Origin: Fulvivirga sp. M361
GTDB lineage: Bacteria; Bacteroidota; Bacteroidia; Cytophagales; Cyclobacteriaceae
Length of the DNA stretch: 64,000 nt
Reading direction: 5' to 3'
Assembly: GCF_007097395.1 (NCBI RefSeq)
Contig: NZ_VKDC01000005.1
Coordinates: forward strand, 248,001 to 312,000
This document shows positions 1-64,000 of the stretch, piece by piece (position 1 is the first letter of the stretch; every line of letters starts with the position of its first letter). Position numbers and translations under genes: made by a program. The notes beneath the pieces were generated by a model. It searched no databases. It was given only the letters and a program-made list of their open reading frames with translations, and was not told the DNA's origin.

Positions 1-757
1 CTTCTTTTATGTGCTTAAATTGTTCTTGTATAGCTGGTTTAAAATTAACAAAGTAAGACTCCAGCAAAACCAGAACAGGACATTGAATAGCGCCTACAAC
101 TTCACGCAGATCTGTATTAGAGTAATGACAGTACATTTGAGCAAAAGTGGTACGATCGGACTTAACAGACCAGTTCAGCACAAGGTTATGTTTCGAAGTA
201 TCCGCAACCAGCTGGGTTATGGATTGTTTTTGTAGTTGGTAGAACTGTTCATCTGTGAAGGAAGTCATTTGAGAAATTATAGGGCTACAATCCTTATTTT
301 CAATTGCTTTAAACGAAGGTTTGGTTAATGCAGGCAAGCATGGTAATGCATCTACAACGATTATTTTTGAAATCAATTGGGGATGATAAGCGGCTAAAGC
401 CATTGCTATACCACCTCCCATGCTGTGGCCAATGATAATGGGCTTATCGATTTGATTTTGTTCGATAAAGTCTGCAATCCCTGTCCTCCATTTCCGAAAC
501 GTTGGACCGGGTTGGGGAGCAACACCCGCAAAGCCAGCCATTGTCAGTGTATAGCAGGTAAAATCTTGTTCATAGTCCAACCTCGTTTCATTCCAAACAT
601 CCCCGGAACAGGCAAAACCCGGGATGAAAATGATGGATTGGCTTCCCTTTCCTGTTTTTTGAAATTCAAAAGGATAAAGGTCATCTTGTGCGTGACCATT
701 GATGACTATCGAGATAAAAGCAATTATTGTGATTGAAAATTTGACAAACTTTTCCAT
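1..757 (-). CDS. alpha/beta hydrolase, secreted, C-terminus beyond the window
   Basis: An open minus-strand frame runs from an ATG at 757 to the left edge with no stop. The first ~24 residues (MEKFVKFSITII...NGHAQ) form a Sec signal peptide ending at AQ. The mature protein starts an alpha/beta hydrolase fold: IIFIPGFACSG is the HG-like oxyanion-hole strand, and GHSMGGGIAMAL at about residues 110-121 is the nucleophile elbow with the catalytic Ser. The strand KIIVVDALPCLP follows. The lid region and part of the second half are visible; the catalytic His lies outside the window. An in-frame ATG at 778 would add seven residues (MTNKIIS), but 757 gives the better signal peptide. Substrate cannot be inferred; small periplasmic esterases, lipases and epoxide-hydrolase-like enzymes share this pattern. 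Confidence 0.85.
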   Translation of the reverse strand, partial: MEKFVKFSITIIAFISIVINGHAQDDLYPFEFQKTGKGSQSIIFIPGFACSGDVWNETRLDYEQDFTCYTLTMAGFAGVAPQPGPTFRKWRTGIADFIEQNQIDKPIIIGHSMGGGIAMALAAYHPQLISKIIVVDALPCLPALTKPSFKAIENKDCSPIISQMTSFTDEQFYQLQKQSITQLVADTSKHNLVLNWSVKSDRTTFAQMYCHYSNTDLREVVGAIQCPVLVLLESYFVNFKPAIQEQFKHIKE

Positions 758-1002
758 GCTGATTATTTTGTTTGTCATTGAGATACACATTTTTCAAAAA
801 TGTTACATGACAGGTATAACTATTTAATGCTTTTTGGATCCACTCCTTAATCATCTAACTGAACAACATCCCGAAACTCCAATACCGGACCTTCTCTATT
901 CCCGAATTCTGTCAACGACTTAAAACTTGCTGTAACTATACTATCTGTCAGATTTTGGTTCGCAACCCTAATAATTGTATCAAAAGGAAATTTAAATAAT
1001 AT

Positions 1003-1040
1003 CTACTAAAAAATTAGTAGATCTACTATATTATTAGTAG
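1003..1040. promoter_or_regulatory. tandem operators for the BlaI-type repressor
   Basis: Two inverted repeats lie end to end just upstream of the repressor start. The first has arms CTACTAA (1003-1009) and TTAGTAG (1014-1020), perfect with a 4-nt spacer. The second has CTACTAT (1023-1029) and TTAGTAG (1034-1040), with one mismatch. They repeat every 20 bp, about two helical turns, and the junction (1015-1028) is itself a perfect palindrome. BlaI/MecI dimers bind TACTA/TAGTA-type dyads, so autoregulation of the downstream pair is the likely role. Assignment is inferred from position and symmetry. Confidence 0.7.
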
Positions 1041-1063
1041 AATTGATAGACTTAAGAAAACAT

Positions 1064-1444
1064 ATGGAATTAGAACTCACTAAAGCAGAAGAAAAAGCCA
1101 TGAAGATCCTCTGGTCCATCAAGAAAGGATTGATCAGAGAAGTTGTAGAAAAATACGATGATCCTAAACCAGCCTATACTACTGTAGCCACTATATTCAA
1201 GATACTCGAAAAGAAGGGTTTCGTGGGTAGAAAGCCCATCGCCAATTCGCATGAGTATTATCCTCTTGTTGAGCGGGCAGAGTATACCAATGGCTTCATG
1301 AAATCATTCATCAGAAATTATTTTTCTAACTCTTTCAAAAGTATGGTATCTGAATTCAGCAACAAGGAAGAACTTTCCACGCAGGAAATGGAGGACCTTA
1401 TTGCTCATTTTAAAAGTAAAATTGAAGATAAAAACAAAAAATGA
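1064..1444 (+). CDS. BlaI/MecI/CopY family transcriptional repressor
   Basis: A 126-residue winged-helix repressor of the BlaI/MecI/CopY family. The N-terminal half shows the family pattern LTKAEEKAMKILW, then REVVEKY and PAYTTVATIFKILEKKGFV (recognition helix and wing); the C-terminal half is the dimerization helix pair where BlaR1-type proteases usually cut. An upstream TTG at 1043 is in frame, but the ATG at 1064 matches the usual N-terminus and leaves the operators outside the gene. The stop overlaps the next gene's start (ATGA), so the two are translationally coupled. In Bacteroidota such pairs are common and usually control something other than a beta-lactamase; no obvious target gene sits here besides the pair itself. 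Confidence 0.92.
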   Translation: MELELTKAEEKAMKILWSIKKGLIREVVEKYDDPKPAYTTVATIFKILEKKGFVGRKPIANSHEYYPLVERAEYTNGFMKSFIRNYFSNSFKSMVSEFSNKEELSTQEMEDLIAHFKSKIEDKNKK

Positions 1445-2688
1445 TGGAAAGCTATTTGTTGAAATCAAGTATCGCACTTATCATCCTTTACATTTTATAT
1501 CAATGGATACTAAAATATGGGTCCAATCATCAGCTCAATAGATTTATTGGTCTTTCATGCCTGATGTTTTCCGCTGGATTTTTGTTTGTTCCCTATGACC
1601 TTTTCCTGCCGGCAGTGGAATATTCCACAGCAATTTATACTGTGGTTAAAAACTCGGCTGATCTCCAGGAAGGGTTCACAAAGGTGGTTTCGGGAGAAAT
1701 TTTCAGTATTCATTTGATCATCTATTTCATGGGTGTAGGTCTGTTTTCTGTGCGTTCCCTTGTGGGACTGGTCACACTGGTCCGCCTTTACATCGGTGCT
1801 GAGAAGTCCTTTCGATGGGGATTTAAGGTAGTTAAGATAAACAGGCCAATAGCTCCATTTACTTTTTTTAATAGGTTGTTTATCGGCCAGCATAGCTTTG
1901 AAGATGAAGACATAAAAGCACTCATCATACACGAACAATATCATCGGGATCAATATCATTCTATTGACGCACTGATTACGGAAGTTTTCTCAATAATCTA
2001 TTGGTTTAACCCAGCGGTATGGCTCTTTAGAAGAGATATAAGGGCGGAACATGAGTACATGGCAGATCAACAGGTGCTAAGAAAGGGTTATGACCAGCTG
2101 AACTATCAGCACCTTTTATTTCAGGCACAAACGGGCGTCTCTTTATCTCTGGGTAATTATTTAAGTAATACAACAAGTTTAAAAAAGCGATTCAACATGA
2201 TGAACAAAAGAAAATTCAATACCAAAAGAAGCTACCTCCATGTAGCAGGTTTTTCACTTCTTATGATTGCTCTGATGGCTTTAAGCGCTTTTTCAGAACA
2301 GTACATCGGTCAAATACCTGATAGGTTACCTGTCTATGAGGAAGGAGAAAATGCCATGTATGACAAATTAGGTAAAAGCATGGTATACTCTGCCAGCGCC
2401 AGGCTACAAAAACGTTCTGGCTTAATATATGTGTCTTTCAAGATCAACGAGAATGGAGAAATGGAAGATATAAGAGCAGAGCAAAGAGGAGATAACTTGT
2501 TAAAAGAAATCGTTATAGTAGGTTATTCTAAGGTAGAATCAATGGCAAAACCTACCAGTCTCAATGAAGACGATAAGAAAGAAGTCATTCGCGCGGTTAA
2601 AACCCCCGGTAAATTCATCCCGGCAGAAAAAGAAGGCAAGCGTGTCAGCTGTGTATTGAACTTACCTATCCGGTTTAAATTAGGTTAA
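1441..2688 (+). CDS. BlaR1/MecR1-type M56 membrane peptidase (anti-repressor), TonB-like C-terminus
   Basis: A 415-residue membrane metalloprotease of family M56. Hydrophobic segments sit near residues 8-25, 35-58, 90-115 and 265-285. The zinc motif HEQYH is at 164-168 and the third ligand lies in EHEYMAD around 203-209. The region after the last membrane segment (about 330-415) is not a penicillin-binding domain; the pattern GLIYVSFKINENGEMEDI...RAVKTPGKFIP resembles a TonB C-terminal domain, which is frequent in Bacteroidota BlaR1 homologues. It includes the string EIVIVGY, reminiscent of the SusC plug motif. Expected role: sense a signal in the envelope and cleave the upstream BlaI-type repressor. 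The inducer is unknown; the lack of a PBP sensor argues against beta-lactam sensing. Confidence 0.88.
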   Translation: MMESYLLKSSIALIILYILYQWILKYGSNHQLNRFIGLSCLMFSAGFLFVPYDLFLPAVEYSTAIYTVVKNSADLQEGFTKVVSGEIFSIHLIIYFMGVGLFSVRSLVGLVTLVRLYIGAEKSFRWGFKVVKINRPIAPFTFFNRLFIGQHSFEDEDIKALIIHEQYHRDQYHSIDALITEVFSIIYWFNPAVWLFRRDIRAEHEYMADQQVLRKGYDQLNYQHLLFQAQTGVSLSLGNYLSNTTSLKKRFNMMNKRKFNTKRSYLHVAGFSLLMIALMALSAFSEQYIGQIPDRLPVYEEGENAMYDKLGKSMVYSASARLQKRSGLIYVSFKINENGEMEDIRAEQRGDNLLKEIVIVGYSKVESMAKPTSLNEDDKKEVIRAVKTPGKFIPAEKEGKRVSCVLNLPIRFKLG

Positions 2689-2811
2689 AACAACCTGTTA
2701 CACACAGAACAGGAGTAGGTATATGAAAAGAATTGCAACCCCATAGAAAGTTATGTGTTTTAAATAGTGTTGATCCAACTCCATCAATACCTGGCTTAAC
2801 GACATGTTGGA

Positions 2812-3738
2812 ATGAAAGAATTAAAACATTTCTCCACCCTCGCCGCATATTGCAAAGGGATCAATATCTCTCCTCCCAGGTGGGAGTTATTTGATATAAG
2901 AAGCTTTGAGGAAAATATGAAAACGGTGCATCCTAAGATGCTACCCTTTAAACATGAATTTTATGCCATTGCCGTAAAAATAGAAGGAAGCGGTATTGTG
3001 TCTGTCGGGAATTATAAAACCAAAGAAGTAGAGGCAACCGTTTTCTTTAACTCTCCCTACCAAATATTGCATTGGGACATTGCACCGGACTGGAAAGGTT
3101 TTTATGTCATCTTTTCGGAAGAATTCTATGCCAAAAAACAAAAACGGCTTACCGAAGAATTTTCTTACCTGTTAGTGGACAACACTATACCCCTTGAACT
3201 AAGCCGGGAGCAGGCCAATGCCTTTTTATCTACATTTCAGGACATCTATAGTGAATTCCATGCTGACCTGCACGGAAACAAGGAGATCATTCAAAGCTAC
3301 CTGGACATACTATTGCGGAAGGTATCCAGGCTTTTTAGTGATAAGGCAAAAACACACGCTCTTACTTACGGACAAAGAGATAACGATCTCAACCTCGTAA
3401 GCCGTTTCAAAGCGCTGATAGAAACCAGTTTTTACCCTGACCAGGACCTTCAGAACGCATCACCCCATCAGGTACAGTTTTATGCCAATGTATTGCACAT
3501 TCATCCCAATCACTTGAATGCAGTCGTTAAACGGATTACAAGCCATTCCGCCTCAGAACTTATTCAAAAGCATGTGATGGCGCTGGCCAAATCAAAGCTC
3601 AGAAACTCCGATAAATCCGTAAAAGAAATTGCTTACGAATTGCATTATGCTTATCCGAATCACTTTACTCATTTTTTCAAAAAACAAGTGGGTATAACCC
3701 CTGTGGCTTTCCGGGAACAGCATCATCGAACAAAATAA
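2812..3738 (+). CDS. AraC family transcriptional regulator
   Basis: A 308-residue AraC/XylS-type activator. Residues ~1-190 form a cupin-like ligand or dimerization region typical of Bacteroidota AraC proteins. Residues ~205-305 carry two helix-turn-helix motifs: HPNHLNAVVKR is the first recognition helix region, and VKEIAYELHYAYPNHFTHFFKKQVGITPVAFRE is the conserved second HTH with its signature ending. The gene sits 380 bp upstream of an aldo/keto reductase in the same direction. Bacteroidota commonly pair such regulators with adjacent oxidoreductases, so it probably controls the reductase and the small lipoprotein between them. No effector can be read from the sequence. Confidence 0.92.
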   Translation: MKELKHFSTLAAYCKGINISPPRWELFDIRSFEENMKTVHPKMLPFKHEFYAIAVKIEGSGIVSVGNYKTKEVEATVFFNSPYQILHWDIAPDWKGFYVIFSEEFYAKKQKRLTEEFSYLLVDNTIPLELSREQANAFLSTFQDIYSEFHADLHGNKEIIQSYLDILLRKVSRLFSDKAKTHALTYGQRDNDLNLVSRFKALIETSFYPDQDLQNASPHQVQFYANVLHIHPNHLNAVVKRITSHSASELIQKHVMALAKSKLRNSDKSVKEIAYELHYAYPNHFTHFFKKQVGITPVAFREQHHRTK

Positions 3739-3901
3739 CCTGAAAAACAACCTAAAACCCCGGATCTTCTTGTACTCCCCCACTCCAAAAGTCCACTTTT
3801 CTTTTGTGCCTTTGAAATGTGTAGCTCATGCAATGAATTGCGTAGCGACAGGGCCAAAGATTGCCGGTAAACTTGTACTGTCACCAACAAACGCAATCAA
3901 T

Positions 3902-4084
3902 ATGAAAAATATCGGAACGATCGTAGCGCTGGCATTGATCATAACAGCCTGCAATACTAAAAAATCATACAAAATGGAAAACCAAAACATACAACCTGCG
4001 GCAATCACGGAAGCGAAAGAAGCTGTGAATAGTGCCATCAACAAGGTGGCTGCCTACCTGACAGGTTCAGGTATCAACAAATAA
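3902..4084 (+). CDS. small lipoprotein of unknown function
   Basis: A 60-residue product with a type II signal peptide: MKNIGTIVALALIITAC, with the lipobox cysteine at residue 17. The mature part is only ~44 residues, polar and Ala-rich, with a likely helix (ITEAKEAVNSAINKVAAYL). A longer frame opens upstream at 3770, but its first 44 codons do not look coding, and the ATG at 3902 restores a clean lipoprotein signal. It lies 35 bp upstream of the aldo/keto reductase and is probably co-transcribed with it. I do not recognise a family. Confidence 0.65.
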   Translation: MKNIGTIVALALIITACNTKKSYKMENQNIQPAAITEAKEAVNSAINKVAAYLTGSGINK

Positions 4085-4119
4085 TTTAAACCAAATTCAA
4101 ACCACAAAATAAAATAATC

Positions 4120-5232
4120 ATGTCCTTAGATAAATATTATACCCTGGGAAAAACAGGTTTAAGAGTCAGCAGACTTTCACTAGGCACTATGACGTTTGGT
4201 TCCGAATGGGGCTGGGGGGCCGAAAAAAGCGGCGCCAAAGAACTGTTTGATGCATATATAGATGCCGGAGGAAATCTCCTGGACACGGCTGACCTATACA
4301 CCAATGGCACCAGTGAGCAATGGCTCGGTGAATTCATAAAAGACCGGTCTTTAAGAGATAAGACGGTCATTGCATCTAAATTCAGCTATAATGCTGAATC
4401 GGGAAACCCTAATGCCGGGGGTAACAGTAGAAAGAACATATTACGCGCCGTGGAAGGCTCCTTAAAAAGACTGGACACTGACTATATCGACCTATACTTC
4501 CTGCATACCTGGGATACCCTGACCAAGCCGCAGGAAGTGATGCGAACACTTGACGACCTGGTTTCCTCGGGCAAAGTACGTCACATTGGCCTATCTGATG
4601 TTCCGGCCTGGTATGCTGCGAAAGCACAGACCATCGCTGAATTCAGAGGATACGAGCCTGTATCAGTCTTACAAATGGAGTATTCTCTGGTGGAAAGAAC
4701 CATAGAAAATGAATACATAGACCTGGGACAGGATTCAGATATGGGGATAATGGTCTGGAGTCCATTGGCCAGTGGCTTACTCTCCGGCAAATACAAACCT
4801 TCGGCCAACAAGGTATCCGGTGAGGGAAGGCTGGCCACCGTAGCAGGTTCAGGTAACCCGGCTTTTGAAAAGTTTACCGACAGAAACTGGGACATCGTAA
4901 GTACACTGGAAAAGGTAGCCAACGAGATCAATCAGCCTATGGCATCTGTCGCCATTAACTGGGTGGCCAACCGTCCGGGCGTGGCTAATGTAATTTTGGG
5001 AGCCACCAAACTGAAGCAGTTAGAACAAACGATGAAAGCACTAGACTTTGATATACCTGTAGCGTTAATGGAACAACTGACAGAAGCGAGTAATGTCCCG
5101 GCATCGTTTCCTTATAGCTTCTTTACACCTTCCATGCAATCCATGCTTACCGGGGGTGCTAAAGTGGGGGATAAACCTGCTGGTTATCGAAAAAACACTT
5201 TTATTGATGCTGCACCTGCAGGTTTGGAATAA
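4120..5232 (+). CDS. aldo/keto reductase
   Basis: A 370-residue NADPH-dependent oxidoreductase with a TIM-barrel AKR fold, related to the YghZ/KCNAB-like group. The catalytic tetrad is visible: Asp55 and Tyr60 in LDTADLYTNG, Lys87 in VIASKFSY, and His129 in YIDLYFLHTWD. The C-terminal part shows the cofactor-binding signature (GVANVILGATKLKQLEQ). Length is slightly above the usual 310-350, with a tail rich in Pro and Ala. The reading frame is intact. Together with the AraC regulator upstream it forms a small regulated detoxification or sugar-reduction unit; the natural substrate is not predictable. Confidence 0.95.
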   Translation: MSLDKYYTLGKTGLRVSRLSLGTMTFGSEWGWGAEKSGAKELFDAYIDAGGNLLDTADLYTNGTSEQWLGEFIKDRSLRDKTVIASKFSYNAESGNPNAGGNSRKNILRAVEGSLKRLDTDYIDLYFLHTWDTLTKPQEVMRTLDDLVSSGKVRHIGLSDVPAWYAAKAQTIAEFRGYEPVSVLQMEYSLVERTIENEYIDLGQDSDMGIMVWSPLASGLLSGKYKPSANKVSGEGRLATVAGSGNPAFEKFTDRNWDIVSTLEKVANEINQPMASVAINWVANRPGVANVILGATKLKQLEQTMKALDFDIPVALMEQLTEASNVPASFPYSFFTPSMQSMLTGGAKVGDKPAGYRKNTFIDAAPAGLE

Positions 5233-5245
5233 CAAGATGCACTCG

Positions 5246-5281
5246 GAACTAAAGTGAGGTCCTCGGATCTCATTTTGGTTC
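5246..5281. terminator. long hairpin between convergent genes
   Basis: A 17-bp stem (5246-5262 with 5265-5281, three G-T pairs in one strand) with a very short loop lies just after the aldo/keto reductase stop, between two convergent transcription units. There is no strong T-run on either side, so bidirectional termination is a guess from its position. Confidence 0.4.
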
Positions 5282-5318
5282 TAATCGTATTCTCTTCACT
5301 GTTCAAGGCCCACTCTCT

Positions 5319-5531
5319 TCATTCGAGTTCTTTGCAAGAAAAACCCAACTGATTCAATCCGGCGCAGATCTTTTCAGCAATGTCCTGTCTACTTTCAACA
5401 CGTAGGATATTATCACAATCTTCAAAATCAAAATTCCACTTACTACTATCCTGAATTAAGGCATTTATAATCTGCTCCACCTGGTTCAGGTGTTTGTTGG
5501 TTATGGAAGTTTTAAAAACGTAAACATTCAT
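5319..5531 (-). CDS. small conserved cytosolic protein (HMA-like fold without the metal motif)
   Basis: A 70-residue protein with the pattern MNVYVFKTSI...NALIQDSSKWNFDFEDCDNILRVESR...AGLNQLGFSCKELE. The beta-alpha-beta layout resembles heavy-metal-associated (ferredoxin-like) domains, but the CxxC metal motif is absent. Its start overlaps the stop of the upstream membrane-protein gene by four bases (ATGA), so it is translationally coupled as the last gene of a three-gene operon. Proteins of this type recur in Bacteroidota; function unknown. Confidence 0.8.
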   Translation of the reverse strand: MNVYVFKTSITNKHLNQVEQIINALIQDSSKWNFDFEDCDNILRVESRQDIAEKICAGLNQLGFSCKELE

Positions 5532-5845
5532 TCTGCTTCTTTTTGATACAGTGATTTTAAGATCTTATAATCAATATAAAAAGTACCAAACGGGACTAAA
5601 CCAGCCAACAAAACTTTCCAGGTGGTTCTTTTAAATTTCCAACCTTCTTCTATACCTGTGCTAACCGTATTGAGCACAAACAATAAAAACAATGCGCCAT
5701 GGATCGGCTCTAAAAGTTTTGATACCATAGGAAAATCAAAAACCCTTTTCAATGGCACAGCGACAAATAGTAAAAGAATAAGAGATGTTCCTTCCAGAAT
5801 GGCAATGAAACGCAGTCTCCCTATCGTTGATCTCAGTAACGACAT
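5528..5845 (-). CDS. DUF3817 family small membrane protein
   Basis: A 105-residue integral membrane protein with three hydrophobic segments: LRFIAILEGTSLILLLFVAVPL, EPIHGALFLLFVLNT and TWKVLLAGLVPFGTFYIDY. The EGxSxLxLL and P-HGxLF patterns are typical of DUF3817. The open frame extends upstream to 5938, but the ATG at 5845 starts two bases after the stop of the preceding gene and matches the family N-terminus (MSLLRSTIGRLRFIAILEG). It is the middle gene of the operon. No biochemical role is known for the family. Confidence 0.85.
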   Translation of the reverse strand: MSLLRSTIGRLRFIAILEGTSLILLLFVAVPLKRVFDFPMVSKLLEPIHGALFLLFVLNTVSTGIEEGWKFKRTTWKVLLAGLVPFGTFYIDYKILKSLYQKEAE

Positions 5846-5847
5846 GG

Positions 5848-6312
5848 TCAAAAAATTCGGATATAAGGCCTGTTTACTATCGGTGAAAAAGGCCAGGGTA
5901 TGGAGATGAATATAATTAAAAGCGCCAGTGAAAACCAAATCAGCATGGTTCGATACTTTTCTTTGTCCGTAGCTTTCCGCTTGGCTTTGGCTGAACCAAT
6001 GGTCAGAACAATAATGGCTGCAAGCATCAGAAGAAAATGATACAGACCGAAGAAAGACAAATCAATTGTTTCTAATGATACTGTAAAATTAGAAAAGAAG
6101 TATTTCACAATAGGGCTCTCAGCATACAAAAGCATTCCAATGATCAGTTGGACATGAGCAATGGTAGCCGTCCAATGCCGTATCTTGTTGTCAATAGCTG
6201 AAAAGGGAGAATTTGCATAATACCCTTTAAAGGCTTTGTACACTGAAAAAATTAAGGCAAAAAGAACCAGCCAACGGAAGATGGAATGGAGTACCAAGAG
6301 TGTTGAATACAT
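5848..6312 (-). CDS. four-helix membrane protein, cytochrome b561-like
   Basis: A 154-residue protein with four predicted membrane helices (about residues 5-25, 46-65, 82-105 and 122-142). Histidines near or in helices (LHSIFRWLV, IAHVQLIIGM, LYHFLLML) are the kind that ligate haem in b561-like proteins common in Bacteroidota, where this group is often annotated 'cytochrome B'. Haem binding is inferred from the His pattern only. It heads a three-gene operon with a DUF3817 protein and a small HMA-like protein. Confidence 0.7.
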   Translation of the reverse strand: MYSTLLVLHSIFRWLVLFALIFSVYKAFKGYYANSPFSAIDNKIRHWTATIAHVQLIIGMLLYAESPIVKYFFSNFTVSLETIDLSFFGLYHFLLMLAAIIVLTIGSAKAKRKATDKEKYRTMLIWFSLALLIIFISIPWPFSPIVNRPYIRIF

Positions 6313-6396
6313 AAAATGGCTATTGAGTATTACTATTTTTCATACTGCCAAGTTGAGTTTAAAATGTAAAATACGCTAGAACAGATAGGGCAATAA

Positions 6397-7311
6397 TTAG
6401 CACTTTTCAATCATTCTCTTATATTCGGTAGGAGACATACTTTCCATTTTTTTGAAGAACCGGCTGAAATAAGATTGGTCTAAAAAGCCCAGTTCATTGG
6501 CTATGTCATAAATGGTCATGTCAGTTTGGTAAAGCAAGTATTTAGCTTCTGTAATTTTGGTTTCATAGAGTAGTACAGAGGCAGACCTGCCTGTTACATT
6601 TTTCACACACTTGTTCAAATGGTTTGGACTTGTATTTAGTAAGGCCGCAAAATCTGCCACTTTTAGGTTTTCTTTTACCTTTTCATAAATCATTCTTTTG
6701 AATCGTTGAACCATGTAAAATGATGCATTTTTTGATTCGTTAGCCTGTTGGCTAATAGATGCCTTTATTTCAAAAAGCAAAGAATATAAGTAGGAATGTA
6801 CAATATCAAAGTTGGTTCCGGTTTTTTCTACGTACGTTGAATGCAACCGTTGAAAGACCTGTTTAATAAGGGGTAATATTCTTGTGTCAATGTCAACAAC
6901 TGAATTTCCCCAAACATTCAGAAAATCGAACGTGGAAAGTAAGGATTGATTTCCATACTTTCCAACGAGCATATCAGGGTGAAAATGAAACGCAAACCCC
7001 TTTAACTCTTCATCCATGCGTTCTATTGAGAATATATTTCCCGCCTGCATAATTACCAACTGACCACGGCCCACCATGTATTCCTGAAATCCAATTTTTG
7101 TTTGGTAAACACCTTCTTCAACTAATATCAAGGTATGACAATCTTCCCTTGAAGGGGGAATTGGGATTTTTGTAAATGGAATAACATCCTGGATCTTTAC
7201 ACAAAAAAAATCATTAAAATTTTTCTTAAATATTTCATTTACAATAGGGTTACGTTCCAGAAAAGTATCCCGGAAGCGATCCGTGCTGTATGTTCTTATT
7301 GGAGAGTTCAA
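6397..7311 (-). CDS. AraC family transcriptional regulator
   Basis: A 304-residue regulator. The N-terminal ~180 residues are cupin-like (TLILVEEGVYQTKIG, VGRGQLVIMQAGNIFSI), and the C-terminal ~100 residues hold the AraC double HTH: LKVADFAALLNTSPNHLNKCVK and TIYDIANELGFLDQSYFSRFFKKMESMSPTEYKRM. The second motif is a textbook AraC signature. It is transcribed toward the three-gene membrane operon, 84 bp upstream of it, which is the most likely target by position. Unrelated in detail to the AraC protein at 2812-3738. Confidence 0.92.
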   Translation of the reverse strand: MNSPIRTYSTDRFRDTFLERNPIVNEIFKKNFNDFFCVKIQDVIPFTKIPIPPSREDCHTLILVEEGVYQTKIGFQEYMVGRGQLVIMQAGNIFSIERMDEELKGFAFHFHPDMLVGKYGNQSLLSTFDFLNVWGNSVVDIDTRILPLIKQVFQRLHSTYVEKTGTNFDIVHSYLYSLLFEIKASISQQANESKNASFYMVQRFKRMIYEKVKENLKVADFAALLNTSPNHLNKCVKNVTGRSASVLLYETKITEAKYLLYQTDMTIYDIANELGFLDQSYFSRFFKKMESMSPTEYKRMIEKC

Positions 7312-8055
7312 CTTAGTTTTCCGGATTTTTCACTTCACCTTTTTATTTATACTAAAAATTCGCATGCTACAATGATCACTCATAAATAGTAATTATTCTT
7401 GAGTGTCTTACTTTCTTTCTATTCATCGGATAAATCCCCGTCAGGTTCTTCATGCGCATAATTTCTTAATTTCAACAAAAACTTAATATACAGTGTCACA
7501 GGTGCCCGGTATTTTTATTAAAATGGAGTATTTTGATTTGTTTCAATCTCAGTTTTTGAAGTATTCCTTCTTAATACCAGTCATCTTTTCAACAAGTCAG
7601 GGTTGATAATGTAACAGCTATAGCATTAATTTTGATAGATTCCTTGTTATTTGAAGAGCTTAAGCTGCTCACCTGTTATTTTGGGTTTTCTTTGTCTGTT
7701 GACGTACTACAATTGACCTACAGGCTTTGTGTTAACGATCACTTTGGTAGATCCTTCTAGATATTTGTATTCTGTCCGCTTGAGTCCACCAGTGGGTTAA
7801 ATCAGCTATCTTGCGTTCTATAGTGCTATAACGATAGGTTACTATAGTGAAGCGTGTTCGCAAGGAATTCAAAGACACCTTTACCATAGAACGCTCTATC
7901 GGCCCTTAGTAACTTGCTCTTCTTACTTTTCATCCTTTAAACAGTGTCTTAAAAAAAGGCAGAAAGTTGTTGGTTGTGTATGCAACACCATTTCTTAACC
8001 AAAAGTTGGAAAAGTAGTACTTTCAAAATAGCCGTTGAAAGCTGAATAATAGATA
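7312..8055. other. gene-poor stretch with degraded protein-like fragments
   Basis: About 740 bases carry no intact gene. On the minus strand short pieces look like decayed coding sequence in different frames: near 7945-7830 a frame reads LLRADRAFYGKGVFEFL, which resembles the second catalytic-Asp region of DDE transposases; near 7530-7419 a frame reads YIKFLLKLRNYAHEEPDG and ends in a stop. Stops and frame changes interrupt them. I infer an old transposase or other gene remnant, with low confidence. No terminal inverted repeats could be recognised by eye. Confidence 0.3.
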
Positions 8056-8088
8056 ATATAAAATATTTATACTATATTTGTTTTATAT
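8056..8088 (+). promoter_or_regulatory. higBA promoter and operator
   Basis: An inverted repeat with arms ATATAAAA (8056-8063) and TTTTATAT (8081-8088) straddles a TATATTTG box (8073-8080), which fits the Bacteroidota -7 consensus TAnnTTTG. The expected transcription start falls at about the ATG at 8087, so the message may be leaderless. Binding of HigA or the HigBA complex here would block RNA polymerase. Inferred from symmetry and position; no -33 element is obvious. Confidence 0.5.
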
Positions 8089-8368
8089 GATTAGTAGCTT
8101 CTCCTGTAAAGACACAGAAAAAGTATTTAAAGGTGAGTACACCAAAAAATGGGATGCTAACATTCGAAGGAAAGGACAAATAAAGCTGGATATTCTGGAT
8201 GCAGCAATTTCTTTAGAGGATCTGAAAGTGCCTCCGGGGAACAGGTTACATGCACTGAAGGATAATCTGGCTGGTTATTACTCAATTAGCATAAATATGC
8301 AATGGAGGGTTATTTTTATATGGGAGGATAACAATGCCTCAAAAGTTAAAATAATAGATTACCACTAA
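8087..8368 (+). CDS. higB: HigB-type toxin (RelE/ParE superfamily mRNA interferase)
   Basis: A 93-residue member of the plasmid-maintenance killer-protein family. Characteristic pieces are ISSFSCKDTEKVFKGEYTKKW at the N-terminus, LDAAISLEDLKVPPGNRLHALKDNLAGYYSISIN in the middle and WRVIFIWEDNNASKVKIIDYH at the C-terminus. HigB toxins cleave mRNA on the ribosome. The frame also opens at a TTG at 8078, but ATG 8087 matches family length (~92). The gene precedes its antitoxin, the toxin-first order diagnostic for higBA, with 4 bases between them. Frame intact, so likely functional. Confidence 0.93.
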   Translation: MISSFSCKDTEKVFKGEYTKKWDANIRRKGQIKLDILDAAISLEDLKVPPGNRLHALKDNLAGYYSISINMQWRVIFIWEDNNASKVKIIDYH

Positions 8369-8372
8369 GAAT

Positions 8373-8669
8373 ATGAAAGAGTTTTTAAATGTACATCCAG
8401 GTGAGGTTCTAAAAGAGGAATTCCTGGAGCCTATGGGGATCACAGCTTATCGTTTGGCCAAAAGCATAGAAGTGCAGCAAATCCAAATCAGCAGAATCAT
8501 AAAGGGTGAATTAGGGATCTCGGCTGATATGGCCACACGATTAGGCAAATTTTTCGGTAACTCAGCCGAGTTTTGGATGAACCTTAACAGAAATCATGAA
8601 CTAAGGAAAGTAAGACATGAGAATGAGGATATCATTAATTCAATCAAATGCTACAAAGAAGCTTCTTAG
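8373..8669 (+). CDS. higA: HigA-type antitoxin (XRE family HTH)
   Basis: A 98-residue antitoxin. The start (NVHPGEVLKEEFLEPMGITAYRLAKSIEV) and the HTH core (QQIQISRIIKGELGISADMATRLGKFFGNSAEFWMNLN) are the standard HigA/VapI pattern, including the conserved FWMNLQ-like motif. It neutralises HigB by direct binding and represses the operon, most likely through the dyad at 8056-8088. Standard length and no disruption. Confidence 0.94.
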   Translation: MKEFLNVHPGEVLKEEFLEPMGITAYRLAKSIEVQQIQISRIIKGELGISADMATRLGKFFGNSAEFWMNLNRNHELRKVRHENEDIINSIKCYKEAS

Positions 8670-8926
8670 TTGCATTAAACCTTAAAGTAGCTATGAATTT
8701 GGACTGAATATAAAAATGTACGACTCAAGCAAAGGATTTTTCCGGAGTTACAAATGTGGAATGATCAACTGTTCTAATAGGGTAAGGCTCACAATAGCTT
8801 TTTTGACTGGCTCAACAAGACAAAACAATTCCTGATCAATGAATATCGATCAAGCGATCATATATTCAGTCAATAAGCTATAAGCTCTACAGAGTATAGG
8901 CTGTAAGTATCAAAAAAGTCACAAAA

Positions 8927-10105
8927 ATGAAACACTTCTTTTTGCTGTTTTTTATAGTCTTCACCACAGGTTGTACACTTGACACACATTACAGTTACAA
9001 AAATGCATTGGATCAATTCAGCCGGGAAACGGAAGTCATTGAACTCGTCACGAACAATGGAATGTCCAGGTTAATGATCTCACCTGAATTACAAGGCAGA
9101 GTAATTACAAGTTCTTTGGGTGGATTAAAAGGGGATTGTAATGGATGGTTTGATAAACAACTACTGGAATCAAAAGCCAGGCCTATCAGCGGGATTGGAG
9201 GGGAAGACAGAATATGGATAGGACCGTTAGGGGGACAGTTCTCATTCTACTATCAACAAATTGAACCTCTTTCCGAAGAAAACTGGTCAGTGCCGAAAAC
9301 TATGAATGCCGAAGCTTTTAAGTTGGTAAGAAAGACCCATGATCAAGTGGATCTACAGAAAGAAATGAAATTGGTCAATTTTATAGGAACGGAAATTAAG
9401 TTAAAAGTTAATAGAAGCATACAAATTCTTGATAGATCCGACATTCAAGATAATCTATCGCTGGACTTCGGTAACGACATAGCCTTTGTCGCTTTTGAAA
9501 GCTCTCACTCGATCGTCAACCTTAATGGTAAGGCGTTACAAAAAGAAACAGGGTTGATTTCTATCTGGAACGCAGGAATGTTTGAAGGGAGTGACCAAAG
9601 CGTGGTAATTGTTCCTTTAAAGGGAAAAGCAAAATTGGGTAAGATCTATCAATACATGGGGCCACTTGATTCGAACCGATTGAAAATAAAAGACCAGGTG
9701 CTACTATTCAAAGCCGATGGCAAGTACAGAAGTAAAATTGGAATTCCCCCGGGTTTAGCGCCCTCTATCTACGGTTGCTATGCTAAGGACAAGCAACGAT
9801 TAACGATTGTCCAGTATCAAAAGACGAGCGACAGTTTATATTTTAACTCAAAAGTAACGGTTCAGGACGATCCCTATAAAGGTGAAGCCATTCCAATTTA
9901 CAATAATGGTCCTATGGACTATACTCCAACAGAAAACGTAAGCTTTTTTGAACTGGAATCTACCTCAGCCATGCGCGAATTATTACCCCATGACTCCATT
10001 ACCCATTTTCACAGGGTATATCATTTTTCCGGAGCTCCTTACGAATTAAATAAAATAGCACGTCGCCTCCTGGATATTGATTTAGGGGATTGTTCATTTT
10101 TTTGA
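8927..10105 (+). CDS. DUF6786-like lipoprotein, probably sugar-active
   Basis: A 392-residue lipoprotein: MKHFFLLFFIVFTTGC gives a lipobox Cys at residue 16. The body is beta-rich with the pattern ISPELQGRVITSSLGGLKGDCNGW, GGEDRIWIGPLGGQFSFYY and GLAPSIYGCYAKDKQRLTIVQYQK, which I associate with DUF6786 proteins of Bacteroidota; these have a galactose-mutarotase-like beta-sandwich look. Anchored in the envelope, it may bind or process carbohydrate. It stands alone, with ~260 bp upstream and ~200 bp downstream free of genes. Family call by recall, moderately sure; function unknown. Confidence 0.7.
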   Translation: MKHFFLLFFIVFTTGCTLDTHYSYKNALDQFSRETEVIELVTNNGMSRLMISPELQGRVITSSLGGLKGDCNGWFDKQLLESKARPISGIGGEDRIWIGPLGGQFSFYYQQIEPLSEENWSVPKTMNAEAFKLVRKTHDQVDLQKEMKLVNFIGTEIKLKVNRSIQILDRSDIQDNLSLDFGNDIAFVAFESSHSIVNLNGKALQKETGLISIWNAGMFEGSDQSVVIVPLKGKAKLGKIYQYMGPLDSNRLKIKDQVLLFKADGKYRSKIGIPPGLAPSIYGCYAKDKQRLTIVQYQKTSDSLYFNSKVTVQDDPYKGEAIPIYNNGPMDYTPTENVSFFELESTSAMRELLPHDSITHFHRVYHFSGAPYELNKIARRLLDIDLGDCSFF

Positions 10106-10313
10106 TCGAAAACGGTCATAGGTATGATGCTTTGTTGAAAACATGAATAACCAAATAATTGGCACAAAGAGAAGTTTTATTAACAATAGAAGTTATTTTC
10201 ATCATCATACTTGTTTTTAAAATTCCGGGTCAATTATACTCCTAATGAGGCCTCTTTAAAACACAGTCAGGTTATAAGCTATACCGCTGAAAAGGAATAT
10301 TTTAGAACGTCAC

Positions 10314-11486
10314 ATGGATACAGAATACAAAAAATCAATATCGGCAAGAGTAATTGCACTCGCTACTTCTATATTCCTTCCGGGATTATTTGGATGGTTA
10401 TCTTATTCTACACTAAGTTCAGAACCACTTGAAATAATATCGCTGGTTTCTCTCTTAGTCTTTATAATCACAGTTGTTATATCATTTTATTCAATCATTG
10501 ATGCATTCTGGTCCAAATTAATTATTGAAAATGACCGGATAATGATCATTAGTTTTTGGGATAAAAGAGAGCTGTTTTTTGAGAACGTGGATGGAATGAA
10601 ATATGAGGAAGGTAAAATTCATTTTTTCCCTAAAAACCAATCCACTAAAAAAATAAAGATAAGCGATAGTTACAGAAATAAAGAAGAGTGGTTTGAACTA
10701 CTGGCAAACAAAACAAGGGATTTAGATAAAGAAATATATCAAAAGGAAAAAGAAGAGTTATTTAACGATCAGAATTACGGGAAAAATCTTGATCAGAGAG
10801 CGGAGAAGATCAATAGAACCAAACAAATCACTAAATTTTTAAACTATTGCTCATGGGGAGCTATCATTTGGTTATTATTTCACCCTGACCCGTATACGTT
10901 GGCCACTGCGGTTAACATCATCCTGCCTACCATCGGGCTTTTTCTAGTAGTGGCTAATAAGAGCCTTATTAAAATCTATTATGATAAAAACAGTCCCTAT
11001 CCTTCGCTATCAACAACGTTGTCAATGCCACCAATGGCATTAGTAATCAGGGCTATAATCGATTTTAACATTATCGACTACCAAAATGCCTGGAGGTATG
11101 CACTAATACTGTCTCCACTTTTATTTTTAATGATTATTATTGGAACCAGGAATCAATTCAGGGCAAAAAATAAAATGGAGGAATTGGGCGGGTATTTGAT
11201 CACTGCACTCGCTCTGGGGTTCTTTACTTTTTACACTTCCATCATGATCAACTGTACATACGATGACTCCTGGCCAGAGCAATACGCGGCAATAGTAGAC
11301 TATAAAGAAATTGAAGAAGACAATGATTCGCCTACAACATATCTTCTGACTATTAGCCCTTGGGGCACAATTGAAGAACAAATGGAAGTGAGTGTTTCAG
11401 AAAGGTTATATAATGAGGTGGCAGTAGGAGACGAGGTTTTTGTTAATCTACATCAAGGACTCCTGAATATACCCTGGTTTTTGTGA
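10314..11486 (+). CDS. multi-pass membrane protein of unknown function
   Basis: A 390-residue protein with two membrane helices near the N-terminus (about 13-33 and 42-65), a cytosolic stretch that looks like a bacterial PH-like domain (LIIENDRIMIISFWDKRELFFENVDGMKYEEGKIHFFP), a charged helical linker (~120-170), then five or six more helices (about 175-320) and a short beta-rich tail. I do not recognise a family. An overlapping frame opening at 10211 has no signal or domain and is taken as non-coding. A hairpin at 11540-11559 follows the stop. Confidence 0.75.
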   Translation: MDTEYKKSISARVIALATSIFLPGLFGWLSYSTLSSEPLEIISLVSLLVFIITVVISFYSIIDAFWSKLIIENDRIMIISFWDKRELFFENVDGMKYEEGKIHFFPKNQSTKKIKISDSYRNKEEWFELLANKTRDLDKEIYQKEKEELFNDQNYGKNLDQRAEKINRTKQITKFLNYCSWGAIIWLLFHPDPYTLATAVNIILPTIGLFLVVANKSLIKIYYDKNSPYPSLSTTLSMPPMALVIRAIIDFNIIDYQNAWRYALILSPLLFLMIIIGTRNQFRAKNKMEELGGYLITALALGFFTFYTSIMINCTYDDSWPEQYAAIVDYKEIEEDNDSPTTYLLTISPWGTIEEQMEVSVSERLYNEVAVGDEVFVNLHQGLLNIPWFL

Positions 11487-11539
11487 CTTCAAAGTAGACC
11501 TGTTTGAACTTTATTTATCTTGTTTTTCTATTAGTATTA

Positions 11540-11559
11540 TAGCCCTTTTACAAGGGCTA
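11540..11559 (+). terminator. probable terminator hairpin
   Basis: An 8-bp perfect stem (TAGCCCTT with AAGGGCTA) and a 4-nt loop, 54 bp after the stop of the membrane protein gene. It is followed by a weak T-rich stretch, so termination is plausible but may be partial. Confidence 0.55.
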
Positions 11560-11590
11560 ATCTTTATCAGGTATCACCTTTTGAAGCTAC

Positions 11591-11668
11591 GTATGACTTG
11601 TTTTGAATACCTCAAAATAATTTATCTCACGTGACATAAGTCATACTACCTACTGAAAATTAGGTAGT
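11591..11668. promoter_or_regulatory. nested inverted repeats upstream of the TonB receptor gene
   Basis: Two separate dyads lie 64-140 bp before the receptor's ATG. One has arms GTATGACTT (11591-11599) and AAGTCATAC (11638-11646), 38 bases apart. The other has ACTACCTA (11645-11652) and TAGGTAGT (11661-11668), a perfect 8-8-8 layout that shares two bases with the first. These are candidate binding sites for a regulator of the receptor; no riboswitch fold is evident. Confidence 0.45.
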
Positions 11669-11731
11669 TATAAGGATGGAAATAGTTGAATACTCAATCT
11701 AATTTTGGACTTTGACCAAACGAGATATGTG

Positions 11732-13693
11732 ATGAGAGGTAATTTTTTAAAGTTTTTTTCGATAGTAGTTTTGATTTTTTATAAGCAATTAGCGTATGCT
11801 CAGGACACAGACTTATTAAGTCTGAGTTTAGAGGAGCTTATGAATATCGAGGTGACCACAGCATCCAAAAATGCAGAAAACATATTTGACGCACCTGGAG
11901 TAATGACGGTAATTACCTCAAAAGAGATTGAGCAATTTGGTGCCAATAATTTAATTGAGCTTTTTGAACGTGTTCCCGGACTTATTCCGATGAGTTCTTA
12001 TTTTTTTCCCAACAATATGCTGAGTATCCGGGGTGATTTACCAAATCATAACGATAGTCATGTTTTAATCCTAATCGATGGAAGGCCTATAAGAATGACA
12101 AGGGTCGGGGGTATTAATCACGGTATATATACTTCTTACCCTGTTGCAAATATCCAGAGAATAGAGATCATTAAAGGACCAGGATCGGCACTTTACGGGT
12201 CAAACGCGTTTGCAGGAGTCGTCAATATTATTTCTAAGAAAGCAACAGATTCTACCCTGGAAGCACGAGTTGGTGGTGGATCCTTCAATACAAAAAAAGG
12301 TTCTGTCATCGCGGGTAAATCTTTTGGAGACCTTGGAGCCACTGTAGCGCTCAACTATCTGGAAACTGACGGGTGGGAAGCAACGATGACCGACGAGTTA
12401 GGTTCATCCAACGTTACCCAGGCCGGAGAAAAGAATGTGGGACTTACAGCCAATTTTGATTATAAAGGACTTTCACTCAAATCTTTTCTGTCTTTCACAG
12501 ATGCAGATGTCTTAGGGCCGTTCCCTAAGTTCCCACAGCATTCTTCCCGTCTGGACTCCAGAATGTTAGACCTGGGATACGAATACAACTTTTCCGAAAA
12601 TTGGAATATTAATGCTAACATCACCCATAATGGATTCAACTGGGATACCGTTAATGACTTCCCTGGTAGTGACCCGGATAATATTCCATTATCAGAAAGT
12701 ACCACAAACGATTACCTGTTTGAGGTGTCTTCCAGAAGGTCTTTCATGAACAACCGTATTAATGTATTGTTGGGCGGAACCGGATACAGTATTACAGGAG
12801 ATCAAGGTGACAGCTACTCCGTCTTTTGGTGGAACTCGTACTTTCAGGCTGACGCCAGGTTACATGATAAGTTTAAATTGATACTGGGCGGCCAATTAAA
12901 CAAACCTGAAAACACGGATATCGATTTTGTTCCCCGGATCGGAGGTATTTTGAACGTCACTGAGAAATTAGGCGTTAAAGCACTTTGGGGCCAGGCGTTC
13001 AGGAGCGGGTACATTACTGAGCTTTTCGTGGACGTTCCAATTCTCCAGGGTAACCCTGACTTAGAGCCTGAAAAGGTCTCAAGCCTTGATCTTCAAGTAT
13101 TTTACAAAACCAACAATTTCCAGGCCAGCGCTTCCTACTACGCGAACAGACAAAAGGACCTGATAGACCGCGTACCGGTAGCAGGACAAAGTTTTCAAAC
13201 TTTTATTAACCAATCTGAAAGAAACATCAATGGATTCGAATTTGAATCGAGGTTTGCCGCCAATTCAGGCTTGCTTGTGCTGGCAGCATTTAATTACATG
13301 CACAATGAAGACGGCATGACAGGTCAGGAAGGTGTAACGTTTGCGCCTGACTACACGATTAAAACTGGTATTTCCTACCCTATCACTAATGGACTGCAGG
13401 TGGGTGTTAACTACAACTATGTAGATGATTTTGGAAAAGTTTCACTAGTGAATCCGGGCGTTAGTACTGTAAATACTGAAGCCGATGGATACAATTTAGT
13501 TTCATTCAACGTAAATCTTGATTTTCCAAAGCTATTTAAGAGTGAAACAATGCCTGATTTGAAATTGCAGCTATACGGTACTAACATCTTGGCAGAAGAT
13601 ATTTATATCCCTGAAACTACCAGAAAACAAATTAACACGATACCCTATAAAGCAGGAGCCGGATACCATGTTACTTTGATCTATCAATTATAA
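11732..13693 (+). CDS. TonB-dependent outer membrane receptor
   Basis: A 653-residue TonB-dependent transporter. Residues 1-24 are a signal peptide ending AYAQ. DTDLLSLSLEELMNIEVTTASK follows, the N-terminus seen in a BtuB/Cir-like group. The plug spans roughly 45-160 (PGVMTVITSKEIEQFGANNLIELFERVPGL, IRGD, IEIIKGPGSALYGSNAFAGVVNIISK) and the 22-strand barrel fills the rest, with the TonB-dependent-receptor box NPDLEPEK and a terminal aromatic-containing strand ending IYQL. It lacks the SusC-type N-terminal carboxypeptidase-like domain. The ATG at 11732 is preferred to an upstream TTG. It stands alone, so the substrate (siderophore, cobalamin, other) is not indicated. Confidence 0.93.
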   Translation: MRGNFLKFFSIVVLIFYKQLAYAQDTDLLSLSLEELMNIEVTTASKNAENIFDAPGVMTVITSKEIEQFGANNLIELFERVPGLIPMSSYFFPNNMLSIRGDLPNHNDSHVLILIDGRPIRMTRVGGINHGIYTSYPVANIQRIEIIKGPGSALYGSNAFAGVVNIISKKATDSTLEARVGGGSFNTKKGSVIAGKSFGDLGATVALNYLETDGWEATMTDELGSSNVTQAGEKNVGLTANFDYKGLSLKSFLSFTDADVLGPFPKFPQHSSRLDSRMLDLGYEYNFSENWNINANITHNGFNWDTVNDFPGSDPDNIPLSESTTNDYLFEVSSRRSFMNNRINVLLGGTGYSITGDQGDSYSVFWWNSYFQADARLHDKFKLILGGQLNKPENTDIDFVPRIGGILNVTEKLGVKALWGQAFRSGYITELFVDVPILQGNPDLEPEKVSSLDLQVFYKTNNFQASASYYANRQKDLIDRVPVAGQSFQTFINQSERNINGFEFESRFAANSGLLVLAAFNYMHNEDGMTGQEGVTFAPDYTIKTGISYPITNGLQVGVNYNYVDDFGKVSLVNPGVSTVNTEADGYNLVSFNVNLDFPKLFKSETMPDLKLQLYGTNILAEDIYIPETTRKQINTIPYKAGAGYHVTLIYQL

Positions 13694-13734
13694 AAGGTTT
13701 CATCGGACCATTGCTTTGGTATATAAGAACAATA

Positions 13735-13762
13735 AAGAAGCTGAGCCTGAGTTCAGCTTCTT
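13735..13762 (+). terminator. rho-independent terminator of the TonB receptor gene
   Basis: A 10-bp perfect stem (AAGAAGCTGA with TCAGCTTCTT) and 8-nt loop, then TT. It begins 42 bp after the receptor stop and faces a convergent gene; the A-rich 5' side lets it work on both strands. Confidence 0.8.
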
Positions 13763-13871
13763 TTGTTACTTGAGGTGATCAGGTTGTTTCAGAACACCCG
13801 TAGTTATTATTGATGATCACTATTATTAATTACTGTCCCGTTTTAATGACACTTATCTTAAAGTACTTCAT

Positions 13872-14273
13872 TCAATGAAAATGCCTTACCCCTTCTTTAT
13901 TAAACAGTGTCTTTCTGAATTCGCCAGGTTTTTTATCATTCATCAATTCCAGGCCACCCTTTTCTTTTATAAGTTCAGTAAAATGATCTTCCCTCAGATC
14001 ATATTGTTCCCGGTCCGGGTAAGTAGTAATAAGAATAAATTGAAAAGGGGCTTCTTTATCAGAAGGTGTTTCCAAAAACTGGAAGGAAGCTATGTAATCC
14101 TTTTTCAGAGCCATCTCCCTTAAGACTTTCCAGTTATTCTGATAGTAGAAAATGGCCTCTTCTTTGTTACCACCAAGGACTTCAATAAAATCCATGGTGG
14201 AAATCCTATTATCATGTTGGGCATAACTTATGGCGCTAACGCCTAAAAGAACCATTAACAGTTTGAGTTTCAT
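13872..14273 (-). CDS. small periplasmic protein of unknown function
   Basis: A 133-residue product with a Sec signal peptide (MKLKLLMVLLGVSAISYAQ). The mature part begins HDNRISTMDFIEVLGGNKEEAIFYYQNNWKVLREMALKKDYI; it is compact with alternating helix and strand (FILITTYPDREQYDLREDHFTEL), suggestive of a dimeric alpha/beta-barrel or antibiotic-monooxygenase-like fold. The frame extends upstream to 14315, but the ATG at 14273 starts the signal peptide. Convergent to the TonB receptor. Family not recognised with certainty. Confidence 0.7.
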   Translation of the reverse strand: MKLKLLMVLLGVSAISYAQHDNRISTMDFIEVLGGNKEEAIFYYQNNWKVLREMALKKDYIASFQFLETPSDKEAPFQFILITTYPDREQYDLREDHFTELIKEKGGLELMNDKKPGEFRKTLFNKEGVRHFH

Positions 14274-14525
14274 ATCCTTTTTTGCTGAACGTACAGCTAA
14301 ATATAGTGGCTTCACAGCAACTTTGAAAGACTACGGGAACAGATGGGAAGTTTATATTTATTAGTTCATACAAAGCAGTTGTAAAATCATAGTAAAGCCG
14401 TTATGGTGAGATTTTGATCGGGTATTTGGGTAGAAAACCATACCGCATTGTCCAAATTGAATAAAGAAGAGTGAAGATGATGTGATAATAGTTTTTTTCG
14501 AAACACATTTTGCCTAATTTCACAA

Positions 14526-14600
14526 AGAGGGGTGCCAACATCCGGCTGAGATCATACCCATTGAACCTGATCTACATAATGGTAGCGAAGGGATTGATAG
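14526..14600 (+). promoter_or_regulatory. TPP riboswitch (THI element)
   Basis: The conserved core elements occur in order: GAGGGGTGCC at the 5' side, GGCTGAGATCATACCC (pyrimidine-sensor helix), TTGAACCTGATCTA, then a short P3-like insert and GCGAAGGGA closing the P1/P5 region. This is the consensus thiamine pyrophosphate aptamer. It lies about 100 bp upstream of thiC, head of the thi operon, so rising TPP should switch the operon off. The ~100 bp between aptamer and thiC should contain the expression platform; I could not settle whether it acts on transcription or translation. Confidence 0.95.
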
Positions 14601-14690
14601 ATATGCTGTTTGCTATGAACAGCCATTTTAGTTGTAAGTAAATCTATTATGTAGCGTCCGGGTGTTAGTACCTCAATCGTATTGAGTTAA

Positions 14691-16568
<1,878 letters not shown>

Positions 16569-16574
16569 ATCACC

Positions 16575-17384
16575 ATGAACATAACGAAAGAAAGCGTATA
16601 CCACCTGATCGAAAAGGTACGATCAGGTAACCCATTGGTACATAACATCACCAATTATGTGGTAATGAACAATACGGCCAATGCCCTTCTGGCGTTAGGT
16701 GCTTCGCCTGTAATGGCACATGCATTAGAAGAAGTAGAAGACATGGCTACGATAGCGGGCGCCCTGGTGGTGAACGTTGGTACGCTGGACACAAAATGGG
16801 TAGCCTCAATGAAAAAGGCGATGAAAAAAGCAGACCAACTTGAAAAACCCATTGTACTTGACCCGGTAGGAGCAGGTGCAACCTCTTTCCGTAACCAGGT
16901 CATCAATGAGCTGATCCAGACCTCCCATCCTACCGTACTCAGGGGAAACAGTTCAGAGATCATAGCAGTTTATGATCATTCGAAAAAGACCAGAGGGGTA
17001 GATAGCAGCGATCCTTCTGATACTGCCCTGGAAACCGCCGGCTTATTGAACCAAAATCTTGACAGCGTAATATGCATAAGTGGAGCAGTGGATTATATAG
17101 TAGACAAAGGTCGTATAGCCGAGGTACACAATGGACATGAACTAATGGCCAAAGTGACCGGCATGGGATGTACAAGCACAGCTATTATCGGAGCTTTTAC
17201 AGCTGTTCATAGCGATTATTTTGAAGCCACGACAGCTGCAATGGCCTTGATGGGAGTAGCAGGGCAATTAGCGGCCGTTAGTGCAAAAGGCCCGGGAACC
17301 CTTCAGCTTCATTTACTGGATAAACTGCATAATATCACCAAAGAAGAATTCCTGGATACGGTCAAACTCAAAATCAACCACTGA
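16575..17384 (+). CDS. thiM: hydroxyethylthiazole kinase ThiM
   Basis: A 269-residue ribokinase-like kinase that phosphorylates the thiazole alcohol HET, a salvage step. Hallmarks: NPLVHNITNYVVMNNTANALLALGASPVM at the N-terminus, VLDPVGAGATSFR, and VTGMGCTSTAIIGAF with the conserved Cys199 in the anion hole. Length is standard. It lies between thiC and thiE in the same operon. With no thiG, thiH, thiS or thiF in the window, the thiazole half may come from salvage rather than synthesis, at least from this locus. Confidence 0.97.
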   Translation: MNITKESVYHLIEKVRSGNPLVHNITNYVVMNNTANALLALGASPVMAHALEEVEDMATIAGALVVNVGTLDTKWVASMKKAMKKADQLEKPIVLDPVGAGATSFRNQVINELIQTSHPTVLRGNSSEIIAVYDHSKKTRGVDSSDPSDTALETAGLLNQNLDSVICISGAVDYIVDKGRIAEVHNGHELMAKVTGMGCTSTAIIGAFTAVHSDYFEATTAAMALMGVAGQLAAVSAKGPGTLQLHLLDKLHNITKEEFLDTVKLKINH

Positions 17385-17391
17385 TCAGACG

Positions 17392-18036
17392 TTGAAAATC
17401 TCAAAAGACGATATTCGTCTCTGCCTGGTAACGGATGAAACAATGTATAAAGATGAAGACCACCTGGCACATATCGTTTCATCGGCAGTAGCCGGAGGGG
17501 TAACTATGGTACAGCTAAGGGAGAAAACAGCTGATACAAAGTCAAAGATCAGGAAAGGGCTGTTGTTAAAAAAGGTACTGTACACCAGTAGTGTTCCTTT
17601 GATCATAAATGATGATGTGGAAGTAGCTCTGACTGTAGATGCGGAAGGGGTACATCTGGGGCAATCTGATATGCCGGTAAACGAGGCAAGAAAGCTGCTT
17701 GGAAAAGATAAGATCATCGGAATTTCAGTAGAAAGCAAAGCACATGCCATTGAAGCAAATTCACTTCCTGTCGATTATGTCGGTCTATCTCCCGTCTTTC
17801 AAACAGGCACTAAAAAAGATATTGCTACCCCTCTGCATCTTGAAGGCGTACGAGAAATTACGGAACTAAGCCACCACCATGCCATGGGGATCGGGGGCAT
17901 CCACCTTCAAAATGCCGCTGAAGTTGTCCGTGCCGGCGCTGATGGAATAGCGGTAGTAAGTTACCTGATGCAGGCAACTGATGTAAAAGAAGCCGCAAGA
18001 TGCATGAAAGAAGCTATTGAAAAAGAGTGTATCTGA
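17392..18036 (+). CDS. thiE: thiamine-phosphate synthase ThiE
   Basis: A ~214-residue TIM-barrel enzyme joining HMP-PP and thiazole phosphate to make thiamine phosphate. Motifs: VAGGVTMVQLREKTADTKS (diphosphate binding), PLIINDDVEVALTVDAEGVHLGQSDMPVNEARKLLG, VDYVGLSPVFQTGTKKD, and AMGIGGIHLQNAAEVVRAGADGIAVVSYL. The frame is open back into thiM (17281), but those residues are not ThiE-like; the best start is the TTG at 17392, eight bases after the thiM stop, giving normal length and the usual N-terminus (KISKDDIRLCLVTDE). TTG start inferred. Confidence 0.95.
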   Translation: MKISKDDIRLCLVTDETMYKDEDHLAHIVSSAVAGGVTMVQLREKTADTKSKIRKGLLLKKVLYTSSVPLIINDDVEVALTVDAEGVHLGQSDMPVNEARKLLGKDKIIGISVESKAHAIEANSLPVDYVGLSPVFQTGTKKDIATPLHLEGVREITELSHHHAMGIGGIHLQNAAEVVRAGADGIAVVSYLMQATDVKEAARCMKEAIEKECI

Positions 18037-18107
18037 AATCGTTTTAGAATACATTGACTTCAAGCACCTGACATTCTGTGAACGACAATAAATTAGTTTT
18101 TTAGTAT

Positions 18108-18911
18108 ATGAAAACACATAAAAGGATTCTGACTATAGCCGGAAGCGATTCCGGCGGGGGTGCAGGCATTCAGGCTGACCTAAAAACGATCTCAGCTTGC
18201 GGAGGCTATGGTATGACGGCCATCACGGCTATTACCGCTCAAAATACCATTGGAGTACAAGCGATCCAGGCATTACCTGTTTCCATTGTTAAAAGTCAGA
18301 TCGAATCTGTAATGAATGACATTGGTGTAGACGCCATAAAAATCGGGATGTTACACTCACCGGAAATCATTATGGCTGTCGCTGAAATGATAGAGCAATC
18401 AGGACCGGTAAAACTTGTCCTGGATCCCGTAATGGTAGCTACTTCAGGAGACAGGCTTTTAAAACAGGAAGCTATTCAAGCGCTTAGAGAACACCTGATC
18501 CCCAAAGCTGATCTGATCACACCCAATCTACCGGAAGCAGAGGTACTATTGGATAAAACGATACACCCCGGTGAAATAACATCAATGGCCTCGGAACTAG
18601 GTCGTATATCAAGAACTTCAGTCCTGTTAAAAGGGGGGCATTTACCCGGTTCTAACCTGGTCGACGTATTTTACGATATCAAACAGGATATGACTTGCTC
18701 CTTCCGGAGAAAACGGATCAACACGAAAAACACGCATGGAACAGGATGCTCCCTTTCGTCCGCCATAACAACGTATTATGCAAAAGGCACCCCCCTCCTG
18801 GAGGCAGTAACGAACGGCCTTGATTTTATAGAAAAAGCCATCGAAGCAGGCAGCGCATATCAAATCGGTAAAGGAAGCGGACCTGTACATCATTTTCATG
18901 CCTGGTGGTGA
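18108..18911 (+). CDS. thiD: HMP / HMP-phosphate kinase ThiD
   Basis: A 267-residue ribokinase-fold enzyme phosphorylating hydroxymethylpyrimidine and then its monophosphate. Signatures: ILTIAGSDSGGGAGIQADLKTISACGGYGMTAITAITAQNT, VDAIKIGMLHSPEII, LDPVMVATSGDRLL, TPNLPEAEVLL and HGTGCSLSSAI with the catalytic Cys. It is 71 bp after thiE and the last gene of the operon, and meets the GNAT gene head-on. Standard length, no disruption. Confidence 0.97.
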   Translation: MKTHKRILTIAGSDSGGGAGIQADLKTISACGGYGMTAITAITAQNTIGVQAIQALPVSIVKSQIESVMNDIGVDAIKIGMLHSPEIIMAVAEMIEQSGPVKLVLDPVMVATSGDRLLKQEAIQALREHLIPKADLITPNLPEAEVLLDKTIHPGEITSMASELGRISRTSVLLKGGHLPGSNLVDVFYDIKQDMTCSFRRKRINTKNTHGTGCSLSSAITTYYAKGTPLLEAVTNGLDFIEKAIEAGSAYQIGKGSGPVHHFHAWW

Positions 18912-18960
18912 GTTCTTATGGGTAAATTTCAAAGCTCTGGTGAATCCTATTTATCAGGCT

Positions 18961-19365
18961 TCAGACCAGCTTTTCCATCACCACATAGTCCATACCTCCT
19001 CTGATGAATTTTATATTGGTTTTGGTCATTCCGAACCTTTCATAAAATAGTATTTTATCCGTCCTGGCGTTACACCAAACTCGTTTGACAGCTGTACCGA
19101 TCAATTCCGACAGCACATGCTTCAACAAAATTGTTCCATAGCCCTTTCCCTGTTCAGAAGATAGTGTTGCAAATTTTCTGAATTGTACATTTTCATCTTC
19201 TACGAATAGGGATATTATGGAAGTAAGTTCATCTGCAACAAAAAGTCCTAAATGCCTTCCAAACTCATCTTCTTTCAATTTCACATAGTCGAATGGCTCA
19301 TTAGGCCACATCACTTTGTGTCTTACTTCCCAGGTCAATTGATAGGGTATTTCTTTAATGAACAT
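18961..19365 (-). CDS. GNAT family N-acetyltransferase
   Basis: A 134-residue acetyltransferase of the GNAT fold. The acetyl-CoA loop is seen in RKFATLSSEQGKGYGTILLKHVLSEL (Q/R-x-x-G-x-G/A), followed by VKRVWCNARTDKILFYERFGM, the usual motif B with its F-Y-x-x-x-G-F/M ending. The short N-terminal part (LTWEVRHKVMWPNEPFDYVKL) matches a group common in Bacteroidota. Substrate unknown. Convergent with the thi operon. Confidence 0.88.
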   Translation of the reverse strand: MFIKEIPYQLTWEVRHKVMWPNEPFDYVKLKEDEFGRHLGLFVADELTSIISLFVEDENVQFRKFATLSSEQGKGYGTILLKHVLSELIGTAVKRVWCNARTDKILFYERFGMTKTNIKFIRGGMDYVVMEKLV

Positions 19366-19413
19366 AATAAAAGTGGTTCAGGTATAAATCCCGTACATTA
19401 CCCATCAGTGTTG

Positions 19414-20148
19414 TCATTGTTCGTCAGGCCTAAAATCCAGGTTATAAAATAGTGCTAACTGCAGTGTATGATTGATTTCCTGCCTGACTCCATCACCTTT
19501 AATGATCAATTGATTCAGATAGCCTGTCTGGATATTCATTTTACCCGTGAACTTGTAGCCAAGTGCAGCGTAAAGCCTGTTCTGTTCCATCACATTAGAC
19601 GCTATATTCTTACCAAATCCAATGAATACTTCTTCATACATACTTATAAAAAAGGTATTAGGTTCAAGCGTCTTTTTGGCCAGAGGCAGTGTAGCCATGA
19701 AGCGATACCGGATCCTGTTTTTATACACCCTTTCATCTGATGTAGCACTTTCAATGAAACGCTGCTCCAATCGGTATCGATGGTTTAAATAAAACCTTCC
19801 ACTGGTATGGTTCAAGGTGAGTGTCTGCCATATCCGGTGTTCATTCAGGTTCTTTACAATGGGCTGCTCACCATAGGGATATGAAACAATATAGCCATAC
19901 CCGGCTGTAAGGGTATTTCGTTCCGATAGCTTATAATCAATACCTAACCTTATAAGAGATTGTTGCGACTCTTTTATGACCTCCGACCTTCTCCATTGAT
20001 ATTCGGTATGCAGCCCCCATTTCTCGCTGAGGATATGGTTACCAAAGTACATGAACCAACCATTCTGCTGAACAGCATTTTGTTTTTGCGACCATGCCAT
20101 ATTGGTGATCAAGCTCGCCAATATTAAACTAATAGCGACATATTTCAT
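19414..20148 (-). CDS. DUF2490 family outer-membrane-like protein
   Basis: A 244-residue protein with a signal peptide (MKYVAISLILASLITNMAWSQ) and a beta-rich mature part with many alternating strands and aromatic girdle residues (NGWFMYFGNHILSEKWGLHTEYQWRRSEV, RYRLEQRFIE, RNTLTAGYGYI), ending LFYNLDF. This is the DUF2490 pattern, predicted to be a small beta-barrel in the outer membrane. The open frame continues upstream to 20220, overlapping the receptor gene, but the signal peptide begins at the ATG at 20148. It lies 40 bp downstream of the large PAS receptor and may be co-transcribed. Confidence 0.85.
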   Translation of the reverse strand: MKYVAISLILASLITNMAWSQKQNAVQQNGWFMYFGNHILSEKWGLHTEYQWRRSEVIKESQQSLIRLGIDYKLSERNTLTAGYGYIVSYPYGEQPIVKNLNEHRIWQTLTLNHTSGRFYLNHRYRLEQRFIESATSDERVYKNRIRYRFMATLPLAKKTLEPNTFFISMYEEVFIGFGKNIASNVMEQNRLYAALGYKFTGKMNIQTGYLNQLIIKGDGVRQEINHTLQLALFYNLDFRPDEQ

Positions 20149-20188
20149 TTCTGAATTTTTAATAATAAGCATGTGAGTTCCAAAGTGG

Positions 20189-22939
20189 TCAGGCGTTTTT
20201 ATTGTCAATAATCTGTGCAAACTTCACGGCCTTGTACGGCCTGCCTTTTGTATCGAATATAGGATTGTAGCTGCCACGAATCCACACATCAGAGCCATCA
20301 AACTTTTTACGCTTAAACTCACCGGTGAAGTATTCGCCATTGGCTAGCTGATCCCAGAATTTTTTATACTCTTCAGATTGCTGGTCTGCCTTAGCGACAA
20401 AGATACTATGATGCTTTCCGATGAGCTGGCTTTTCTCCTGGTATCCCATTGCTTCAACAAAAATTCTATTGGCATCCAGTATTTTGCCATGGACATCAAA
20501 CTCAATGACGGCATTAGACCTGCGGATGGCAGTCAGCTGCCCTTCAAAGTCATTGGTCTTCAATTTCTGTTCGGTAATGTCCCGGGCAAATTTCACTATT
20601 TTATAGGGTTTCCCCTCTTCATTGAGAACGGGAGTGTAGCTAGCACTGAGCCATACATCTTTATTGTTTTTACCCACCCTGTTGAACTCACCCGTTTGTG
20701 CTATGCCATTGGCCAGGTCTCGCCAAAATTTAATATACTCTTCACTCTTGATGTACTTATCATCGGCAAATATACTGTGGTGTTTTCCCTTAACTTCTTG
20801 TAATGAGTATCCCATAGCATCCAGGAATTTTTTATTAGCACTTAATACAATCCCGTCCAGGTCAAACTCAACGGCGGCCATGGTGTTGTTAATGGCAGTC
20901 ATTTGACCTTCAAAATCCATAGATACTACTTTCTGCTCTGTGATATCCTGAGCAAACTTGATTACCTTATAAGGAACTCCTTCCTTGTTGAGAATGGGTG
21001 TATAAGTGGCATTGAACCAAACGTTTTTCCCTGCCTTTCCAATCCTTTGAAATTCACCACTATGCGCTATACCCTGGTTAAGGCCTTGCCACAGATTTTT
21101 ATAGGTATTACTCTGGGCTTGTTCGGGATCAACAAACATTCGATGATGCTTGCCCTGCACTTCGTCACCGGCATACCCCATAATCTTTAAAAAAGTCTCA
21201 TTGGCAGCACTAACGATACCATCCATGGTAAATTCAATGGTGGCCATAGTATGATTTAAAGCACTCAGTTGGCCGCTCATTTCAGTGTCTTTTCGAGTCA
21301 TTTCCTCCTGCGTAGCGGTCAGTTCTTCCATATTCTGACGCATCTCTTCTTCCTGAGTCTTTAGTTCTTCTGCCTGCTGTTGAGACTCATGCAAAAGTCT
21401 TTGTGTATGGGCGGTAATCCTAAGTTTTGACAAAGCACCGGCTATCTGCTCACAAAGTCTTTCAACAAAAGCTACTTGATAATCTTCTAAATCCTTAAAA
21501 GTGGCGATTTCCAATACCCCGTAAGATTCATCATTAGCCATAAGTGGGCAAACCATTATACAATTCGGATCAGCCTCTCCTAATCCGGAAGTAATCTTTA
21601 AATGACCAGCCGGGATTTCCTTGAGTAATATAAACTTACCTTCTAAATATACCTGCCCTACCTGTCCATCGCCAGGCGCAAATTGCTTTTTAATATATTT
21701 CCTGCGACCATACGCATAGCAAGCTGCCAAATCAAGAGTTTTATCTTTTTCATCTTCATTTACCAAAAACATGGCTCCTTGATTAGCATCAAGATATTTT
21801 ATGACAAAAGAGACAATATCATTGTAAAACTGGCTTTCATCTTCATAGTCCTTTCTTAAAATATTACCCAGTTTAGCCATCCCGGTATTGACCCAATTGG
21901 ACTTACGGTCTTCTTCCGCCACCGCTTGCAAACGGTCACGCATTTGTATCAGCGAATTTCCAAGCAAGTCTTTTTCACTGGCGGGCTCAAAGTCATGCTC
22001 AAATTTTCCATCGCCAATTTTCAAGGCAAACCGGCTGGCCTTTTTCATATTTTCACTTAGCCTGTCGGCTGCCTGGATGATCTCATCTAATTCATCGTTC
22101 GAAGAATTTCCATTTTCAGGCAGCTCACCCTTAGCCATAGTACCTAATAGCATTGTGGGTTTTTGTATGGACCTTCTCAAGCTCTTCAGTAAAATAAAGG
22201 CCAAAAAAATCACTACTATTGCACCTATGACAGAAACCACGATCAATGTGACATTAGAAGACACTATATTGTCTTCTACATTCGCACTATCTTCGATCAG
22301 AAACTCCTCTTGTGCATTGTTCAAAGGCATGAGCTCATTGCGCAGTTCCTTTCGTAAGGTAGAGGCATCACCTGCCACCATACGATTCAGTTCCATACTT
22401 AACTTATCAATTGCCTGAGCGTTGGCTATATACATTGCTATGCTCGCACTATCTGTGTTAGTCAGCTCATTGGAAAAATTTTTAAGTTCCTTCTCAAAAA
22501 ATGCGTCAATATTTTCCTGGACTTCTGCATAGAGGGCCAACTTTTCCAATGCCTTATCAACGGCCTGGCGATGCTCCGCTACCCGCATCCGCTCTCTCAG
22601 TTTAGCCAGTTGCTCTGCCGCTGGTTTTATTTGACGGTCCCATACTTCCTGTCGCTCCTGTTTATACTTTTCTTGGCTTGTCATCAGGTAGGCCCGTTGA
22701 GAAGCAGACACCCGGTTAGCACCGCTGATGATATCTGCCGTAGTAATAGGAACAGGTATACGTAGTTCCCGGATGTCTTTCAGTACCCTCCGGGTACTTT
22801 GATTTTGCGTGACAAGCGTTACTGCGAGTATGCCCAATACAAGTAGAAAAACGGTTACAATCAGCACCATTTTATCTGTGATACGGCTCAGGTCAACCCA
22901 CTTCTTTTTTTTGAGAGGCTTTATTTCTTTAGAATCCAT
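20189..22939 (-). CDS. membrane receptor with periplasmic helical domain, GAF and three tandem PAS domains, no output domain
   Basis: A 916-residue sensor. Order: membrane helix (24-44), a helical periplasmic domain of ~180 residues resembling a four-helix bundle or CHASE3 module, second membrane helix (228-250), HAMP-like linker (251-305), GAF domain (~370-505), coiled coil (508-560), and three PAS domains (558-670, 678-791, 799-912) repeating with an exact 122-residue period (MGY at 587, 709, 831; GKHH at 597, 718, 841). The PAS-PAC units match those of Aer-type receptors. Nothing follows the third PAS: no histidine kinase, GGDEF, MCP or HTH domain. It therefore must signal through partner proteins or be half of a split system. 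Confidence 0.93.
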   Translation of the reverse strand: MDSKEIKPLKKKKWVDLSRITDKMVLIVTVFLLVLGILAVTLVTQNQSTRRVLKDIRELRIPVPITTADIISGANRVSASQRAYLMTSQEKYKQERQEVWDRQIKPAAEQLAKLRERMRVAEHRQAVDKALEKLALYAEVQENIDAFFEKELKNFSNELTNTDSASIAMYIANAQAIDKLSMELNRMVAGDASTLRKELRNELMPLNNAQEEFLIEDSANVEDNIVSSNVTLIVVSVIGAIVVIFLAFILLKSLRRSIQKPTMLLGTMAKGELPENGNSSNDELDEIIQAADRLSENMKKASRFALKIGDGKFEHDFEPASEKDLLGNSLIQMRDRLQAVAEEDRKSNWVNTGMAKLGNILRKDYEDESQFYNDIVSFVIKYLDANQGAMFLVNEDEKDKTLDLAACYAYGRRKYIKKQFAPGDGQVGQVYLEGKFILLKEIPAGHLKITSGLGEADPNCIMVCPLMANDESYGVLEIATFKDLEDYQVAFVERLCEQIAGALSKLRITAHTQRLLHESQQQAEELKTQEEEMRQNMEELTATQEEMTRKDTEMSGQLSALNHTMATIEFTMDGIVSAANETFLKIMGYAGDEVQGKHHRMFVDPEQAQSNTYKNLWQGLNQGIAHSGEFQRIGKAGKNVWFNATYTPILNKEGVPYKVIKFAQDITEQKVVSMDFEGQMTAINNTMAAVEFDLDGIVLSANKKFLDAMGYSLQEVKGKHHSIFADDKYIKSEEYIKFWRDLANGIAQTGEFNRVGKNNKDVWLSASYTPVLNEEGKPYKIVKFARDITEQKLKTNDFEGQLTAIRRSNAVIEFDVHGKILDANRIFVEAMGYQEKSQLIGKHHSIFVAKADQQSEEYKKFWDQLANGEYFTGEFKRKKFDGSDVWIRGSYNPIFDTKGRPYKAVKFAQIIDNKNA

Positions 22940-23450
22940 ACTATTATTTTTCTGCTGCCATAGACATAAAATACAAGGGGGACATTGAAGATTATTCGTG
23001 TGAGGTATTAATATAGATTATTAGACCATTGACTATCAATGACATAACTTCTATGCATCTGAGAGTAAAGATTGATAAGGACAAATACTCTTTTGGAATT
23101 CAACTTTCTTCCACGATCATTGTCGCTCACTCAGGTCTTCACGCACACTATAATTTACAAGGTGCAAGTTAGGAAGGAAGTCTACCGCTTACTATTCGTA
23201 AAACTCTGTATTTCTATGTAAGCTGTTTTACCTATATATATCTGTTTATCAATATGATGCATTAAAAATCAATGTATTTATAATTGCAGTGCTTGTTGTA
23301 GTTATACTCTTAAGTGTCTACATCTTTTTAGCAAAAGGTATATTCGTACTATTCGAATGATGATGCTCTTTTAATACTCAATGGTCAAGTTCAAATTTTA
23401 AAAGTGCTTACTTTTCCCTTGTTCTCCATGATCAAATTCAAGCATTAATT
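22940..23450. other. gene-free stretch upstream of the PAS receptor
   Basis: About 510 AT-rich bases, presumably holding the receptor's promoter. I see no tRNA, repeat or convincing gene. A 22-codon hydrophobic frame near 23290-23360 on the plus strand is too short to support. Confidence 0.5.
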
Positions 23451-23690
23451 TTATGGTTGAATCATTTCAAAACTCAGCACCCGGCTCTGATCAAAAAGAT
23501 CAATGAAACCCGTGTCAAAATCATCATTAGGAACCCCAAACAAGCTTCGGTTCAATTTCATGATCCCGTTTTCATGATACGTGGGCTCATCCGTTTTCTT
23601 CTTTTTTCCTTTAAAGGGTAATTTAAAAGTCAGGGTAAAAAAGGCTTTTGTATCATCCACCTGACCTGTCAGATCTATTGACCCATATTC
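23451..23690 (-). pseudogene. possible C-terminal gene fragment
   Basis: A minus-strand frame open for ~80 codons, with no good start, reads SIDLTGQVDDTKAFFTLTF followed by KLPFKGKKKK and NRSLFGVPNDDFDTGFIDL, ending at 23451. It has the amphipathic-strand look of the end of a larger envelope protein. A stop precedes it in frame near 23695. I interpret it as the surviving end of a decayed gene but do not recognise the parent. The region 23700-23934 to its right shows nothing further. Confidence 0.35.
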
Positions 23691-23934
23691 CTATGTTATC
23701 AAAAGTTCATTTTACCACCCCATTACCTCATAACAACCGAAAAAATTCAATCCGGTTATTGCACAGTGTCTGTCACTATCATTAAGTATCAACATTTTAA
23801 ATTCGAAAGAAACCAATGCGATCACTTTGTCTGTCAAAAGGTCTGATACAGGATCATTTTTGAATTAAAAACATTAATAAAACCCAGCACCTTTTATGGG
23901 ATTATTTGGTTGTTACTATTAGTAATATAATGAC

Positions 23935-24612
23935 ATGACATACACTTTGGCATTTGATGTCTACGGAACATTGATCAATACACACGGGATCTTTAGTACC
24001 CTGGAAAAACTAATTGGAGAAAAGGCAAAATCCTTTACTGACACATGGCGAAATAAACAGTTAGAATATTCCTTCAGAAGGGGGTTAATGAATAAATATG
24101 AAGGCTTTTCACTATGCACAAAAGAAGCACTGCAGTTCTGCTGCGAAATGTATAAAGTTAATTTCACTTCAGCCCAAAAAGTTGCCCTGTTGGAAGAATA
24201 CATGGTTTTACCTGTTTTTCCTGATGTTGTTACCGGGTTAAAAACATTAAATGCATCCGGACATTCATTATATGCTTTTTCAAATGGTGAGGCCAAGGCA
24301 GTTTCAAAGCTCCTGACCAATGCGAAAGTCATAGATTACTTTGATGGGCTTGTAAGTGCCGAGAATATCAGGACGTTTAAACCCAACCCTTCAGTGTATG
24401 AGCATTTCAACAAAAAAACGAACTCGTCGAAGTCCGGCTCGTGGCTAATCTCCAGCAATCCCTTTGATGTAATAGGCGCTGCTTCCTATGGAATGAACAC
24501 GGCCTGGGTACAACGTTCATCAGATACTGTTTTTGATCCATGGGGTATTGAGCCAACAGTCATCATCCAAGAAATCAGTGATCTGAACAAGTATCTGGCA
24601 ACAAAAGCCTAA
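23935..24612 (+). CDS. haloacid dehalogenase type II (HAD superfamily)
   Basis: A 225-residue HAD hydrolase of the L-2-haloacid dehalogenase type. Motif I is FDVYGTLIN with the nucleophile Asp at residue 8; motif II is YAFSNGEA; motif III is around FKPNPSVYEHF; and the family-specific SSNPFDVIGAASYGMNTAWVQR supplies the acidic and Ser/Asn residues. Known enzymes hydrolyse 2-haloacids to 2-hydroxyacids; substrates of environmental homologues vary. Monocistronic, 130 bp before another HAD gene of a different subfamily. Confidence 0.9.
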   Translation: MTYTLAFDVYGTLINTHGIFSTLEKLIGEKAKSFTDTWRNKQLEYSFRRGLMNKYEGFSLCTKEALQFCCEMYKVNFTSAQKVALLEEYMVLPVFPDVVTGLKTLNASGHSLYAFSNGEAKAVSKLLTNAKVIDYFDGLVSAENIRTFKPNPSVYEHFNKKTNSSKSGSWLISSNPFDVIGAASYGMNTAWVQRSSDTVFDPWGIEPTVIIQEISDLNKYLATKA

Positions 24613-24744
24613 TGCTATTATTTATGGATAACTCCCACTGATAACCGACACACAAATCAATAGGCTCTCATATAATCTTAACGAAAAGAAATTAGTGCAA
24701 TCCACCCGGATAACACATAATCCAATCAGACTAAAACAAACGAT

Positions 24745-25410
24745 ATGAACAACATAAAAGGTATTATTTTCGATATGGACGGCACATTGCTGGACAATAT
24801 GCATCATCACCGGGAAGCATGGCTGTTTTTCCTTAAAAAACACCACATCGAATTAAGCCCGGAACAGTTTGATAAACAAAACCATGGCAGCTTATATGAA
24901 ATCATAAAGAGGTTTTTCCCTGGTATAACCGACTCACAAAAGATCAGCGAACTAGGTCAGGAAAAAGAAGCGATATACAGACAACGTTACAAAGACGTAA
25001 AAGAGATAGAGGGTTTATCCGACCTTCTATTGACACTGCAGGAAAAAAAGGTCAAAGCACTACTAGGGACCATGGGTGATATACCCAATATTGATTTTGT
25101 TTTAGACCATTTGAACATCAGAGAGTTCTTCGACTCCATCACCGGAGGACATGAAGTATCACAGGGCAAGCCCAATCCTGAGATATTCTTGCTCAGCATG
25201 AAAAAATCCGGACTTAAAGCCGATGAATGCGTGGTGATCGAAGATACAATCAGCGGTATTCAGGCAGCTAAACGTGCAGACATAAGAGTGATTGGCATTA
25301 CTACGTCATTTCAGGCCGGTGAACTTATGCAACATGGATGTGACCATGTCATAGGCAATTTTCAGGAGTTAAAAGCGCTTTTGTTTAATCAAACTCATTC
25401 AAGCAAGTGA
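24745..25410 (+). CDS. HAD family phosphatase, beta-phosphoglucomutase-like
   Basis: A 221-residue HAD of subfamily IA. Motif I FDMDGTLLDNMHHH (nucleophile Asp and general-acid Asp two residues on), helical cap with HGSLYEIIKRFFPG, motif II around ALLGTMG, Lys in GKPNPEIFLLSM, and motif IV VVIEDTISGIQAAKRA. This matches beta-phosphoglucomutase and related sugar-phosphate phosphatases. It lies just before the GH36-like glycosidase, consistent with a sugar metabolic role, though 110 bp separates them. Confidence 0.9.
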   Translation: MNNIKGIIFDMDGTLLDNMHHHREAWLFFLKKHHIELSPEQFDKQNHGSLYEIIKRFFPGITDSQKISELGQEKEAIYRQRYKDVKEIEGLSDLLLTLQEKKVKALLGTMGDIPNIDFVLDHLNIREFFDSITGGHEVSQGKPNPEIFLLSMKKSGLKADECVVIEDTISGIQAAKRADIRVIGITTSFQAGELMQHGCDHVIGNFQELKALLFNQTHSSK

Positions 25411-25542
25411 TAATATGTATTGCCAATGATTTCACTAAGTAAGTATGCCAGATCTAAAATAGGGTGTGACGCCCTTATTACGTCATAAATAGGATACTTC
25501 ACATTATAAGCAATACCTGAAATGAGTATAAGAAATCCGCAT

Positions 25543-27612
25543 ATGTTTAAGATCATTAGCACATCTCTGTTTTTATCATTGTCACCATTGTCAGCTCTAT
25601 TCTGCCAGGATACATTGTCAAAAGAGGTAAATGCCTATTTAAAAAATGATACACTTTATATCGCCAACAGGCATGTCGCTTTTACCTATTATTGGAACCA
25701 GGGGAATATTGTACCTGTAGAGGCAGAGGATAAAACTTCTGGCAAAACATTGATATTTCCTCCGCAAGATATAGGAGGGTTGGTATTACCGGGTGAAAAT
25801 CAACGTATTACCCATACAGAACTCACTATTAATGATCAACAAACATTTCCCGGCGAACATGTTCACAAGGCGATTACCATCTATTTTAACCTTGGAGAAC
25901 TTCAAGTAAAACATCTCATAAAACTCTACCCGGAGGCGCCGGCTATCTCTCATACATACTTCCTTAAAGGTTCGGCTGCAGCTAACCAGTGGACTTCGGT
26001 TCAAACAAATCGATTAAATATGATCGAACGTAAAGATGTGGAGGGTGAGCGGGGCCCCGAGCGCATTGGTTTTATTCCTTTGGCTCAAAACCACTGGAAA
26101 GTTAAGGTAGCTGCTTTTAAAGAGGCTACTGACCATCATGACAACCTGGTGTCCGAGTCCATCCTTCTGCCCTATCGAAAGGAGCAACTCAGGGGAAATG
26201 TACTGATCGCCTCTCACCCGCAGCAATCCATCGGTTTTTTCATTATTAAAGAATCACCCATAGACCACAGTCAGCAATACTACAATGGGTACGATTTCCA
26301 GGTAGATAAAAAGGGCATTTCAATACACGGTATAGGCATTTCACCTAAAGACCTGTCTGATGAATGGGTCCGGGGATATGGCTATGCCCTGGGACTGGCC
26401 GGTACTGGTAAGTCATCGATGCACCGGGCACTCCTCACCTACCAAAAGCAGCTAAGGAGATACATTCCGGAACGGGATGGTATGATCCTGGCCAATACAT
26501 GGGGAGATCGTAGTAAAGATAGTCGTATGAATGAGTCGTTCATTTTGGATGAAATAACACAGGCAGCAAAACTGGGTATAACCCACTTACAACTTGATGA
26601 CGGATGGCAGCAAGGATTATCCCGGAACTCCGCGTCGAAAGCCGGCAAAAAATGGGATGACTGGAGTACTGAAGACTGGCAACCTCATACCGGACGTTTT
26701 CCAAACGGCTTTAAAAAGATCATAGACACAGCACGAAAAAAAGAAATAAGCATCGGACTGTGGTTTAATCCCAGTAAAGCCAACAGTTATGAGCTTTGGG
26801 AGCGAGATGCCGACATCCTTCTTGATTACTATCGGCGTTATGGTATTCGGGTATTTAAAATAGATGGTATGGATCTGGCTGACAAGCAGTCTGAGATCAA
26901 CTTACGAAAGTTATTTACCAAAGTAATGCAAGCTACGGAAGGCAAGGTCACCTTTAATATGGATGTGACTGCAGGGCGCAGGGTCGGGTACCATTATTTC
27001 AATGAATTTGGCAATATATTCCTGGAAAACAGGTACACTGATTGGGGTAACTATTACCCACACCGCACCTTGCGAAACCTTTGGAAACTCTCAGCTTACG
27101 TTCCTGCAGAACGTTTACAAATTGAATTTCTGAATAATGCCCGCAATGCAAAAAAGTACGCTCAAGATGACGTACTGGTGCCACAGCGGATGCCCCTCAT
27201 CTACACAAGTGCCGTTACCCTCTGCGCACAGCCACTGGCCTGGATGGAACTGAGTGGTTTGTCAGAAACAAATACAGACAAACTCAAATCCCAGTTAACA
27301 GCTTACAAGAGCGTGAAAGACCTGTTCCATCAATGTGTGGTGGTTCCTACGGGTACAGAGCCGTCTGGTTTTTCAATAACAGGTTTTGTAGGTTTCCAAT
27401 CAAACCGTCCTGTACTCCTGCTAGTGTATAAAGAGCAAACCGAAGGCGTGGATTTTAAGTTGGATATTGAAAGTCCGCTCGTTAAATCAACCAGTATTAC
27501 ACGTGTTGCCGGAAGCATAAAAATGAGTGGTGTCAACCGGGAACAAAAGAGCATTCAGCTTCACTCGAACAATTCGTTTAGTTATGGACTGTTTTTGCTT
27601 TCTCATGAATGA
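25543..27612 (+). CDS. secreted GH36-like glycoside hydrolase (alpha-galactosidase type)
   Basis: A ~689-residue glycosidase. A signal peptide is seen from the ATG at 25543 (MFKIISTSLFLSLSPLSALFCQ); an in-frame ATG at 25522 would add seven residues. The N-terminal ~280 residues are a beta-sandwich, then a TIM barrel with NTWGDRSKD, LGITHLQLDDGWQQGL, WQPHTGRFPNGFKKI, IGLWFNPSKA, and the nucleophile Asp441 in YGIRVFKIDGMDL, a clan-D arrangement as in GH36/GH27. The product is probably periplasmic or exported. It may release alpha-galactosyl or related units; exact specificity is not certain. Confidence 0.88.
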   Translation: MFKIISTSLFLSLSPLSALFCQDTLSKEVNAYLKNDTLYIANRHVAFTYYWNQGNIVPVEAEDKTSGKTLIFPPQDIGGLVLPGENQRITHTELTINDQQTFPGEHVHKAITIYFNLGELQVKHLIKLYPEAPAISHTYFLKGSAAANQWTSVQTNRLNMIERKDVEGERGPERIGFIPLAQNHWKVKVAAFKEATDHHDNLVSESILLPYRKEQLRGNVLIASHPQQSIGFFIIKESPIDHSQQYYNGYDFQVDKKGISIHGIGISPKDLSDEWVRGYGYALGLAGTGKSSMHRALLTYQKQLRRYIPERDGMILANTWGDRSKDSRMNESFILDEITQAAKLGITHLQLDDGWQQGLSRNSASKAGKKWDDWSTEDWQPHTGRFPNGFKKIIDTARKKEISIGLWFNPSKANSYELWERDADILLDYYRRYGIRVFKIDGMDLADKQSEINLRKLFTKVMQATEGKVTFNMDVTAGRRVGYHYFNEFGNIFLENRYTDWGNYYPHRTLRNLWKLSAYVPAERLQIEFLNNARNAKKYAQDDVLVPQRMPLIYTSAVTLCAQPLAWMELSGLSETNTDKLKSQLTAYKSVKDLFHQCVVVPTGTEPSGFSITGFVGFQSNRPVLLLVYKEQTEGVDFKLDIESPLVKSTSITRVAGSIKMSGVNREQKSIQLHSNNSFSYGLFLLSHE

Positions 27613-28028
27613 CATTCTTTCCAGGTTGATGTGCGGCCAGTTGTAGTCAGACAGCATAATAGATTTCAATGCATTCATAAGAGCGTCCGCGGAACGAATG
27701 TAAGCCTCTGACTTGATTAGAAAAACCGATCCTTTACCGGCAATACAACCGGAAAACGGTGACTTTGCCACATTACAAGAGGAATCCATTTTATCACCTT
27801 GCTCACCAGAACATTGTTTAACTACCATTCCAAAAGCTAATAGATGATCCTTGTCATGATCGGAAGCTGATTTAGGTCGTTTAATATCACTATGCGTATC
27901 ATTAATTTTAGTATAATTAAATTATATAAGACGCCAATATACGGTGTACTATGGTCGTTTACACTCGAGAGTAGTATTACTATATTAACAGGATAATTGT
28001 TATTTGTTTAACAGGATAAGCTACTAAA
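27613..28028. other. intergenic stretch before the V-ATPase operon
   Basis: About 415 bases. A minus-strand frame of ~70 codons ends under the glycosidase gene (start 27828) with no recognisable motif and several Cys residues; I treat it as chance. The right third is very AT-rich and must contain the promoter of the USP/V-ATPase operon; no clear TAnnTTTG box could be placed. Confidence 0.5.
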
Positions 28029-28835
28029 ATGAAAATCAACACAATACTATTCCCCACTGATTTTTCCCAGGGAGCAAACCTTGCACTGAAAGAAGCGATT
28101 TACTTTGCTAAGCAAGCTAAAGCGCACCTGGAGGTCTTGCATGTATATCATCGTCCGGTGAATGGAGAGCGGTTTAAATCACTGAAAGACAAAGAAAAGG
28201 ACGTCGAGCTCGAGTTTGAGGCTTTAAAAAAGAATCACCCTGCATTAAGTGAAATAAGTTACTCATTCAAAAAAGAGTTAGGCATATCGGTCGATCGGAT
28301 AATAGAAATTGTGAATGAGGGCAACATTGATATGCTCATTATGGTTACTAAAGGTGCCAGAGGTTTTGGTGAATTATGGGGCAGCAAGACAGCTTCCATA
28401 ATACAAAAAGTAGATGTACCTGTTATCGTGATCCCAAATAAAGCTTCCTTACACAATATTAAGACGATCGGACTTGCTTATGACTATAGCCGCAAAGGTC
28501 CTACAAGAACGCTTAACAGCCTGGTAAACACTTCTGAGCTTCTCAAGGCCAACCTGGCGATCATTACAGTTAATTTGAAAGAGCGATTCATTGATGCTGA
28601 AAGACAACAGGTAAAAGAGCAGATGATCGATGAACTACATGACATACCCTATTCCTTCAGTTACTCCTATCACGACGACGTAGAGGAAGGTCTTATGACA
28701 TATTGTAACCAACATAATATTGGACTATTATGCATAGTACCGCACACCTATAACTTTATTGCGGAACTCTTTCATGAAAGTCTGACTCAAAAAATGGTGT
28801 TTCACAGTACCATTCCCCTACTGGTAATAAGATAG
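28029..28835 (+). CDS. universal stress protein, tandem UspA domains
   Basis: A 268-residue protein with two UspA folds. The first opens MKINTILFPTDFSQGANLALKEAI and carries the ATP-binding motif in TKGARGFGELWGSKTASIIQKVDVPVIVIP (G-x2-G-x9-G-S/T type). The second half (TIGLAYDYSRKGPTRTLNSLV ... FHSTIPLLVIR) has the fold but a weaker nucleotide motif. It is the first gene of the V-ATPase transcription unit, 20 bp before subunit E, so it is probably made together with the enzyme. Confidence 0.93.
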   Translation: MKINTILFPTDFSQGANLALKEAIYFAKQAKAHLEVLHVYHRPVNGERFKSLKDKEKDVELEFEALKKNHPALSEISYSFKKELGISVDRIIEIVNEGNIDMLIMVTKGARGFGELWGSKTASIIQKVDVPVIVIPNKASLHNIKTIGLAYDYSRKGPTRTLNSLVNTSELLKANLAIITVNLKERFIDAERQQVKEQMIDELHDIPYSFSYSYHDDVEEGLMTYCNQHNIGLLCIVPHTYNFIAELFHESLTQKMVFHSTIPLLVIR

Positions 28836-28855
28836 ATATAAAACAATATTCCACA

Positions 28856-29470
28856 ATGTCCCAAGAACTTTCAAACCTTGACCAGCTTACCGATAAGATC
28901 TACCATGAGGGTGTTGAAAAAGCAAACCTGAAGGCGGATGAAATCTTACGAGAGGCTGAAAGCCAAAAGCAAAAAATTATTCATGAAGCCAGACTTGAGG
29001 CTGAGCGAATGATAGCCTCAGCTAAGAAAGCATCCTTAGTAGAAACAAAAAGTGCCGAAAGTGAGATCAGGCTTAAAGGCAAGCAACTCATAAGCGATCT
29101 AAAAAGTGAGATTGTCCGATTACTTAGACTTAAGGTGATCGATAGCAATGTTCAGGCTTCTTTTTCAGATCAGGCTTTCCTGCAATCTCTCATTTTAGAA
29201 ATAGTCAGCTATTGGAAATCGGATGAAGAACTGGAGTTGATCTTACCGGAAAAGCTGCGTGGAAAAGTAGATAAAGCTTTTGAAAAGAATATTGTAGAAC
29301 AAATCGATGGCATCACCATTAGTTTCAACAAGCAAATAGCGAATGGTTTTAGAATATCACGCCAATCAGACACCTATGATATAACCTTCAGCGAAGATGA
29401 TTTTATTGAGTTGTTCAGCGGCTATCTCAAGGAAAAAACCCGCACGTTTTTATTCACTGAGCAACCATGA
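28856..29470 (+). CDS. V-type ATPase subunit E (peripheral stalk)
   Basis: A 204-residue protein: long charged N-terminal helix (residues ~1-95; EGVEKANLKADEILREAESQKQKII) as in peripheral-stalk E subunits, then a compact C-terminal domain that caps the A3B3 headpiece. Position immediately upstream of DUF2764-A-B-D-I-K is the normal place for E in Bacteroidota and Chlamydiae. Its stop overlaps the next gene's start by four bases (ATGA). No separate G/H subunit is seen to pair with it. Confidence 0.88.
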   Translation: MSQELSNLDQLTDKIYHEGVEKANLKADEILREAESQKQKIIHEARLEAERMIASAKKASLVETKSAESEIRLKGKQLISDLKSEIVRLLRLKVIDSNVQASFSDQAFLQSLILEIVSYWKSDEELELILPEKLRGKVDKAFEKNIVEQIDGITISFNKQIANGFRISRQSDTYDITFSEDDFIELFSGYLKEKTRTFLFTEQP

Positions 29471-30297
29471 ACTACTACTATCTGATCGCTACACTTCCTG
29501 ACCTTTCACTGGAACAAACAACGACACCTATCGACTTTGAAGAAGCCATTGAGACCATAGCCAGGAACCTTGAAAAAGAAGATGAAAAACTTTTCAGACA
29601 TCTTTTTTTTCCTTACGACCATAGAAATTTGTTAGCACTGGTATTTCATCAGTACCACGAGATGCCCTTACCTCCATTTATCCACCCCTCTTCCATAGAT
29701 GAAGAAACAATGGCAGACTATGCGCAACATCCTTATAATCTCCCGGATCATATCGCTGATTTCCTGGCGGCATACCAGGAACGCTTTTCAGAAATGAGTA
29801 TGGCTGAAATAGAAAATCAACTTTATGCCCGCTTTTATGAAATGATATCGGCAACAAATGACCACTTTATTCAAGAGTATTTCGCTTTCGAAAGGGAGTT
29901 AAAAAGCATCGTCAGTGGAGTGAATCGCAGCATATATGAGTCTTATCCGGACCAGGAGCGCATAGAAGACAGCAGCATATCGGAAAAGCTTTCCCGTGAA
30001 GGTGTGGGAGCATCTCTGCTCACCAGGACTTATCCTTTTATTGAACCTCTGAAAGAGGCCTTGATCTCAAGAGATCCTGTACGTATTGAAAAAATGATCG
30101 ATACCATTAAATGGGATTACCTGGACCATGCCAGTTATGACTTTTTTAGCCGGCAACATGTATTTGGGTACACCCTAAAATTACTGATGGTAAAACGGTG
30201 GAATTGGCTTGAAAAACAAAAAACGCAAGACCATTTCCAACGTCTTACACGCAAAATCCGCTCATCATCCACCAAACTGAAAACTGAAAAAGTATGA
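29467..30297 (+). CDS. DUF2764 family protein of the V-ATPase operon
   Basis: A 276-residue cytosolic protein (MNYYYLIATLPDLSLEQTTTPIDFEEAIE...). The largely helical pattern and acidic patches are reminiscent of subunit C (the d-type central-stalk cap), and in Bacteroidota and Chlamydiae this family always sits between E and A. It is therefore likely a diverged C-subunit substitute linking rotor and membrane ring. That role is inferred from position and fold, not shown. Start and stop overlap both neighbours (ATGA type). Confidence 0.88.
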   Translation: MNYYYLIATLPDLSLEQTTTPIDFEEAIETIARNLEKEDEKLFRHLFFPYDHRNLLALVFHQYHEMPLPPFIHPSSIDEETMADYAQHPYNLPDHIADFLAAYQERFSEMSMAEIENQLYARFYEMISATNDHFIQEYFAFERELKSIVSGVNRSIYESYPDQERIEDSSISEKLSREGVGASLLTRTYPFIEPLKEALISRDPVRIEKMIDTIKWDYLDHASYDFFSRQHVFGYTLKLLMVKRWNWLEKQKTQDHFQRLTRKIRSSSTKLKTEKV

Positions 30298-32063
30298 CCA
30301 AAGGTACCATAACCAGTATCGTATCCAACCTCGTCACTATAGACGTAGACGGGCCTGTCGGGCAAAACGAGATATGCATGATCATGAACAAAGATGTTCA
30401 GCTACGGGCGGAGGTGATCAGGGTAAATGGTAATGAGGCCTTTGCCCAGGTATTCGAATCTACCCGCAGCGTCAAAATAGGCTGCGAAGTAGTTTTTACC
30501 GGTCATATGTTAGAGGTAGAGCTCGGTCCCGGCATACTTTCCAAGAATTATGATGGACTTCAAAACGACCTGGAGAAAATGGAAGGCACCTTTATCAACA
30601 CAGGAGATATCACGGAGCCGCTGGATAAAGATGTATTGTATCACTTTTCACCTCTAGCCACTCCCGGAGACAAAGTACGTGCCGGTGACTGGCTAGGTAG
30701 TGTAAAGGAGAATTGGGTGGACCATAAGATCATGGTACCTTTTGTCTTTGAGGGGCAGTATACGGTAAAATCAATTACCGAAACCGGAGAATACAAAATA
30801 CATGATAAAATGGCCACTCTTGTATCCGAAGACGGACAGGAAGTCGCAGTGACCATGACCCAAAAATGGCCGGTAAAACAGGCCATCAAAAGCTACAACC
30901 AAAAAATCAGGCCTTATGATATCCTGCAGACAGGATTACGGGTAATAGATACGTTCAACCCCATCACTGAGGGGGGCACCGGCTACATTCCCGGGCCATT
31001 TGGCACAGGAAAGACGGTACTACAACAGGCCATCGCAAAAAATGCAGAAGCTGACATTATTATTATTGTAGCCTGTGGAGAAAGGGCAAATGAGGTGGTG
31101 GAGATCTTTACCGAATTCCCCGAGCTAACAGATCCACGTACCGGAAGAAAACTACAGGAAAGGACGACTATCATTTGTAATACATCCAATATGCCGGTAG
31201 CGGCCCGTGAAGCCTCTGTGTATGTGGGTATGACATTGGCAGAATATTACCGGAACATGGGGCTGAAAGTACTGATGTTGGCTGATTCCACCTCACGATG
31301 GGCCCAGGCGCTTCGTGAAATGTCCAACCGGCTGGAAGAATTACCGGGACAGGATGCGTTCCCGGTGGAGCTACCCGCCACCATTGCAAATTTTTACAGC
31401 CGCGCGGGATGCATAGAATTGAATAACCGTCAATTCGGTTCAGTCACTTTCATTGGTACCATCTCACCTGCTGGTGGTAACTTCAAAGAACCGGTCACAG
31501 AATCCACCAGTAAAGTAGCACAGTGTTTTTACGCACTTTCTCAAAAAAGGGCAGACGCCAAACGCTACCCGGCCATTGACTCTATGGCCTCTTATTCCAA
31601 ATACCTGGATTACCAGGAATTCAGGGAACATACCGACGCCTCTATCCAGGAAGGGTGGGTGGACCTGATCAAAAAGACAAAAGACATTATGCGCAAAGGA
31701 CTGGAAGCACGGGATCAGATCAATATACTGGGAGACGATGCTGTTCCGATCAGCTATCACATGGACTTCTGGCGTAGTGAGCTCATTGACTTCACCATCA
31801 TACAACAAGATTCCTTTGACACAGTGGACATGAATACTCCCCTGGAACGTCAAAAGTATATGATCAATAAGGTAATGGATATCTGTGACGTCGATATGCT
31901 TTTTGATGACTTCCAGCAGGTAGGTAATTATTTCAAACAATTGATCAATCAGATCAAACAAATGAATTATTCACCATGGAATTCAGAAGAGTTTAATAAA
32001 TATGAAACGGCTTTAACAGAGCTGATGAACGAAAAAACCGCTATAGCACCTAGTATGACCTAA
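30294..32063 (+). CDS. V-type ATPase catalytic subunit A
   Basis: A 589-residue catalytic subunit. The P-loop GPFGTGKT is at residues 234-241, the catalytic Glu lies in VACGERANEVVEI, and DSTSRWAQALREMSNRLEELPGQDAFPVELPATIANFYSRAG is the family signature. It contains the non-homologous insert (residues ~110-190) unique to V/A-type A subunits. It hydrolyses or makes ATP and drives the rotary motor. Overlaps DUF2764 by four bases and lies two bases before subunit B. Confidence 0.98.
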   Translation: MTKGTITSIVSNLVTIDVDGPVGQNEICMIMNKDVQLRAEVIRVNGNEAFAQVFESTRSVKIGCEVVFTGHMLEVELGPGILSKNYDGLQNDLEKMEGTFINTGDITEPLDKDVLYHFSPLATPGDKVRAGDWLGSVKENWVDHKIMVPFVFEGQYTVKSITETGEYKIHDKMATLVSEDGQEVAVTMTQKWPVKQAIKSYNQKIRPYDILQTGLRVIDTFNPITEGGTGYIPGPFGTGKTVLQQAIAKNAEADIIIIVACGERANEVVEIFTEFPELTDPRTGRKLQERTTIICNTSNMPVAAREASVYVGMTLAEYYRNMGLKVLMLADSTSRWAQALREMSNRLEELPGQDAFPVELPATIANFYSRAGCIELNNRQFGSVTFIGTISPAGGNFKEPVTESTSKVAQCFYALSQKRADAKRYPAIDSMASYSKYLDYQEFREHTDASIQEGWVDLIKKTKDIMRKGLEARDQINILGDDAVPISYHMDFWRSELIDFTIIQQDSFDTVDMNTPLERQKYMINKVMDICDVDMLFDDFQQVGNYFKQLINQIKQMNYSPWNSEEFNKYETALTELMNEKTAIAPSMT

Positions 32064-32065
32064 CT

Positions 32066-33418
32066 ATGAAGACGAAAGCATTTCAAAGAATATACACTGA
32101 ATTATCAGCCATTACAAGGGCTACCTGTGTGCTCAAAGCAGAAGGTGTTACCTACGAAGAACTGGCCTGGGTAGATGGCAGACCCGCCCAGGCCATAAAG
32201 GTGGTAGGAGACTTGGTGACCCTTCAGGTATTCCCCGGAACGGAAGGGATCAGCACGAATGCTGAAGTAGTATTTTCAGGTCACCCCCCTCAACTGAAAG
32301 TAGGTGAATTGCTTTCCGGCAGGTTCCTCAACGCTTATGGCGATCCTATGGATGAAGGTCCTGAGATAGAGGGCGAAGCACGCGCTATCGGCGGGCCGGC
32401 CGTTAACCCTATCCAAAGGTCCAAGCCTTCGGCGCTCCTGGCTACGGGTATTGCAGGCATTGACCTGAATAACACCCTGGTAACAGGACAAAAGATTCCA
32501 TTCTTTGCTGACCCTGGACAGCCATACAACAATTTACTGGCTGAAGTGGCTATGCGTGCTGAAGCAGATAAAATCATCCTCGGCGGTATGGGGTTGTCTA
32601 ACGATGACTACCTTTATTTCAAAAACACCTTCACCCAGGCCGGTGTGCTGGATAAGATCGTATGCTTTATAAATACTTCGGAAAATCCACCTCTTGAAAG
32701 ATTACTCATACCGGAAATGGCATGTACCGCCGCAGAATACTTTGCTAACGATAAGCAAATGAAGGTTCTGGTGTTACTCACTGACATGACCCTTTATGCG
32801 GATGCATTAGCAATAGTAGCGAATAAAATGGATCAGATCCCTTCAAAGGATGCTATGCCAGGCTCTCTTTACAGTGACCTGGCAAAAACCTACGAAAAAG
32901 CAGTACAATTCGCCCATGGAGGTTCTATCACCATCATGGCTGTCACTACGCTGAATGAAGGTGATATTACCCACGCCATTCCTGATAATACAGGCTACAT
33001 TACAGAGGGACAGCTTTTCCTTAAGCAGGACACAGACATCGGTAAAGTGATCATTGACCCCTTCAGAAGCCTTTCCCGCCTGAAGCAAAATGTGATCGGG
33101 AAAAAAACACGTGAAGATCACCCCCAGGTAATGAATACACTGGTGAGACTTTACGCGGATGCCAAAGAGGCCAAAACGAAGCAGGAAAATGGATTCGATC
33201 TCAATGAGTATGATGAACGCTGCCTGCATTTTGCCCTGGAATATTCAGAAAGGTTATTAGCCATTGACATCAACATTTCCATTGACGAAATGCTGGACAT
33301 TGGTTGGGAATTAATGCAGAAGTTTTTTGAAAAATATGAATTGAATATCAAAGAAGCCTTAATAAATACCTACTGGAAAAAAAGTGAAGATAGCCAGTTA
33401 GCAGCTGAAGAAGTCTAA
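32066..33418 (+). CDS. V-type ATPase regulatory subunit B
   Basis: A 450-residue non-catalytic nucleotide-binding subunit. The P-loop is degenerate (FFADPGQPYNNLLAEVAMRAEAD), as expected, while VLLTDMTLYADALAIVANKMDQIPSKDAMPGSLYSDLAKTYEKA and GSITIMAVTTLNEGDITHAIPDNTGYITEGQLFL are typical of B. It forms the A3B3 hexamer with subunit A. Standard length; 61 bp separate it from subunit D. Confidence 0.97.
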   Translation: MKTKAFQRIYTELSAITRATCVLKAEGVTYEELAWVDGRPAQAIKVVGDLVTLQVFPGTEGISTNAEVVFSGHPPQLKVGELLSGRFLNAYGDPMDEGPEIEGEARAIGGPAVNPIQRSKPSALLATGIAGIDLNNTLVTGQKIPFFADPGQPYNNLLAEVAMRAEADKIILGGMGLSNDDYLYFKNTFTQAGVLDKIVCFINTSENPPLERLLIPEMACTAAEYFANDKQMKVLVLLTDMTLYADALAIVANKMDQIPSKDAMPGSLYSDLAKTYEKAVQFAHGGSITIMAVTTLNEGDITHAIPDNTGYITEGQLFLKQDTDIGKVIIDPFRSLSRLKQNVIGKKTREDHPQVMNTLVRLYADAKEAKTKQENGFDLNEYDERCLHFALEYSERLLAIDINISIDEMLDIGWELMQKFFEKYELNIKEALINTYWKKSEDSQLAAEEV

Positions 33419-33479
33419 ACCGACAAAATATGATGCATAACCCGATCATGCTTTAACCGATTGCCTTAAACCCGATAAA

Positions 33480-34079
33480 ATGGCGCTCAAATTTCAATAC
33501 AATAAAAATGCACTCCAGGACCTCAAACGACAGTTGAGTATCCGGGAAAAAGCGCTGCCCATTCTGAAAAGTAAGGAAACTGCGCTACGTCATGAGGTTC
33601 AACTATTGCAACGTACATTAAAGTCACTGGAAAAAGAGATAGAAGATGCAGAGGCGGAGCATCACCAATTTAAGACATTTTGGGCTGAGTTTCCCGATAT
33701 CCTGGTCATGGAACCCCTGAACATGCTTCAAAAAAATGTAGTTGGTGTAAAAGTACCATACGTTAAGCAGGTGAATTTTACCCTGCGGAATATGAGCAGG
33801 TTCAACCTGCCCGGGTGGATACCGGCCGGAATAAAAGTATTGGAACGGATCATAAGACTGGAAATAGAAACGGACATTGCCCGCCAGCAGATAGACATAC
33901 TACACTCAGCCCGTAAAAAGACCACCCAGAAAGTAAACCTTTACGAAAAAGTGCAAATACCCGCATTTGAAGACGCTACCATCAAAATCAAACGCTTTCT
34001 GGAGGACAAAGACAACATCTCCAAAGCGGCCCAGAAAATTGTAAAGAAAAGAAACGAACGAAAACAGGTACCGGCATGA
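33480..34079 (+). CDS. V-type ATPase subunit D (central rotor)
   Basis: A 199-residue coiled-coil subunit, the central shaft that turns inside A3B3. Residues 1-75 (FQYNKNALQDLKRQLSIREKALPILKSKETALRHEV) and 115-199 form the two long antiparallel helices, with a short middle segment, as in NtpD. The stop overlaps the start of subunit I by four bases (ATGA). No subunit F, its usual rotor partner, is present in the cluster. Confidence 0.94.
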   Translation: MALKFQYNKNALQDLKRQLSIREKALPILKSKETALRHEVQLLQRTLKSLEKEIEDAEAEHHQFKTFWAEFPDILVMEPLNMLQKNVVGVKVPYVKQVNFTLRNMSRFNLPGWIPAGIKVLERIIRLEIETDIARQQIDILHSARKKTTQKVNLYEKVQIPAFEDATIKIKRFLEDKDNISKAAQKIVKKRNERKQVPA

Positions 34080-35917
34080 AAGAAAAAATGAAGAAAATAT
34101 CGGTACTCACGTTCTATAAGGAGAAGGAACAGGTCACTTCATTACTCCAGGAGCTAGGCGTGATCCATGTTGAACTCAATGAAAAAGCCCATAGTCAGAA
34201 TATCAAGGAGCTTCAGGAGCAACATTCCAGGGTATCTAAAGCATTACAAACTGTAAAGGATTTTCAAAACGACGATACGGTCAACGCAAACTTAAAACCC
34301 GAAAAGCAGACCACCGCACACATTCTGGAAGCCATCGCTGATGCAAGAAAAAACTTCGATACAAACCTTCAGCACATTGAAAAGCTACAAAAGGAACAGA
34401 CTAAGCTAAAGCCCTGGGGAGAATTTGACCGAAAGCGGCTGGCGCAGTTGGAAGAATACGGCGTGCAGTTCACTTTCTACCAGGCCAGAAGTAAAGATTT
34501 TGAACGTTATGCTATTGACGACAGTATCTGTGAGACTATCCGTATTGAAGGAGGAATAATATATTTTGTCCACCTGCAATATAACCATAGCAAAACACTT
34601 CCATTTGAAAAAGTACTATTACCTGAAAACACGCTTGCTGAAATCGACAGTGAACTGGCCCGTCTTATGGGAGAAAACATTGAGATCACTGAAAAGTTAA
34701 GGTCTTATAGTCTATATATCGAAACCTTAAAACAGGAGCTGGAGCATATCGACAATCAACTGGATTATGAACTGACCATAGGCAGTTATGATGGATATGC
34801 AGAAGGTAAGATCTTCCATTTGAAGGGCTGGTACCCTGAAATACTGGAAGATAAAATACTGGAAGGCCTGAATGATCAGGGAGCTACATTTTCGGTGTCG
34901 TTTCCCGGCCCGGGTGATAAAGTACCTGTGAAATTGAAAAATACAGGGTACGCTCGTCTTTTCGAGCCCATTACAAGGATATTTCAGCTGCCTAACTACT
35001 ATGAGTTGGATCTCACGCCGTTGATTGCGGTCTTCTATCCCATCTTTTTCGCTTATTGCCTGGGTGATGCCGGATATGGTCTGGTCGTGTTAGGGCTATC
35101 CCTGACCGCATGGTTCACCTTTCTGCGCAAATCACGACACCTGGCCTTATTAGGATGTCTGCTAGGTGGATTAACCACGTTAATGGGTATTGTAAAGTCC
35201 GGGAGCATCTTCGGCTTACCTCTTACCGGTAGCGACACACTTCCGGCATTCAGTTTCTTATCTCAGTTTGTTTACATTCCTGATGATCAGAATTATGCAT
35301 TTAATGCATTCAATGTTGCTCTGATGATCGGTGTGGTACAGATCTTTATTGGTGTAATTTCCTCTATTATTAATAAGATAATATACCAATCCTATATAGC
35401 TGCATTACCCCAGTTAGGGAAGTTATTGATCATCTCTGCGTCCCTGTTATTGTTCCTGGCGAATATGCAAAATGTTGCGATCTTCCTACCCTATGTATCC
35501 ATAGCTAAAGTAGTCCTGTTTACCGGCATAGCTTTAGTATTGATCTCACACGATCTGAGTATATCTTTATTTAAACGTATGGGTAGCGGATTACTACCCT
35601 TGTTTTTTATATTCACAGGCCTTTTAGGAGATGTACTCTCCTATGTCAGGTTATTTGCCCTTGGAGTGGCTTCCTCTGTATTAGGCCTGGTGGTTAACCA
35701 GATTGGTATGCAGATCATGGACAGTGGTTGGTGGGGAGTGCTTCTTGGAATAGTATTCCTGCTTTTTGGACATTCACTTAACCTTGCTTTGGCCATATTG
35801 GGAGCATTTGTACACCCGTTACGTCTGACTTTTGTGGAATTTTATAATAATGCCCAGTTCGAAGGAGGAGGTATTGAATATAGACCCTTTCAAAAATTAA
35901 ACAGTAAAACCGAATAA
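34076..35917 (+). CDS. V-type ATPase membrane subunit I (a)
   Basis: A 613-residue stator subunit. Residues ~1-300 are cytosolic and helical (MKKISVLTFYKEKEQVTSLLQELGVIHVEL); from ~310 on there are seven or eight membrane helices, including FFAYCLGDAGYGL, and the segment GDVLSYVRLFALGVASSVLGLVVNQIG with the essential Arg, then GHSLNLALAILGAFVHPLRLTFVEFYNNAQFEGGGIEYRPF. It forms the two half channels with the K ring. Intact, standard length. Confidence 0.96.
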   Translation: MKEKMKKISVLTFYKEKEQVTSLLQELGVIHVELNEKAHSQNIKELQEQHSRVSKALQTVKDFQNDDTVNANLKPEKQTTAHILEAIADARKNFDTNLQHIEKLQKEQTKLKPWGEFDRKRLAQLEEYGVQFTFYQARSKDFERYAIDDSICETIRIEGGIIYFVHLQYNHSKTLPFEKVLLPENTLAEIDSELARLMGENIEITEKLRSYSLYIETLKQELEHIDNQLDYELTIGSYDGYAEGKIFHLKGWYPEILEDKILEGLNDQGATFSVSFPGPGDKVPVKLKNTGYARLFEPITRIFQLPNYYELDLTPLIAVFYPIFFAYCLGDAGYGLVVLGLSLTAWFTFLRKSRHLALLGCLLGGLTTLMGIVKSGSIFGLPLTGSDTLPAFSFLSQFVYIPDDQNYAFNAFNVALMIGVVQIFIGVISSIINKIIYQSYIAALPQLGKLLIISASLLLFLANMQNVAIFLPYVSIAKVVLFTGIALVLISHDLSISLFKRMGSGLLPLFFIFTGLLGDVLSYVRLFALGVASSVLGLVVNQIGMQIMDSGWWGVLLGIVFLLFGHSLNLALAILGAFVHPLRLTFVEFYNNAQFEGGGIEYRPFQKLNSKTE

Positions 35918-35930
35918 AACGAAAAACACT

Positions 35931-36389
35931 ATGGAAATTGATGTATTGCCATTAACTCTTGCATTCATAGGCGTAGGCCTGCTTGTAGGACTACCAGGAT
36001 GTGGAAGCGCTATGGGCACAGCAGTAGGTGCTATGACCACCGTTGGGGCCCTGAAAAAAAATCCTGACGCCTTTGGCTCCTACATTGTACTCAGTGCCTT
36101 GCCAGGCACACAGGGATTGTACGGATTTGCAGGCTTTTTCATTCTCCAGGACCTTATCAGCGCTGAAATGACATTACTACAGGGAGCAGGTATTTTGGGA
36201 GGAGGACTGGCACTGGGACTGGCAGGGCTTTTTTCAGGGCTCTACCAGGGTAAGGTCTGTGCTAACGGAATAGACAGCATTGGTGCTGGTAATGATGTTT
36301 TCGGACGTACATTAATTCTTGCTGTATTTCCGGAATTATATGCTATCATAGCTTTTGCAGCTTTGTTTTTAATCAGAGGAATACTCTAA
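35931..36389 (+). CDS. V-type ATPase proteolipid subunit K (two hairpins)
   Basis: A 152-residue four-helix c-ring subunit. Comparing by eye with E. hirae NtpK, the sodium-binding residues all appear: Leu57, Thr60 and Gln61 in LPGTQGLYG (NtpK Leu61, Thr64, Gln65), Gln106 in SGLYQGKV (NtpK Gln110), and the carboxylate Glu135 in FPELYA (NtpK Glu139). Only one carboxylate per four helices is kept. This predicts a Na+-binding ring, though binding must be measured. It starts 13 bases after subunit I. Confidence 0.95.
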   Translation: MEIDVLPLTLAFIGVGLLVGLPGCGSAMGTAVGAMTTVGALKKNPDAFGSYIVLSALPGTQGLYGFAGFFILQDLISAEMTLLQGAGILGGGLALGLAGLFSGLYQGKVCANGIDSIGAGNDVFGRTLILAVFPELYAIIAFAALFLIRGIL

Positions 36390-36406
36390 ACTTAAACTAC
36401 ACAACT

Positions 36407-37342
36407 ATGGATCTGCAACACTTAAAAGACACTCGTTTTAAAAGAGCGCTGGCAGGTCTGGATTTGACCGTCATGGATGATCATGTAATACGCTATGCGG
36501 CCATGATCTGCCAGGTAATGTCCATCGAAAAAATGTTTTTTGTACATGTGGAACAATCGCTGGAACTACCTGAAAAAGTGCTCAAAGAATACCCTGATCT
36601 GCTGGCCCCTTTAGATGAAAGTATAAAGGGAGATCTACAAAAAAAGATCAATCGATATTTTGCCAATGTCCCGGATACGGAGGTGATCATAGAGGTAAAG
36701 GAAGGCAATCCTATAGATAAAATTCTGCGCCTTACGGTCATCAAAGAGATTGACCTTATTCTCATGGGCAGGAAAATAAGTCTGAAAGGTTCCGGTATTG
36801 CTTCAAGCCGTATTGCCAGAAAGTCTCCCTGCTCTCTGCTACTGATCCCTGAAGATCCGCCTGAAGTGATTGACAATATCCTGGTGCCTTCAGACTTTTC
36901 CGAGCACTCGGCACTGGCACTGGCCTATGCTGAACGCATTGCGGAAAACACCCAAGCAAAGGTATCTTGTATAAACGTATACAAAGTGCCCTCGGGATAC
37001 CATACTACCGGGAGAAGTCACCAGGAATTTGCCGCCATTATGGAAAAACATGCCAGCAATGATTATAAGGACTTTTTGAAGAAATACCAGCTAAAAGAAG
37101 ATACTCCATGTCATTTCATGCTAAATGATGATGGTGACCCCTCCAGGTTTTTATATCAGCATAGTACCTCGGCTGGGATTAACCTCATCCTTATAGGTTC
37201 TCGTGGACGTACATCCGCCGCAGTAATGCTGATTGGAAGCCTGGCAGAAAAATTAACCTACATGGACCGTAGTATTCCCCTGCTGATCATCAAAGAAAAG
37301 GGTGAGAATATGAGTTTTATTGAGGCTCTGATGCGGATATGA
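36407..37342 (+). CDS. universal stress protein, tandem UspA domains
   Basis: A 311-residue protein with two UspA domains. The first (RFKRALAGLDLTVMDDHVIRYA ... IDLILMGRKISLKGSGIASSRIARKSPCSLLLIP) and second (DNILVPSDFSEHSALALAYAERIAENTQAKV ... LILIGSRGRTSAAVMLIGSLAEKL) both look competent for fold; the second has the G-x2-x-G-x9-G-S-type ATP motif. It follows subunit K by 17 bases, closing the V-ATPase operon as another USP opens it. The two USPs are clearly different in sequence, not a recent duplication. Confidence 0.92.
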   Translation: MDLQHLKDTRFKRALAGLDLTVMDDHVIRYAAMICQVMSIEKMFFVHVEQSLELPEKVLKEYPDLLAPLDESIKGDLQKKINRYFANVPDTEVIIEVKEGNPIDKILRLTVIKEIDLILMGRKISLKGSGIASSRIARKSPCSLLLIPEDPPEVIDNILVPSDFSEHSALALAYAERIAENTQAKVSCINVYKVPSGYHTTGRSHQEFAAIMEKHASNDYKDFLKKYQLKEDTPCHFMLNDDGDPSRFLYQHSTSAGINLILIGSRGRTSAAVMLIGSLAEKLTYMDRSIPLLIIKEKGENMSFIEALMRI

Positions 37343-37491
37343 ACCATCCAACTGCGGATATCCGGCACACAACCTGCACCAGATTGCCTTTCAGCGGCTG
37401 AAGGACGTAGGATCTATTGCTTTTATCGTATATTGAGGTTAATTAAAGCCGAAAAGACTACTGGTCATAAGGTCGCTCAATCTCTTCTAAC

Positions 37492-38289
37492 ATGAAAGTT
37501 GATGGAAAAATAATATGGATTACAGGCGCCTCCTCGGGTATTGGTGAAGCGCTGGTATATGAGCTGATCAGAAAAGGGGCTTATCTTATTATCTCCGCCC
37601 GCAGAAACTCCGAACTGGAGCGTGTCAAAGCGAACTGTCCTGTCTTGACCTGTGAACAAATCAAGATATTGCCATTAAACCTGGCGGAGCATGGCACATT
37701 TAAAACTGCTACCACGGCTGCCATTAACTATTTTGGCAAAGTAGATATACTCATCAATAATGGAGGCATCAGTCAGCGATCACTGGCTATGGAAACAGAT
37801 ATAGAAGTGGACCGAATACTGATGGAAGTGAATTACTTCGGTACCATCGGATTAACCAAATACCTGTTACCCCATTTCAAAGAAAACGGCGGTGGTCAGA
37901 TTGCCGTAGTTTCCAGCCTGGTAGGAAAGTTCGGAACACCTTACCGGTCGGGTTATTCAGCTTCCAAACATGCACTACATGGGTTCTTTGATTCACTAAG
38001 GGCTGAAGTTTATAAAGATAATATCAAAATAACCATGATATGCCCTGGCTTTATACATACCAATATCTCCGTCAATGCCCTTACCGAAAAGGGTGAAAAG
38101 CTCAATGAGATAGATAAGGCACAGGCCAATGGTATGCCTGCCGAAGTATTTGCAAGGAAGATGATCAGGGCCATTATATCCAATAAAGAAGAAGTGAATA
38201 TCGGAGGCCGTGAAAAATACGGAGTGCTTCTGAAACGGTTCTTACCCTCACTATTCAATAGGATTGTCCGAAGGGCAAAAGTGAGGTAA
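37492..38289 (+). CDS. SDR family NAD(P)-dependent oxidoreductase
   Basis: A 265-residue classical short-chain dehydrogenase. Cofactor motif TGASSGIGEAL near the N-terminus, NNGGISQRSLAMET (NNAG-type), catalytic Ser in VVSSLVGKFGTPYRS, and YSASKHALHGFFDSLRAEV with the YxxxK pair. The C-terminal part (ICPGFIHTNISVNALTEKGE ... KYGVLLKRFLPSLFNRIV) resembles DHRS7-like lipid or retinol reductases. 150 bp after the second USP; may or may not belong to the V-ATPase unit. Confidence 0.94.
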   Translation: MKVDGKIIWITGASSGIGEALVYELIRKGAYLIISARRNSELERVKANCPVLTCEQIKILPLNLAEHGTFKTATTAAINYFGKVDILINNGGISQRSLAMETDIEVDRILMEVNYFGTIGLTKYLLPHFKENGGGQIAVVSSLVGKFGTPYRSGYSASKHALHGFFDSLRAEVYKDNIKITMICPGFIHTNISVNALTEKGEKLNEIDKAQANGMPAEVFARKMIRAIISNKEEVNIGGREKYGVLLKRFLPSLFNRIVRRAKVR

Positions 38290-38584
38290 TCAACTACTAT
38301 TAAAGAAATAACGTCAACAATTCTATTCCATTATTTATCAGTATTAAACCTGCATGATGTAGCCGGACAAAGAAGGAACCTTGAAAGATGGTATCGCAAT
38401 AATAACTAGCAGTATAGCAGATATAACCGGAGTTTCCAACCTTCATCCGGTCAATAAAAAAATCAGAATTTGATTTAGGATATATTAAAGTCAATTATGG
38501 ACTATTAGAAAGGACAATTTAAAAGCAGACATCTTTTTATTTTAATTCATTGAATAACAGAGTCTTATATTGTATATTAAATGA

Positions 38585-38854
38585 GTGACTGTATTCGAAC
38601 TTTTTGAAATAGACCATAACGGTTTACGCACTGACCTGGGTGTAACGGACAGATTAGAATTTGCCATTAACTGGGCCAGGTTATTTCTTAATTCCGATGC
38701 ACTGTATTTAGGAAAAGAAATTGCAGATTATGACAACGTTTGTGAGGAGTTTGAAACAGCGGATTCTGTATTCCTAATGACCGACCCTATTGCTGTACAT
38801 GGCGTAGTCGTCTTTAAAAAGACTATTAACGAGCCTCATTTTCATGTGAGATAA
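38585..38854 (+). CDS. small protein of unknown function
   Basis: An 89-residue protein with a GTG start (MTVFELFEIDHNGLRTDLG after initiation). The balanced composition and regular alternation (ELFEIDHNG, LEFAINWARLFLNSDALYLG, FLMTDPIAVHGVVVFKKT) look genuine rather than random. No family recognised. A TAnnTTTG-like box was not found. An ATG four bases earlier is out of frame and terminates quickly. Confidence 0.55.
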   Translation: MTVFELFEIDHNGLRTDLGVTDRLEFAINWARLFLNSDALYLGKEIADYDNVCEEFETADSVFLMTDPIAVHGVVVFKKTINEPHFHVR

Positions 38855-39398
38855 TGTATGAATGACGTTTTCAGGCCGTTGGTTAAGTTTATTAGTAGCG
38901 ATGAACTTTCAAGAGCCCCACCAAAGTAGAGAAAATCACGCGCGTGAAAATACCTACTATTAGAAGCATACTCTCTTTACTCGTGTTTCAATTCTTAGGC
39001 TGATAGATTCTACAGGGCAGAGGTTTAATTTCTACAAGAAAAACTTAAAGACGGACATCTCCTTGAGGGGACAGTGTAACGGCTACATGTTTTTTAAATA
39101 ATTCTAACGCAGTCACGGCAGAATCAGCGGGTTCTAATCCCCACATGACCTGTTTATCTCTAAAGCTTGATTCCCAAAATTCTGTCATATTCTATATTAT
39201 CACCTTCCATGTCTCTGCGGTTTTGCTTTTGGCCAACGCCAAGCTAAAATCAGCAGACTGCCGTGTATTAATTTCGTTAAAAATATATGGATCCATTGCC
39301 CTTTGCAAGTAGCTTGTCAGCCAATGGTTTTGAGTGAATGAACCTGTGAAGGTCAGGCTATTGGTTTTGGGATTCACTCACATAAGGTTAGCAGGCAT
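38855..39398. other. gene-poor stretch with a methyltransferase remnant
   Basis: About 540 bases between a small plus-strand gene and a minus-strand serine hydrolase. Apart from the methyltransferase fragment (39045-39188), there is a 61-codon GTG-initiated frame on the minus strand (39192-39377) of no recognisable type. No repeat or RNA gene seen. Confidence 0.5.
39045..39188 (-). pseudogene. N-terminal remnant of a class I SAM methyltransferase
   Basis: A 47-codon minus-strand frame starts MTEFWESSFRDKQVMWGLEP and continues ADSAVTALELFKKH, which matches the N-terminus of a Bacteroidota SAM-dependent methyltransferase group whose members then continue into a glycine-rich SAM motif at about residue 45. 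Here the similarity stops at residue ~34 and the frame ends at 39045, well before any SAM-binding motif. Roughly 85 percent of the gene is missing. Family match is from memory; the truncation is seen directly. Confidence 0.6.
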
Positions 39399-40487
39399 TT
39401 ATTTTAGTGAGGCTAGAATTTTACTCATAATGTTATACGATCTCCGGTGCGCATATCTTTGTCCGTATGCGCTGGATGTTAATGCAATGACCATTTCTTC
39501 TTTGGGAATGACGATCAGATGATTACCCCCGTTTCCGGACGCAAACAGGTAGTCCGTATTTTTCCCTCCAAAAGTCCTTCGGGATTTATACCACAACATG
39601 CCGTAAGCGTCTGCGTAAGGGTTGTCCTCGGAAAGGTCATGGGTTGCATCCGATAATTTCTTGATATAATCCGGATCAATAATTTGTGTGCCCTTCCATT
39701 TTCCCTCGTTTACGACCAGTACTCCAAGTTTAGCAAAGTCCAATGTTGACAGATACAAATTACCGGCAGCCCCGGTCTGATCTGCAGCATTCGTATACCA
39801 ATAAAACTGCTTGATCTCTAAAGGGCCAAACAGTTTTTCCCGGGCATAATCTTTAAGGCTCATTCCTGAAGTCTCTTCGATTACAGCAGAGATCAGGAGC
39901 GGATTGATATCTGCGTAGACCCACTTTTTTCCTGGTTTAGAGGTTAAAGGAACGTTAAGAAGGTAGTCCTTCCAATGGTCTCTTGCAATCCAATTCACAG
40001 CGTGGCCCGTAGTCTGGGGCCTGTCCGAATCCGCATCCAGCCCTGAAGACATATCCAGTAAGTGTTGAAGTTTAATTAGCTTGTAATGCTCTTTAAGAGA
40101 CGGATACCTTTTTCCAGGAAAAAATGAATAAACATCCTGATCCAGGTTCTGCACCAGCCCATCTTTCAGGGCTATCCCCAGGAGTAAAGCCGTTACACTT
40201 TTTCCTGCTGACCTGATATCATGAATGGAATTCCTCCAAAAAGTATTAAAGTATTCTTCGATGACTATCCGGTTGTTTTTTATAACAACCAGCCCCCTAA
40301 AATCATTTGGAGGGGTGTCATTTATGTACTTTAAAAGGTTTTCAATGGAGTCTTTGTCAAAGCCTGCATCTTCCAGGGACGCAAAAGGTAGTCCGGGAAC
40401 CGGTTGCCTCAGCTTATCCTGTGGTTGTGTTTGTCCGTTAGAACAAGAAAACAAGCATATACTCAGTACCAGGGTCAATGGCCTCAT
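39399..40487 (-). CDS. serine hydrolase, class C beta-lactamase-like lipoprotein
   Basis: A 362-residue lipoprotein: the first 15 residues end with LFSC, a lipobox. The catalytic SxxK motif is Ser93-Ala-Gly-Lys96 in IRSAGKSVTALLLGIALKDG, followed by YADINPLLISAVIEETSG (Tyr-x-Asp/Asn-type second motif) and a late GNGGNHLIVIP (HxG-like third motif). Such proteins are esterases, D-amino peptidases or lactamase relatives rather than proven antibiotic-resistance enzymes. Monocistronic. A second, frameshifted relative of the same superfamily lies at 49142-50577. Confidence 0.9.
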   Translation of the reverse strand: MRPLTLVLSICLFSCSNGQTQPQDKLRQPVPGLPFASLEDAGFDKDSIENLLKYINDTPPNDFRGLVVIKNNRIVIEEYFNTFWRNSIHDIRSAGKSVTALLLGIALKDGLVQNLDQDVYSFFPGKRYPSLKEHYKLIKLQHLLDMSSGLDADSDRPQTTGHAVNWIARDHWKDYLLNVPLTSKPGKKWVYADINPLLISAVIEETSGMSLKDYAREKLFGPLEIKQFYWYTNAADQTGAAGNLYLSTLDFAKLGVLVVNEGKWKGTQIIDPDYIKKLSDATHDLSEDNPYADAYGMLWYKSRRTFGGKNTDYLFASGNGGNHLIVIPKEEMVIALTSSAYGQRYAHRRSYNIMSKILASLK

Positions 40488-40717
40488 ATTGTCAGGTTAG
40501 TTTAAGGTTCGTTTCACCCAAAGACAGCATAGAGCAAGGTTAGTTGCACGATCCAATAGTAATGAATTACTTGATTTGCCAATGGCAGTTAACGATGAGT
40601 AATGAGTACGCTGATAATAGCCGATTGGAAGCTCGATTCGTGTCAGTCTACAATAGGATAACGATCCTTAAATTGGCCACTGCCAGGGCATTATTTTTAT
40701 ACGTTGCTCACAATGGC

Positions 40718-41659
40718 TTATTTTCTTTTAAGATCAAAAATCACATCCGCATTTACCCAATATACTTCACCTTTGGTTACCCCCTTCCATCCACTCTTTG
40801 GCGGATCACTATACCTTCTTGAAAAGAAAAAATACTCGCCATCGGGCGACATGTAAGGACAACAATATACCCATTCCTGGTTTAGCGGTTCTTCGAAATT
40901 AACAGAGGCCAATGCTTGCCATTTGTCTTGTACTTTAAATGATACGTCAAACCCCTTTTCTTCAGTAGAAGTATTTGCAATAATCAAAAAACTTTCATCG
41001 GGTGACACATAGGTGCTACGGGCGGTTTCTTCAGAATTTACTTCCGGACCAATATTTACAGGTGTGTCAAATTTTCCATCTCCCAAATATTGGGCCCGAT
41101 AAATATCCCGTTTACCAAAACCTCCCGGACGGTCAGACTCAAAGTACAGACTTCCATCCGCAACCACTACCGGATAGGATTCCGCATACTCTTCTGTTGA
41201 TATTGGGTATTCAACTTTTGAGGCAATCTGCCATTGTCCCTCTATTTTTTGACTTCTATAAATATCCGGATAAGAGTTATTAGAACGATCTTCCGGATTA
41301 ATCCCAAGAAAATACATTGTATTTCCATCTTGAGTAATTGACGGGTCAATAGCTACGGAACCAGCCTCCTGGTCAGCATACATTTGAATGGGTTGTGGTG
41401 CAGTCCAATTCCCATCCATTAATTCAGAATGATGTATAACAAAGCTTCCATCAATGATCCTTGTAAAAAACAACTCGTCAAAAGAAGCGTTAAACACCGC
41501 ATTAATTTCTATATCATCCGTATTCACTATGGATGAGGCAAATAATTTAGGTGTGATACCGGGTAGCTCCTGGTCCAAATAGGAATTATGGGAGCTGGTA
41601 GGTTGACAGCTTTGCCAAACAAAAGTAATGATTGATAAGAGGTAATATCTGCTGTTCAT
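40718..41659 (-). CDS. PD40 beta-propeller lipoprotein
   Basis: A 313-residue lipoprotein (lipobox at WQSC, residue 18). The body contains repeated PD40/WD40-like blades: SITQDGNTMYFLG, PVVVADGSLYFESDRPGGFGKRDIYRA, TYVSPDESFLIIANTS, PYMSPDGEYFFFSRR. These S-x-D-G-x-x-L-Y/F-F motifs form a beta-propeller in TolB-like and OmpA-associated proteins, probably a protein- or glycan-binding platform in the envelope. Function not known. Single minus-strand gene. Confidence 0.88.
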   Translation of the reverse strand: MNSRYYLLSIITFVWQSCQPTSSHNSYLDQELPGITPKLFASSIVNTDDIEINAVFNASFDELFFTRIIDGSFVIHHSELMDGNWTAPQPIQMYADQEAGSVAIDPSITQDGNTMYFLGINPEDRSNNSYPDIYRSQKIEGQWQIASKVEYPISTEEYAESYPVVVADGSLYFESDRPGGFGKRDIYRAQYLGDGKFDTPVNIGPEVNSEETARSTYVSPDESFLIIANTSTEEKGFDVSFKVQDKWQALASVNFEEPLNQEWVYCCPYMSPDGEYFFFSRRYSDPPKSGWKGVTKGEVYWVNADVIFDLKRK

Positions 41660-41912
41660 ATGGCTGACTTAAATAGTTGCTAACGCCCCTTAATACGTAA
41701 GGTTTCATGAGAACCTGGTACGGTTCATAGATCCTATCATAGAAAAACCTGGAAGGCACGGTCCATACTCATTCCCGGTCAATTAGGCTCATCCATGAAA
41801 CATTTTTAAACTGCATTAATAAGATCGCAGGATAATTGTATTTTGAATTGTCGCAGACCATCGGATCATATGTTTAGTAGCTCGTCAAAATACATTGATT
41901 TTCTTTTGGGGA

Positions 41913-41938
41913 TATTGTATACTGACCATTATACAATA
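41913..41938 (-). terminator. hairpin after the sulfatase stop
   Basis: A 9-bp perfect stem (TATTGTATA with TATACAATA) and 8-nt loop starts directly after the sulfatase stop codon. No T-run follows on the minus strand, so its terminator role is uncertain. Confidence 0.4.
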
Positions 41939-43360
41939 CTACTTTTTCGGTGGTAAAGATCGTTTTCGTTCATTTTGCCATTTTTCCTCTTCCTTCACTA
42001 CATTTTCAGGGTGTGGATCAACCCACCGAGGTGCTAAATTTTCAGTATCCCAGTTCATATAAGTTTGTTCCAGCTCTGCCAATACATCGGGAAACTGAGC
42101 TGAAATATCGTTCCTTTCATACCTGTCTTTTTCCAGATCAAACAATAACGTTTTGCGCTTATACGCACTTTTATACAATTTGAACTTCCCTTTCCGCACG
42201 GCGTATTCAAAACCTCCGACGGATCTCCAAAACAGTGTCTCATGAGGTGTTTCTTGACGCTCTCCGGATAAGTAAGGCAATAAACTGATTCCATCAAGCT
42301 GTGTTTCTTTAGTAAGGTCAACACCACTAGCATCCAGAAATGTAGGAAACAGATCCAGTGAAATAACAGGCTCATCATACGTCTGATTGTCTTTTAATCC
42401 GTCAGGCCAGGTGATAAAAAAAGGAACCTTAATACCTCCTTCAAACAGCATTCCCTTATGTCCCCGGTTAGGCCGGTTATCAGCAAATTCTTTCCTTCCT
42501 CCATTATCACTTAGAAAAACAACAAGGGTGTTATTCTTTATGTCATTGGCTTTTAATGTTGAATCTATTCTTCCAATGCCTGCATCTACAGCATTTACCA
42601 TAGCGGCGTAAACACTCCTGCCACCATATTCGATATGCCTGGTTTTTTCCAGGTACTCTGCGGTAGCGTGGTCCGGAGCATGAGGAGCATTATAAGCCAA
42701 ATACAAAAAGAATGGATTGTCATCTTCCTGCGTTATAAAATGTATCGCCTCATTGGTAAAATCATCGGTCAAATAGCTTAATTCCTCCTGAGGAACTTTA
42801 GTATGGTTCCTGAAAATGGTCTGCAACGGAGAGGTTGGAATCCCCCAAAAATTCATATTTCCTCCTACAAAGCCAAACCAGTGATCGAACCCTTGTGCTA
42901 ATGGTTGTAAATCGGGATGGTCTCCTACATGCCACTTTCCAATAGCCCCGGTACGATATCCTTGCTCTTTTAAAGCCTCTGAAATCATTTTTTCAGATGG
43001 AGGAGTTCCGATGGATGAATCGTTGGGTTCGCCATAAGGGAGATTGCAATCATGGCCAAATCGAGCTTGATAGCGACCTGTCAATAATCCGGCCCTGGAA
43101 GGACTACAGTAGGGGTGAGAAACATACCCATTTTTAAAAACGACACCTTCACCGGCCATCCTGTCCAGGTTCGAAGTTGGAATATCCGTTGCTCCGTTGA
43201 AACCTACATCCGCCCATCCCTGATCATCGGTCAGGATGATAATAATGTTTGGTTTTCCTTTCTTTTCCTGAGTAATATTTGTTTTATCATTCCTGGCCCC
43301 ATTTGAACACGAAAGAAAAATAAAAGATAAAAGAATAAGGAAGGGAAATTTAGGAGTCAT
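41939..43360 (-). CDS. sulfatase (family S1), lipoprotein
   Basis: A 473-residue arylsulfatase-type enzyme. Lipobox at FLSC (Cys18). N-terminal metal site IIILTDDQGWADVGFNG; formylglycine motif Cys85-Ser-Pro-Ser-Arg89 followed by GLLTGRYQAR (C-x-P-S-R-x-x-L-L/x-x-G-R); later metal-site and active-site residues in GAIGKWHVGDHPDLQP, and VFLSDNGGRKEF...NRGHKGMLFEGGIKVPFFITWP. It needs the Cys to be oxidised to formylglycine by a maturase, which is not in the window. Expected role: removal of sulfate esters from a polysaccharide. Divergent from the AraC regulator 570 bp away. Confidence 0.95.
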   Translation of the reverse strand: MTPKFPFLILLSFIFLSCSNGARNDKTNITQEKKGKPNIIIILTDDQGWADVGFNGATDIPTSNLDRMAGEGVVFKNGYVSHPYCSPSRAGLLTGRYQARFGHDCNLPYGEPNDSSIGTPPSEKMISEALKEQGYRTGAIGKWHVGDHPDLQPLAQGFDHWFGFVGGNMNFWGIPTSPLQTIFRNHTKVPQEELSYLTDDFTNEAIHFITQEDDNPFFLYLAYNAPHAPDHATAEYLEKTRHIEYGGRSVYAAMVNAVDAGIGRIDSTLKANDIKNNTLVVFLSDNGGRKEFADNRPNRGHKGMLFEGGIKVPFFITWPDGLKDNQTYDEPVISLDLFPTFLDASGVDLTKETQLDGISLLPYLSGERQETPHETLFWRSVGGFEYAVRKGKFKLYKSAYKRKTLLFDLEKDRYERNDISAQFPDVLAELEQTYMNWDTENLAPRWVDPHPENVVKEEEKWQNERKRSLPPKK

Positions 43361-43933
43361 AAGTTTAACATGTTAGTTCAAAGTAATGGACACTACAACT
43401 TGTAATGATCAAAATAATGTTTTTTAAGCATCTATTTTTCCAGTATGCCTGAAGCCTTTCTTTTTTTACCTAAATCAGGTTGTTTCATATTCATTTGAAT
43501 TCGAGATAAGATTATCTTCAACTCAAAAACTATTCAAATTTAATCATAGTATTTGATACGTCATTCATGCGTCATTTTGTCCAATGAACAAATCATATGC
43601 ATTTTAATAACTCATTTTATTATATTCCATAGTATCATATGGTTTATGGCAAGTGGAGTGTCATGTAGCCCGGACCTGCAAACAACGGTTGGCTATGATG
43701 TGCGGGGACAGGACCGTGATGAACTGTCCGACAGCACAGAGCCGCGTCATATTTTGAATATAATTCCGGCCCGTAGTAGATAGAAATCCAAGCACAAGGT
43801 GTATTTAGCTATTAACATTTTTCGTTACTTCTACCTTTTTTGAATGAATATTAACGTTGTTTGTTCTTGCCATTTTTGATAAAAGTCAAAGCTTTACCGT
43901 AATAAATGTTATCGATAGTAAGCAGACCGCAAA
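43361..43933. other. divergent intergenic region between sulfatase and AraC gene
   Basis: About 570 bases between divergent promoters. A 76-codon plus-strand frame (43553-43783) has an abrupt composition change in its second half and no domain; I treat it as chance. The segment around 43650-43770 is GC-richer than the surroundings. Regulatory sites for the sulfatase and AraC gene are expected here but none could be fixed. Confidence 0.45.
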
Positions 43934-44806
43934 ATGAAAGCCTCGTATTATAAAATAATATTTGATAAAGAAACGCCGTTTCGATGTACTTATATAGACC
44001 TTCCTGTATTTGATCACCCATGGCATTTTCACCCTGAACTTGAGCTAACCTTAATTCTTGAAAGCGACGGGATTCGGTATATCGGAGACCACACGTCCAG
44101 GTTTAAAGAAGGGGATTTAGTGCTAGTGGGCTCAAATTTACCGCATTTATGGTTGAACAATAAAACACTTCCGTACAACAAAGCAGGAAGGAGCCGGAGG
44201 ATCACACTTCAGTTTCCCGAAGATTTTATGGACAGAATTTTTAAAGATGCCATAGAATTACAACCCCTGATACAGCTTTTTAAACTGGCTGAAAGAGGCA
44301 TCTCTTTTACTGAAAAGACCAGCAGTCAAATTTCTCCACTTTTACTGGACATCAACAAAAAGAAAGGGTTGCCAAAATGGGCAGCTGTATTTGACCTTTT
44401 GGCCCAATTGACAGAAGCCAGTAACTACGACCTTTTGGCCAGCCCTGGTTACTTGCCGCAATTTACCAACAGGGATTGTGATCTTATGAATCAAATATTC
44501 CGGCACATCAGAGATAATATTGAAAATAAAATTACGCTTCGGGAAATGGCAGATATAGCTTGTCTGACAAAGCCTTCCTTCTGTCGCTTTTTTAAGCAGA
44601 AGACCTCCAAATCATTTTTCACCTTTTTGAATGAATATAAGATAAACAATGCCAAAAGGATGTTATTGGAAGACAAACGCATCCCAATAGGCTTAATTGC
44701 ACAGAAATCAGGGTTTCCAAGCGTACAGCATTTCAATTCGAAGTTCAAAGAACTTAACAACGAATTAACGCCTTCCCAATACAAAAGAAGGGTAAAAGGA
44801 ATTTGA
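43934..44806 (+). CDS. AraC family transcriptional regulator
   Basis: A 290-residue regulator with an N-terminal cupin domain carrying the metal/sugar-binding pattern DHPWHFHPELELTLILESDGIRYIGDHTSRFKEGDLVLVGSNLPHLW, and a C-terminal double HTH (ITLREMADIACLTKPSFCRFFKQKTSKSFFTFLNEYKINNAKRML, then PIGLIAQKSGFPSVQHFNSKFKELNNELTPSQYKRR). The H-x-H cupin type is common in AraC activators of sugar utilisation. It sits between a divergent sulfatase and a downstream glycosidase plus mannonate-dehydratase-like gene, so it likely controls one or both sides. Confidence 0.93.
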   Translation: MKASYYKIIFDKETPFRCTYIDLPVFDHPWHFHPELELTLILESDGIRYIGDHTSRFKEGDLVLVGSNLPHLWLNNKTLPYNKAGRSRRITLQFPEDFMDRIFKDAIELQPLIQLFKLAERGISFTEKTSSQISPLLLDINKKKGLPKWAAVFDLLAQLTEASNYDLLASPGYLPQFTNRDCDLMNQIFRHIRDNIENKITLREMADIACLTKPSFCRFFKQKTSKSFFTFLNEYKINNAKRMLLEDKRIPIGLIAQKSGFPSVQHFNSKFKELNNELTPSQYKRRVKGI

Positions 44807-45083
44807 AACTCTTCTGGTTTCCCAGGTCTGTTTTCCAATTCATATTCACATGAAAAATTAACTGCAAAACTTATGTTTTGTAATAGTACCAGGCTTCCCA
44901 CCCAAAACAACTAGTGAATATTCATTCATAATTGGAAAACGCCACATAAAATCTAAGATCACCTACGGGTTATTTTTGCAGAGATGCGAAGCTAATGTTA
45001 TAACACAGGGAGATGTTTTATGCTTCAAAACCCAACGGCTCTAAACAGATCATTGGACTTATTGGCAACTAATTTAAAATGAA

Positions 45084-47276
45084 ATGAATACGTACAGATT
45101 AATTCTACTGGTTTTACTCATCATTATTTCTACAAATCAAGGATCTGTGGCACAGGAAGTATTCACTCCTGCCCATCCTGAATATTATGTCATGGACAGA
45201 GAAGACATTACTTTTGATGATGAGCATTTGATTCTATTCAATCACCGGGGGTTTATATCTCCACGCCAATATAGTGTAACCCAATTTACCAATGTTTGGT
45301 TTTTGCCTTTTGGTGCGCCACGTTATGAATTTAATCTGAATTTTTTTGACAAAGGTACAGGCCGTTTAATCGAAGACGATGTTCCAACAAAATGGAAATC
45401 CTGGATAGATGATGGTGGGAGTTACGATCCTTTAGGTTCAAATTTCCGTCCTAATTCGCCATCCATAATGGTTACTCAAGATGAAAAATGGCAACCTAAT
45501 CTGTATGAAAGGGCCGCTACTTTTCATAAAGAATATAATAAGGAGTGGGCCAGTTTTTCCGCCCGGAGCTGGACCAATGTATCTTTTGATGATAATGAAG
45601 TTTTTATAAAACTTATGCTTACTAACCGTAATTCTAAAGTTCTGGAGATGACCCTTATTCCAAATCAGGTAGCGGAGATTATAGAGCGTTATTCTAAAAA
45701 AGGAGCAGTGGAAGGTTCTAATAAAGCAAAGACAATAGATGCATTTACTTTAGGCAGTGAAATGGCCCATGTTCGCATATCTTCTTCAATAGAAAAAACG
45801 AGCGATAAAGGCTTCGAAATTAATATAGGCCCTGGTGAAACAGAAACATACTATTTTGCAGTAAAGTTTTACAATCCACAAAATGCAGCTCCGGCGACCA
45901 CCCAGTCTGACATAAAGGAGAGAATGCAAAAAGCCGATAAAAAGACACGGGATATGCTGTCCTGGGCTTATAAAAAACTTCCAAAGTTCTCAAGCTCCAA
46001 TAAGCAACTGGAGAAGTATTATTATCGCTGCATGTTATCTGTTTTAATGAGTCGTTATGAAAACCCAAGTTATATTTCAGATGTGTTTTGGGCAGTAGGT
46101 ACGTGGCCTTACACCATAAGCTGGGACACATCGTATGCCTCGGACCTAATTGCGATGTTAGACCCGGAAAGTCTAAAAAATGCCATTTTAACAGACTTTG
46201 AACAGGTACAATTAAAAAGGACTTATGTAGGCTGGAACGGCGCACACTGGGATATCTTATACATCCAGGAACCTTTTGCACTTCAAATAATGATTGAAGC
46301 TTACATTCGGCACACTGGAGATTATTCTATTTTTGATCAAAAAGCAGCAGGCGTATCAGTGTGGGAATGGATGCAGCGTTGGGTAAATGAGCTTCAAGAT
46401 AATTACACTAACGACCTGGGGCTAATAGATGTAGGGTATAACACGGAAAAAATAATAGAAATTCGTACCGACGGATATAACCACGCAGTGCCAATTACCA
46501 ATACTTTAACGATAGATTTATTATATACCATGTCTGATTGGGCAGCTAAACGAAATGAAAAAAAGTTGAAGCAAACCTATTTTAAAGATGCGGAAAAGCT
46601 TAGAGAATTAGTAGATAAGTACATGTGGAATGAAACACTGGGATGGTTTGATAATTACTACCCTGACGGCACAAAAGGCACCATTTGGACGTATCACTTA
46701 TTTGATCTGTTAGGAACTGATTTTCTTCCGGATCATCAGGCATATAAATTAGTGAGTCACTTACAAGAAGGTGAGTTTCTCGGTAAATACGGTGTGTATT
46801 CTATTGCCCGCAGAGACACCGTCCATTGGGATTTAATAGACTCGGATTGGGGGGGCGGTGGCCAGTATGCCGGTATGCCAGGGCGTATTTCGCGTAACCT
46901 GTATCAAAAAGGTTTTGCAGGTAAAGGTTGGGATATTCTAAAACGTACTATCCGGTATGTTGATCATTTTCCGTACTTACCGCAAAATCCGCGTATTGAT
47001 GCGCCAGAGCAGGATCGTTCGTCAATGCCATTAGAAATTTCAGCAGGCGCCGGATGGGAAGCCATTGTTTTTGGAACTTTTGGAGTAAAAATGGAAAAGG
47101 ACACATTAACCATAAAGCCTTTTAACCATGAAGATATCGGAGAAGCAACGTTAAAAGACATTATTTGGAAGGGAAGAAACTTTGGTGTAAAACTAACCCG
47201 CAAAACCTTTTCTGTCTATGAAGGTGATATGCATCTTGCTACGAAATTCTATGGGGAATCCGTCACCATCCACTAA
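45084..47276 (+). CDS. secreted (alpha/alpha)6 glycoside hydrolase, MGH1-like/GH63-type
   Basis: A 730-residue protein with a signal peptide (first ~24 residues, ending VAQ). The N-terminal ~280 residues are beta-rich; residues ~295-650 form an alpha-toroid with motifs SYISDVFWAVGTWPYTISWDTSYASDLIAML, YVGWNGAHWDILYIQEPFALQIMIEAYIRHTGDY, GYNHAVPITNT, YMWNETLGWFDNYYPDG and DSDWGGGGQYAGMPGRISRNLYQ. Paired Asp/Glu residues in such loops act in inverting glycosidases. The ending is a small beta domain. By look it belongs to the MGH1-like/GH63-type group; substrate uncertain. Followed closely by a uronate-pathway gene, suggesting an uronic-acid-containing glycan. Confidence 0.8.
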   Translation: MNTYRLILLVLLIIISTNQGSVAQEVFTPAHPEYYVMDREDITFDDEHLILFNHRGFISPRQYSVTQFTNVWFLPFGAPRYEFNLNFFDKGTGRLIEDDVPTKWKSWIDDGGSYDPLGSNFRPNSPSIMVTQDEKWQPNLYERAATFHKEYNKEWASFSARSWTNVSFDDNEVFIKLMLTNRNSKVLEMTLIPNQVAEIIERYSKKGAVEGSNKAKTIDAFTLGSEMAHVRISSSIEKTSDKGFEINIGPGETETYYFAVKFYNPQNAAPATTQSDIKERMQKADKKTRDMLSWAYKKLPKFSSSNKQLEKYYYRCMLSVLMSRYENPSYISDVFWAVGTWPYTISWDTSYASDLIAMLDPESLKNAILTDFEQVQLKRTYVGWNGAHWDILYIQEPFALQIMIEAYIRHTGDYSIFDQKAAGVSVWEWMQRWVNELQDNYTNDLGLIDVGYNTEKIIEIRTDGYNHAVPITNTLTIDLLYTMSDWAAKRNEKKLKQTYFKDAEKLRELVDKYMWNETLGWFDNYYPDGTKGTIWTYHLFDLLGTDFLPDHQAYKLVSHLQEGEFLGKYGVYSIARRDTVHWDLIDSDWGGGGQYAGMPGRISRNLYQKGFAGKGWDILKRTIRYVDHFPYLPQNPRIDAPEQDRSSMPLEISAGAGWEAIVFGTFGVKMEKDTLTIKPFNHEDIGEATLKDIIWKGRNFGVKLTRKTFSVYEGDMHLATKFYGESVTIH

Positions 47277-47323
47277 CCTGCAGAAACCACCATAAAGCCC
47301 GGGTTAACAATCTTAAACTAAAC

Positions 47324-48373
47324 ATGAAAAAGTTATTAAAATCAGCAAAATGGGCAGACCTACCCATGCGTCCGGGATTTGGTTCATTCATGCATCCAAC
47401 AGAAGAGAAGCTGACACTTATTAAGCAATTAGGGGTTGATGATATTATTCTAAACATGTATAGAAATGACCTAATTGATACCAATTTTGATTCCTTACCG
47501 CTTCCCGGAGACTGTCAATGGGAATATAAAGATCTATTAATGCTTCGTAATAAGGTTGAGAATGCAGGCATACGATTATTGGCCCTAGAAAATATACCCT
47601 TTTCTTTTTACGATAAAATAATGATGGGACAATCCGGCAGAGAAGAGCAATTAAAGCATGTACAGGAAACTGTTTATAATATGGGGAGCGCTGGTATTCC
47701 TGTACTAGGTTATGGATGGACTCCCACAGGTGTTTGGCGTTCATCTACTACCTATAGAATTAGAGGGGGTGCTGAATCTATGAATGTAAACCTGGATGAT
47801 TTTAAAGACGCCCCACTTTCTCATGGTCGCGTCTTTTCGGAGAACGAAATGTGGGACTACTATCAATATTTCCTGGAAGGGGTGTTACCGGCTGCTGAAG
47901 AAGGAGGCGTTACTTTAGCACTTCATCCAAACGATCCTCCGGTACCGGGTTTAGGCGGAGTACCGCAACTGTTCAGAAGTTTTGAAGCTTATAAAAAGGC
48001 AATGCACATGGTTGAAAGTGAAAATCATGGTTTACAATATTGTTTGGGTAATTTTTCCGCAATGGGAGAGGACATCAATGCAGTAACCGAGCATTTCGCA
48101 AATCAGGATAAGTTGATATATGTGCATTTTCAAACCATTTCTAATTCTCTTGCCAATGGCAATACCAAATTCAATGAAGTTTTTATCGATATGCCAGGGT
48201 ATTATGACCCTGTATCCGTACTCAAAAAATTCAAAGAAGTTGGCTTTAGTGGTATGATCATGCCAGGGCACGTTCCAAAGATGATAGGAGACCAATCCTG
48301 GGAAGAGCGTGGACGATCATTTACCATTGGGTATATAAAAGGTATCATAGCTGCTTTGAATCACGAAGTTTAA
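47324..48373 (+). CDS. uxuA: mannonate dehydratase-like protein (UxuA family)
   Basis: A 349-residue TIM-barrel protein of the xylose-isomerase-like UxuA family. Signatures: PMRPGFGSFMHPTEEKLTLIKQLGVDDIILNMY, LALHPNDPPVPGLGGVPQLFRSFEAYKKAM (metal-binding His and Asp region), LQYCLGNFSAMGEDI, KLIYVHFQTI and GMIMPGHVPKMIGD. UxuA converts mannonate to 2-keto-3-deoxygluconate in glucuronate breakdown. Slightly shorter than classical UxuA (~390), so it may be a relative with another substrate. It follows the glycosidase by 47 bp in an apparent operon. Confidence 0.8.
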   Translation: MKKLLKSAKWADLPMRPGFGSFMHPTEEKLTLIKQLGVDDIILNMYRNDLIDTNFDSLPLPGDCQWEYKDLLMLRNKVENAGIRLLALENIPFSFYDKIMMGQSGREEQLKHVQETVYNMGSAGIPVLGYGWTPTGVWRSSTTYRIRGGAESMNVNLDDFKDAPLSHGRVFSENEMWDYYQYFLEGVLPAAEEGGVTLALHPNDPPVPGLGGVPQLFRSFEAYKKAMHMVESENHGLQYCLGNFSAMGEDINAVTEHFANQDKLIYVHFQTISNSLANGNTKFNEVFIDMPGYYDPVSVLKKFKEVGFSGMIMPGHVPKMIGDQSWEERGRSFTIGYIKGIIAALNHEV

Positions 48374-48464
48374 AACTGAATAAAATATTAGCTACAATTT
48401 AATCTGACATTCAGGGGTTCAATCATGGCTAATTCACTTTATGGCTCGTGGCGTCTACCAGCTT

Positions 48465-48970
48465 CTATCCAGCTTTGTTTTCCAGCCTGAAAAACAGCGT
48501 AGGCTTCCCTTCTACTTCCTTTTCTTCCTCGAAATCCATCCCCAATCTTTTGCAGACATTGACAGACCCTGTATTTGGCTTAGCCATGGTTGCGATCAGG
48601 TAATCAAAATTCAAATACTTGAAAGCATACTGTACCACTTCTTGCGAAGCTTCAGTAGCGTATCCGTTTCCAGTATGCTCAGGTAATAATGCGTAAAGCA
48701 GTTGCGGTTGATCCTCATCAAAAAAGCACCAAAGACCAACATATCCCATATAATTTCTATTGCTTGAATTGATTATTTTCCACAACTCCCAATTATCCTG
48801 GTTAAACCTTTCTTCCACTTCTTTGATAATGTCAGAAGAAAGAGATTCAGGAATTTCCTGATTGTCCCATAAAAACTCTCTTACGGAAGGATTTATATTC
48901 GTTTATGGAAAATTTCCAAATCGCTCCTATTCATTGGAATAAGCATTAGTCTGCCGGTTTGTAATTTCAT
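48465..48970 (-). pseudogene. GNAT acetyltransferase with a one-base frameshift
   Basis: The minus strand encodes a RimJ/RimL-like acetyltransferase in two frames. From the ATG at 48970 it reads MKLQTGRLMLIPMNRSDLEIFHK, then hits a stop; the +1 frame continues NPSVREFLWDNQEIPE and EVEERFNQDNWELWKII, with the acetyl-CoA motif LLPEHTGNGYATEASQEVV and ending VCKRLGMDFEEE. Restoring one base in the run at 48902-48904 (AAA instead of the expected AAAA on the coding strand) joins them into a normal 168-residue protein. Either a real inactivating deletion or a sequencing error in the run. Confidence 0.85.
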
Positions 48971-49141
48971 ATCTATACTTGACCAACGAGGCTCAGTGTA
49001 TCGCTAAAATGAGATTTAAGTAGCTCACTATATTTAAACTTCATGATGTATTAGCCTTCTGCTACAAGAACAAATTGCTTCAATCTCAAGGGCTTAGTTC
49101 GCATATTATCTCAGCGTTGGTTACCCGCTTTTTAGTATTTT

Positions 49142-50577
49142 TCATTCAATTTTTGAGGCCTCAAATCGTTGAACCTTAAAACCTGTCACCTTTCCTTTCT
49201 CCATTACAAAGTTGAAATATTCTCCATTCGTTCTTTCAAAAAAGGTGCTATCTGTTTCAGGAAGCACGAAAACTGGATCATCTAAAAATTCACCGGAAAG
49301 TTCAAGACCATTATCTTTTATAGCTATCTCGGCCTCTCCTAATTCAGGAAAGTGATATTTACCTGCATAATTCTGAAGTTCCTGATATGATTTTTCTCTG
49401 ATGACTCTTGTCTTTGGTTCAATACCAGGTAAACCATATTCTGTAGCTATGCTAAGCATTATTTCTTGTATAATACTTCCATTGTCTGAGTTAACCATTA
49501 TTACAACTGCCCGGGGAGTATCATGCCATGCTACAAGACGAGCCCTAAATCCTTCATCAGCGCCTCCATGTCCAAAAGTATGCTCACTAACCCCCGGGCC
49601 GAGACCATGATCGTTCTTCCCTGGCGTAAGCATTTCATTAACTGTTTTCACCTTCAATAACCCATCTTTCTGCGTTTGCTGTATCTCTTGGATTTCTTTG
49701 GCCCACAGTATAAGTTGTGAGGGGGTAGTCCATAGACCGGCTGCGGCCATTTCAGGATATATTGGCCATTTCCCTTCTACCTCAGCCCCGTTGGCCCGAT
49801 AGCCGGTGGCAGCAATGGAATGATACTGTTCAGGCAGTGGGTTTTCAAAAGTACTTGTGGTCATTCCCAGAGGGTCTAATACATTAATACATTAGACTGC
49901 ATAATTTCCGGGAATGGCTCTTTTTCAAAGTCTGTAATCATTAACTGCATAATCGTATACCCTCCACCAGAGTACATCCAACTTCCACCAGGTTCTTTAT
50001 AGACACGAACTGAATCTGTATTTCCTTTCCCATCTAACACTTCAGATACACCAGGTATTGTATCCCCCTTATCATATCCGGGAAATCCCCAAACGGTCAA
50101 TCCCGCCGTATGATTCAATATTCTTCGGGTGGTGACCTTTTCCTTTTCTGTAAACTCATTTTCGGGCAGCTTCCAGCTTGACAGGTAATTATTGACATTC
50201 GAATCCAAATGGATTACACCTTCCTCCGCCAGTTGGTGAGCCCTGAGGGCAGCAACTGGCTTGCTTATTGACCCGGCAAGGAACATTGTTTCAGTTGTTA
50301 CCGGACGGTTTTCCGAACTATCAGCCATTCCATAACCTTTAGCCCATTCAATTTGCCCCTCATTAATTACAGCAATGCTTACACCTGGAATACCAAGCTC
50401 CCTCATTCTTTCTTCAATCGTATAGTTTGCTATACTATCTCCTTGTATTTGGAGATTGGGCTGAAGGCCATTCTCTATTCTGGAGATTCTCTCACTTAAT
50501 AGTTCTTGGTCCTTTTCCGGTTCAGGGGAACAATTTACCAGAATTAATAATATCAGCAGAGTATTCAGAGGTTTCAT
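49142..50577 (-). pseudogene. serine hydrolase (class C beta-lactamase-like) split by an 8-bp duplication
   Basis: Two minus-strand frames together make one lipoprotein serine hydrolase. The first (from ATG 50577, lipobox LLILVNC) carries SxxK as Ser103-Ile-Ser-Lys106 in AGSISKPVAAL and the YSGGGY second motif, and stops at 49876. The second picks up at MTTSTFENPLPEQYH with the third motif HGGADEG and runs to 49142. At the break AATGTATT (coding strand) is present twice in a row, at 49878-49885 and 49886-49893. Deleting one copy gives ...SNVLDPLGMTTST... and an intact 475-residue protein (1428 bp, a multiple of three). Confidence 0.9.
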
Positions 50578-50907
50578 ATTTTTTGTGGTTTTGGTGCATA
50601 ACACTTAGTATAAAACAGTAGCAGATAAAATGCGATACCGATTTATATTGAAAGATAAGTATTTAACACAAAAGCGGTTTAAGTAAATTCTCAAACCTCT
50701 ATTGGTTTTATGTATGGTTCCGTATTGGGATAATGGGCTTGGAGGATACCTGGGTCAACTACACCTGCCATACCACTACAGCATACAGCACACCCTGTAT
50801 CTCCAATGAGGATAAAGTTGTCCGTCACCACTCCGCCTAAAATGTGTATAGCTCTCCACACAAACCATAAGATGATAGTATCCCACCGGGGCTATGGGAC
50901 TGTTTTA
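50578..50907. other. intergenic stretch with a weak minus-strand frame
   Basis: About 330 bases. A minus-strand frame without ATG is open for ~68 codons (about 50897-50694) and reads ILGGVVTDNFILIGDTG and then GMAGVVDPGILQAHY; it may be a gene fragment or chance, since the opposite strand is also open. Nothing else seen. Confidence 0.3.
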
Positions 50908-51531
50908 TCACATCTCACCAATCTTTCGATATATTTCCCGTTTAGAATTTTCAAATATTTCTCCGCCAAACTCTTCGTTGTCCAGTGAAATTGTGGTAAT
51001 GTCGTTTATACCCATTATCCCAAATACAAACTTCAGGTAGGTTGTCTGGAAATTCATATGTTCGTTTTTTTCGTTTACCCCGTAGCCGGTATCACCTCTG
51101 CTGGATAATATAAACAGTTTCTTGTCTTTGAGAAGACCTACATAGTCTCCATCGGGTTCCCCGGAACGAAATTTCCAGGTTTCGTAGATCCGCATAAGTT
51201 GGTCGATATACGATTTTAATCCGCTTGGTATTGACCAGTTGTACATGGGCGTTCCGATTACGTAAATATTGTGTTCCTTGAATTCTTTGACCAATTTGTC
51301 GCTGAACTTAACCCCGGATTGATTTTCTTCGGTTCTGTCATGTGGTGTAATAAAAGCACTTGCAATCCATTTTTCATCAATCGGAGGAATTTGTTCCAGC
51401 CCAACTTCCCTGTAAGAAAAATGGTCGTCCGGTTTTTTCTTTTTCCAGTTCTCTACAAAAAGCTGCGTTAGCTTTCTACTATGCGATCTTTCATTTCTCA
51501 CACTTGCATTAATAATAAGTACTTTGTTCAT
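50908..51531 (-). CDS. NAD(P)H-dependent flavodoxin-like oxidoreductase (AzoR/MdaB type)
   Basis: A 207-residue flavodoxin-fold quinone or azo reductase. N-terminal VLIINASVRNERSHSRKLTQLFVENW is the FMN phosphate-binding loop with S-x-R-x-x-S-x-S; PMYNWSIPSGLKSYIDQLMRIYETWKF is the conserved FMN-isoalloxazine motif; SSRGDTGYG follows. It likely performs two-electron reduction of quinones under stress. Crp/Fnr-type regulator lies just upstream in the same direction, 66 bp away, and may control it. Confidence 0.9.
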   Translation of the reverse strand: MNKVLIINASVRNERSHSRKLTQLFVENWKKKKPDDHFSYREVGLEQIPPIDEKWIASAFITPHDRTEENQSGVKFSDKLVKEFKEHNIYVIGTPMYNWSIPSGLKSYIDQLMRIYETWKFRSGEPDGDYVGLLKDKKLFILSSRGDTGYGVNEKNEHMNFQTTYLKFVFGIMGINDITTISLDNEEFGGEIFENSKREIYRKIGEM

Positions 51532-51596
51532 TTCTCTTGATTTTCGAGTTATGATACAAAGCTCGTTATCGGAAAAATTAAAAAAATTGACCTAGT

Positions 51597-52178
51597 TCAA
51601 TAGGGTTTATTTTTTGTTCGAATCCTACTTAAAAACTCGGCAGAGATCCCCAGGTAAGAAGCAATTAAATATTGCGGCATTTTATCCGCTACTTCAGGAT
51701 AGTTTTCCAAAAAATCGAAATAGCGTTGCTCTGCATCAAACACGTTGTTGAAAACAATTCTTTTTTGTAAGCTCCCAAGATAATTCTCAAGAATAATCCT
51801 GAAAAAGCGTTCAAGTTTTGGGATTTGCTTCAACATTTCTTGAAATGAATCATATCTGATTTGTAGTAATTCAGTCTTTTCAATCGCCTGAATATTATAC
51901 ATTGAAGGACTTTGCTTTTGAAAACTCTCTATATCCGTCGCCCACCATTGATCAATGGCAAAATACAGAATTTCCTCTTTACCATTTTCGGAGTTTATGT
52001 AAAAAGCTTTTAGTGCTCCTCGAATAACAAAATTGTCCGTTCGACAAGTCTCTCCGTTTCTCAGCAGGTAGTCTCCTTTTTCCAGTGTTTTTTCAGTCCA
52101 GAAATTCTTAAATATAATTTCTTCTTCAGTGTCTAGCTTAACATATTTTGAAACGGATTTGATCAAAGGTTCCTTCAT
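51597..52178 (-). CDS. Crp/Fnr family transcriptional regulator
   Basis: A 193-residue regulator. An N-terminal cyclic-nucleotide-binding-like beta roll (FKNFWTEKTLEKGDYLLRNGETCRTDNFVIRGALKAFYINSENGKEEILYFAIDQWWATDIESF) is followed by a C-terminal winged HTH (NYPEVADKMPQYLIASYLGISAEFLSRIRTK). This is the common short Bacteroidota Crp-like form. The phosphate-binding residues of a true cAMP site are not apparent, so ligand unknown. Located between GH20 and the flavodoxin-like reductase, which is the likely target by position. Confidence 0.92.
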   Translation of the reverse strand: MKEPLIKSVSKYVKLDTEEEIIFKNFWTEKTLEKGDYLLRNGETCRTDNFVIRGALKAFYINSENGKEEILYFAIDQWWATDIESFQKQSPSMYNIQAIEKTELLQIRYDSFQEMLKQIPKLERFFRIILENYLGSLQKRIVFNNVFDAEQRYFDFLENYPEVADKMPQYLIASYLGISAEFLSRIRTKNKPY

Positions 52179-52217
52179 CCAATTTTTTTGTCAACATTGA
52201 AGGTGAAAAGCTCAAAA

Positions 52218-53924
52218 TCAGTTTTCTGATTCATCGCTGTTTTTGAACACATGTTTAGCGTAGTTGATGTCTAATGCATGGTATATACTTTTAAAACTCC
52301 CTAGTCTCAACTTAAAATCGGGCCAATTATTACTTTCTTTCGGCGACCACAAAACTTCTGATAAGGCGGTCATTCTTGGGAAAAACATATATTCTGCATG
52401 TTCTTCAGAATCAATATATTCTGTCCATAAGTTAGCTTGCCCTCCTAAAATATATTTTCGTTTGTCTTCTTCCAATTCTTCAGGGATCGGATCAAAGGCA
52501 TACACTTTTTCAACCGGCAAAAAGCCCCCAATAGCCAGGGGCTCCTGTTCTCTGTCTTCTGATTGATAATGATCAAAATAGCAATGTGAATTAGGACTCA
52601 TAATTACATTGTGATTAGCTCTTGAGGCGGTGATACCTCCTTCATTACCACGCCACGACATTACTGTAGCATTAGGGGCCAGACCACCTTCTAAAATTTC
52701 GTCCCACCCGATAATATTTTTGCCCTTACTATTTACAAATCTTTCAACGCGTTTAATGAAATAGCTCTGCAATTCATGTTCATCTGCCAGGCCTTCTTCC
52801 TTTTTTCTTTTTTGGCATTGCGGGCACCTTTTCCAATTTTCCTTCGGACATTCGTCTCCGCCAATATGTATATAGTTGGAAGGGAATAATTCCATCACTT
52901 CCCGGAGCACATTTTCGATAAAAACAAAGGTTTCTTCGTTTCCTGCACAATACACGTCATTATAAACGCTCCATGATTCCTGTACTATCTTAGGCTGACC
53001 GTTGACCTGTGCTCGTTTCGAAACCTCCGATATCCTATCATTGGGAACTATAGAAGGTTCTGAAGGAAAACAACTCAAAAAAGGATAGGCTGCAATAGCC
53101 GCACTACCATGACCAGGAAGTTCTATCTCAGGAATTACCGTAATATGCCGTGAAGCGGCATAAGCAACAATATCCTTAATTTCTTCCTGCGTATAAAATC
53201 CGCCATGTTTTGTATTATCATTTGCGGTTCCCGGAAAAGGGCCAACAATGGTGCCGTTTCTCCACGCTCCAACCTCTGTTAATTTCGGATATTTTTTTAT
53301 TTCTATTCGCCAACCCTGATCTTCGGTTAAATGCCAATGAAAAGTGTTCATTTTATGTATGGCTAACCAGTCGATGTATCTTTTGACGAATTCGACGGAG
53401 AAAAAATGCCTTGCTACATCCAAATGCATTCCCCGATAGGCAAATCGCGGAGCATCTTTAATCATAGTAGCAGGAATGGTTAGCTCTCCTGTACTTTTTG
53501 CAGGTCCTGTTTCTGAGGGTAATAATTGACGCAAAGTTTGTATACCATAAAACACTGCCCTGGGAGTTTTACCTGAAATAATAACCTTGTCATATTCCAC
53601 CAGTAAGTTGTATTCCTCTTCTAACGAAAGTGACGTATCTAATTCCAAATAAATATTTCCATTTCCCTTACTATCGAAAGTAATCGTTTGTCTGCTGACA
53701 GAGCTAAGCAATTCAGCCAGATAGTTACCTTCCGAGACAAGCCCTTCATCTCCCGATACCTTTGTCTTGCCATCTATACTATACCGGCCATCCATCATTT
53801 GTAAGGATTGTGGTTTCGGAATGATCAGGTAATCTTCCGGGGTATTGGGTATTTCTTTTAACCTGTTAGTGCAAGAGTACAGGGTAAAGAGGCAGGTCAG
53901 CAGGAATAGAATATTTTTGATCAT
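52218..53924 (-). CDS. beta-N-acetylhexosaminidase, GH20, lipoprotein
   Basis: A 568-residue GH20 enzyme removing terminal GlcNAc or GalNAc. Lipobox at LYSC (Cys18). N-terminal GH20b domain (~25-155; LIIPKPQSLQMMDG, VFYGIQTLRQLL), then the catalytic barrel: FAYRGMHLDVARHFFSVEFVKRYIDWLAIHKMNTFHWHLTEDQGWRIEIKKYPKLTEVGAW, and the catalytic pair Asp357-Glu358 in HIGGDECPK, which holds the substrate acetamido group and protonates the bond. The four Cys near 361-370 (CP...CPQC) may bind metal. Normal length, intact. Expected to act on chitin or glycoprotein oligosaccharides in the periplasm. Confidence 0.97.
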   Translation of the reverse strand: MIKNILFLLTCLFTLYSCTNRLKEIPNTPEDYLIIPKPQSLQMMDGRYSIDGKTKVSGDEGLVSEGNYLAELLSSVSRQTITFDSKGNGNIYLELDTSLSLEEEYNLLVEYDKVIISGKTPRAVFYGIQTLRQLLPSETGPAKSTGELTIPATMIKDAPRFAYRGMHLDVARHFFSVEFVKRYIDWLAIHKMNTFHWHLTEDQGWRIEIKKYPKLTEVGAWRNGTIVGPFPGTANDNTKHGGFYTQEEIKDIVAYAASRHITVIPEIELPGHGSAAIAAYPFLSCFPSEPSIVPNDRISEVSKRAQVNGQPKIVQESWSVYNDVYCAGNEETFVFIENVLREVMELFPSNYIHIGGDECPKENWKRCPQCQKRKKEEGLADEHELQSYFIKRVERFVNSKGKNIIGWDEILEGGLAPNATVMSWRGNEGGITASRANHNVIMSPNSHCYFDHYQSEDREQEPLAIGGFLPVEKVYAFDPIPEELEEDKRKYILGGQANLWTEYIDSEEHAEYMFFPRMTALSEVLWSPKESNNWPDFKLRLGSFKSIYHALDINYAKHVFKNSDESEN

Positions 53925-54417
53925 TTTATAGATACCTTTTTAGGTTAGTTTTCATAATCACACCCGGGAATTCGGTAAACGTACAAATTTGTCCGTTTAT
54001 TTCTCTTACCTACGGATCCGAATCCAGCAGATGGTGATTTCCTGCCATTACTTATACAAGATGTTGTGTTGCGTATTTATTAAACCCCTGGAGCGCATTT
54101 TAAGCAAAACGTAATGGGTTCCCATTTTCCTTGTTAAGGGTTGAGCATTTAGCATTTGCAATGTGTATATTTTTGCTACACTTATTTTGATTAACTTCAA
54201 TGGTAAAGTTTTGAGACATCAAACCCTAAAAGCTAACTCTAAAAGTACACTCGGAGTAAGAATCCTATTCCTGAATCAGCACGCATGACACTGTCGCTCT
54301 AGGCACGCAAGATAAGGGACGCCAGAAAGTAATATTCATAGTGGCGCAGTTTCCAAGAAGCACAGAAGCTCAATTTGCACTGAATCCACATTCATTTCAT
54401 GGCTCATGTTAAAGACT
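53925..54417. other. intergenic region with repeat copy 1
   Basis: About 490 bases. The left part holds the 103-bp repeat. The remaining 340 bases to 54417 have no recognisable gene or RNA. Confidence 0.5.
53975..54077. repeat. 103-bp direct repeat, copy 1
   Basis: Nearly identical (about 97 of 103 bases, same length) to 54948-55050. Near its left end it contains a 22-bp palindrome (53977-53998, arms AAACGTACAAA and TTTGTCCGTTT, one mismatch). It lies 50 bp before the start of the GH20 gene on the minus strand, so it may contain its promoter or operator. Confidence 0.9.
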
Positions 54418-54921
54418 TTAATTTACCATTTCTAAAAGTTCAGAAGCCCATTCTAACTGCTCAGCTGATTTTTCAACAAATTCAATTGATTTTGTATCCA
54501 TATATTTTCCATCCGGCGTTATCCAACGTATCATCTTGCCACCCCAGAAATAGTACCTGGATTCCTTTAAGGTGGTTTTGTTATCATCGTAATCCGGCTG
54601 AGTAGGAGGCATATTATAACTAAAGTCTTTCCTGAATATAAAGCAGATTTTATTGTTGAGATAGTAATATTCAGACTCAGATTGCCCCATGTGTCCGTAA
54701 TACTTTGCCTTAATTAGCCGAACTTCTTTGGAGTCCTTAAATGCGGTTAGTTCTCCACCTTCGGATGAATTCTCAAAATCATCTTGGGTTAGTTTCTTGT
54801 AGGTTGATTTATTATCCTGTGTTTCCTTATACAGCTTTCTGATTTCCATGATTTCGTCCGCTTGACTGAAAACAACTATACTAAGAATTAAGAATAAGAA
54901 ACTCAGGAAAGTCTGCTTCAT
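54418..54921 (-). CDS. secreted protein of unknown function, between direct repeats
   Basis: A 167-residue protein with a Sec signal peptide (MKQTFLSFLFLILSIVVFSQA). The mature part is polar with a helical start (DEIMEIRKLYKETQDNKSTYKKL) followed by alternating strands rich in Tyr and Lys (EVRLIKAKYYGHMGQSESEYYYLNNKICFIFRK), as in small periplasmic ligand-binding or lipocalin-like proteins. No family recognised. Flanked by the two copies of a 103-bp direct repeat. Confidence 0.75.
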   Translation of the reverse strand: MKQTFLSFLFLILSIVVFSQADEIMEIRKLYKETQDNKSTYKKLTQDDFENSSEGGELTAFKDSKEVRLIKAKYYGHMGQSESEYYYLNNKICFIFRKDFSYNMPPTQPDYDDNKTTLKESRYYFWGGKMIRWITPDGKYMDTKSIEFVEKSAEQLEWASELLEMVN

Positions 54922-54947
54922 GAAAGTCTATTGTCCGTAACAATTAA

Positions 54948-55050
54948 GTAAACGTACAAATTTGTATGTTTATTTCTCTTACCTACGGATCCGAATCCAG
55001 CAGATGGTGATTTTCTGCCATTACTTATACCAAATGTTGTGTTCCGTATT
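54948..55050. repeat. 103-bp direct repeat, copy 2
   Basis: Second copy, six mismatches to 53975-54077. The palindrome lies at 54950-54971 (arms AAACGTACAAA and TTTGTATGTTT), again with a single mismatch, at a different position from copy 1, so the ancestral site was a perfect dyad. The right end overlaps the stop codon of the quinone-oxidoreductase gene. The left end lies 27 bp before the start of the small secreted protein. Confidence 0.9.
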
Positions 55051-56050
55051 ATTCAGCCATTGCCAAAACGGTTCTCCCCTTTAGCTTTCCGTCAAGCATT
55101 CGTTCAATCTGATGCTGTATCCCGTCAAGGTCAATTATGCTGCAAGTATCGTCTAATTGTTTTGGTTTCCATTCGGAGGCTAACTTTTCCCATACCTTTG
55201 TTCTATATTTCATTGGGTAGTTTTGAGAATCAATTCCAATGAGTGTAACACCCCTCAGTATAAAAGGAAAAACGGTTAAGTCTATTTTTGGTGATGCGAC
55301 ATTACCACAACAAGTCACTACACCGGTCGAACTTGTGGATTTAATAATGTTTTCAAGAATTACGCCTCCTACGGTGTCTATTGCACCGGCAAACAGAGGT
55401 TTCAACAATGGCTTTTTATCAAAACTTTCAATCTCACTTCGCAATACTATTTCTTTTGCACCAAGGTGAATCAAATAGTCCTGTTCTGCCTCTTTTCCCG
55501 TTATTGCCACCACTGAATAACCCAGTTTACTCAATATCGAAACGCTTAATGCACCAACTCCACCCGTAGCGCCGGAAACCACTATTTTCCCATCTTCCGG
55601 TTTTATCCATTCTGTCAGCCTTAATACGGACATCCCTGCTGTCAATCCGGCTGTCCCATATATCATGGCTTCCTTCATAGTCAATTGCTCAGGCAATTTC
55701 ACTGCCCATTCGGATGGAACTTGAATATATTCAGCAAATCCGCCATCCGTATTCATTCCCAGATCATAACTGGTAACAATTACTTTTTCTCCAGCTTTTA
55801 GTGTTTCACTGTTCGATTTTTCTATTATTCCTACGGCATCAATACCTGGGGTATGGGGATAGTTTCTGGTTACTCCTTTATTTCCTGTAGCCGACAATGC
55901 ATCTTTATAATTTAAGGAGCTGTAGTGCACTTTGACTAAAATCTCATTTTTGCTTAAAGGCCTGAATTCCATTTCTCTGACCGAACCGATGTAATTACCC
56001 TCTCTCTCTTCAACACGAAATGCCTTAAACGTAGAATTATTCTGTTCCAT
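55049..56050 (-). CDS. YhdH/YhfP family quinone oxidoreductase
   Basis: A 333-residue medium-chain dehydrogenase of the acryloyl-CoA-reductase/YhdH group. Motifs: YSSLNYKDALSATGNKGVTRNYPHTPGIDAVG, VIVTSYDLGMNTDGGFAEYIQVP, and the cofactor motif VVSGATGGVGALSVSILSKLGYSVVAITGK; no zinc ligands. It ends with MLDGKLKGRTVLAMA, as usual for the group. NADPH-dependent reduction of quinones or acryloyl-CoA is likely. Divergent from an HxlR regulator, the standard partner of such enzymes. Confidence 0.93.
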   Translation of the reverse strand: MEQNNSTFKAFRVEEREGNYIGSVREMEFRPLSKNEILVKVHYSSLNYKDALSATGNKGVTRNYPHTPGIDAVGIIEKSNSETLKAGEKVIVTSYDLGMNTDGGFAEYIQVPSEWAVKLPEQLTMKEAMIYGTAGLTAGMSVLRLTEWIKPEDGKIVVSGATGGVGALSVSILSKLGYSVVAITGKEAEQDYLIHLGAKEIVLRSEIESFDKKPLLKPLFAGAIDTVGGVILENIIKSTSSTGVVTCCGNVASPKIDLTVFPFILRGVTLIGIDSQNYPMKYRTKVWEKLASEWKPKQLDDTCSIIDLDGIQHQIERMLDGKLKGRTVLAMAE

Positions 56051-56121
56051 CTTTTATCTCTTAATTTGGCTTATTTTTGAGTAAATGTCAGAAGAAATAT
56101 TTCGCTGATCAATAACGTACA

Positions 56122-56143
56122 AAATGTTAGCATACGAACATTT
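56122..56143. promoter_or_regulatory. candidate HxlR operator
   Basis: An inverted repeat AAATGTT (56122-56128) and AACATTT (56137-56143) with an 8-nt spacer lies between the divergent quinone-oxidoreductase and HxlR genes. HxlR/QorR/YodB-type regulators bind such dyads in the shared promoter region. Inferred. The decamer AACGTACAAA seen in the direct repeats also occurs next to it (about 56114-56123). Confidence 0.5.
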
Positions 56144-56185
56144 AATTCCGTTTTTAGCGTTTTCAAGATTTTAAGGGAAGAAAAA

Positions 56186-56512
56186 ATGAAAAAAAGTTAT
56201 TGCCCGATTGATACATTTATAAATGTGCTCAAAGGAAAACGAAAAGCAACCATCATTTTACACCTTTTTCAAGGAGATAAAAGATATGGTGAACTGGTTA
56301 AATTATTAACAGACATCAGCGAGCGTATGCTGACCAAACAGCTTAAAGAATTAGAAACGGACGGCTTGATCAACCGGACTGTTTTCCCTGAAGTTCCGCC
56401 AAGAGTTGAATACAGCTTAACAAAACTTGGTAAAGAAATCCACCCTGCTCTTAAGGGGATGTATAAAGGAGGCATTCTTTTTGAAAAAACTATGGATGAA
56501 CCTCAGCATTAA
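56186..56512 (+). CDS. HxlR family transcriptional regulator
   Basis: A 108-residue winged-helix regulator. PIDTFINVLKGKRKATIILHLFQGDKRYGELVKLLTDISERMLTKQLKELETDGLINRTVFPEVPPRVEYSLTKLGKEIHPAL is the canonical HxlR domain, including the P-P-R-V-E-Y-x-L-T wing. A Cys at residue 5 (SYCPIDT) is where redox-sensing family members (YodB, HypR) keep theirs, so it may sense electrophiles or quinones. Its divergent partner is a quinone oxidoreductase. Confidence 0.95.
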   Translation: MKKSYCPIDTFINVLKGKRKATIILHLFQGDKRYGELVKLLTDISERMLTKQLKELETDGLINRTVFPEVPPRVEYSLTKLGKEIHPALKGMYKGGILFEKTMDEPQH

Positions 56513-56764
56513 TTTTTGATATTGCTCTGTCGATGTGATGCGGCTTTCCAATGTGCCATACGATGGTAGCCGGTAAGACGTAGTAACCTACTTCTGGGAG
56601 GTTATGCATTTTATCCATTGTTGTTATTACAAATCCTATTCCTAAACCGATAGTATAACGCTACCGCTAGATGCTTGCCAGGGCGGGTATTTTACGAATG
56701 AGTCAGTAAGAAAATTCTATTCAACAGTTCAGTTATATTTACACCGGACCAACTTAAGCACATT

Positions 56765-57214
56765 ATGAAGCCCAGAATGAAAAGTTATGGAAAAGCCAAA
56801 AACGAAATACTACATCACCTGGCTAAAGAAACAACAGCGGTAAAAGTGCTTGCAAAAAATATGGGGATGAAAGCCAGCCTGATCGAATATTTGATAGGTG
56901 AGCTGTCCAACTACGGTTTAGTGTATTCAACAGGCCACTCAGAAAATATTAGCGCATCAATCACTCCAAAGGGCAGAGTATTCATCGACAACAATGGATT
57001 CCCGGAAACTCTGACAGCAGTTTGTGTAGAATACGTTAGGAGTAATATTGCAACGATCTTATCAATAGTCGCCATAGCAATTAGTGCATTAGCTTTGTAC
57101 AATGGGTGGAGCAGAGAGAAAACAAAATCCCGATGGTCAATCATGCCACCAACACCTCCCCCCTCGGAATCATCCTTCCCTGATAGCCTGGAAACCGACC
57201 AATATTCTCCTTAA
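56765..57214 (+). CDS. winged-helix membrane protein, unknown
   Basis: A 149-residue protein. The N-terminal ~80 residues look like a winged helix (EILHHLAKETTAVKVLAKNMGMKASLIEYLIGELSNYGLVYSTGH), then one membrane helix (NIATILSIVAIAISALALYNGW, about 98-118) and a Pro/Ser-rich tail. The HTH plus membrane anchor would place a DNA-binding or scaffold domain at the membrane. No family recognised; fold inferred by eye. Confidence 0.65.
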   Translation: MKPRMKSYGKAKNEILHHLAKETTAVKVLAKNMGMKASLIEYLIGELSNYGLVYSTGHSENISASITPKGRVFIDNNGFPETLTAVCVEYVRSNIATILSIVAIAISALALYNGWSREKTKSRWSIMPPTPPPSESSFPDSLETDQYSP

Positions 57215-57389
57215 CGATCTTTTTATCCTTATATATGCTTTTTTATTGTCATTGCCCGATCAAAAGGGAAGCAGGTCCAGACTCAATCTCCGTTTCCCTG
57301 ATTTGTAGTCATTCGCGCCATCCTTCAACTCATTACCAAACAGCCTATTATAAATCAAAAAGCTTAACAGTCATTATTGGGCACAAAAA

Positions 57390-57424
57390 AAGGCATTAGT
57401 TATATCAATGATAACTAATGCCTT
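57390..57424 (-). terminator. strong terminator hairpin on the minus strand
   Basis: A 14-bp perfect stem (AAGGCATTAGTTAT with its complement) and 7-nt loop; on the minus strand it is followed by a run of seven T. It sits directly next to the 15-bp copy of the tRNA-Thr 3' end, mirroring the real tRNA-terminator arrangement at 59031-59148. Confidence 0.85.
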
Positions 57425-57428
57425 AGAA

Positions 57429-57443
57429 TGAGCCCCCAGTCGG
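57429..57443 (-). repeat. 15-bp copy of the tRNA-Thr 3' end (candidate att site)
   Basis: TGAGCCCCCAGTCGG is identical to 59073-59087, the last bases of the tRNA-Thr gene. It is the kind of short tRNA 3'-end duplication left by tyrosine-recombinase integration. The bases to its right do not make a tRNA T-arm, so no tRNA exists here. Confidence 0.55.
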
Positions 57444-57573
57444 CTCAGGATAACCCTATTTTAAAGCAATCAAGACCTACCTGTAAAGTTTTCCTGTTGA
57501 GTTCAGCCAACTATCTCCCCCTTTGCCTATCTCCTATTCCCTACTTACCTTTAATTAAAACATCACTTGAAAT

Positions 57574-57858
57574 GTGTCGATGATGAAATATCCACAGGAC
57601 TTATTGCGGAAAATAAAACCAAAGCATGTCTATAATCTAGCGATAGCTATGTTAGTGGCATTGTTGCTCCATGCAATTTTCTATAAGCCCCGGGTAAGAC
57701 AATACTATTCTGAAGAAAAAGGCCAAGACGGCCAACCACCCATTAATGATAATCACCCTCCCTCTTGTTGTGAAGAAGGGGGTAAACCACTAGGTGACAA
57801 ACTAAAAAAAACCGGAGGAACAGCACAAGGAGACAGCCACCCCATAATGCCGGAATGA
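57574..57858 (+). CDS. small single-pass membrane protein, unknown
   Basis: A 94-residue protein with a basic N-terminus (YPQDLLRKIKPKHVYN), one membrane helix (LAIAMLVALLLHAIFY, about 22-37) and a polar tail with PPINDNHPPSCCEEGGKP. No family known. Codon use looks like that of neighbours and the start is plausible, so I keep it as a likely gene. It lies inside the suspected decayed element. Confidence 0.55.
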   Translation: MSMMKYPQDLLRKIKPKHVYNLAIAMLVALLLHAIFYKPRVRQYYSEEKGQDGQPPINDNHPPSCCEEGGKPLGDKLKKTGGTAQGDSHPIMPE

Positions 57859-58160
57859 AAAAATCTCAACAAAGTTAAAAGGAGTTTGTTGTCATTGATA
57901 TTACAGGTATGGTGGTCTATTCAATGTTAGGTGACATGGGGTAGGCCGCTTTTTATTAGTATTGAAGAATGAAAAAATACCTCAACGACCATAACCCCAT
58001 CTTTAGAGAAAGAGTAGAAGGAGAAAGGTTAAACCGGTGAAATTGAAAATTGACCTAGGTAATTAACCGGGTATTAATTATCTTTCATAAGCAACCATCG
58101 TTTCCCGCCCTGTCTGGTTGCAGTACTCTATTATTTACCAACTATTTAACCCCTATAGTC
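57859..58160. other. intergenic stretch
   Basis: About 300 bases with no gene, tRNA or clear repeat. Presumably holds the promoter of the EF-hand protein. Confidence 0.5.
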
Positions 58161-58451
58161 ATGAAAAATTTGTTTGTTTTCGTTCTAATTATTTCTTCGT
58201 TTTTTGCATTTGGTTTTGCAGAAATAAGCCCTGATGTTGAAAAATCAAACTCATTCATTTCTCAAGAATCGACACAGTGCCCATGCCCGTTTTGTGACTT
58301 TGATGGAGATGGATTTATGAATGTAGAAGAATTTAGAATTTGTTATCCAGGAGTGGGCCCGGCAATATATGTCATAATTGATGTAAACGGTGACGGTCTT
58401 ATCGATATGGACGAGCATGCCGCCGCATGTGCTGCTGGTATTTTATGTTAA
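58161..58451 (+). CDS. secreted EF-hand protein
   Basis: A 96-residue protein with a Sec signal peptide (MKNLFVFVLIISSFFAFGFAE) and two EF-hand calcium loops: DFDGDGFMNVEE (about 47-58) and DVNGDGLIDMDE (about 74-85), each with ligands at positions 1, 3, 5, 7, 9 and 12. Cysteines flank the first loop (CPCPFC) and appear at the end (C...ILC), suggesting disulfides in the periplasm. Likely binds Ca2+. Family and role unknown. Confidence 0.85.
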   Translation: MKNLFVFVLIISSFFAFGFAEISPDVEKSNSFISQESTQCPCPFCDFDGDGFMNVEEFRICYPGVGPAIYVIIDVNGDGLIDMDEHAAACAAGILC

Positions 58452-58520
58452 TCTTACACTAAGATAAGGTTGTTAAGGCTTTACCATAGCTTTAACAACT
58501 TTTTTCATCACATATTGAAC

Positions 58521-58751
58521 CTTCGGAACAACAAAAAAACTCCCCGGAAGGGGTATAAGGTCCCCCGGGAAGAATTTTATTTCACCGGAAGGGGTCATAG
58601 ACGCCCCGGACGGAATATTATTTGGCACGGAAAGGATAAAAAGTTCCGCGGACAGCTCATCATGCTCCACGAAAGGGGCATGATGTTCCGCAAAATGACC
58701 AAAAACCTCCGCGGAAGGGGTATAAGGCACCTCGGAAAGAATTTTATTTCA
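58521..58751. repeat. imperfect ~21-bp tandem repeat array
   Basis: About eleven units of 18-24 bp (mostly 21-22), each starting CCxCGGAA or close to it. Units such as 58542-58562 and 58709-58729 (both GGAAGGGGTATAAGG) and 58563-58584 and 58730-58751 (both AAGAATTTTATTTCA) pair up, so there is a higher-order two-unit pattern. There are no constant spacers, so it is not CRISPR. Both strands stay open as heptapeptide-like repeats in one frame (plus-strand 58470-58811, minus-strand 58473-58730), which is expected of a 21-bp period and not proof of coding. Confidence 0.8.
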
Positions 58752-58944
58752 TCATATTCCAAGTCGGGATCATTCTCAAACCTAGCATGTATACGCCTCG
58801 CTCCTGGTTAAAGGAACTACTTGACCACTCCAATTCCAGATCAAAAAGTTTTTTATTCTTCTTGGTTAGCAGCACCTGTAGGTAGATTTTAGAAGATCCG
58901 TTTTTCTTCTTATAGGAGCTGATATAGATTTTTCTCGATTTCAT
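58744..58944 (-). pseudogene. probable tyrosine-recombinase N-terminal fragment
   Basis: A 66-codon minus-strand frame reads MKSRKIYISSYKKKNGSSKI and YLQVLLTKKNKKLFDLELEW. The K-x-G-x-x-x-I-Y-L-x-V pattern with a following basic strand resembles the arm-type DNA-binding domain at the N-terminus of Bacteroidota phage and transposon integrases (usually ~400 residues). It stops exactly at the junction with the 21-bp repeat array, so the catalytic domain is missing. Its place beside the 3' end of a tRNA gene supports the call, which remains tentative. Confidence 0.45.
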
Positions 58945-59030
58945 ATTCGCATAATTTTTTGTGAGGCTATTGTGAAACGCCCCCTCTCAATTTGCTATTG
59001 TGAAACATTTGCGAAACACTGTAAACGCAA

Positions 59031-59063
59031 AAAACCCTGTATACTGCGAGTATACAGGGTTTT
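59031..59063 (-). terminator. tRNA-Thr terminator
   Basis: A 15-bp perfect stem (AAAACCCTGTATACT and its complement) with a 3-nt loop and T-run on the minus strand, 12 bases after the tRNA 3' end. Confidence 0.9.
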
Positions 59064-59074
59064 TCTTAAATCTG

Positions 59075-59148
59075 AGCCCCCAGTCGGATTCGAACCAACG
59101 ACCCACGCATTACAAGTGCGTTGCTCTGGCCAACTGAGCTATGGAGGC
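59075..59148 (-). tRNA. tRNA-Thr(UGU)
   Basis: The minus strand folds as a tRNA: acceptor GCCTCCA with TGGGGGC (one G-T pair), D-arm GCTC...GAGC, anticodon stem ACGCA/TGCGT with loop CTTGTAA (anticodon TGT), and T-arm GTTGG-TTCGAAT-CCGAC. CCA is not encoded; TCA follows the acceptor. It is upstream of a matching terminator. Confidence 0.97.
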
Positions 59149-59227
59149 TTCTCTTATGCCTTTCTTTCAAAAGCGTGTGCAAAAATAGTGTTACGGATAA
59201 TAAATACAAATATCTTAAAGCAAATTT

Positions 59228-61822
59228 TTAAGATACTGTCCTTAGTAATCTCAATTGCTGTTTTAACTCTTGTAATTGGCTACTGGCTTTGTCGATTTTT
59301 GCCTGGAATTCATCTTTTAATTTATCCGCGTTCTTCGACTGCGTGAAAAACTCCATGTTATTCTTCCAGACAGATATATCATTTTCAATTTGTCCTATCT
59401 GTTTACGCAAAGACTGTTCTTTTCTATGGATCTTTTGATCAGCATTTGGCCCGCTGATAATCTTATTGATCTGATTTTCTATGCGTAGATTTTGTTTTTC
59501 TTCACCAGACAGCTCTTCCTGACTACTTATAAACCTATCTACCGCCTCTGAATACCTGTTTTTGATGTCACCAATATTTTTCCTTGGCACAAAACCTATG
59601 TCGTTAAAAGCTTCCTGTAAATCACGAAACTTCTCAATATCCATTGATTTGGCAATGGCCATGGCCGTGATCTCATTACAGATATCTATTTTCTTATTAT
59701 AGTTTGCTTCGAACTCTTTTTCTACCTCACCCTGGTTGCTTCTTCGGTTATTGAAGAAATGATCACAGGCGGTTTTAAATTCCTGGTAGACGGATTCACG
59801 GTATTTCTCAGGTACCGGTCCGATCTCTTTCCAAAGTCGCTGCAGTTTTTTGAACTCATCGGCTGTTTTATTCCAGTCATGATCATCTTTAAGCGCGTCA
59901 GCCTGTTTTACCAGATCTCGTTTTTTAGCAAGGTTGCCTTCACGTTGGGCATCCAATTTTTTAAAAAACTCACCTTTGTTATTGAAGAAGGCCTTGAAAG
60001 CGCCCCAAAACTTTCTGTTGATCTCTTTGGCTTTTGCTCGTGGCAATCCACCGGTAGTTTCCCACTTTTTTTGTAAGGCCAACAGCTCTTTGGTCTTGCT
60101 ATTCCATTCTTTAATGCGATCAGAATCATAAGACACAAATGCCTGGATCTCATCTGCCAGTTGCTCTTTTACCTTTAAGTTCTCTTCCAGCTCACCTTTT
60201 AACTTCTCTACGAACTCTTTTCGGTGGTCGTAAACGGCATCGGAAGCCGCTTTAAAACGCTGCCATAATGGTTCCTGCTCTTCCTTAGGGACAGGACCTA
60301 TATGCTTGAATTCGTGATGTAATTCATTCAGCTCCGCGATGGCTTCTTTTAAGTTTTCCACATCAGCCAGCTTTTCAGCGCGTTCACACAGCTCCAGCTT
60401 CGACTCAAGGTTTTTCCTGCGGTCAAGTTCCTTCAGCTCAAAATAAATACTCCTGTTATCATAAAATCGATCTACCAGGGCGTTATAATTCGCCCAGAGC
60501 ATCTTCACATGAGCACCCGGTATGGGGCCAACATTTTTCCATTCGTTTTGGATCTCTTTAAAATCCTCGAAATTAATGTTGGTCTCATCCGCATCCACAA
60601 ACTCTCTCAGCCTTTCAAGAATAGCCTGTTTTTTAATCAGATTAGCATCTTTTTGCTGTTCCTGCTCATGGGAATATTTACTTCTCCGATCACGGATCAG
60701 CCTGAAATTAGCGTCAAATCGTGTGGAAAGTTCATCATATTTGTATTCAAAATCCTCTTCTACTCCACCTTCTGCTTTGAAACGTTCTAATGCCTCTACA
60801 CGATCTTTACGTTTGAATTCGTCAAAAAATGGCTTGAGTTTCTTGGCAATTTTATCAGAACGTACAATATTATCATCCTTGGCCAGCGTCTTGATCAAAT
60901 CTACCAATTGCTCTTTGGTATAAGTACTGTAATCAATTTCTTCCGGTTCCTCCTCGTGATGGTGCTCTTTTTCAGTCAGGTCCGTTTCCGAATTCAACTC
61001 TTTTTTACCTTCTGCCGTCGTGGCCCCGGCTGCATCCTCCTGTGCCTTTGGAGTATCGCCGGCGGCGACATCACTTTCTACAACGGGCGGATCAGTCTTT
61101 TGGTCATCAGCAAGAGGTGAATCTAAAGTAGTCTCTGAGACTGCAATGTCTTTGGTACTGTCTTCCGCCTCGTTGGTCACTGGTTCCGGAATGTCCTGCG
61201 GGTCGTTATCCGCTGACTGCTCCGTTTCAGGTAATTCTTCAGTAGTGGTGGCAGTAACAGGTTCAGCCACATGCTCGTTTATTTCTGTCGAAACAGGATC
61301 TTCGGATACCTCTTCTTTTTGGGCCTCATCAGAAGGGTGCCCCTCTGCGGAGGATGTTTCTGCAGCTGTGTCAGAATTTGATGGTTGTGTCTCTTCCTCT
61401 TGCTCCTGAAGTGTTGTCTCCCCTGAATGGACTTCTGGTTCTACATCTACAGCATTGTCCTCCTCGTCCAGGGTTTCCTCCGGTTCACTAACGGCCGTAG
61501 TAGTAGATTCCGTAGTTGGCTCAGCTTCCGATGAAAGTGGACTGTCTGTTACCTCTTCCGGACCGGAAGGTTCTTGCTCTATGGAAGATGTTTCCGTAAT
61601 TACAGTGGGATCTGAAGGTTGCGTTTCCAATGGCTCTGCAAGTATTTCTTCTGACCGGGTGTCATCCTGATCCGATACTACCGTCTGATCTTGCTCTTTC
61701 AGGGCTTCCTTAGCTTCATCAGCCTTTGAAACCTCTTGATTTTCTTCCTGTGTGTTTTCCAGTTTATCACCTTTGGTATCGTCAGATGAAGCGCCAGCAT
61801 CCTTGTGTTCGTCTTCTCGCAT
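59228..61822 (-). CDS. DUF349 domain protein with long acidic N-terminus
   Basis: An 864-residue protein. The first ~290 residues are low-complexity, rich in Glu, Asp, Ser and Thr (short forms of EEPTTESTT-like sequence), predicted disordered. The remainder holds five or six DUF349 repeats (each ~75 residues, coiled-coil-like, with W-K-x-x-G-P-x-P motifs such as EWKNVGPIPGAHVKMLW, HIGPVPKEEQEPLWQRF, LWKEIGPVPEKYRESVY), followed by a helical end. The frame continues upstream to 61879, but the ATG at 61822 begins the acidic region. DUF349 proteins bind RNA or ribosomes in some reports; role here not known. Last gene of the miaE-yqgE unit. Confidence 0.92.
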   Translation of the reverse strand: MREDEHKDAGASSDDTKGDKLENTQEENQEVSKADEAKEALKEQDQTVVSDQDDTRSEEILAEPLETQPSDPTVITETSSIEQEPSGPEEVTDSPLSSEAEPTTESTTTAVSEPEETLDEEDNAVDVEPEVHSGETTLQEQEEETQPSNSDTAAETSSAEGHPSDEAQKEEVSEDPVSTEINEHVAEPVTATTTEELPETEQSADNDPQDIPEPVTNEAEDSTKDIAVSETTLDSPLADDQKTDPPVVESDVAAGDTPKAQEDAAGATTAEGKKELNSETDLTEKEHHHEEEPEEIDYSTYTKEQLVDLIKTLAKDDNIVRSDKIAKKLKPFFDEFKRKDRVEALERFKAEGGVEEDFEYKYDELSTRFDANFRLIRDRRSKYSHEQEQQKDANLIKKQAILERLREFVDADETNINFEDFKEIQNEWKNVGPIPGAHVKMLWANYNALVDRFYDNRSIYFELKELDRRKNLESKLELCERAEKLADVENLKEAIAELNELHHEFKHIGPVPKEEQEPLWQRFKAASDAVYDHRKEFVEKLKGELEENLKVKEQLADEIQAFVSYDSDRIKEWNSKTKELLALQKKWETTGGLPRAKAKEINRKFWGAFKAFFNNKGEFFKKLDAQREGNLAKKRDLVKQADALKDDHDWNKTADEFKKLQRLWKEIGPVPEKYRESVYQEFKTACDHFFNNRRSNQGEVEKEFEANYNKKIDICNEITAMAIAKSMDIEKFRDLQEAFNDIGFVPRKNIGDIKNRYSEAVDRFISSQEELSGEEKQNLRIENQINKIISGPNADQKIHRKEQSLRKQIGQIENDISVWKNNMEFFTQSKNADKLKDEFQAKIDKASSQLQELKQQLRLLRTVS

Positions 61823-61885
61823 GTCCTTCGCATTAAGCGTACTACGTATTAGCAACCTGCAATACGTAAAAATATACAAATTCGT

Positions 61886-62461
61886 TCAATTAAGTCTCGG
61901 GTCAATAGGATAATTTGAATATACACTAAACCTGCCCCCCAGCCTGTTCAGCACTGATTTCCACATGACATCTTCTTCCTGATCAAATACAAGGTCAGGT
62001 GTTGCTTCACTGGTCACTATCCACGAATCTGCCTTTAGCTCCTTTTCCAGCTGACCTGTCTCCCATCCTGAGTAGCCTACAAAAAACTTAAAATCACCCG
62101 GTTTGACCTGACGCATTTCTATCATTGACATCAATTGTTCAAAATTACCTCCCCAATACAATCCGTCAACGATCTCCGTCCCCCCTTCAAGTTCTGTGGA
62201 ACGATGCAGGAAGTGTAAACTATCCTGTTGTACCGGACCTCCGATATACACATCACGATCAAAATTCGTTATTCCTTCTACAATATCCTCTAATGATACT
62301 GCTGAGACTTTATTGAGTACAAATCCAAAAGATCCATCGTCATTATGTTCACATAACAGCACTACCGTGCGCTCAAAATTAGGATCAGGTAAAAACGGTT
62401 CTGACAAAAGCAGGCGTCCCTTTGACGGTTCAAGATGATTGGTAAACTTAAAGTAATCCAT
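61886..62461 (-). CDS. yqgE: YqgE/AlgH family protein
   Basis: A 191-residue protein of the UPF0301/AlgH family. Typical N-terminus PSKGRLLLSEPFLPDPNFERTVVLLCEHNDDGSFGFVLNK, then VYIGGPVQQDSLHFLHR, LYWGGNFEQLMSMI, FFVGYSGWETGQLEKELKADSWIV and the ending WKSVLNRLGGRFSVYSNYPIDPRLN, all family hallmarks. Cytosolic; function unclear despite wide conservation. It starts three bases after the miaE-like gene stop. Confidence 0.97.
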   Translation of the reverse strand: MDYFKFTNHLEPSKGRLLLSEPFLPDPNFERTVVLLCEHNDDGSFGFVLNKVSAVSLEDIVEGITNFDRDVYIGGPVQQDSLHFLHRSTELEGGTEIVDGLYWGGNFEQLMSMIEMRQVKPGDFKFFVGYSGWETGQLEKELKADSWIVTSEATPDLVFDQEEDVMWKSVLNRLGGRFSVYSNYPIDPRLN

Positions 62462-62464
62462 AGG

Positions 62465-63049
62465 CTAGTGCAATGCAGGTTTCAGGGGTAAGGACTGAAG
62501 TACTTCGGCCTCCAGGGTATTCAATTCTTCCAGTCTTTGATATACGTCATTTTCATTAAAATAATTCAACGCCATTTTAACAAAAATATTCCCGTGTTTG
62601 GCTTCCGAGGCCCACAGGTTATGATAAAATGTTTTCAAAGGCCCCGGCTCTAACGCCTGATATACCAGCATGAAACGTTCTGCACCTCTGCACTCGATAA
62701 TAGAAGCTAACAGCAGACGATCTAAAAACCGTTCTTCTCTGCCGGAACGACAATGATCTATTAATTTTTTAACATACATATCCTGCCCCATTTCAGGAGG
62801 CAGCTTAACTCCTCGTTCCGTCATAATGGCATAAACGGACCTAAAATGCTCCAGCTCTTCTACAGCCGTATCTATCAATTCAGGAATGATCTCTAATCTG
62901 TCCGGATGTTTGGCCACAAAGCTCATGGCCATGGCAGAGGCTTTACGCTCACAGTTGGCATGGTCTTGAAGAAATTCATCAAAATTACTCATGACCTCAT
63001 CTACCCATGCCTGGCTGCTATCACATGCTAGCTCTATACTTAATTTCAT
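62465..63049 (-). CDS. miaE: tRNA-(ms2io6A)-hydroxylase MiaE-like
   Basis: A 194-residue ferritin-like diiron protein. The ligand motifs are visible: the helix CERKASAMAMSFVAKH (first Glu), EELEHFRSVYAIM (E-x-x-H), ASIIECRGAERFM and ASEAKHGNIFVKMAL (E-x-x-H). Members hydroxylate the isopentenyl side chain of modified tRNA A37. The frame opens at 63073, but the ATG at 63049 gives the usual N-terminus (MKLSIELACDSSQAWV). First gene of the operon with yqgE and the DUF349 gene. Confidence 0.92.
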   Translation of the reverse strand: MKLSIELACDSSQAWVDEVMSNFDEFLQDHANCERKASAMAMSFVAKHPDRLEIIPELIDTAVEELEHFRSVYAIMTERGVKLPPEMGQDMYVKKLIDHCRSGREERFLDRLLLASIIECRGAERFMLVYQALEPGPLKTFYHNLWASEAKHGNIFVKMALNYFNENDVYQRLEELNTLEAEVLQSLPLKPALH

Positions 63050-63153
63050 AGTTACTGGTTTAGGATGTACCAAGTAAACAGAAAGATTGATTTATTAAAA
63101 GCCTTACTCCAATAAAATGATGAAACGTCCTAACTTTGAATAAACGAAAAGTT

Positions 63154-63798
63154 ATGCCTGATCCTATCGCCGACATTCGGAAAGACTATACACAACATTC
63201 CCTTGATGTGTCAGACGTGAACAATGACCCTGTAAAACAATTTGAACAATGGTTTAATGAGGCGTTAAAAGCAGAAGTATTAGAAGCCAATGCTATGAAT
63301 CTGGCTACGGTAAGTGAAAAAGGGGTCCCTTCTTCCAGGATAGTGTTATTAAAAGGGGTAGAAGACGATGGGTTTGTCTTTTACACGAATTACCAAAGTG
63401 ATAAGGGAAAAGACATTGAGGCTAACCCTGTAACGGCCCTCACCTTTTTCTGGCCGGAACTGGAGCGCCAGGTAAGGATACAGGGGCATACTGAAAAGGT
63501 ATCCTCGGAAAAGTCTACCGCCTATTTTCAGAGCAGGCCAAGAGGCAGTCAGATCGGCGCCTGGACATCACCTCAAAGTACCATCATTGAAAACCGAAAA
63601 TTACTTGAAGAGCGTGAGAAAAAAATAAGTGAAAAATTCAAAGGTACAGACGTATTACCCCGTCCGAAACAGTGGGGCGGATATTCGGTAAAGCCGCATC
63701 TGGTAGAATTCTGGCAGGGTCGTGCCAGCAGACTGCACGATCGTATCATCTACACCTGGAACAATGATCATTGGGTCATCAACAGGTTAGCGCCTTGA
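63154..63798 (+). CDS. pdxH: pyridoxamine 5'-phosphate oxidase PdxH
   Basis: A 214-residue FMN enzyme of vitamin B6 salvage and synthesis, oxidising PNP or PMP to PLP. Family motifs: ADIRKDYTQHSLDVSDVNNDPVKQFEQWFNEAL, NLATVSEKGVPSSRIVLLKGVEDDGFVFYTNYQSDKGKDIEANP, FFWPELERQVRIQGHTEKVS, SRPRGSQIGAWTSPQS and WGGYSVKPHLVEFWQGRASRLHDRIIY. The ATG at 63154 is preferred to a TTG at 63136. Divergent from miaE. Intact. Confidence 0.97.
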   Translation: MPDPIADIRKDYTQHSLDVSDVNNDPVKQFEQWFNEALKAEVLEANAMNLATVSEKGVPSSRIVLLKGVEDDGFVFYTNYQSDKGKDIEANPVTALTFFWPELERQVRIQGHTEKVSSEKSTAYFQSRPRGSQIGAWTSPQSTIIENRKLLEEREKKISEKFKGTDVLPRPKQWGGYSVKPHLVEFWQGRASRLHDRIIYTWNNDHWVINRLAP

Positions 63799-64000
63799 AC
63801 AACGTTTATCTAAAACGCTACGCTTATCCACATCAACTCATTAACACGCCTCCCACACAGGACCTTGGGCTGATTATTACTATTCCTGCTTTTTGTGAGA
63901 CGGAATTAGTCCGTTCGTTGGCATCATTAGCTGCATGTTCGTTACCCCGTTGTTCCGTTGAAGTTATTGTAGTTATTAATGAAGCTTCTCAAGCCGGTAA
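63795..64000 (+). CDS. family 2 glycosyltransferase, N-terminal part
   Basis: A frame starting at a TTG that overlaps the pdxH stop runs off the right edge (68 codons visible). MNNVYLKRYAYPHQLINTPP is followed by DLGLIITIPAFCETELVRSLASLA and VEVIVVINEAS, the first two strands of a GT-A fold with the P-A/V-x-x-E and V-I-V-V-x-N patterns of family 2 transferases. Start codon inferred from spacing; the DxD motif lies beyond the window. Confidence 0.75.
   Translation, partial: MNNVYLKRYAYPHQLINTPPTQDLGLIITIPAFCETELVRSLASLAACSLPRCSVEVIVVINEASQAG

Follow-up and report, generated by a model that had tools for sequence, protein, structure and literature searches.

We conclude, with a probability of about 0.92, that the window, a stretch of 64,000 nucleotides of Fulvivirga sp. 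M361 DNA, carries a 1.64-kb scar of a phage-like element (a temperate phage or something closely related) that integrated at a tRNA-Thr gene and was later mostly lost. The tRNA-Thr gene itself is intact, whereas no complete integrase gene is left in the element. Going by its relatives, the former element had most likely been a prophage some 30-45 kb in size. By sequence comparison, the remnant of its integrase gene and the stretch that runs from there to the tRNA gene are homologous to an intact element in a congener (G070, Fulvivirga sp. MAG PL25a_bin.63), with equal spacing, a core of similar length and the same terminator layout.

The complete target gene, tRNA-Thr (TGT), lies at 59074-59148 on the minus strand and is the sole tRNA gene that ARAGORN finds in the window. 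At its 3' end is the attachment core (59073-59087, minus strand; TGAGCCCCCAGTCGG on the plus strand); of its 15 bases, 14 belong to the 3' end of the gene and one lies just downstream. The same 15-mer recurs exactly and in the same orientation at 57429-57443, 1644 bp away from start to start; we read this distal copy as the displaced 3' end of the gene. The crossover would have lain in the 3' T-stem and acceptor stem of tRNA-Thr, and the displaced fragment lies on the side, and in the orientation, expected for an integrative element in a tRNA gene. Across the 8,129,137 bases of the genome (148 contigs) the 15-mer occurs twice, both times at this locus, against a chance expectation of about 0.015 copies (2 x 8.13e6 / 4^15), which bears out the view of the earlier note that such a match is unlikely to arise by chance. 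The G+C content between the two copies (0.384) is so close to that of the window (0.407) that it says nothing about origin.

In the sense of the tRNA, each copy precedes a strong hairpin followed by a U run, so that the distal copy has a terminator of its own, as the earlier note had claimed. The proximal terminator (59030-59064, minus strand; z -6.9 for the fold of 59020-59073) is an inverted repeat that aligns with the one between the integrase gene and tRNA-Thr in G070 and in a second congener, G071. The inverted repeat behind the distal copy (57387-57424, minus strand; z -6.0 for the fold of 57370-57443) is probably the original terminator of tRNA-Thr.

The integrase remnant beside the tRNA gene was recognised solely through the locus of a congener, the profile libraries having missed it. 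A DNA search of 15 Fulvivirga genomes, that of the window included, gave a 78% identical counterpart of 58821-59150 at the tRNA-Thr gene of G070 (contig C115, JANQLQ010000172.1), where the homologous stretch leads into an intact tyrosine recombinase of 397 aa. In a tblastn search, residues 1-53 of this recombinase matched 58944-58786 with 68% identity (E 6.95e-18; the database was small, 32 sequences). The 53 aligned residues of the window belong to a 66-aa ORF at 58744-58944 whose last 13 residues are out of frame: past residue 53 it is another frame of the window that continues the likeness, reading RFENDPDLEYD where the G070 integrase has RYENDPDAEDY. The homology stops at 58751/58752, the start of a repeat array. 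From the sequence, 58752-58944 (minus strand) is best described as a frameshifted, truncated integrase gene of about 64 codons, the frameshift following residue 53 and the cut coming after it. Both lesions precede the core-binding and catalytic domains, and the element is thus without a functional integrase able to excise it. The bases of the window and G070 agree at 117 of 159 positions over the aligned integrase codons and at 103 of 129 between the integrase start and the core, and in both genomes the integrase starts 130 bp from the tRNA gene. The truncated integrase N-terminus seen by the earlier note, and with it a decayed integrative element at tRNA-Thr, are supported by this intact homologue at the same tRNA gene.

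An accidental 15-mer next to an unrelated short ORF might have been entertained on the ground that no profile library names the 66-aa fragment. Neither Pfam, PHROGs nor NCBIfam gave an integrase match to it, and it is absent from the five matches to PF17293 (Arm-DNA-bind_5) that the genome of the window holds at E <= 10. Searched against its own genome, the fragment found itself and one match at E 4.2, and no relative could be confirmed in the genome_contigs collection. The check with profile models proposed by the earlier note thus failed on the fragment, whereas the intact G070 homologue passes PF00589 (Phage_integrase, 6.9e-18) and PF13102 (SAM_5, 1.9e-11), its match to PF17293 (0.013; 16.4 bits) being below the cut-off of 22.6. 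Against coincidence stand the homology to that integrase at an equal distance from the tRNA gene, a 15-mer confined to two places in 8.13 Mb and a terminator behind each copy; we give this reading almost no weight, and as regards the integrase the first two of these findings refute it.

The G070 element is recognisably a prophage. The pattern GAGCCCCCNGNCGG occurs three times in that genome: at the tRNA gene (C115:19804), at C213:15045, which falls within a 936-aa ORF and was discounted as a chance match, and at C260:64572. The last has the layout of an element end: behind a terminator come 16 bp that match the tRNA 3' end exactly, and the DNA beyond them contains a TTGTGAAGC site. The distal copy of the window shares this layout. 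With 19.8 kb on C115 up to the tRNA gene and 24.5 kb from C260:64572 to the end of that contig, the element would span about 44 kb across two unjoined contigs. Among ten of its proteins compared with PHROGs were a tape measure protein (6.4e-57), a head maturation protease (1.5e-44), a portal protein (weak, 2.6e-4) and transcriptional regulators; three others hit nothing but families of unknown function, and three had no match. The ORFs scanned between the attachment copies of the window include no phage structural gene. A likeness between the distal inner flanks of the two elements was dropped as not significant, since its score was reached by 76 of 2000 shuffles and by 19 of 560 segments of the window. 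The G070 integrase found only its own contig in the genome_contigs collection and nothing in viral_contigs. Some 2 kb inward from the far end of this prophage, an AbiH-like protein (PADLOC, 2.7e-6) is encoded at positions 2635-3654 of locus L092 (G070:C260:64000-82000).

Relatives of the G070 integrase elsewhere in the family allowed us to gauge how long the end copies of such elements are. The integrase has 22 matching places in 20 of 295 family genomes (E <= 1e-20), and a tRNA gene flanks it in 19 of these loci, none being found by ARAGORN in the other three (flank of up to 1.5 kb). The flanking tRNAs are those for Thr, Gln, Arg, Leu, Glu, Cys, Ser and Pro, with some Gly next to Leu. Seven of the relatives' genomes were examined over 40-60 kb on the element side, and four of them carry a copy of the tRNA 3' end 32-42 kb away (G088, 19 bp; G251, 19 bp; G248, 21 bp; G117, 13 bp). 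The remaining three, all at tRNA-Gln (G185, G270 and G245), showed no distal copy over that distance, only matches of 11-12 nt that we take to be chance. Because four relatives carry copies of 13-21 bp, 15 bp is ordinary for this group of integrases and need not be what is left of an eroded longer repeat.

A motif search also revealed putative binding sites of the integrase. Between its remnant and the core, at 58959-59017 (plus strand), lie four sites of the type TTGTGAARC, arranged as two pairs with 11-bp spacing, which are probably surviving arm sites. The motif is not enriched overall, the window holding 34 occurrences with at most one mismatch against a chance mean of 38, and these four are among the 34. 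Intact relatives have paired sites near both ends, most clearly by eye in G088, G251 and G117; the search for paired arm sites gave no shared 8-mer in G248, and no arm site is recognisable at the distal end of the window.

On the other side of the tRNA gene, the chromosomal neighbour is conserved. A DUF349-repeat protein (59228-61879, minus strand; DUF349 1e-89) has a match in 15 of 15 Fulvivirga genomes, and tRNA-Thr was seen beside its gene in 13 of the 15; the stretch from G060 reaches the contig end without one, and the match in G062 starts at a contig end. The left flank is not conserved: of the ORFs of at least 90 aa to the left of the tRNA gene in the window, only five have scattered matches in 31 relatives' loci, none in a shared place. 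G065 and G072 have an LmbE-like gene close to tRNA-Thr; in the genome of the window this gene sits on a different contig. This flank is non-syntenic with the congeners and has therefore been rearranged, so that an empty site cannot be shown by synteny. Within it, a stretch of about 58 bp (56626-56683) has more than ten relatives (77-81%) elsewhere in the genome, some clustered on contig C138, and 56765-57214 encodes a 149-aa winged-helix protein with a probable membrane segment, weakly like the HTH part of Csa3/CasR/CARF regulators (1.1e-5; 1.5e-6).

Comparison of the tRNA-Thr site with related genomes, which the earlier note had proposed, produced occupied sites but no clean empty one. Besides G070, the site is occupied in G069 (L061, G069:C40:1-8600) by a 6.1-kb insert that has a 44-bp end copy and, at the far end, an integrase-like ORF (weak match, E 6.6e-4); this is an element of another kind. 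G071 has, like the window, a remnant: a decayed integrase start at tRNA-Thr (residues 10-41, E 3.7e-4), with no second copy of the tRNA end within about 15 kb at up to 3 mismatches in 16. In the other congeners no repeat was seen. The findings that would have refuted the earlier note did not arise: the congeners vary strongly at this place, one of them has a homologous intact integrase there, and the 15-mer is not a widespread repeat. Altogether, the site states point to a repeatedly used insertion site in Fulvivirga.

Some related genomes raise the question of whether the distal copy and its terminator might be all that is left of a duplicate tRNA-Thr gene, the element of the integrase having lain between the copies or ended elsewhere. 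G066 and G067 have a second full tRNA-Thr gene with a like terminator, at distances of 7.9 and 4.0 kb, and G047 and G045 have tandem tRNA-Thr pairs. In G007 (L033, G007:C2:62000-75500; 11159-11542) four partial tRNA-Thr 3' ends, spaced by about 121 bp and each behind terminator-like sequence, lie next to the full gene, and in G028 there is one partial 3' end 281 bp away. We nevertheless hold a duplication to be unlikely: the copy in the window stops at 15 bp, near the tRNA position at which the far end of the G070 element stops (16 bp), four other integrase relatives have end copies of the same 13-21 bp size, and ARAGORN picks up nothing of the remainder of such a gene.

What lies between the copies had been regarded in the earlier note as residual cargo, a tandem repeat array included. 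This does not hold for the array (58531-58751, no strand assigned), a hairpin-rich dispersed repeat at the break of the integrase gene: it has relatives on four other contigs of the same genome (C24, C35, C46 and C56) and therefore does not count as cargo here. Inverted CAGGACGCCACA ends flank the C24 and C35 copies, whereas the C46 copy has one such end and the copy in the window none; weaker relatives occur in G068 and G070. The array may have played some role in the deletion. Two small plus-strand genes are possible cargo. At 58161-58451 is encoded a 96-aa protein with EF-hand loops (EF-hand_1, 6.6e-8), found among 15 Fulvivirga genomes in that of the window only, and at 57574-57858 a 94-aa ORF, probably a small membrane protein, which matched no family in profile searches and for which 14 congeners offered no credible relative. 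The G070 element likewise holds no credible counterpart of either gene. A 17-aa likeness (E 0.007) between the 94-aa ORF and G070 DNA near the distal end of that element falls in a 57-aa ORF with an N/P/D-rich tail and was not counted. Both genes may be phage cargo or later arrivals.

The scar most likely arose as follows. The tyrosine recombinase of a temperate phage, or of a close relative, would have crossed over within the last ~15 bp of tRNA-Thr; the incoming DNA would have restored the tRNA 3' end, bringing a new terminator and the adjacent integrase gene, and the original 3' fragment with its terminator would have been displaced to the far end of the element. These steps follow the layout shared with G070 and the established behaviour of tRNA-targeting integrases. 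Nearly the whole element would later have been lost, as its size and broken integrase suggest, the integrase gene acquiring a frameshift and keeping about 64 codons up to the break, where a dispersed repeat now lies, and 1.64 kb would have remained between the two attachment copies. That this particular element was a phage, its former size and the order of events are inferred.

It is conceivable, if very improbable, that the scar is a tiny cis-mobilisable cassette, still excised or recombined in trans by a related phage integrase through the attachment copies and arm sites, with the EF-hand and membrane proteins as passengers and tRNA-Thr as a reused docking point in Fulvivirga.

A phage scar at tRNA-Thr is well supported but ordinary, a further case of a well-known type whose underlying principle has long been known. 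It illustrates that even an extremely decayed element can be recognised if a relative has an intact homologue at that tRNA gene, and that short end copies (13-21 bp) are what this group of integrases leaves. The remnant escapes family profiles and falls below the size limit of the Islander method for tDNA islands (PMC4383910), which discards candidates that are below 2 kb or lack an integrase frame. Among the papers listed by our literature search on Fulvivirga and prophage integrases none names Fulvivirga, but the search was swayed by common words and is a weak guide to what is in print.

As in the tDNA islands of the Islander database (PMC4383910), a tRNA gene and a displaced 3' fragment bracket the element in the window, with the tyrosine integrase beside the tRNA gene and the orientation as expected; unlike those islands, the element measures 1.64 kb and has no integrase frame. 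The Islander paper places tRNA crossover sites in the anticodon loop, the T loop or the T-acceptor junction (PMC4383910), and the crossover in the window falls in the latter two. Prophage 02 of Pseudomonas fluorescens Pf-5 (PMC2647930) is another remnant that retains a frameshifted integrase next to a tRNA gene, but it spans 8.4 kb, has a 60-bp attachment site and resides in an unrelated host. The G070 integrase shares its recombinase family with those of the phages Mea-Yong924-1 of Microcystis (31.9% identity), Ingeline of Cellulophaga (26.6%) and laban6-1 of Flavobacterium (26.1%), over 92-96%; such phage integrases are distant from it, with 63 of 63 matching records below 60% identity. Although the G070 prophage differs from the scar in having an intact integrase and phage genes, spread over about 44 kb of two contigs that are not joined, it has in common with the scar the same tRNA-Thr gene, a homologous integrase at equal distance, a homologous stretch from integrase to tRNA and a short end copy behind a terminator.
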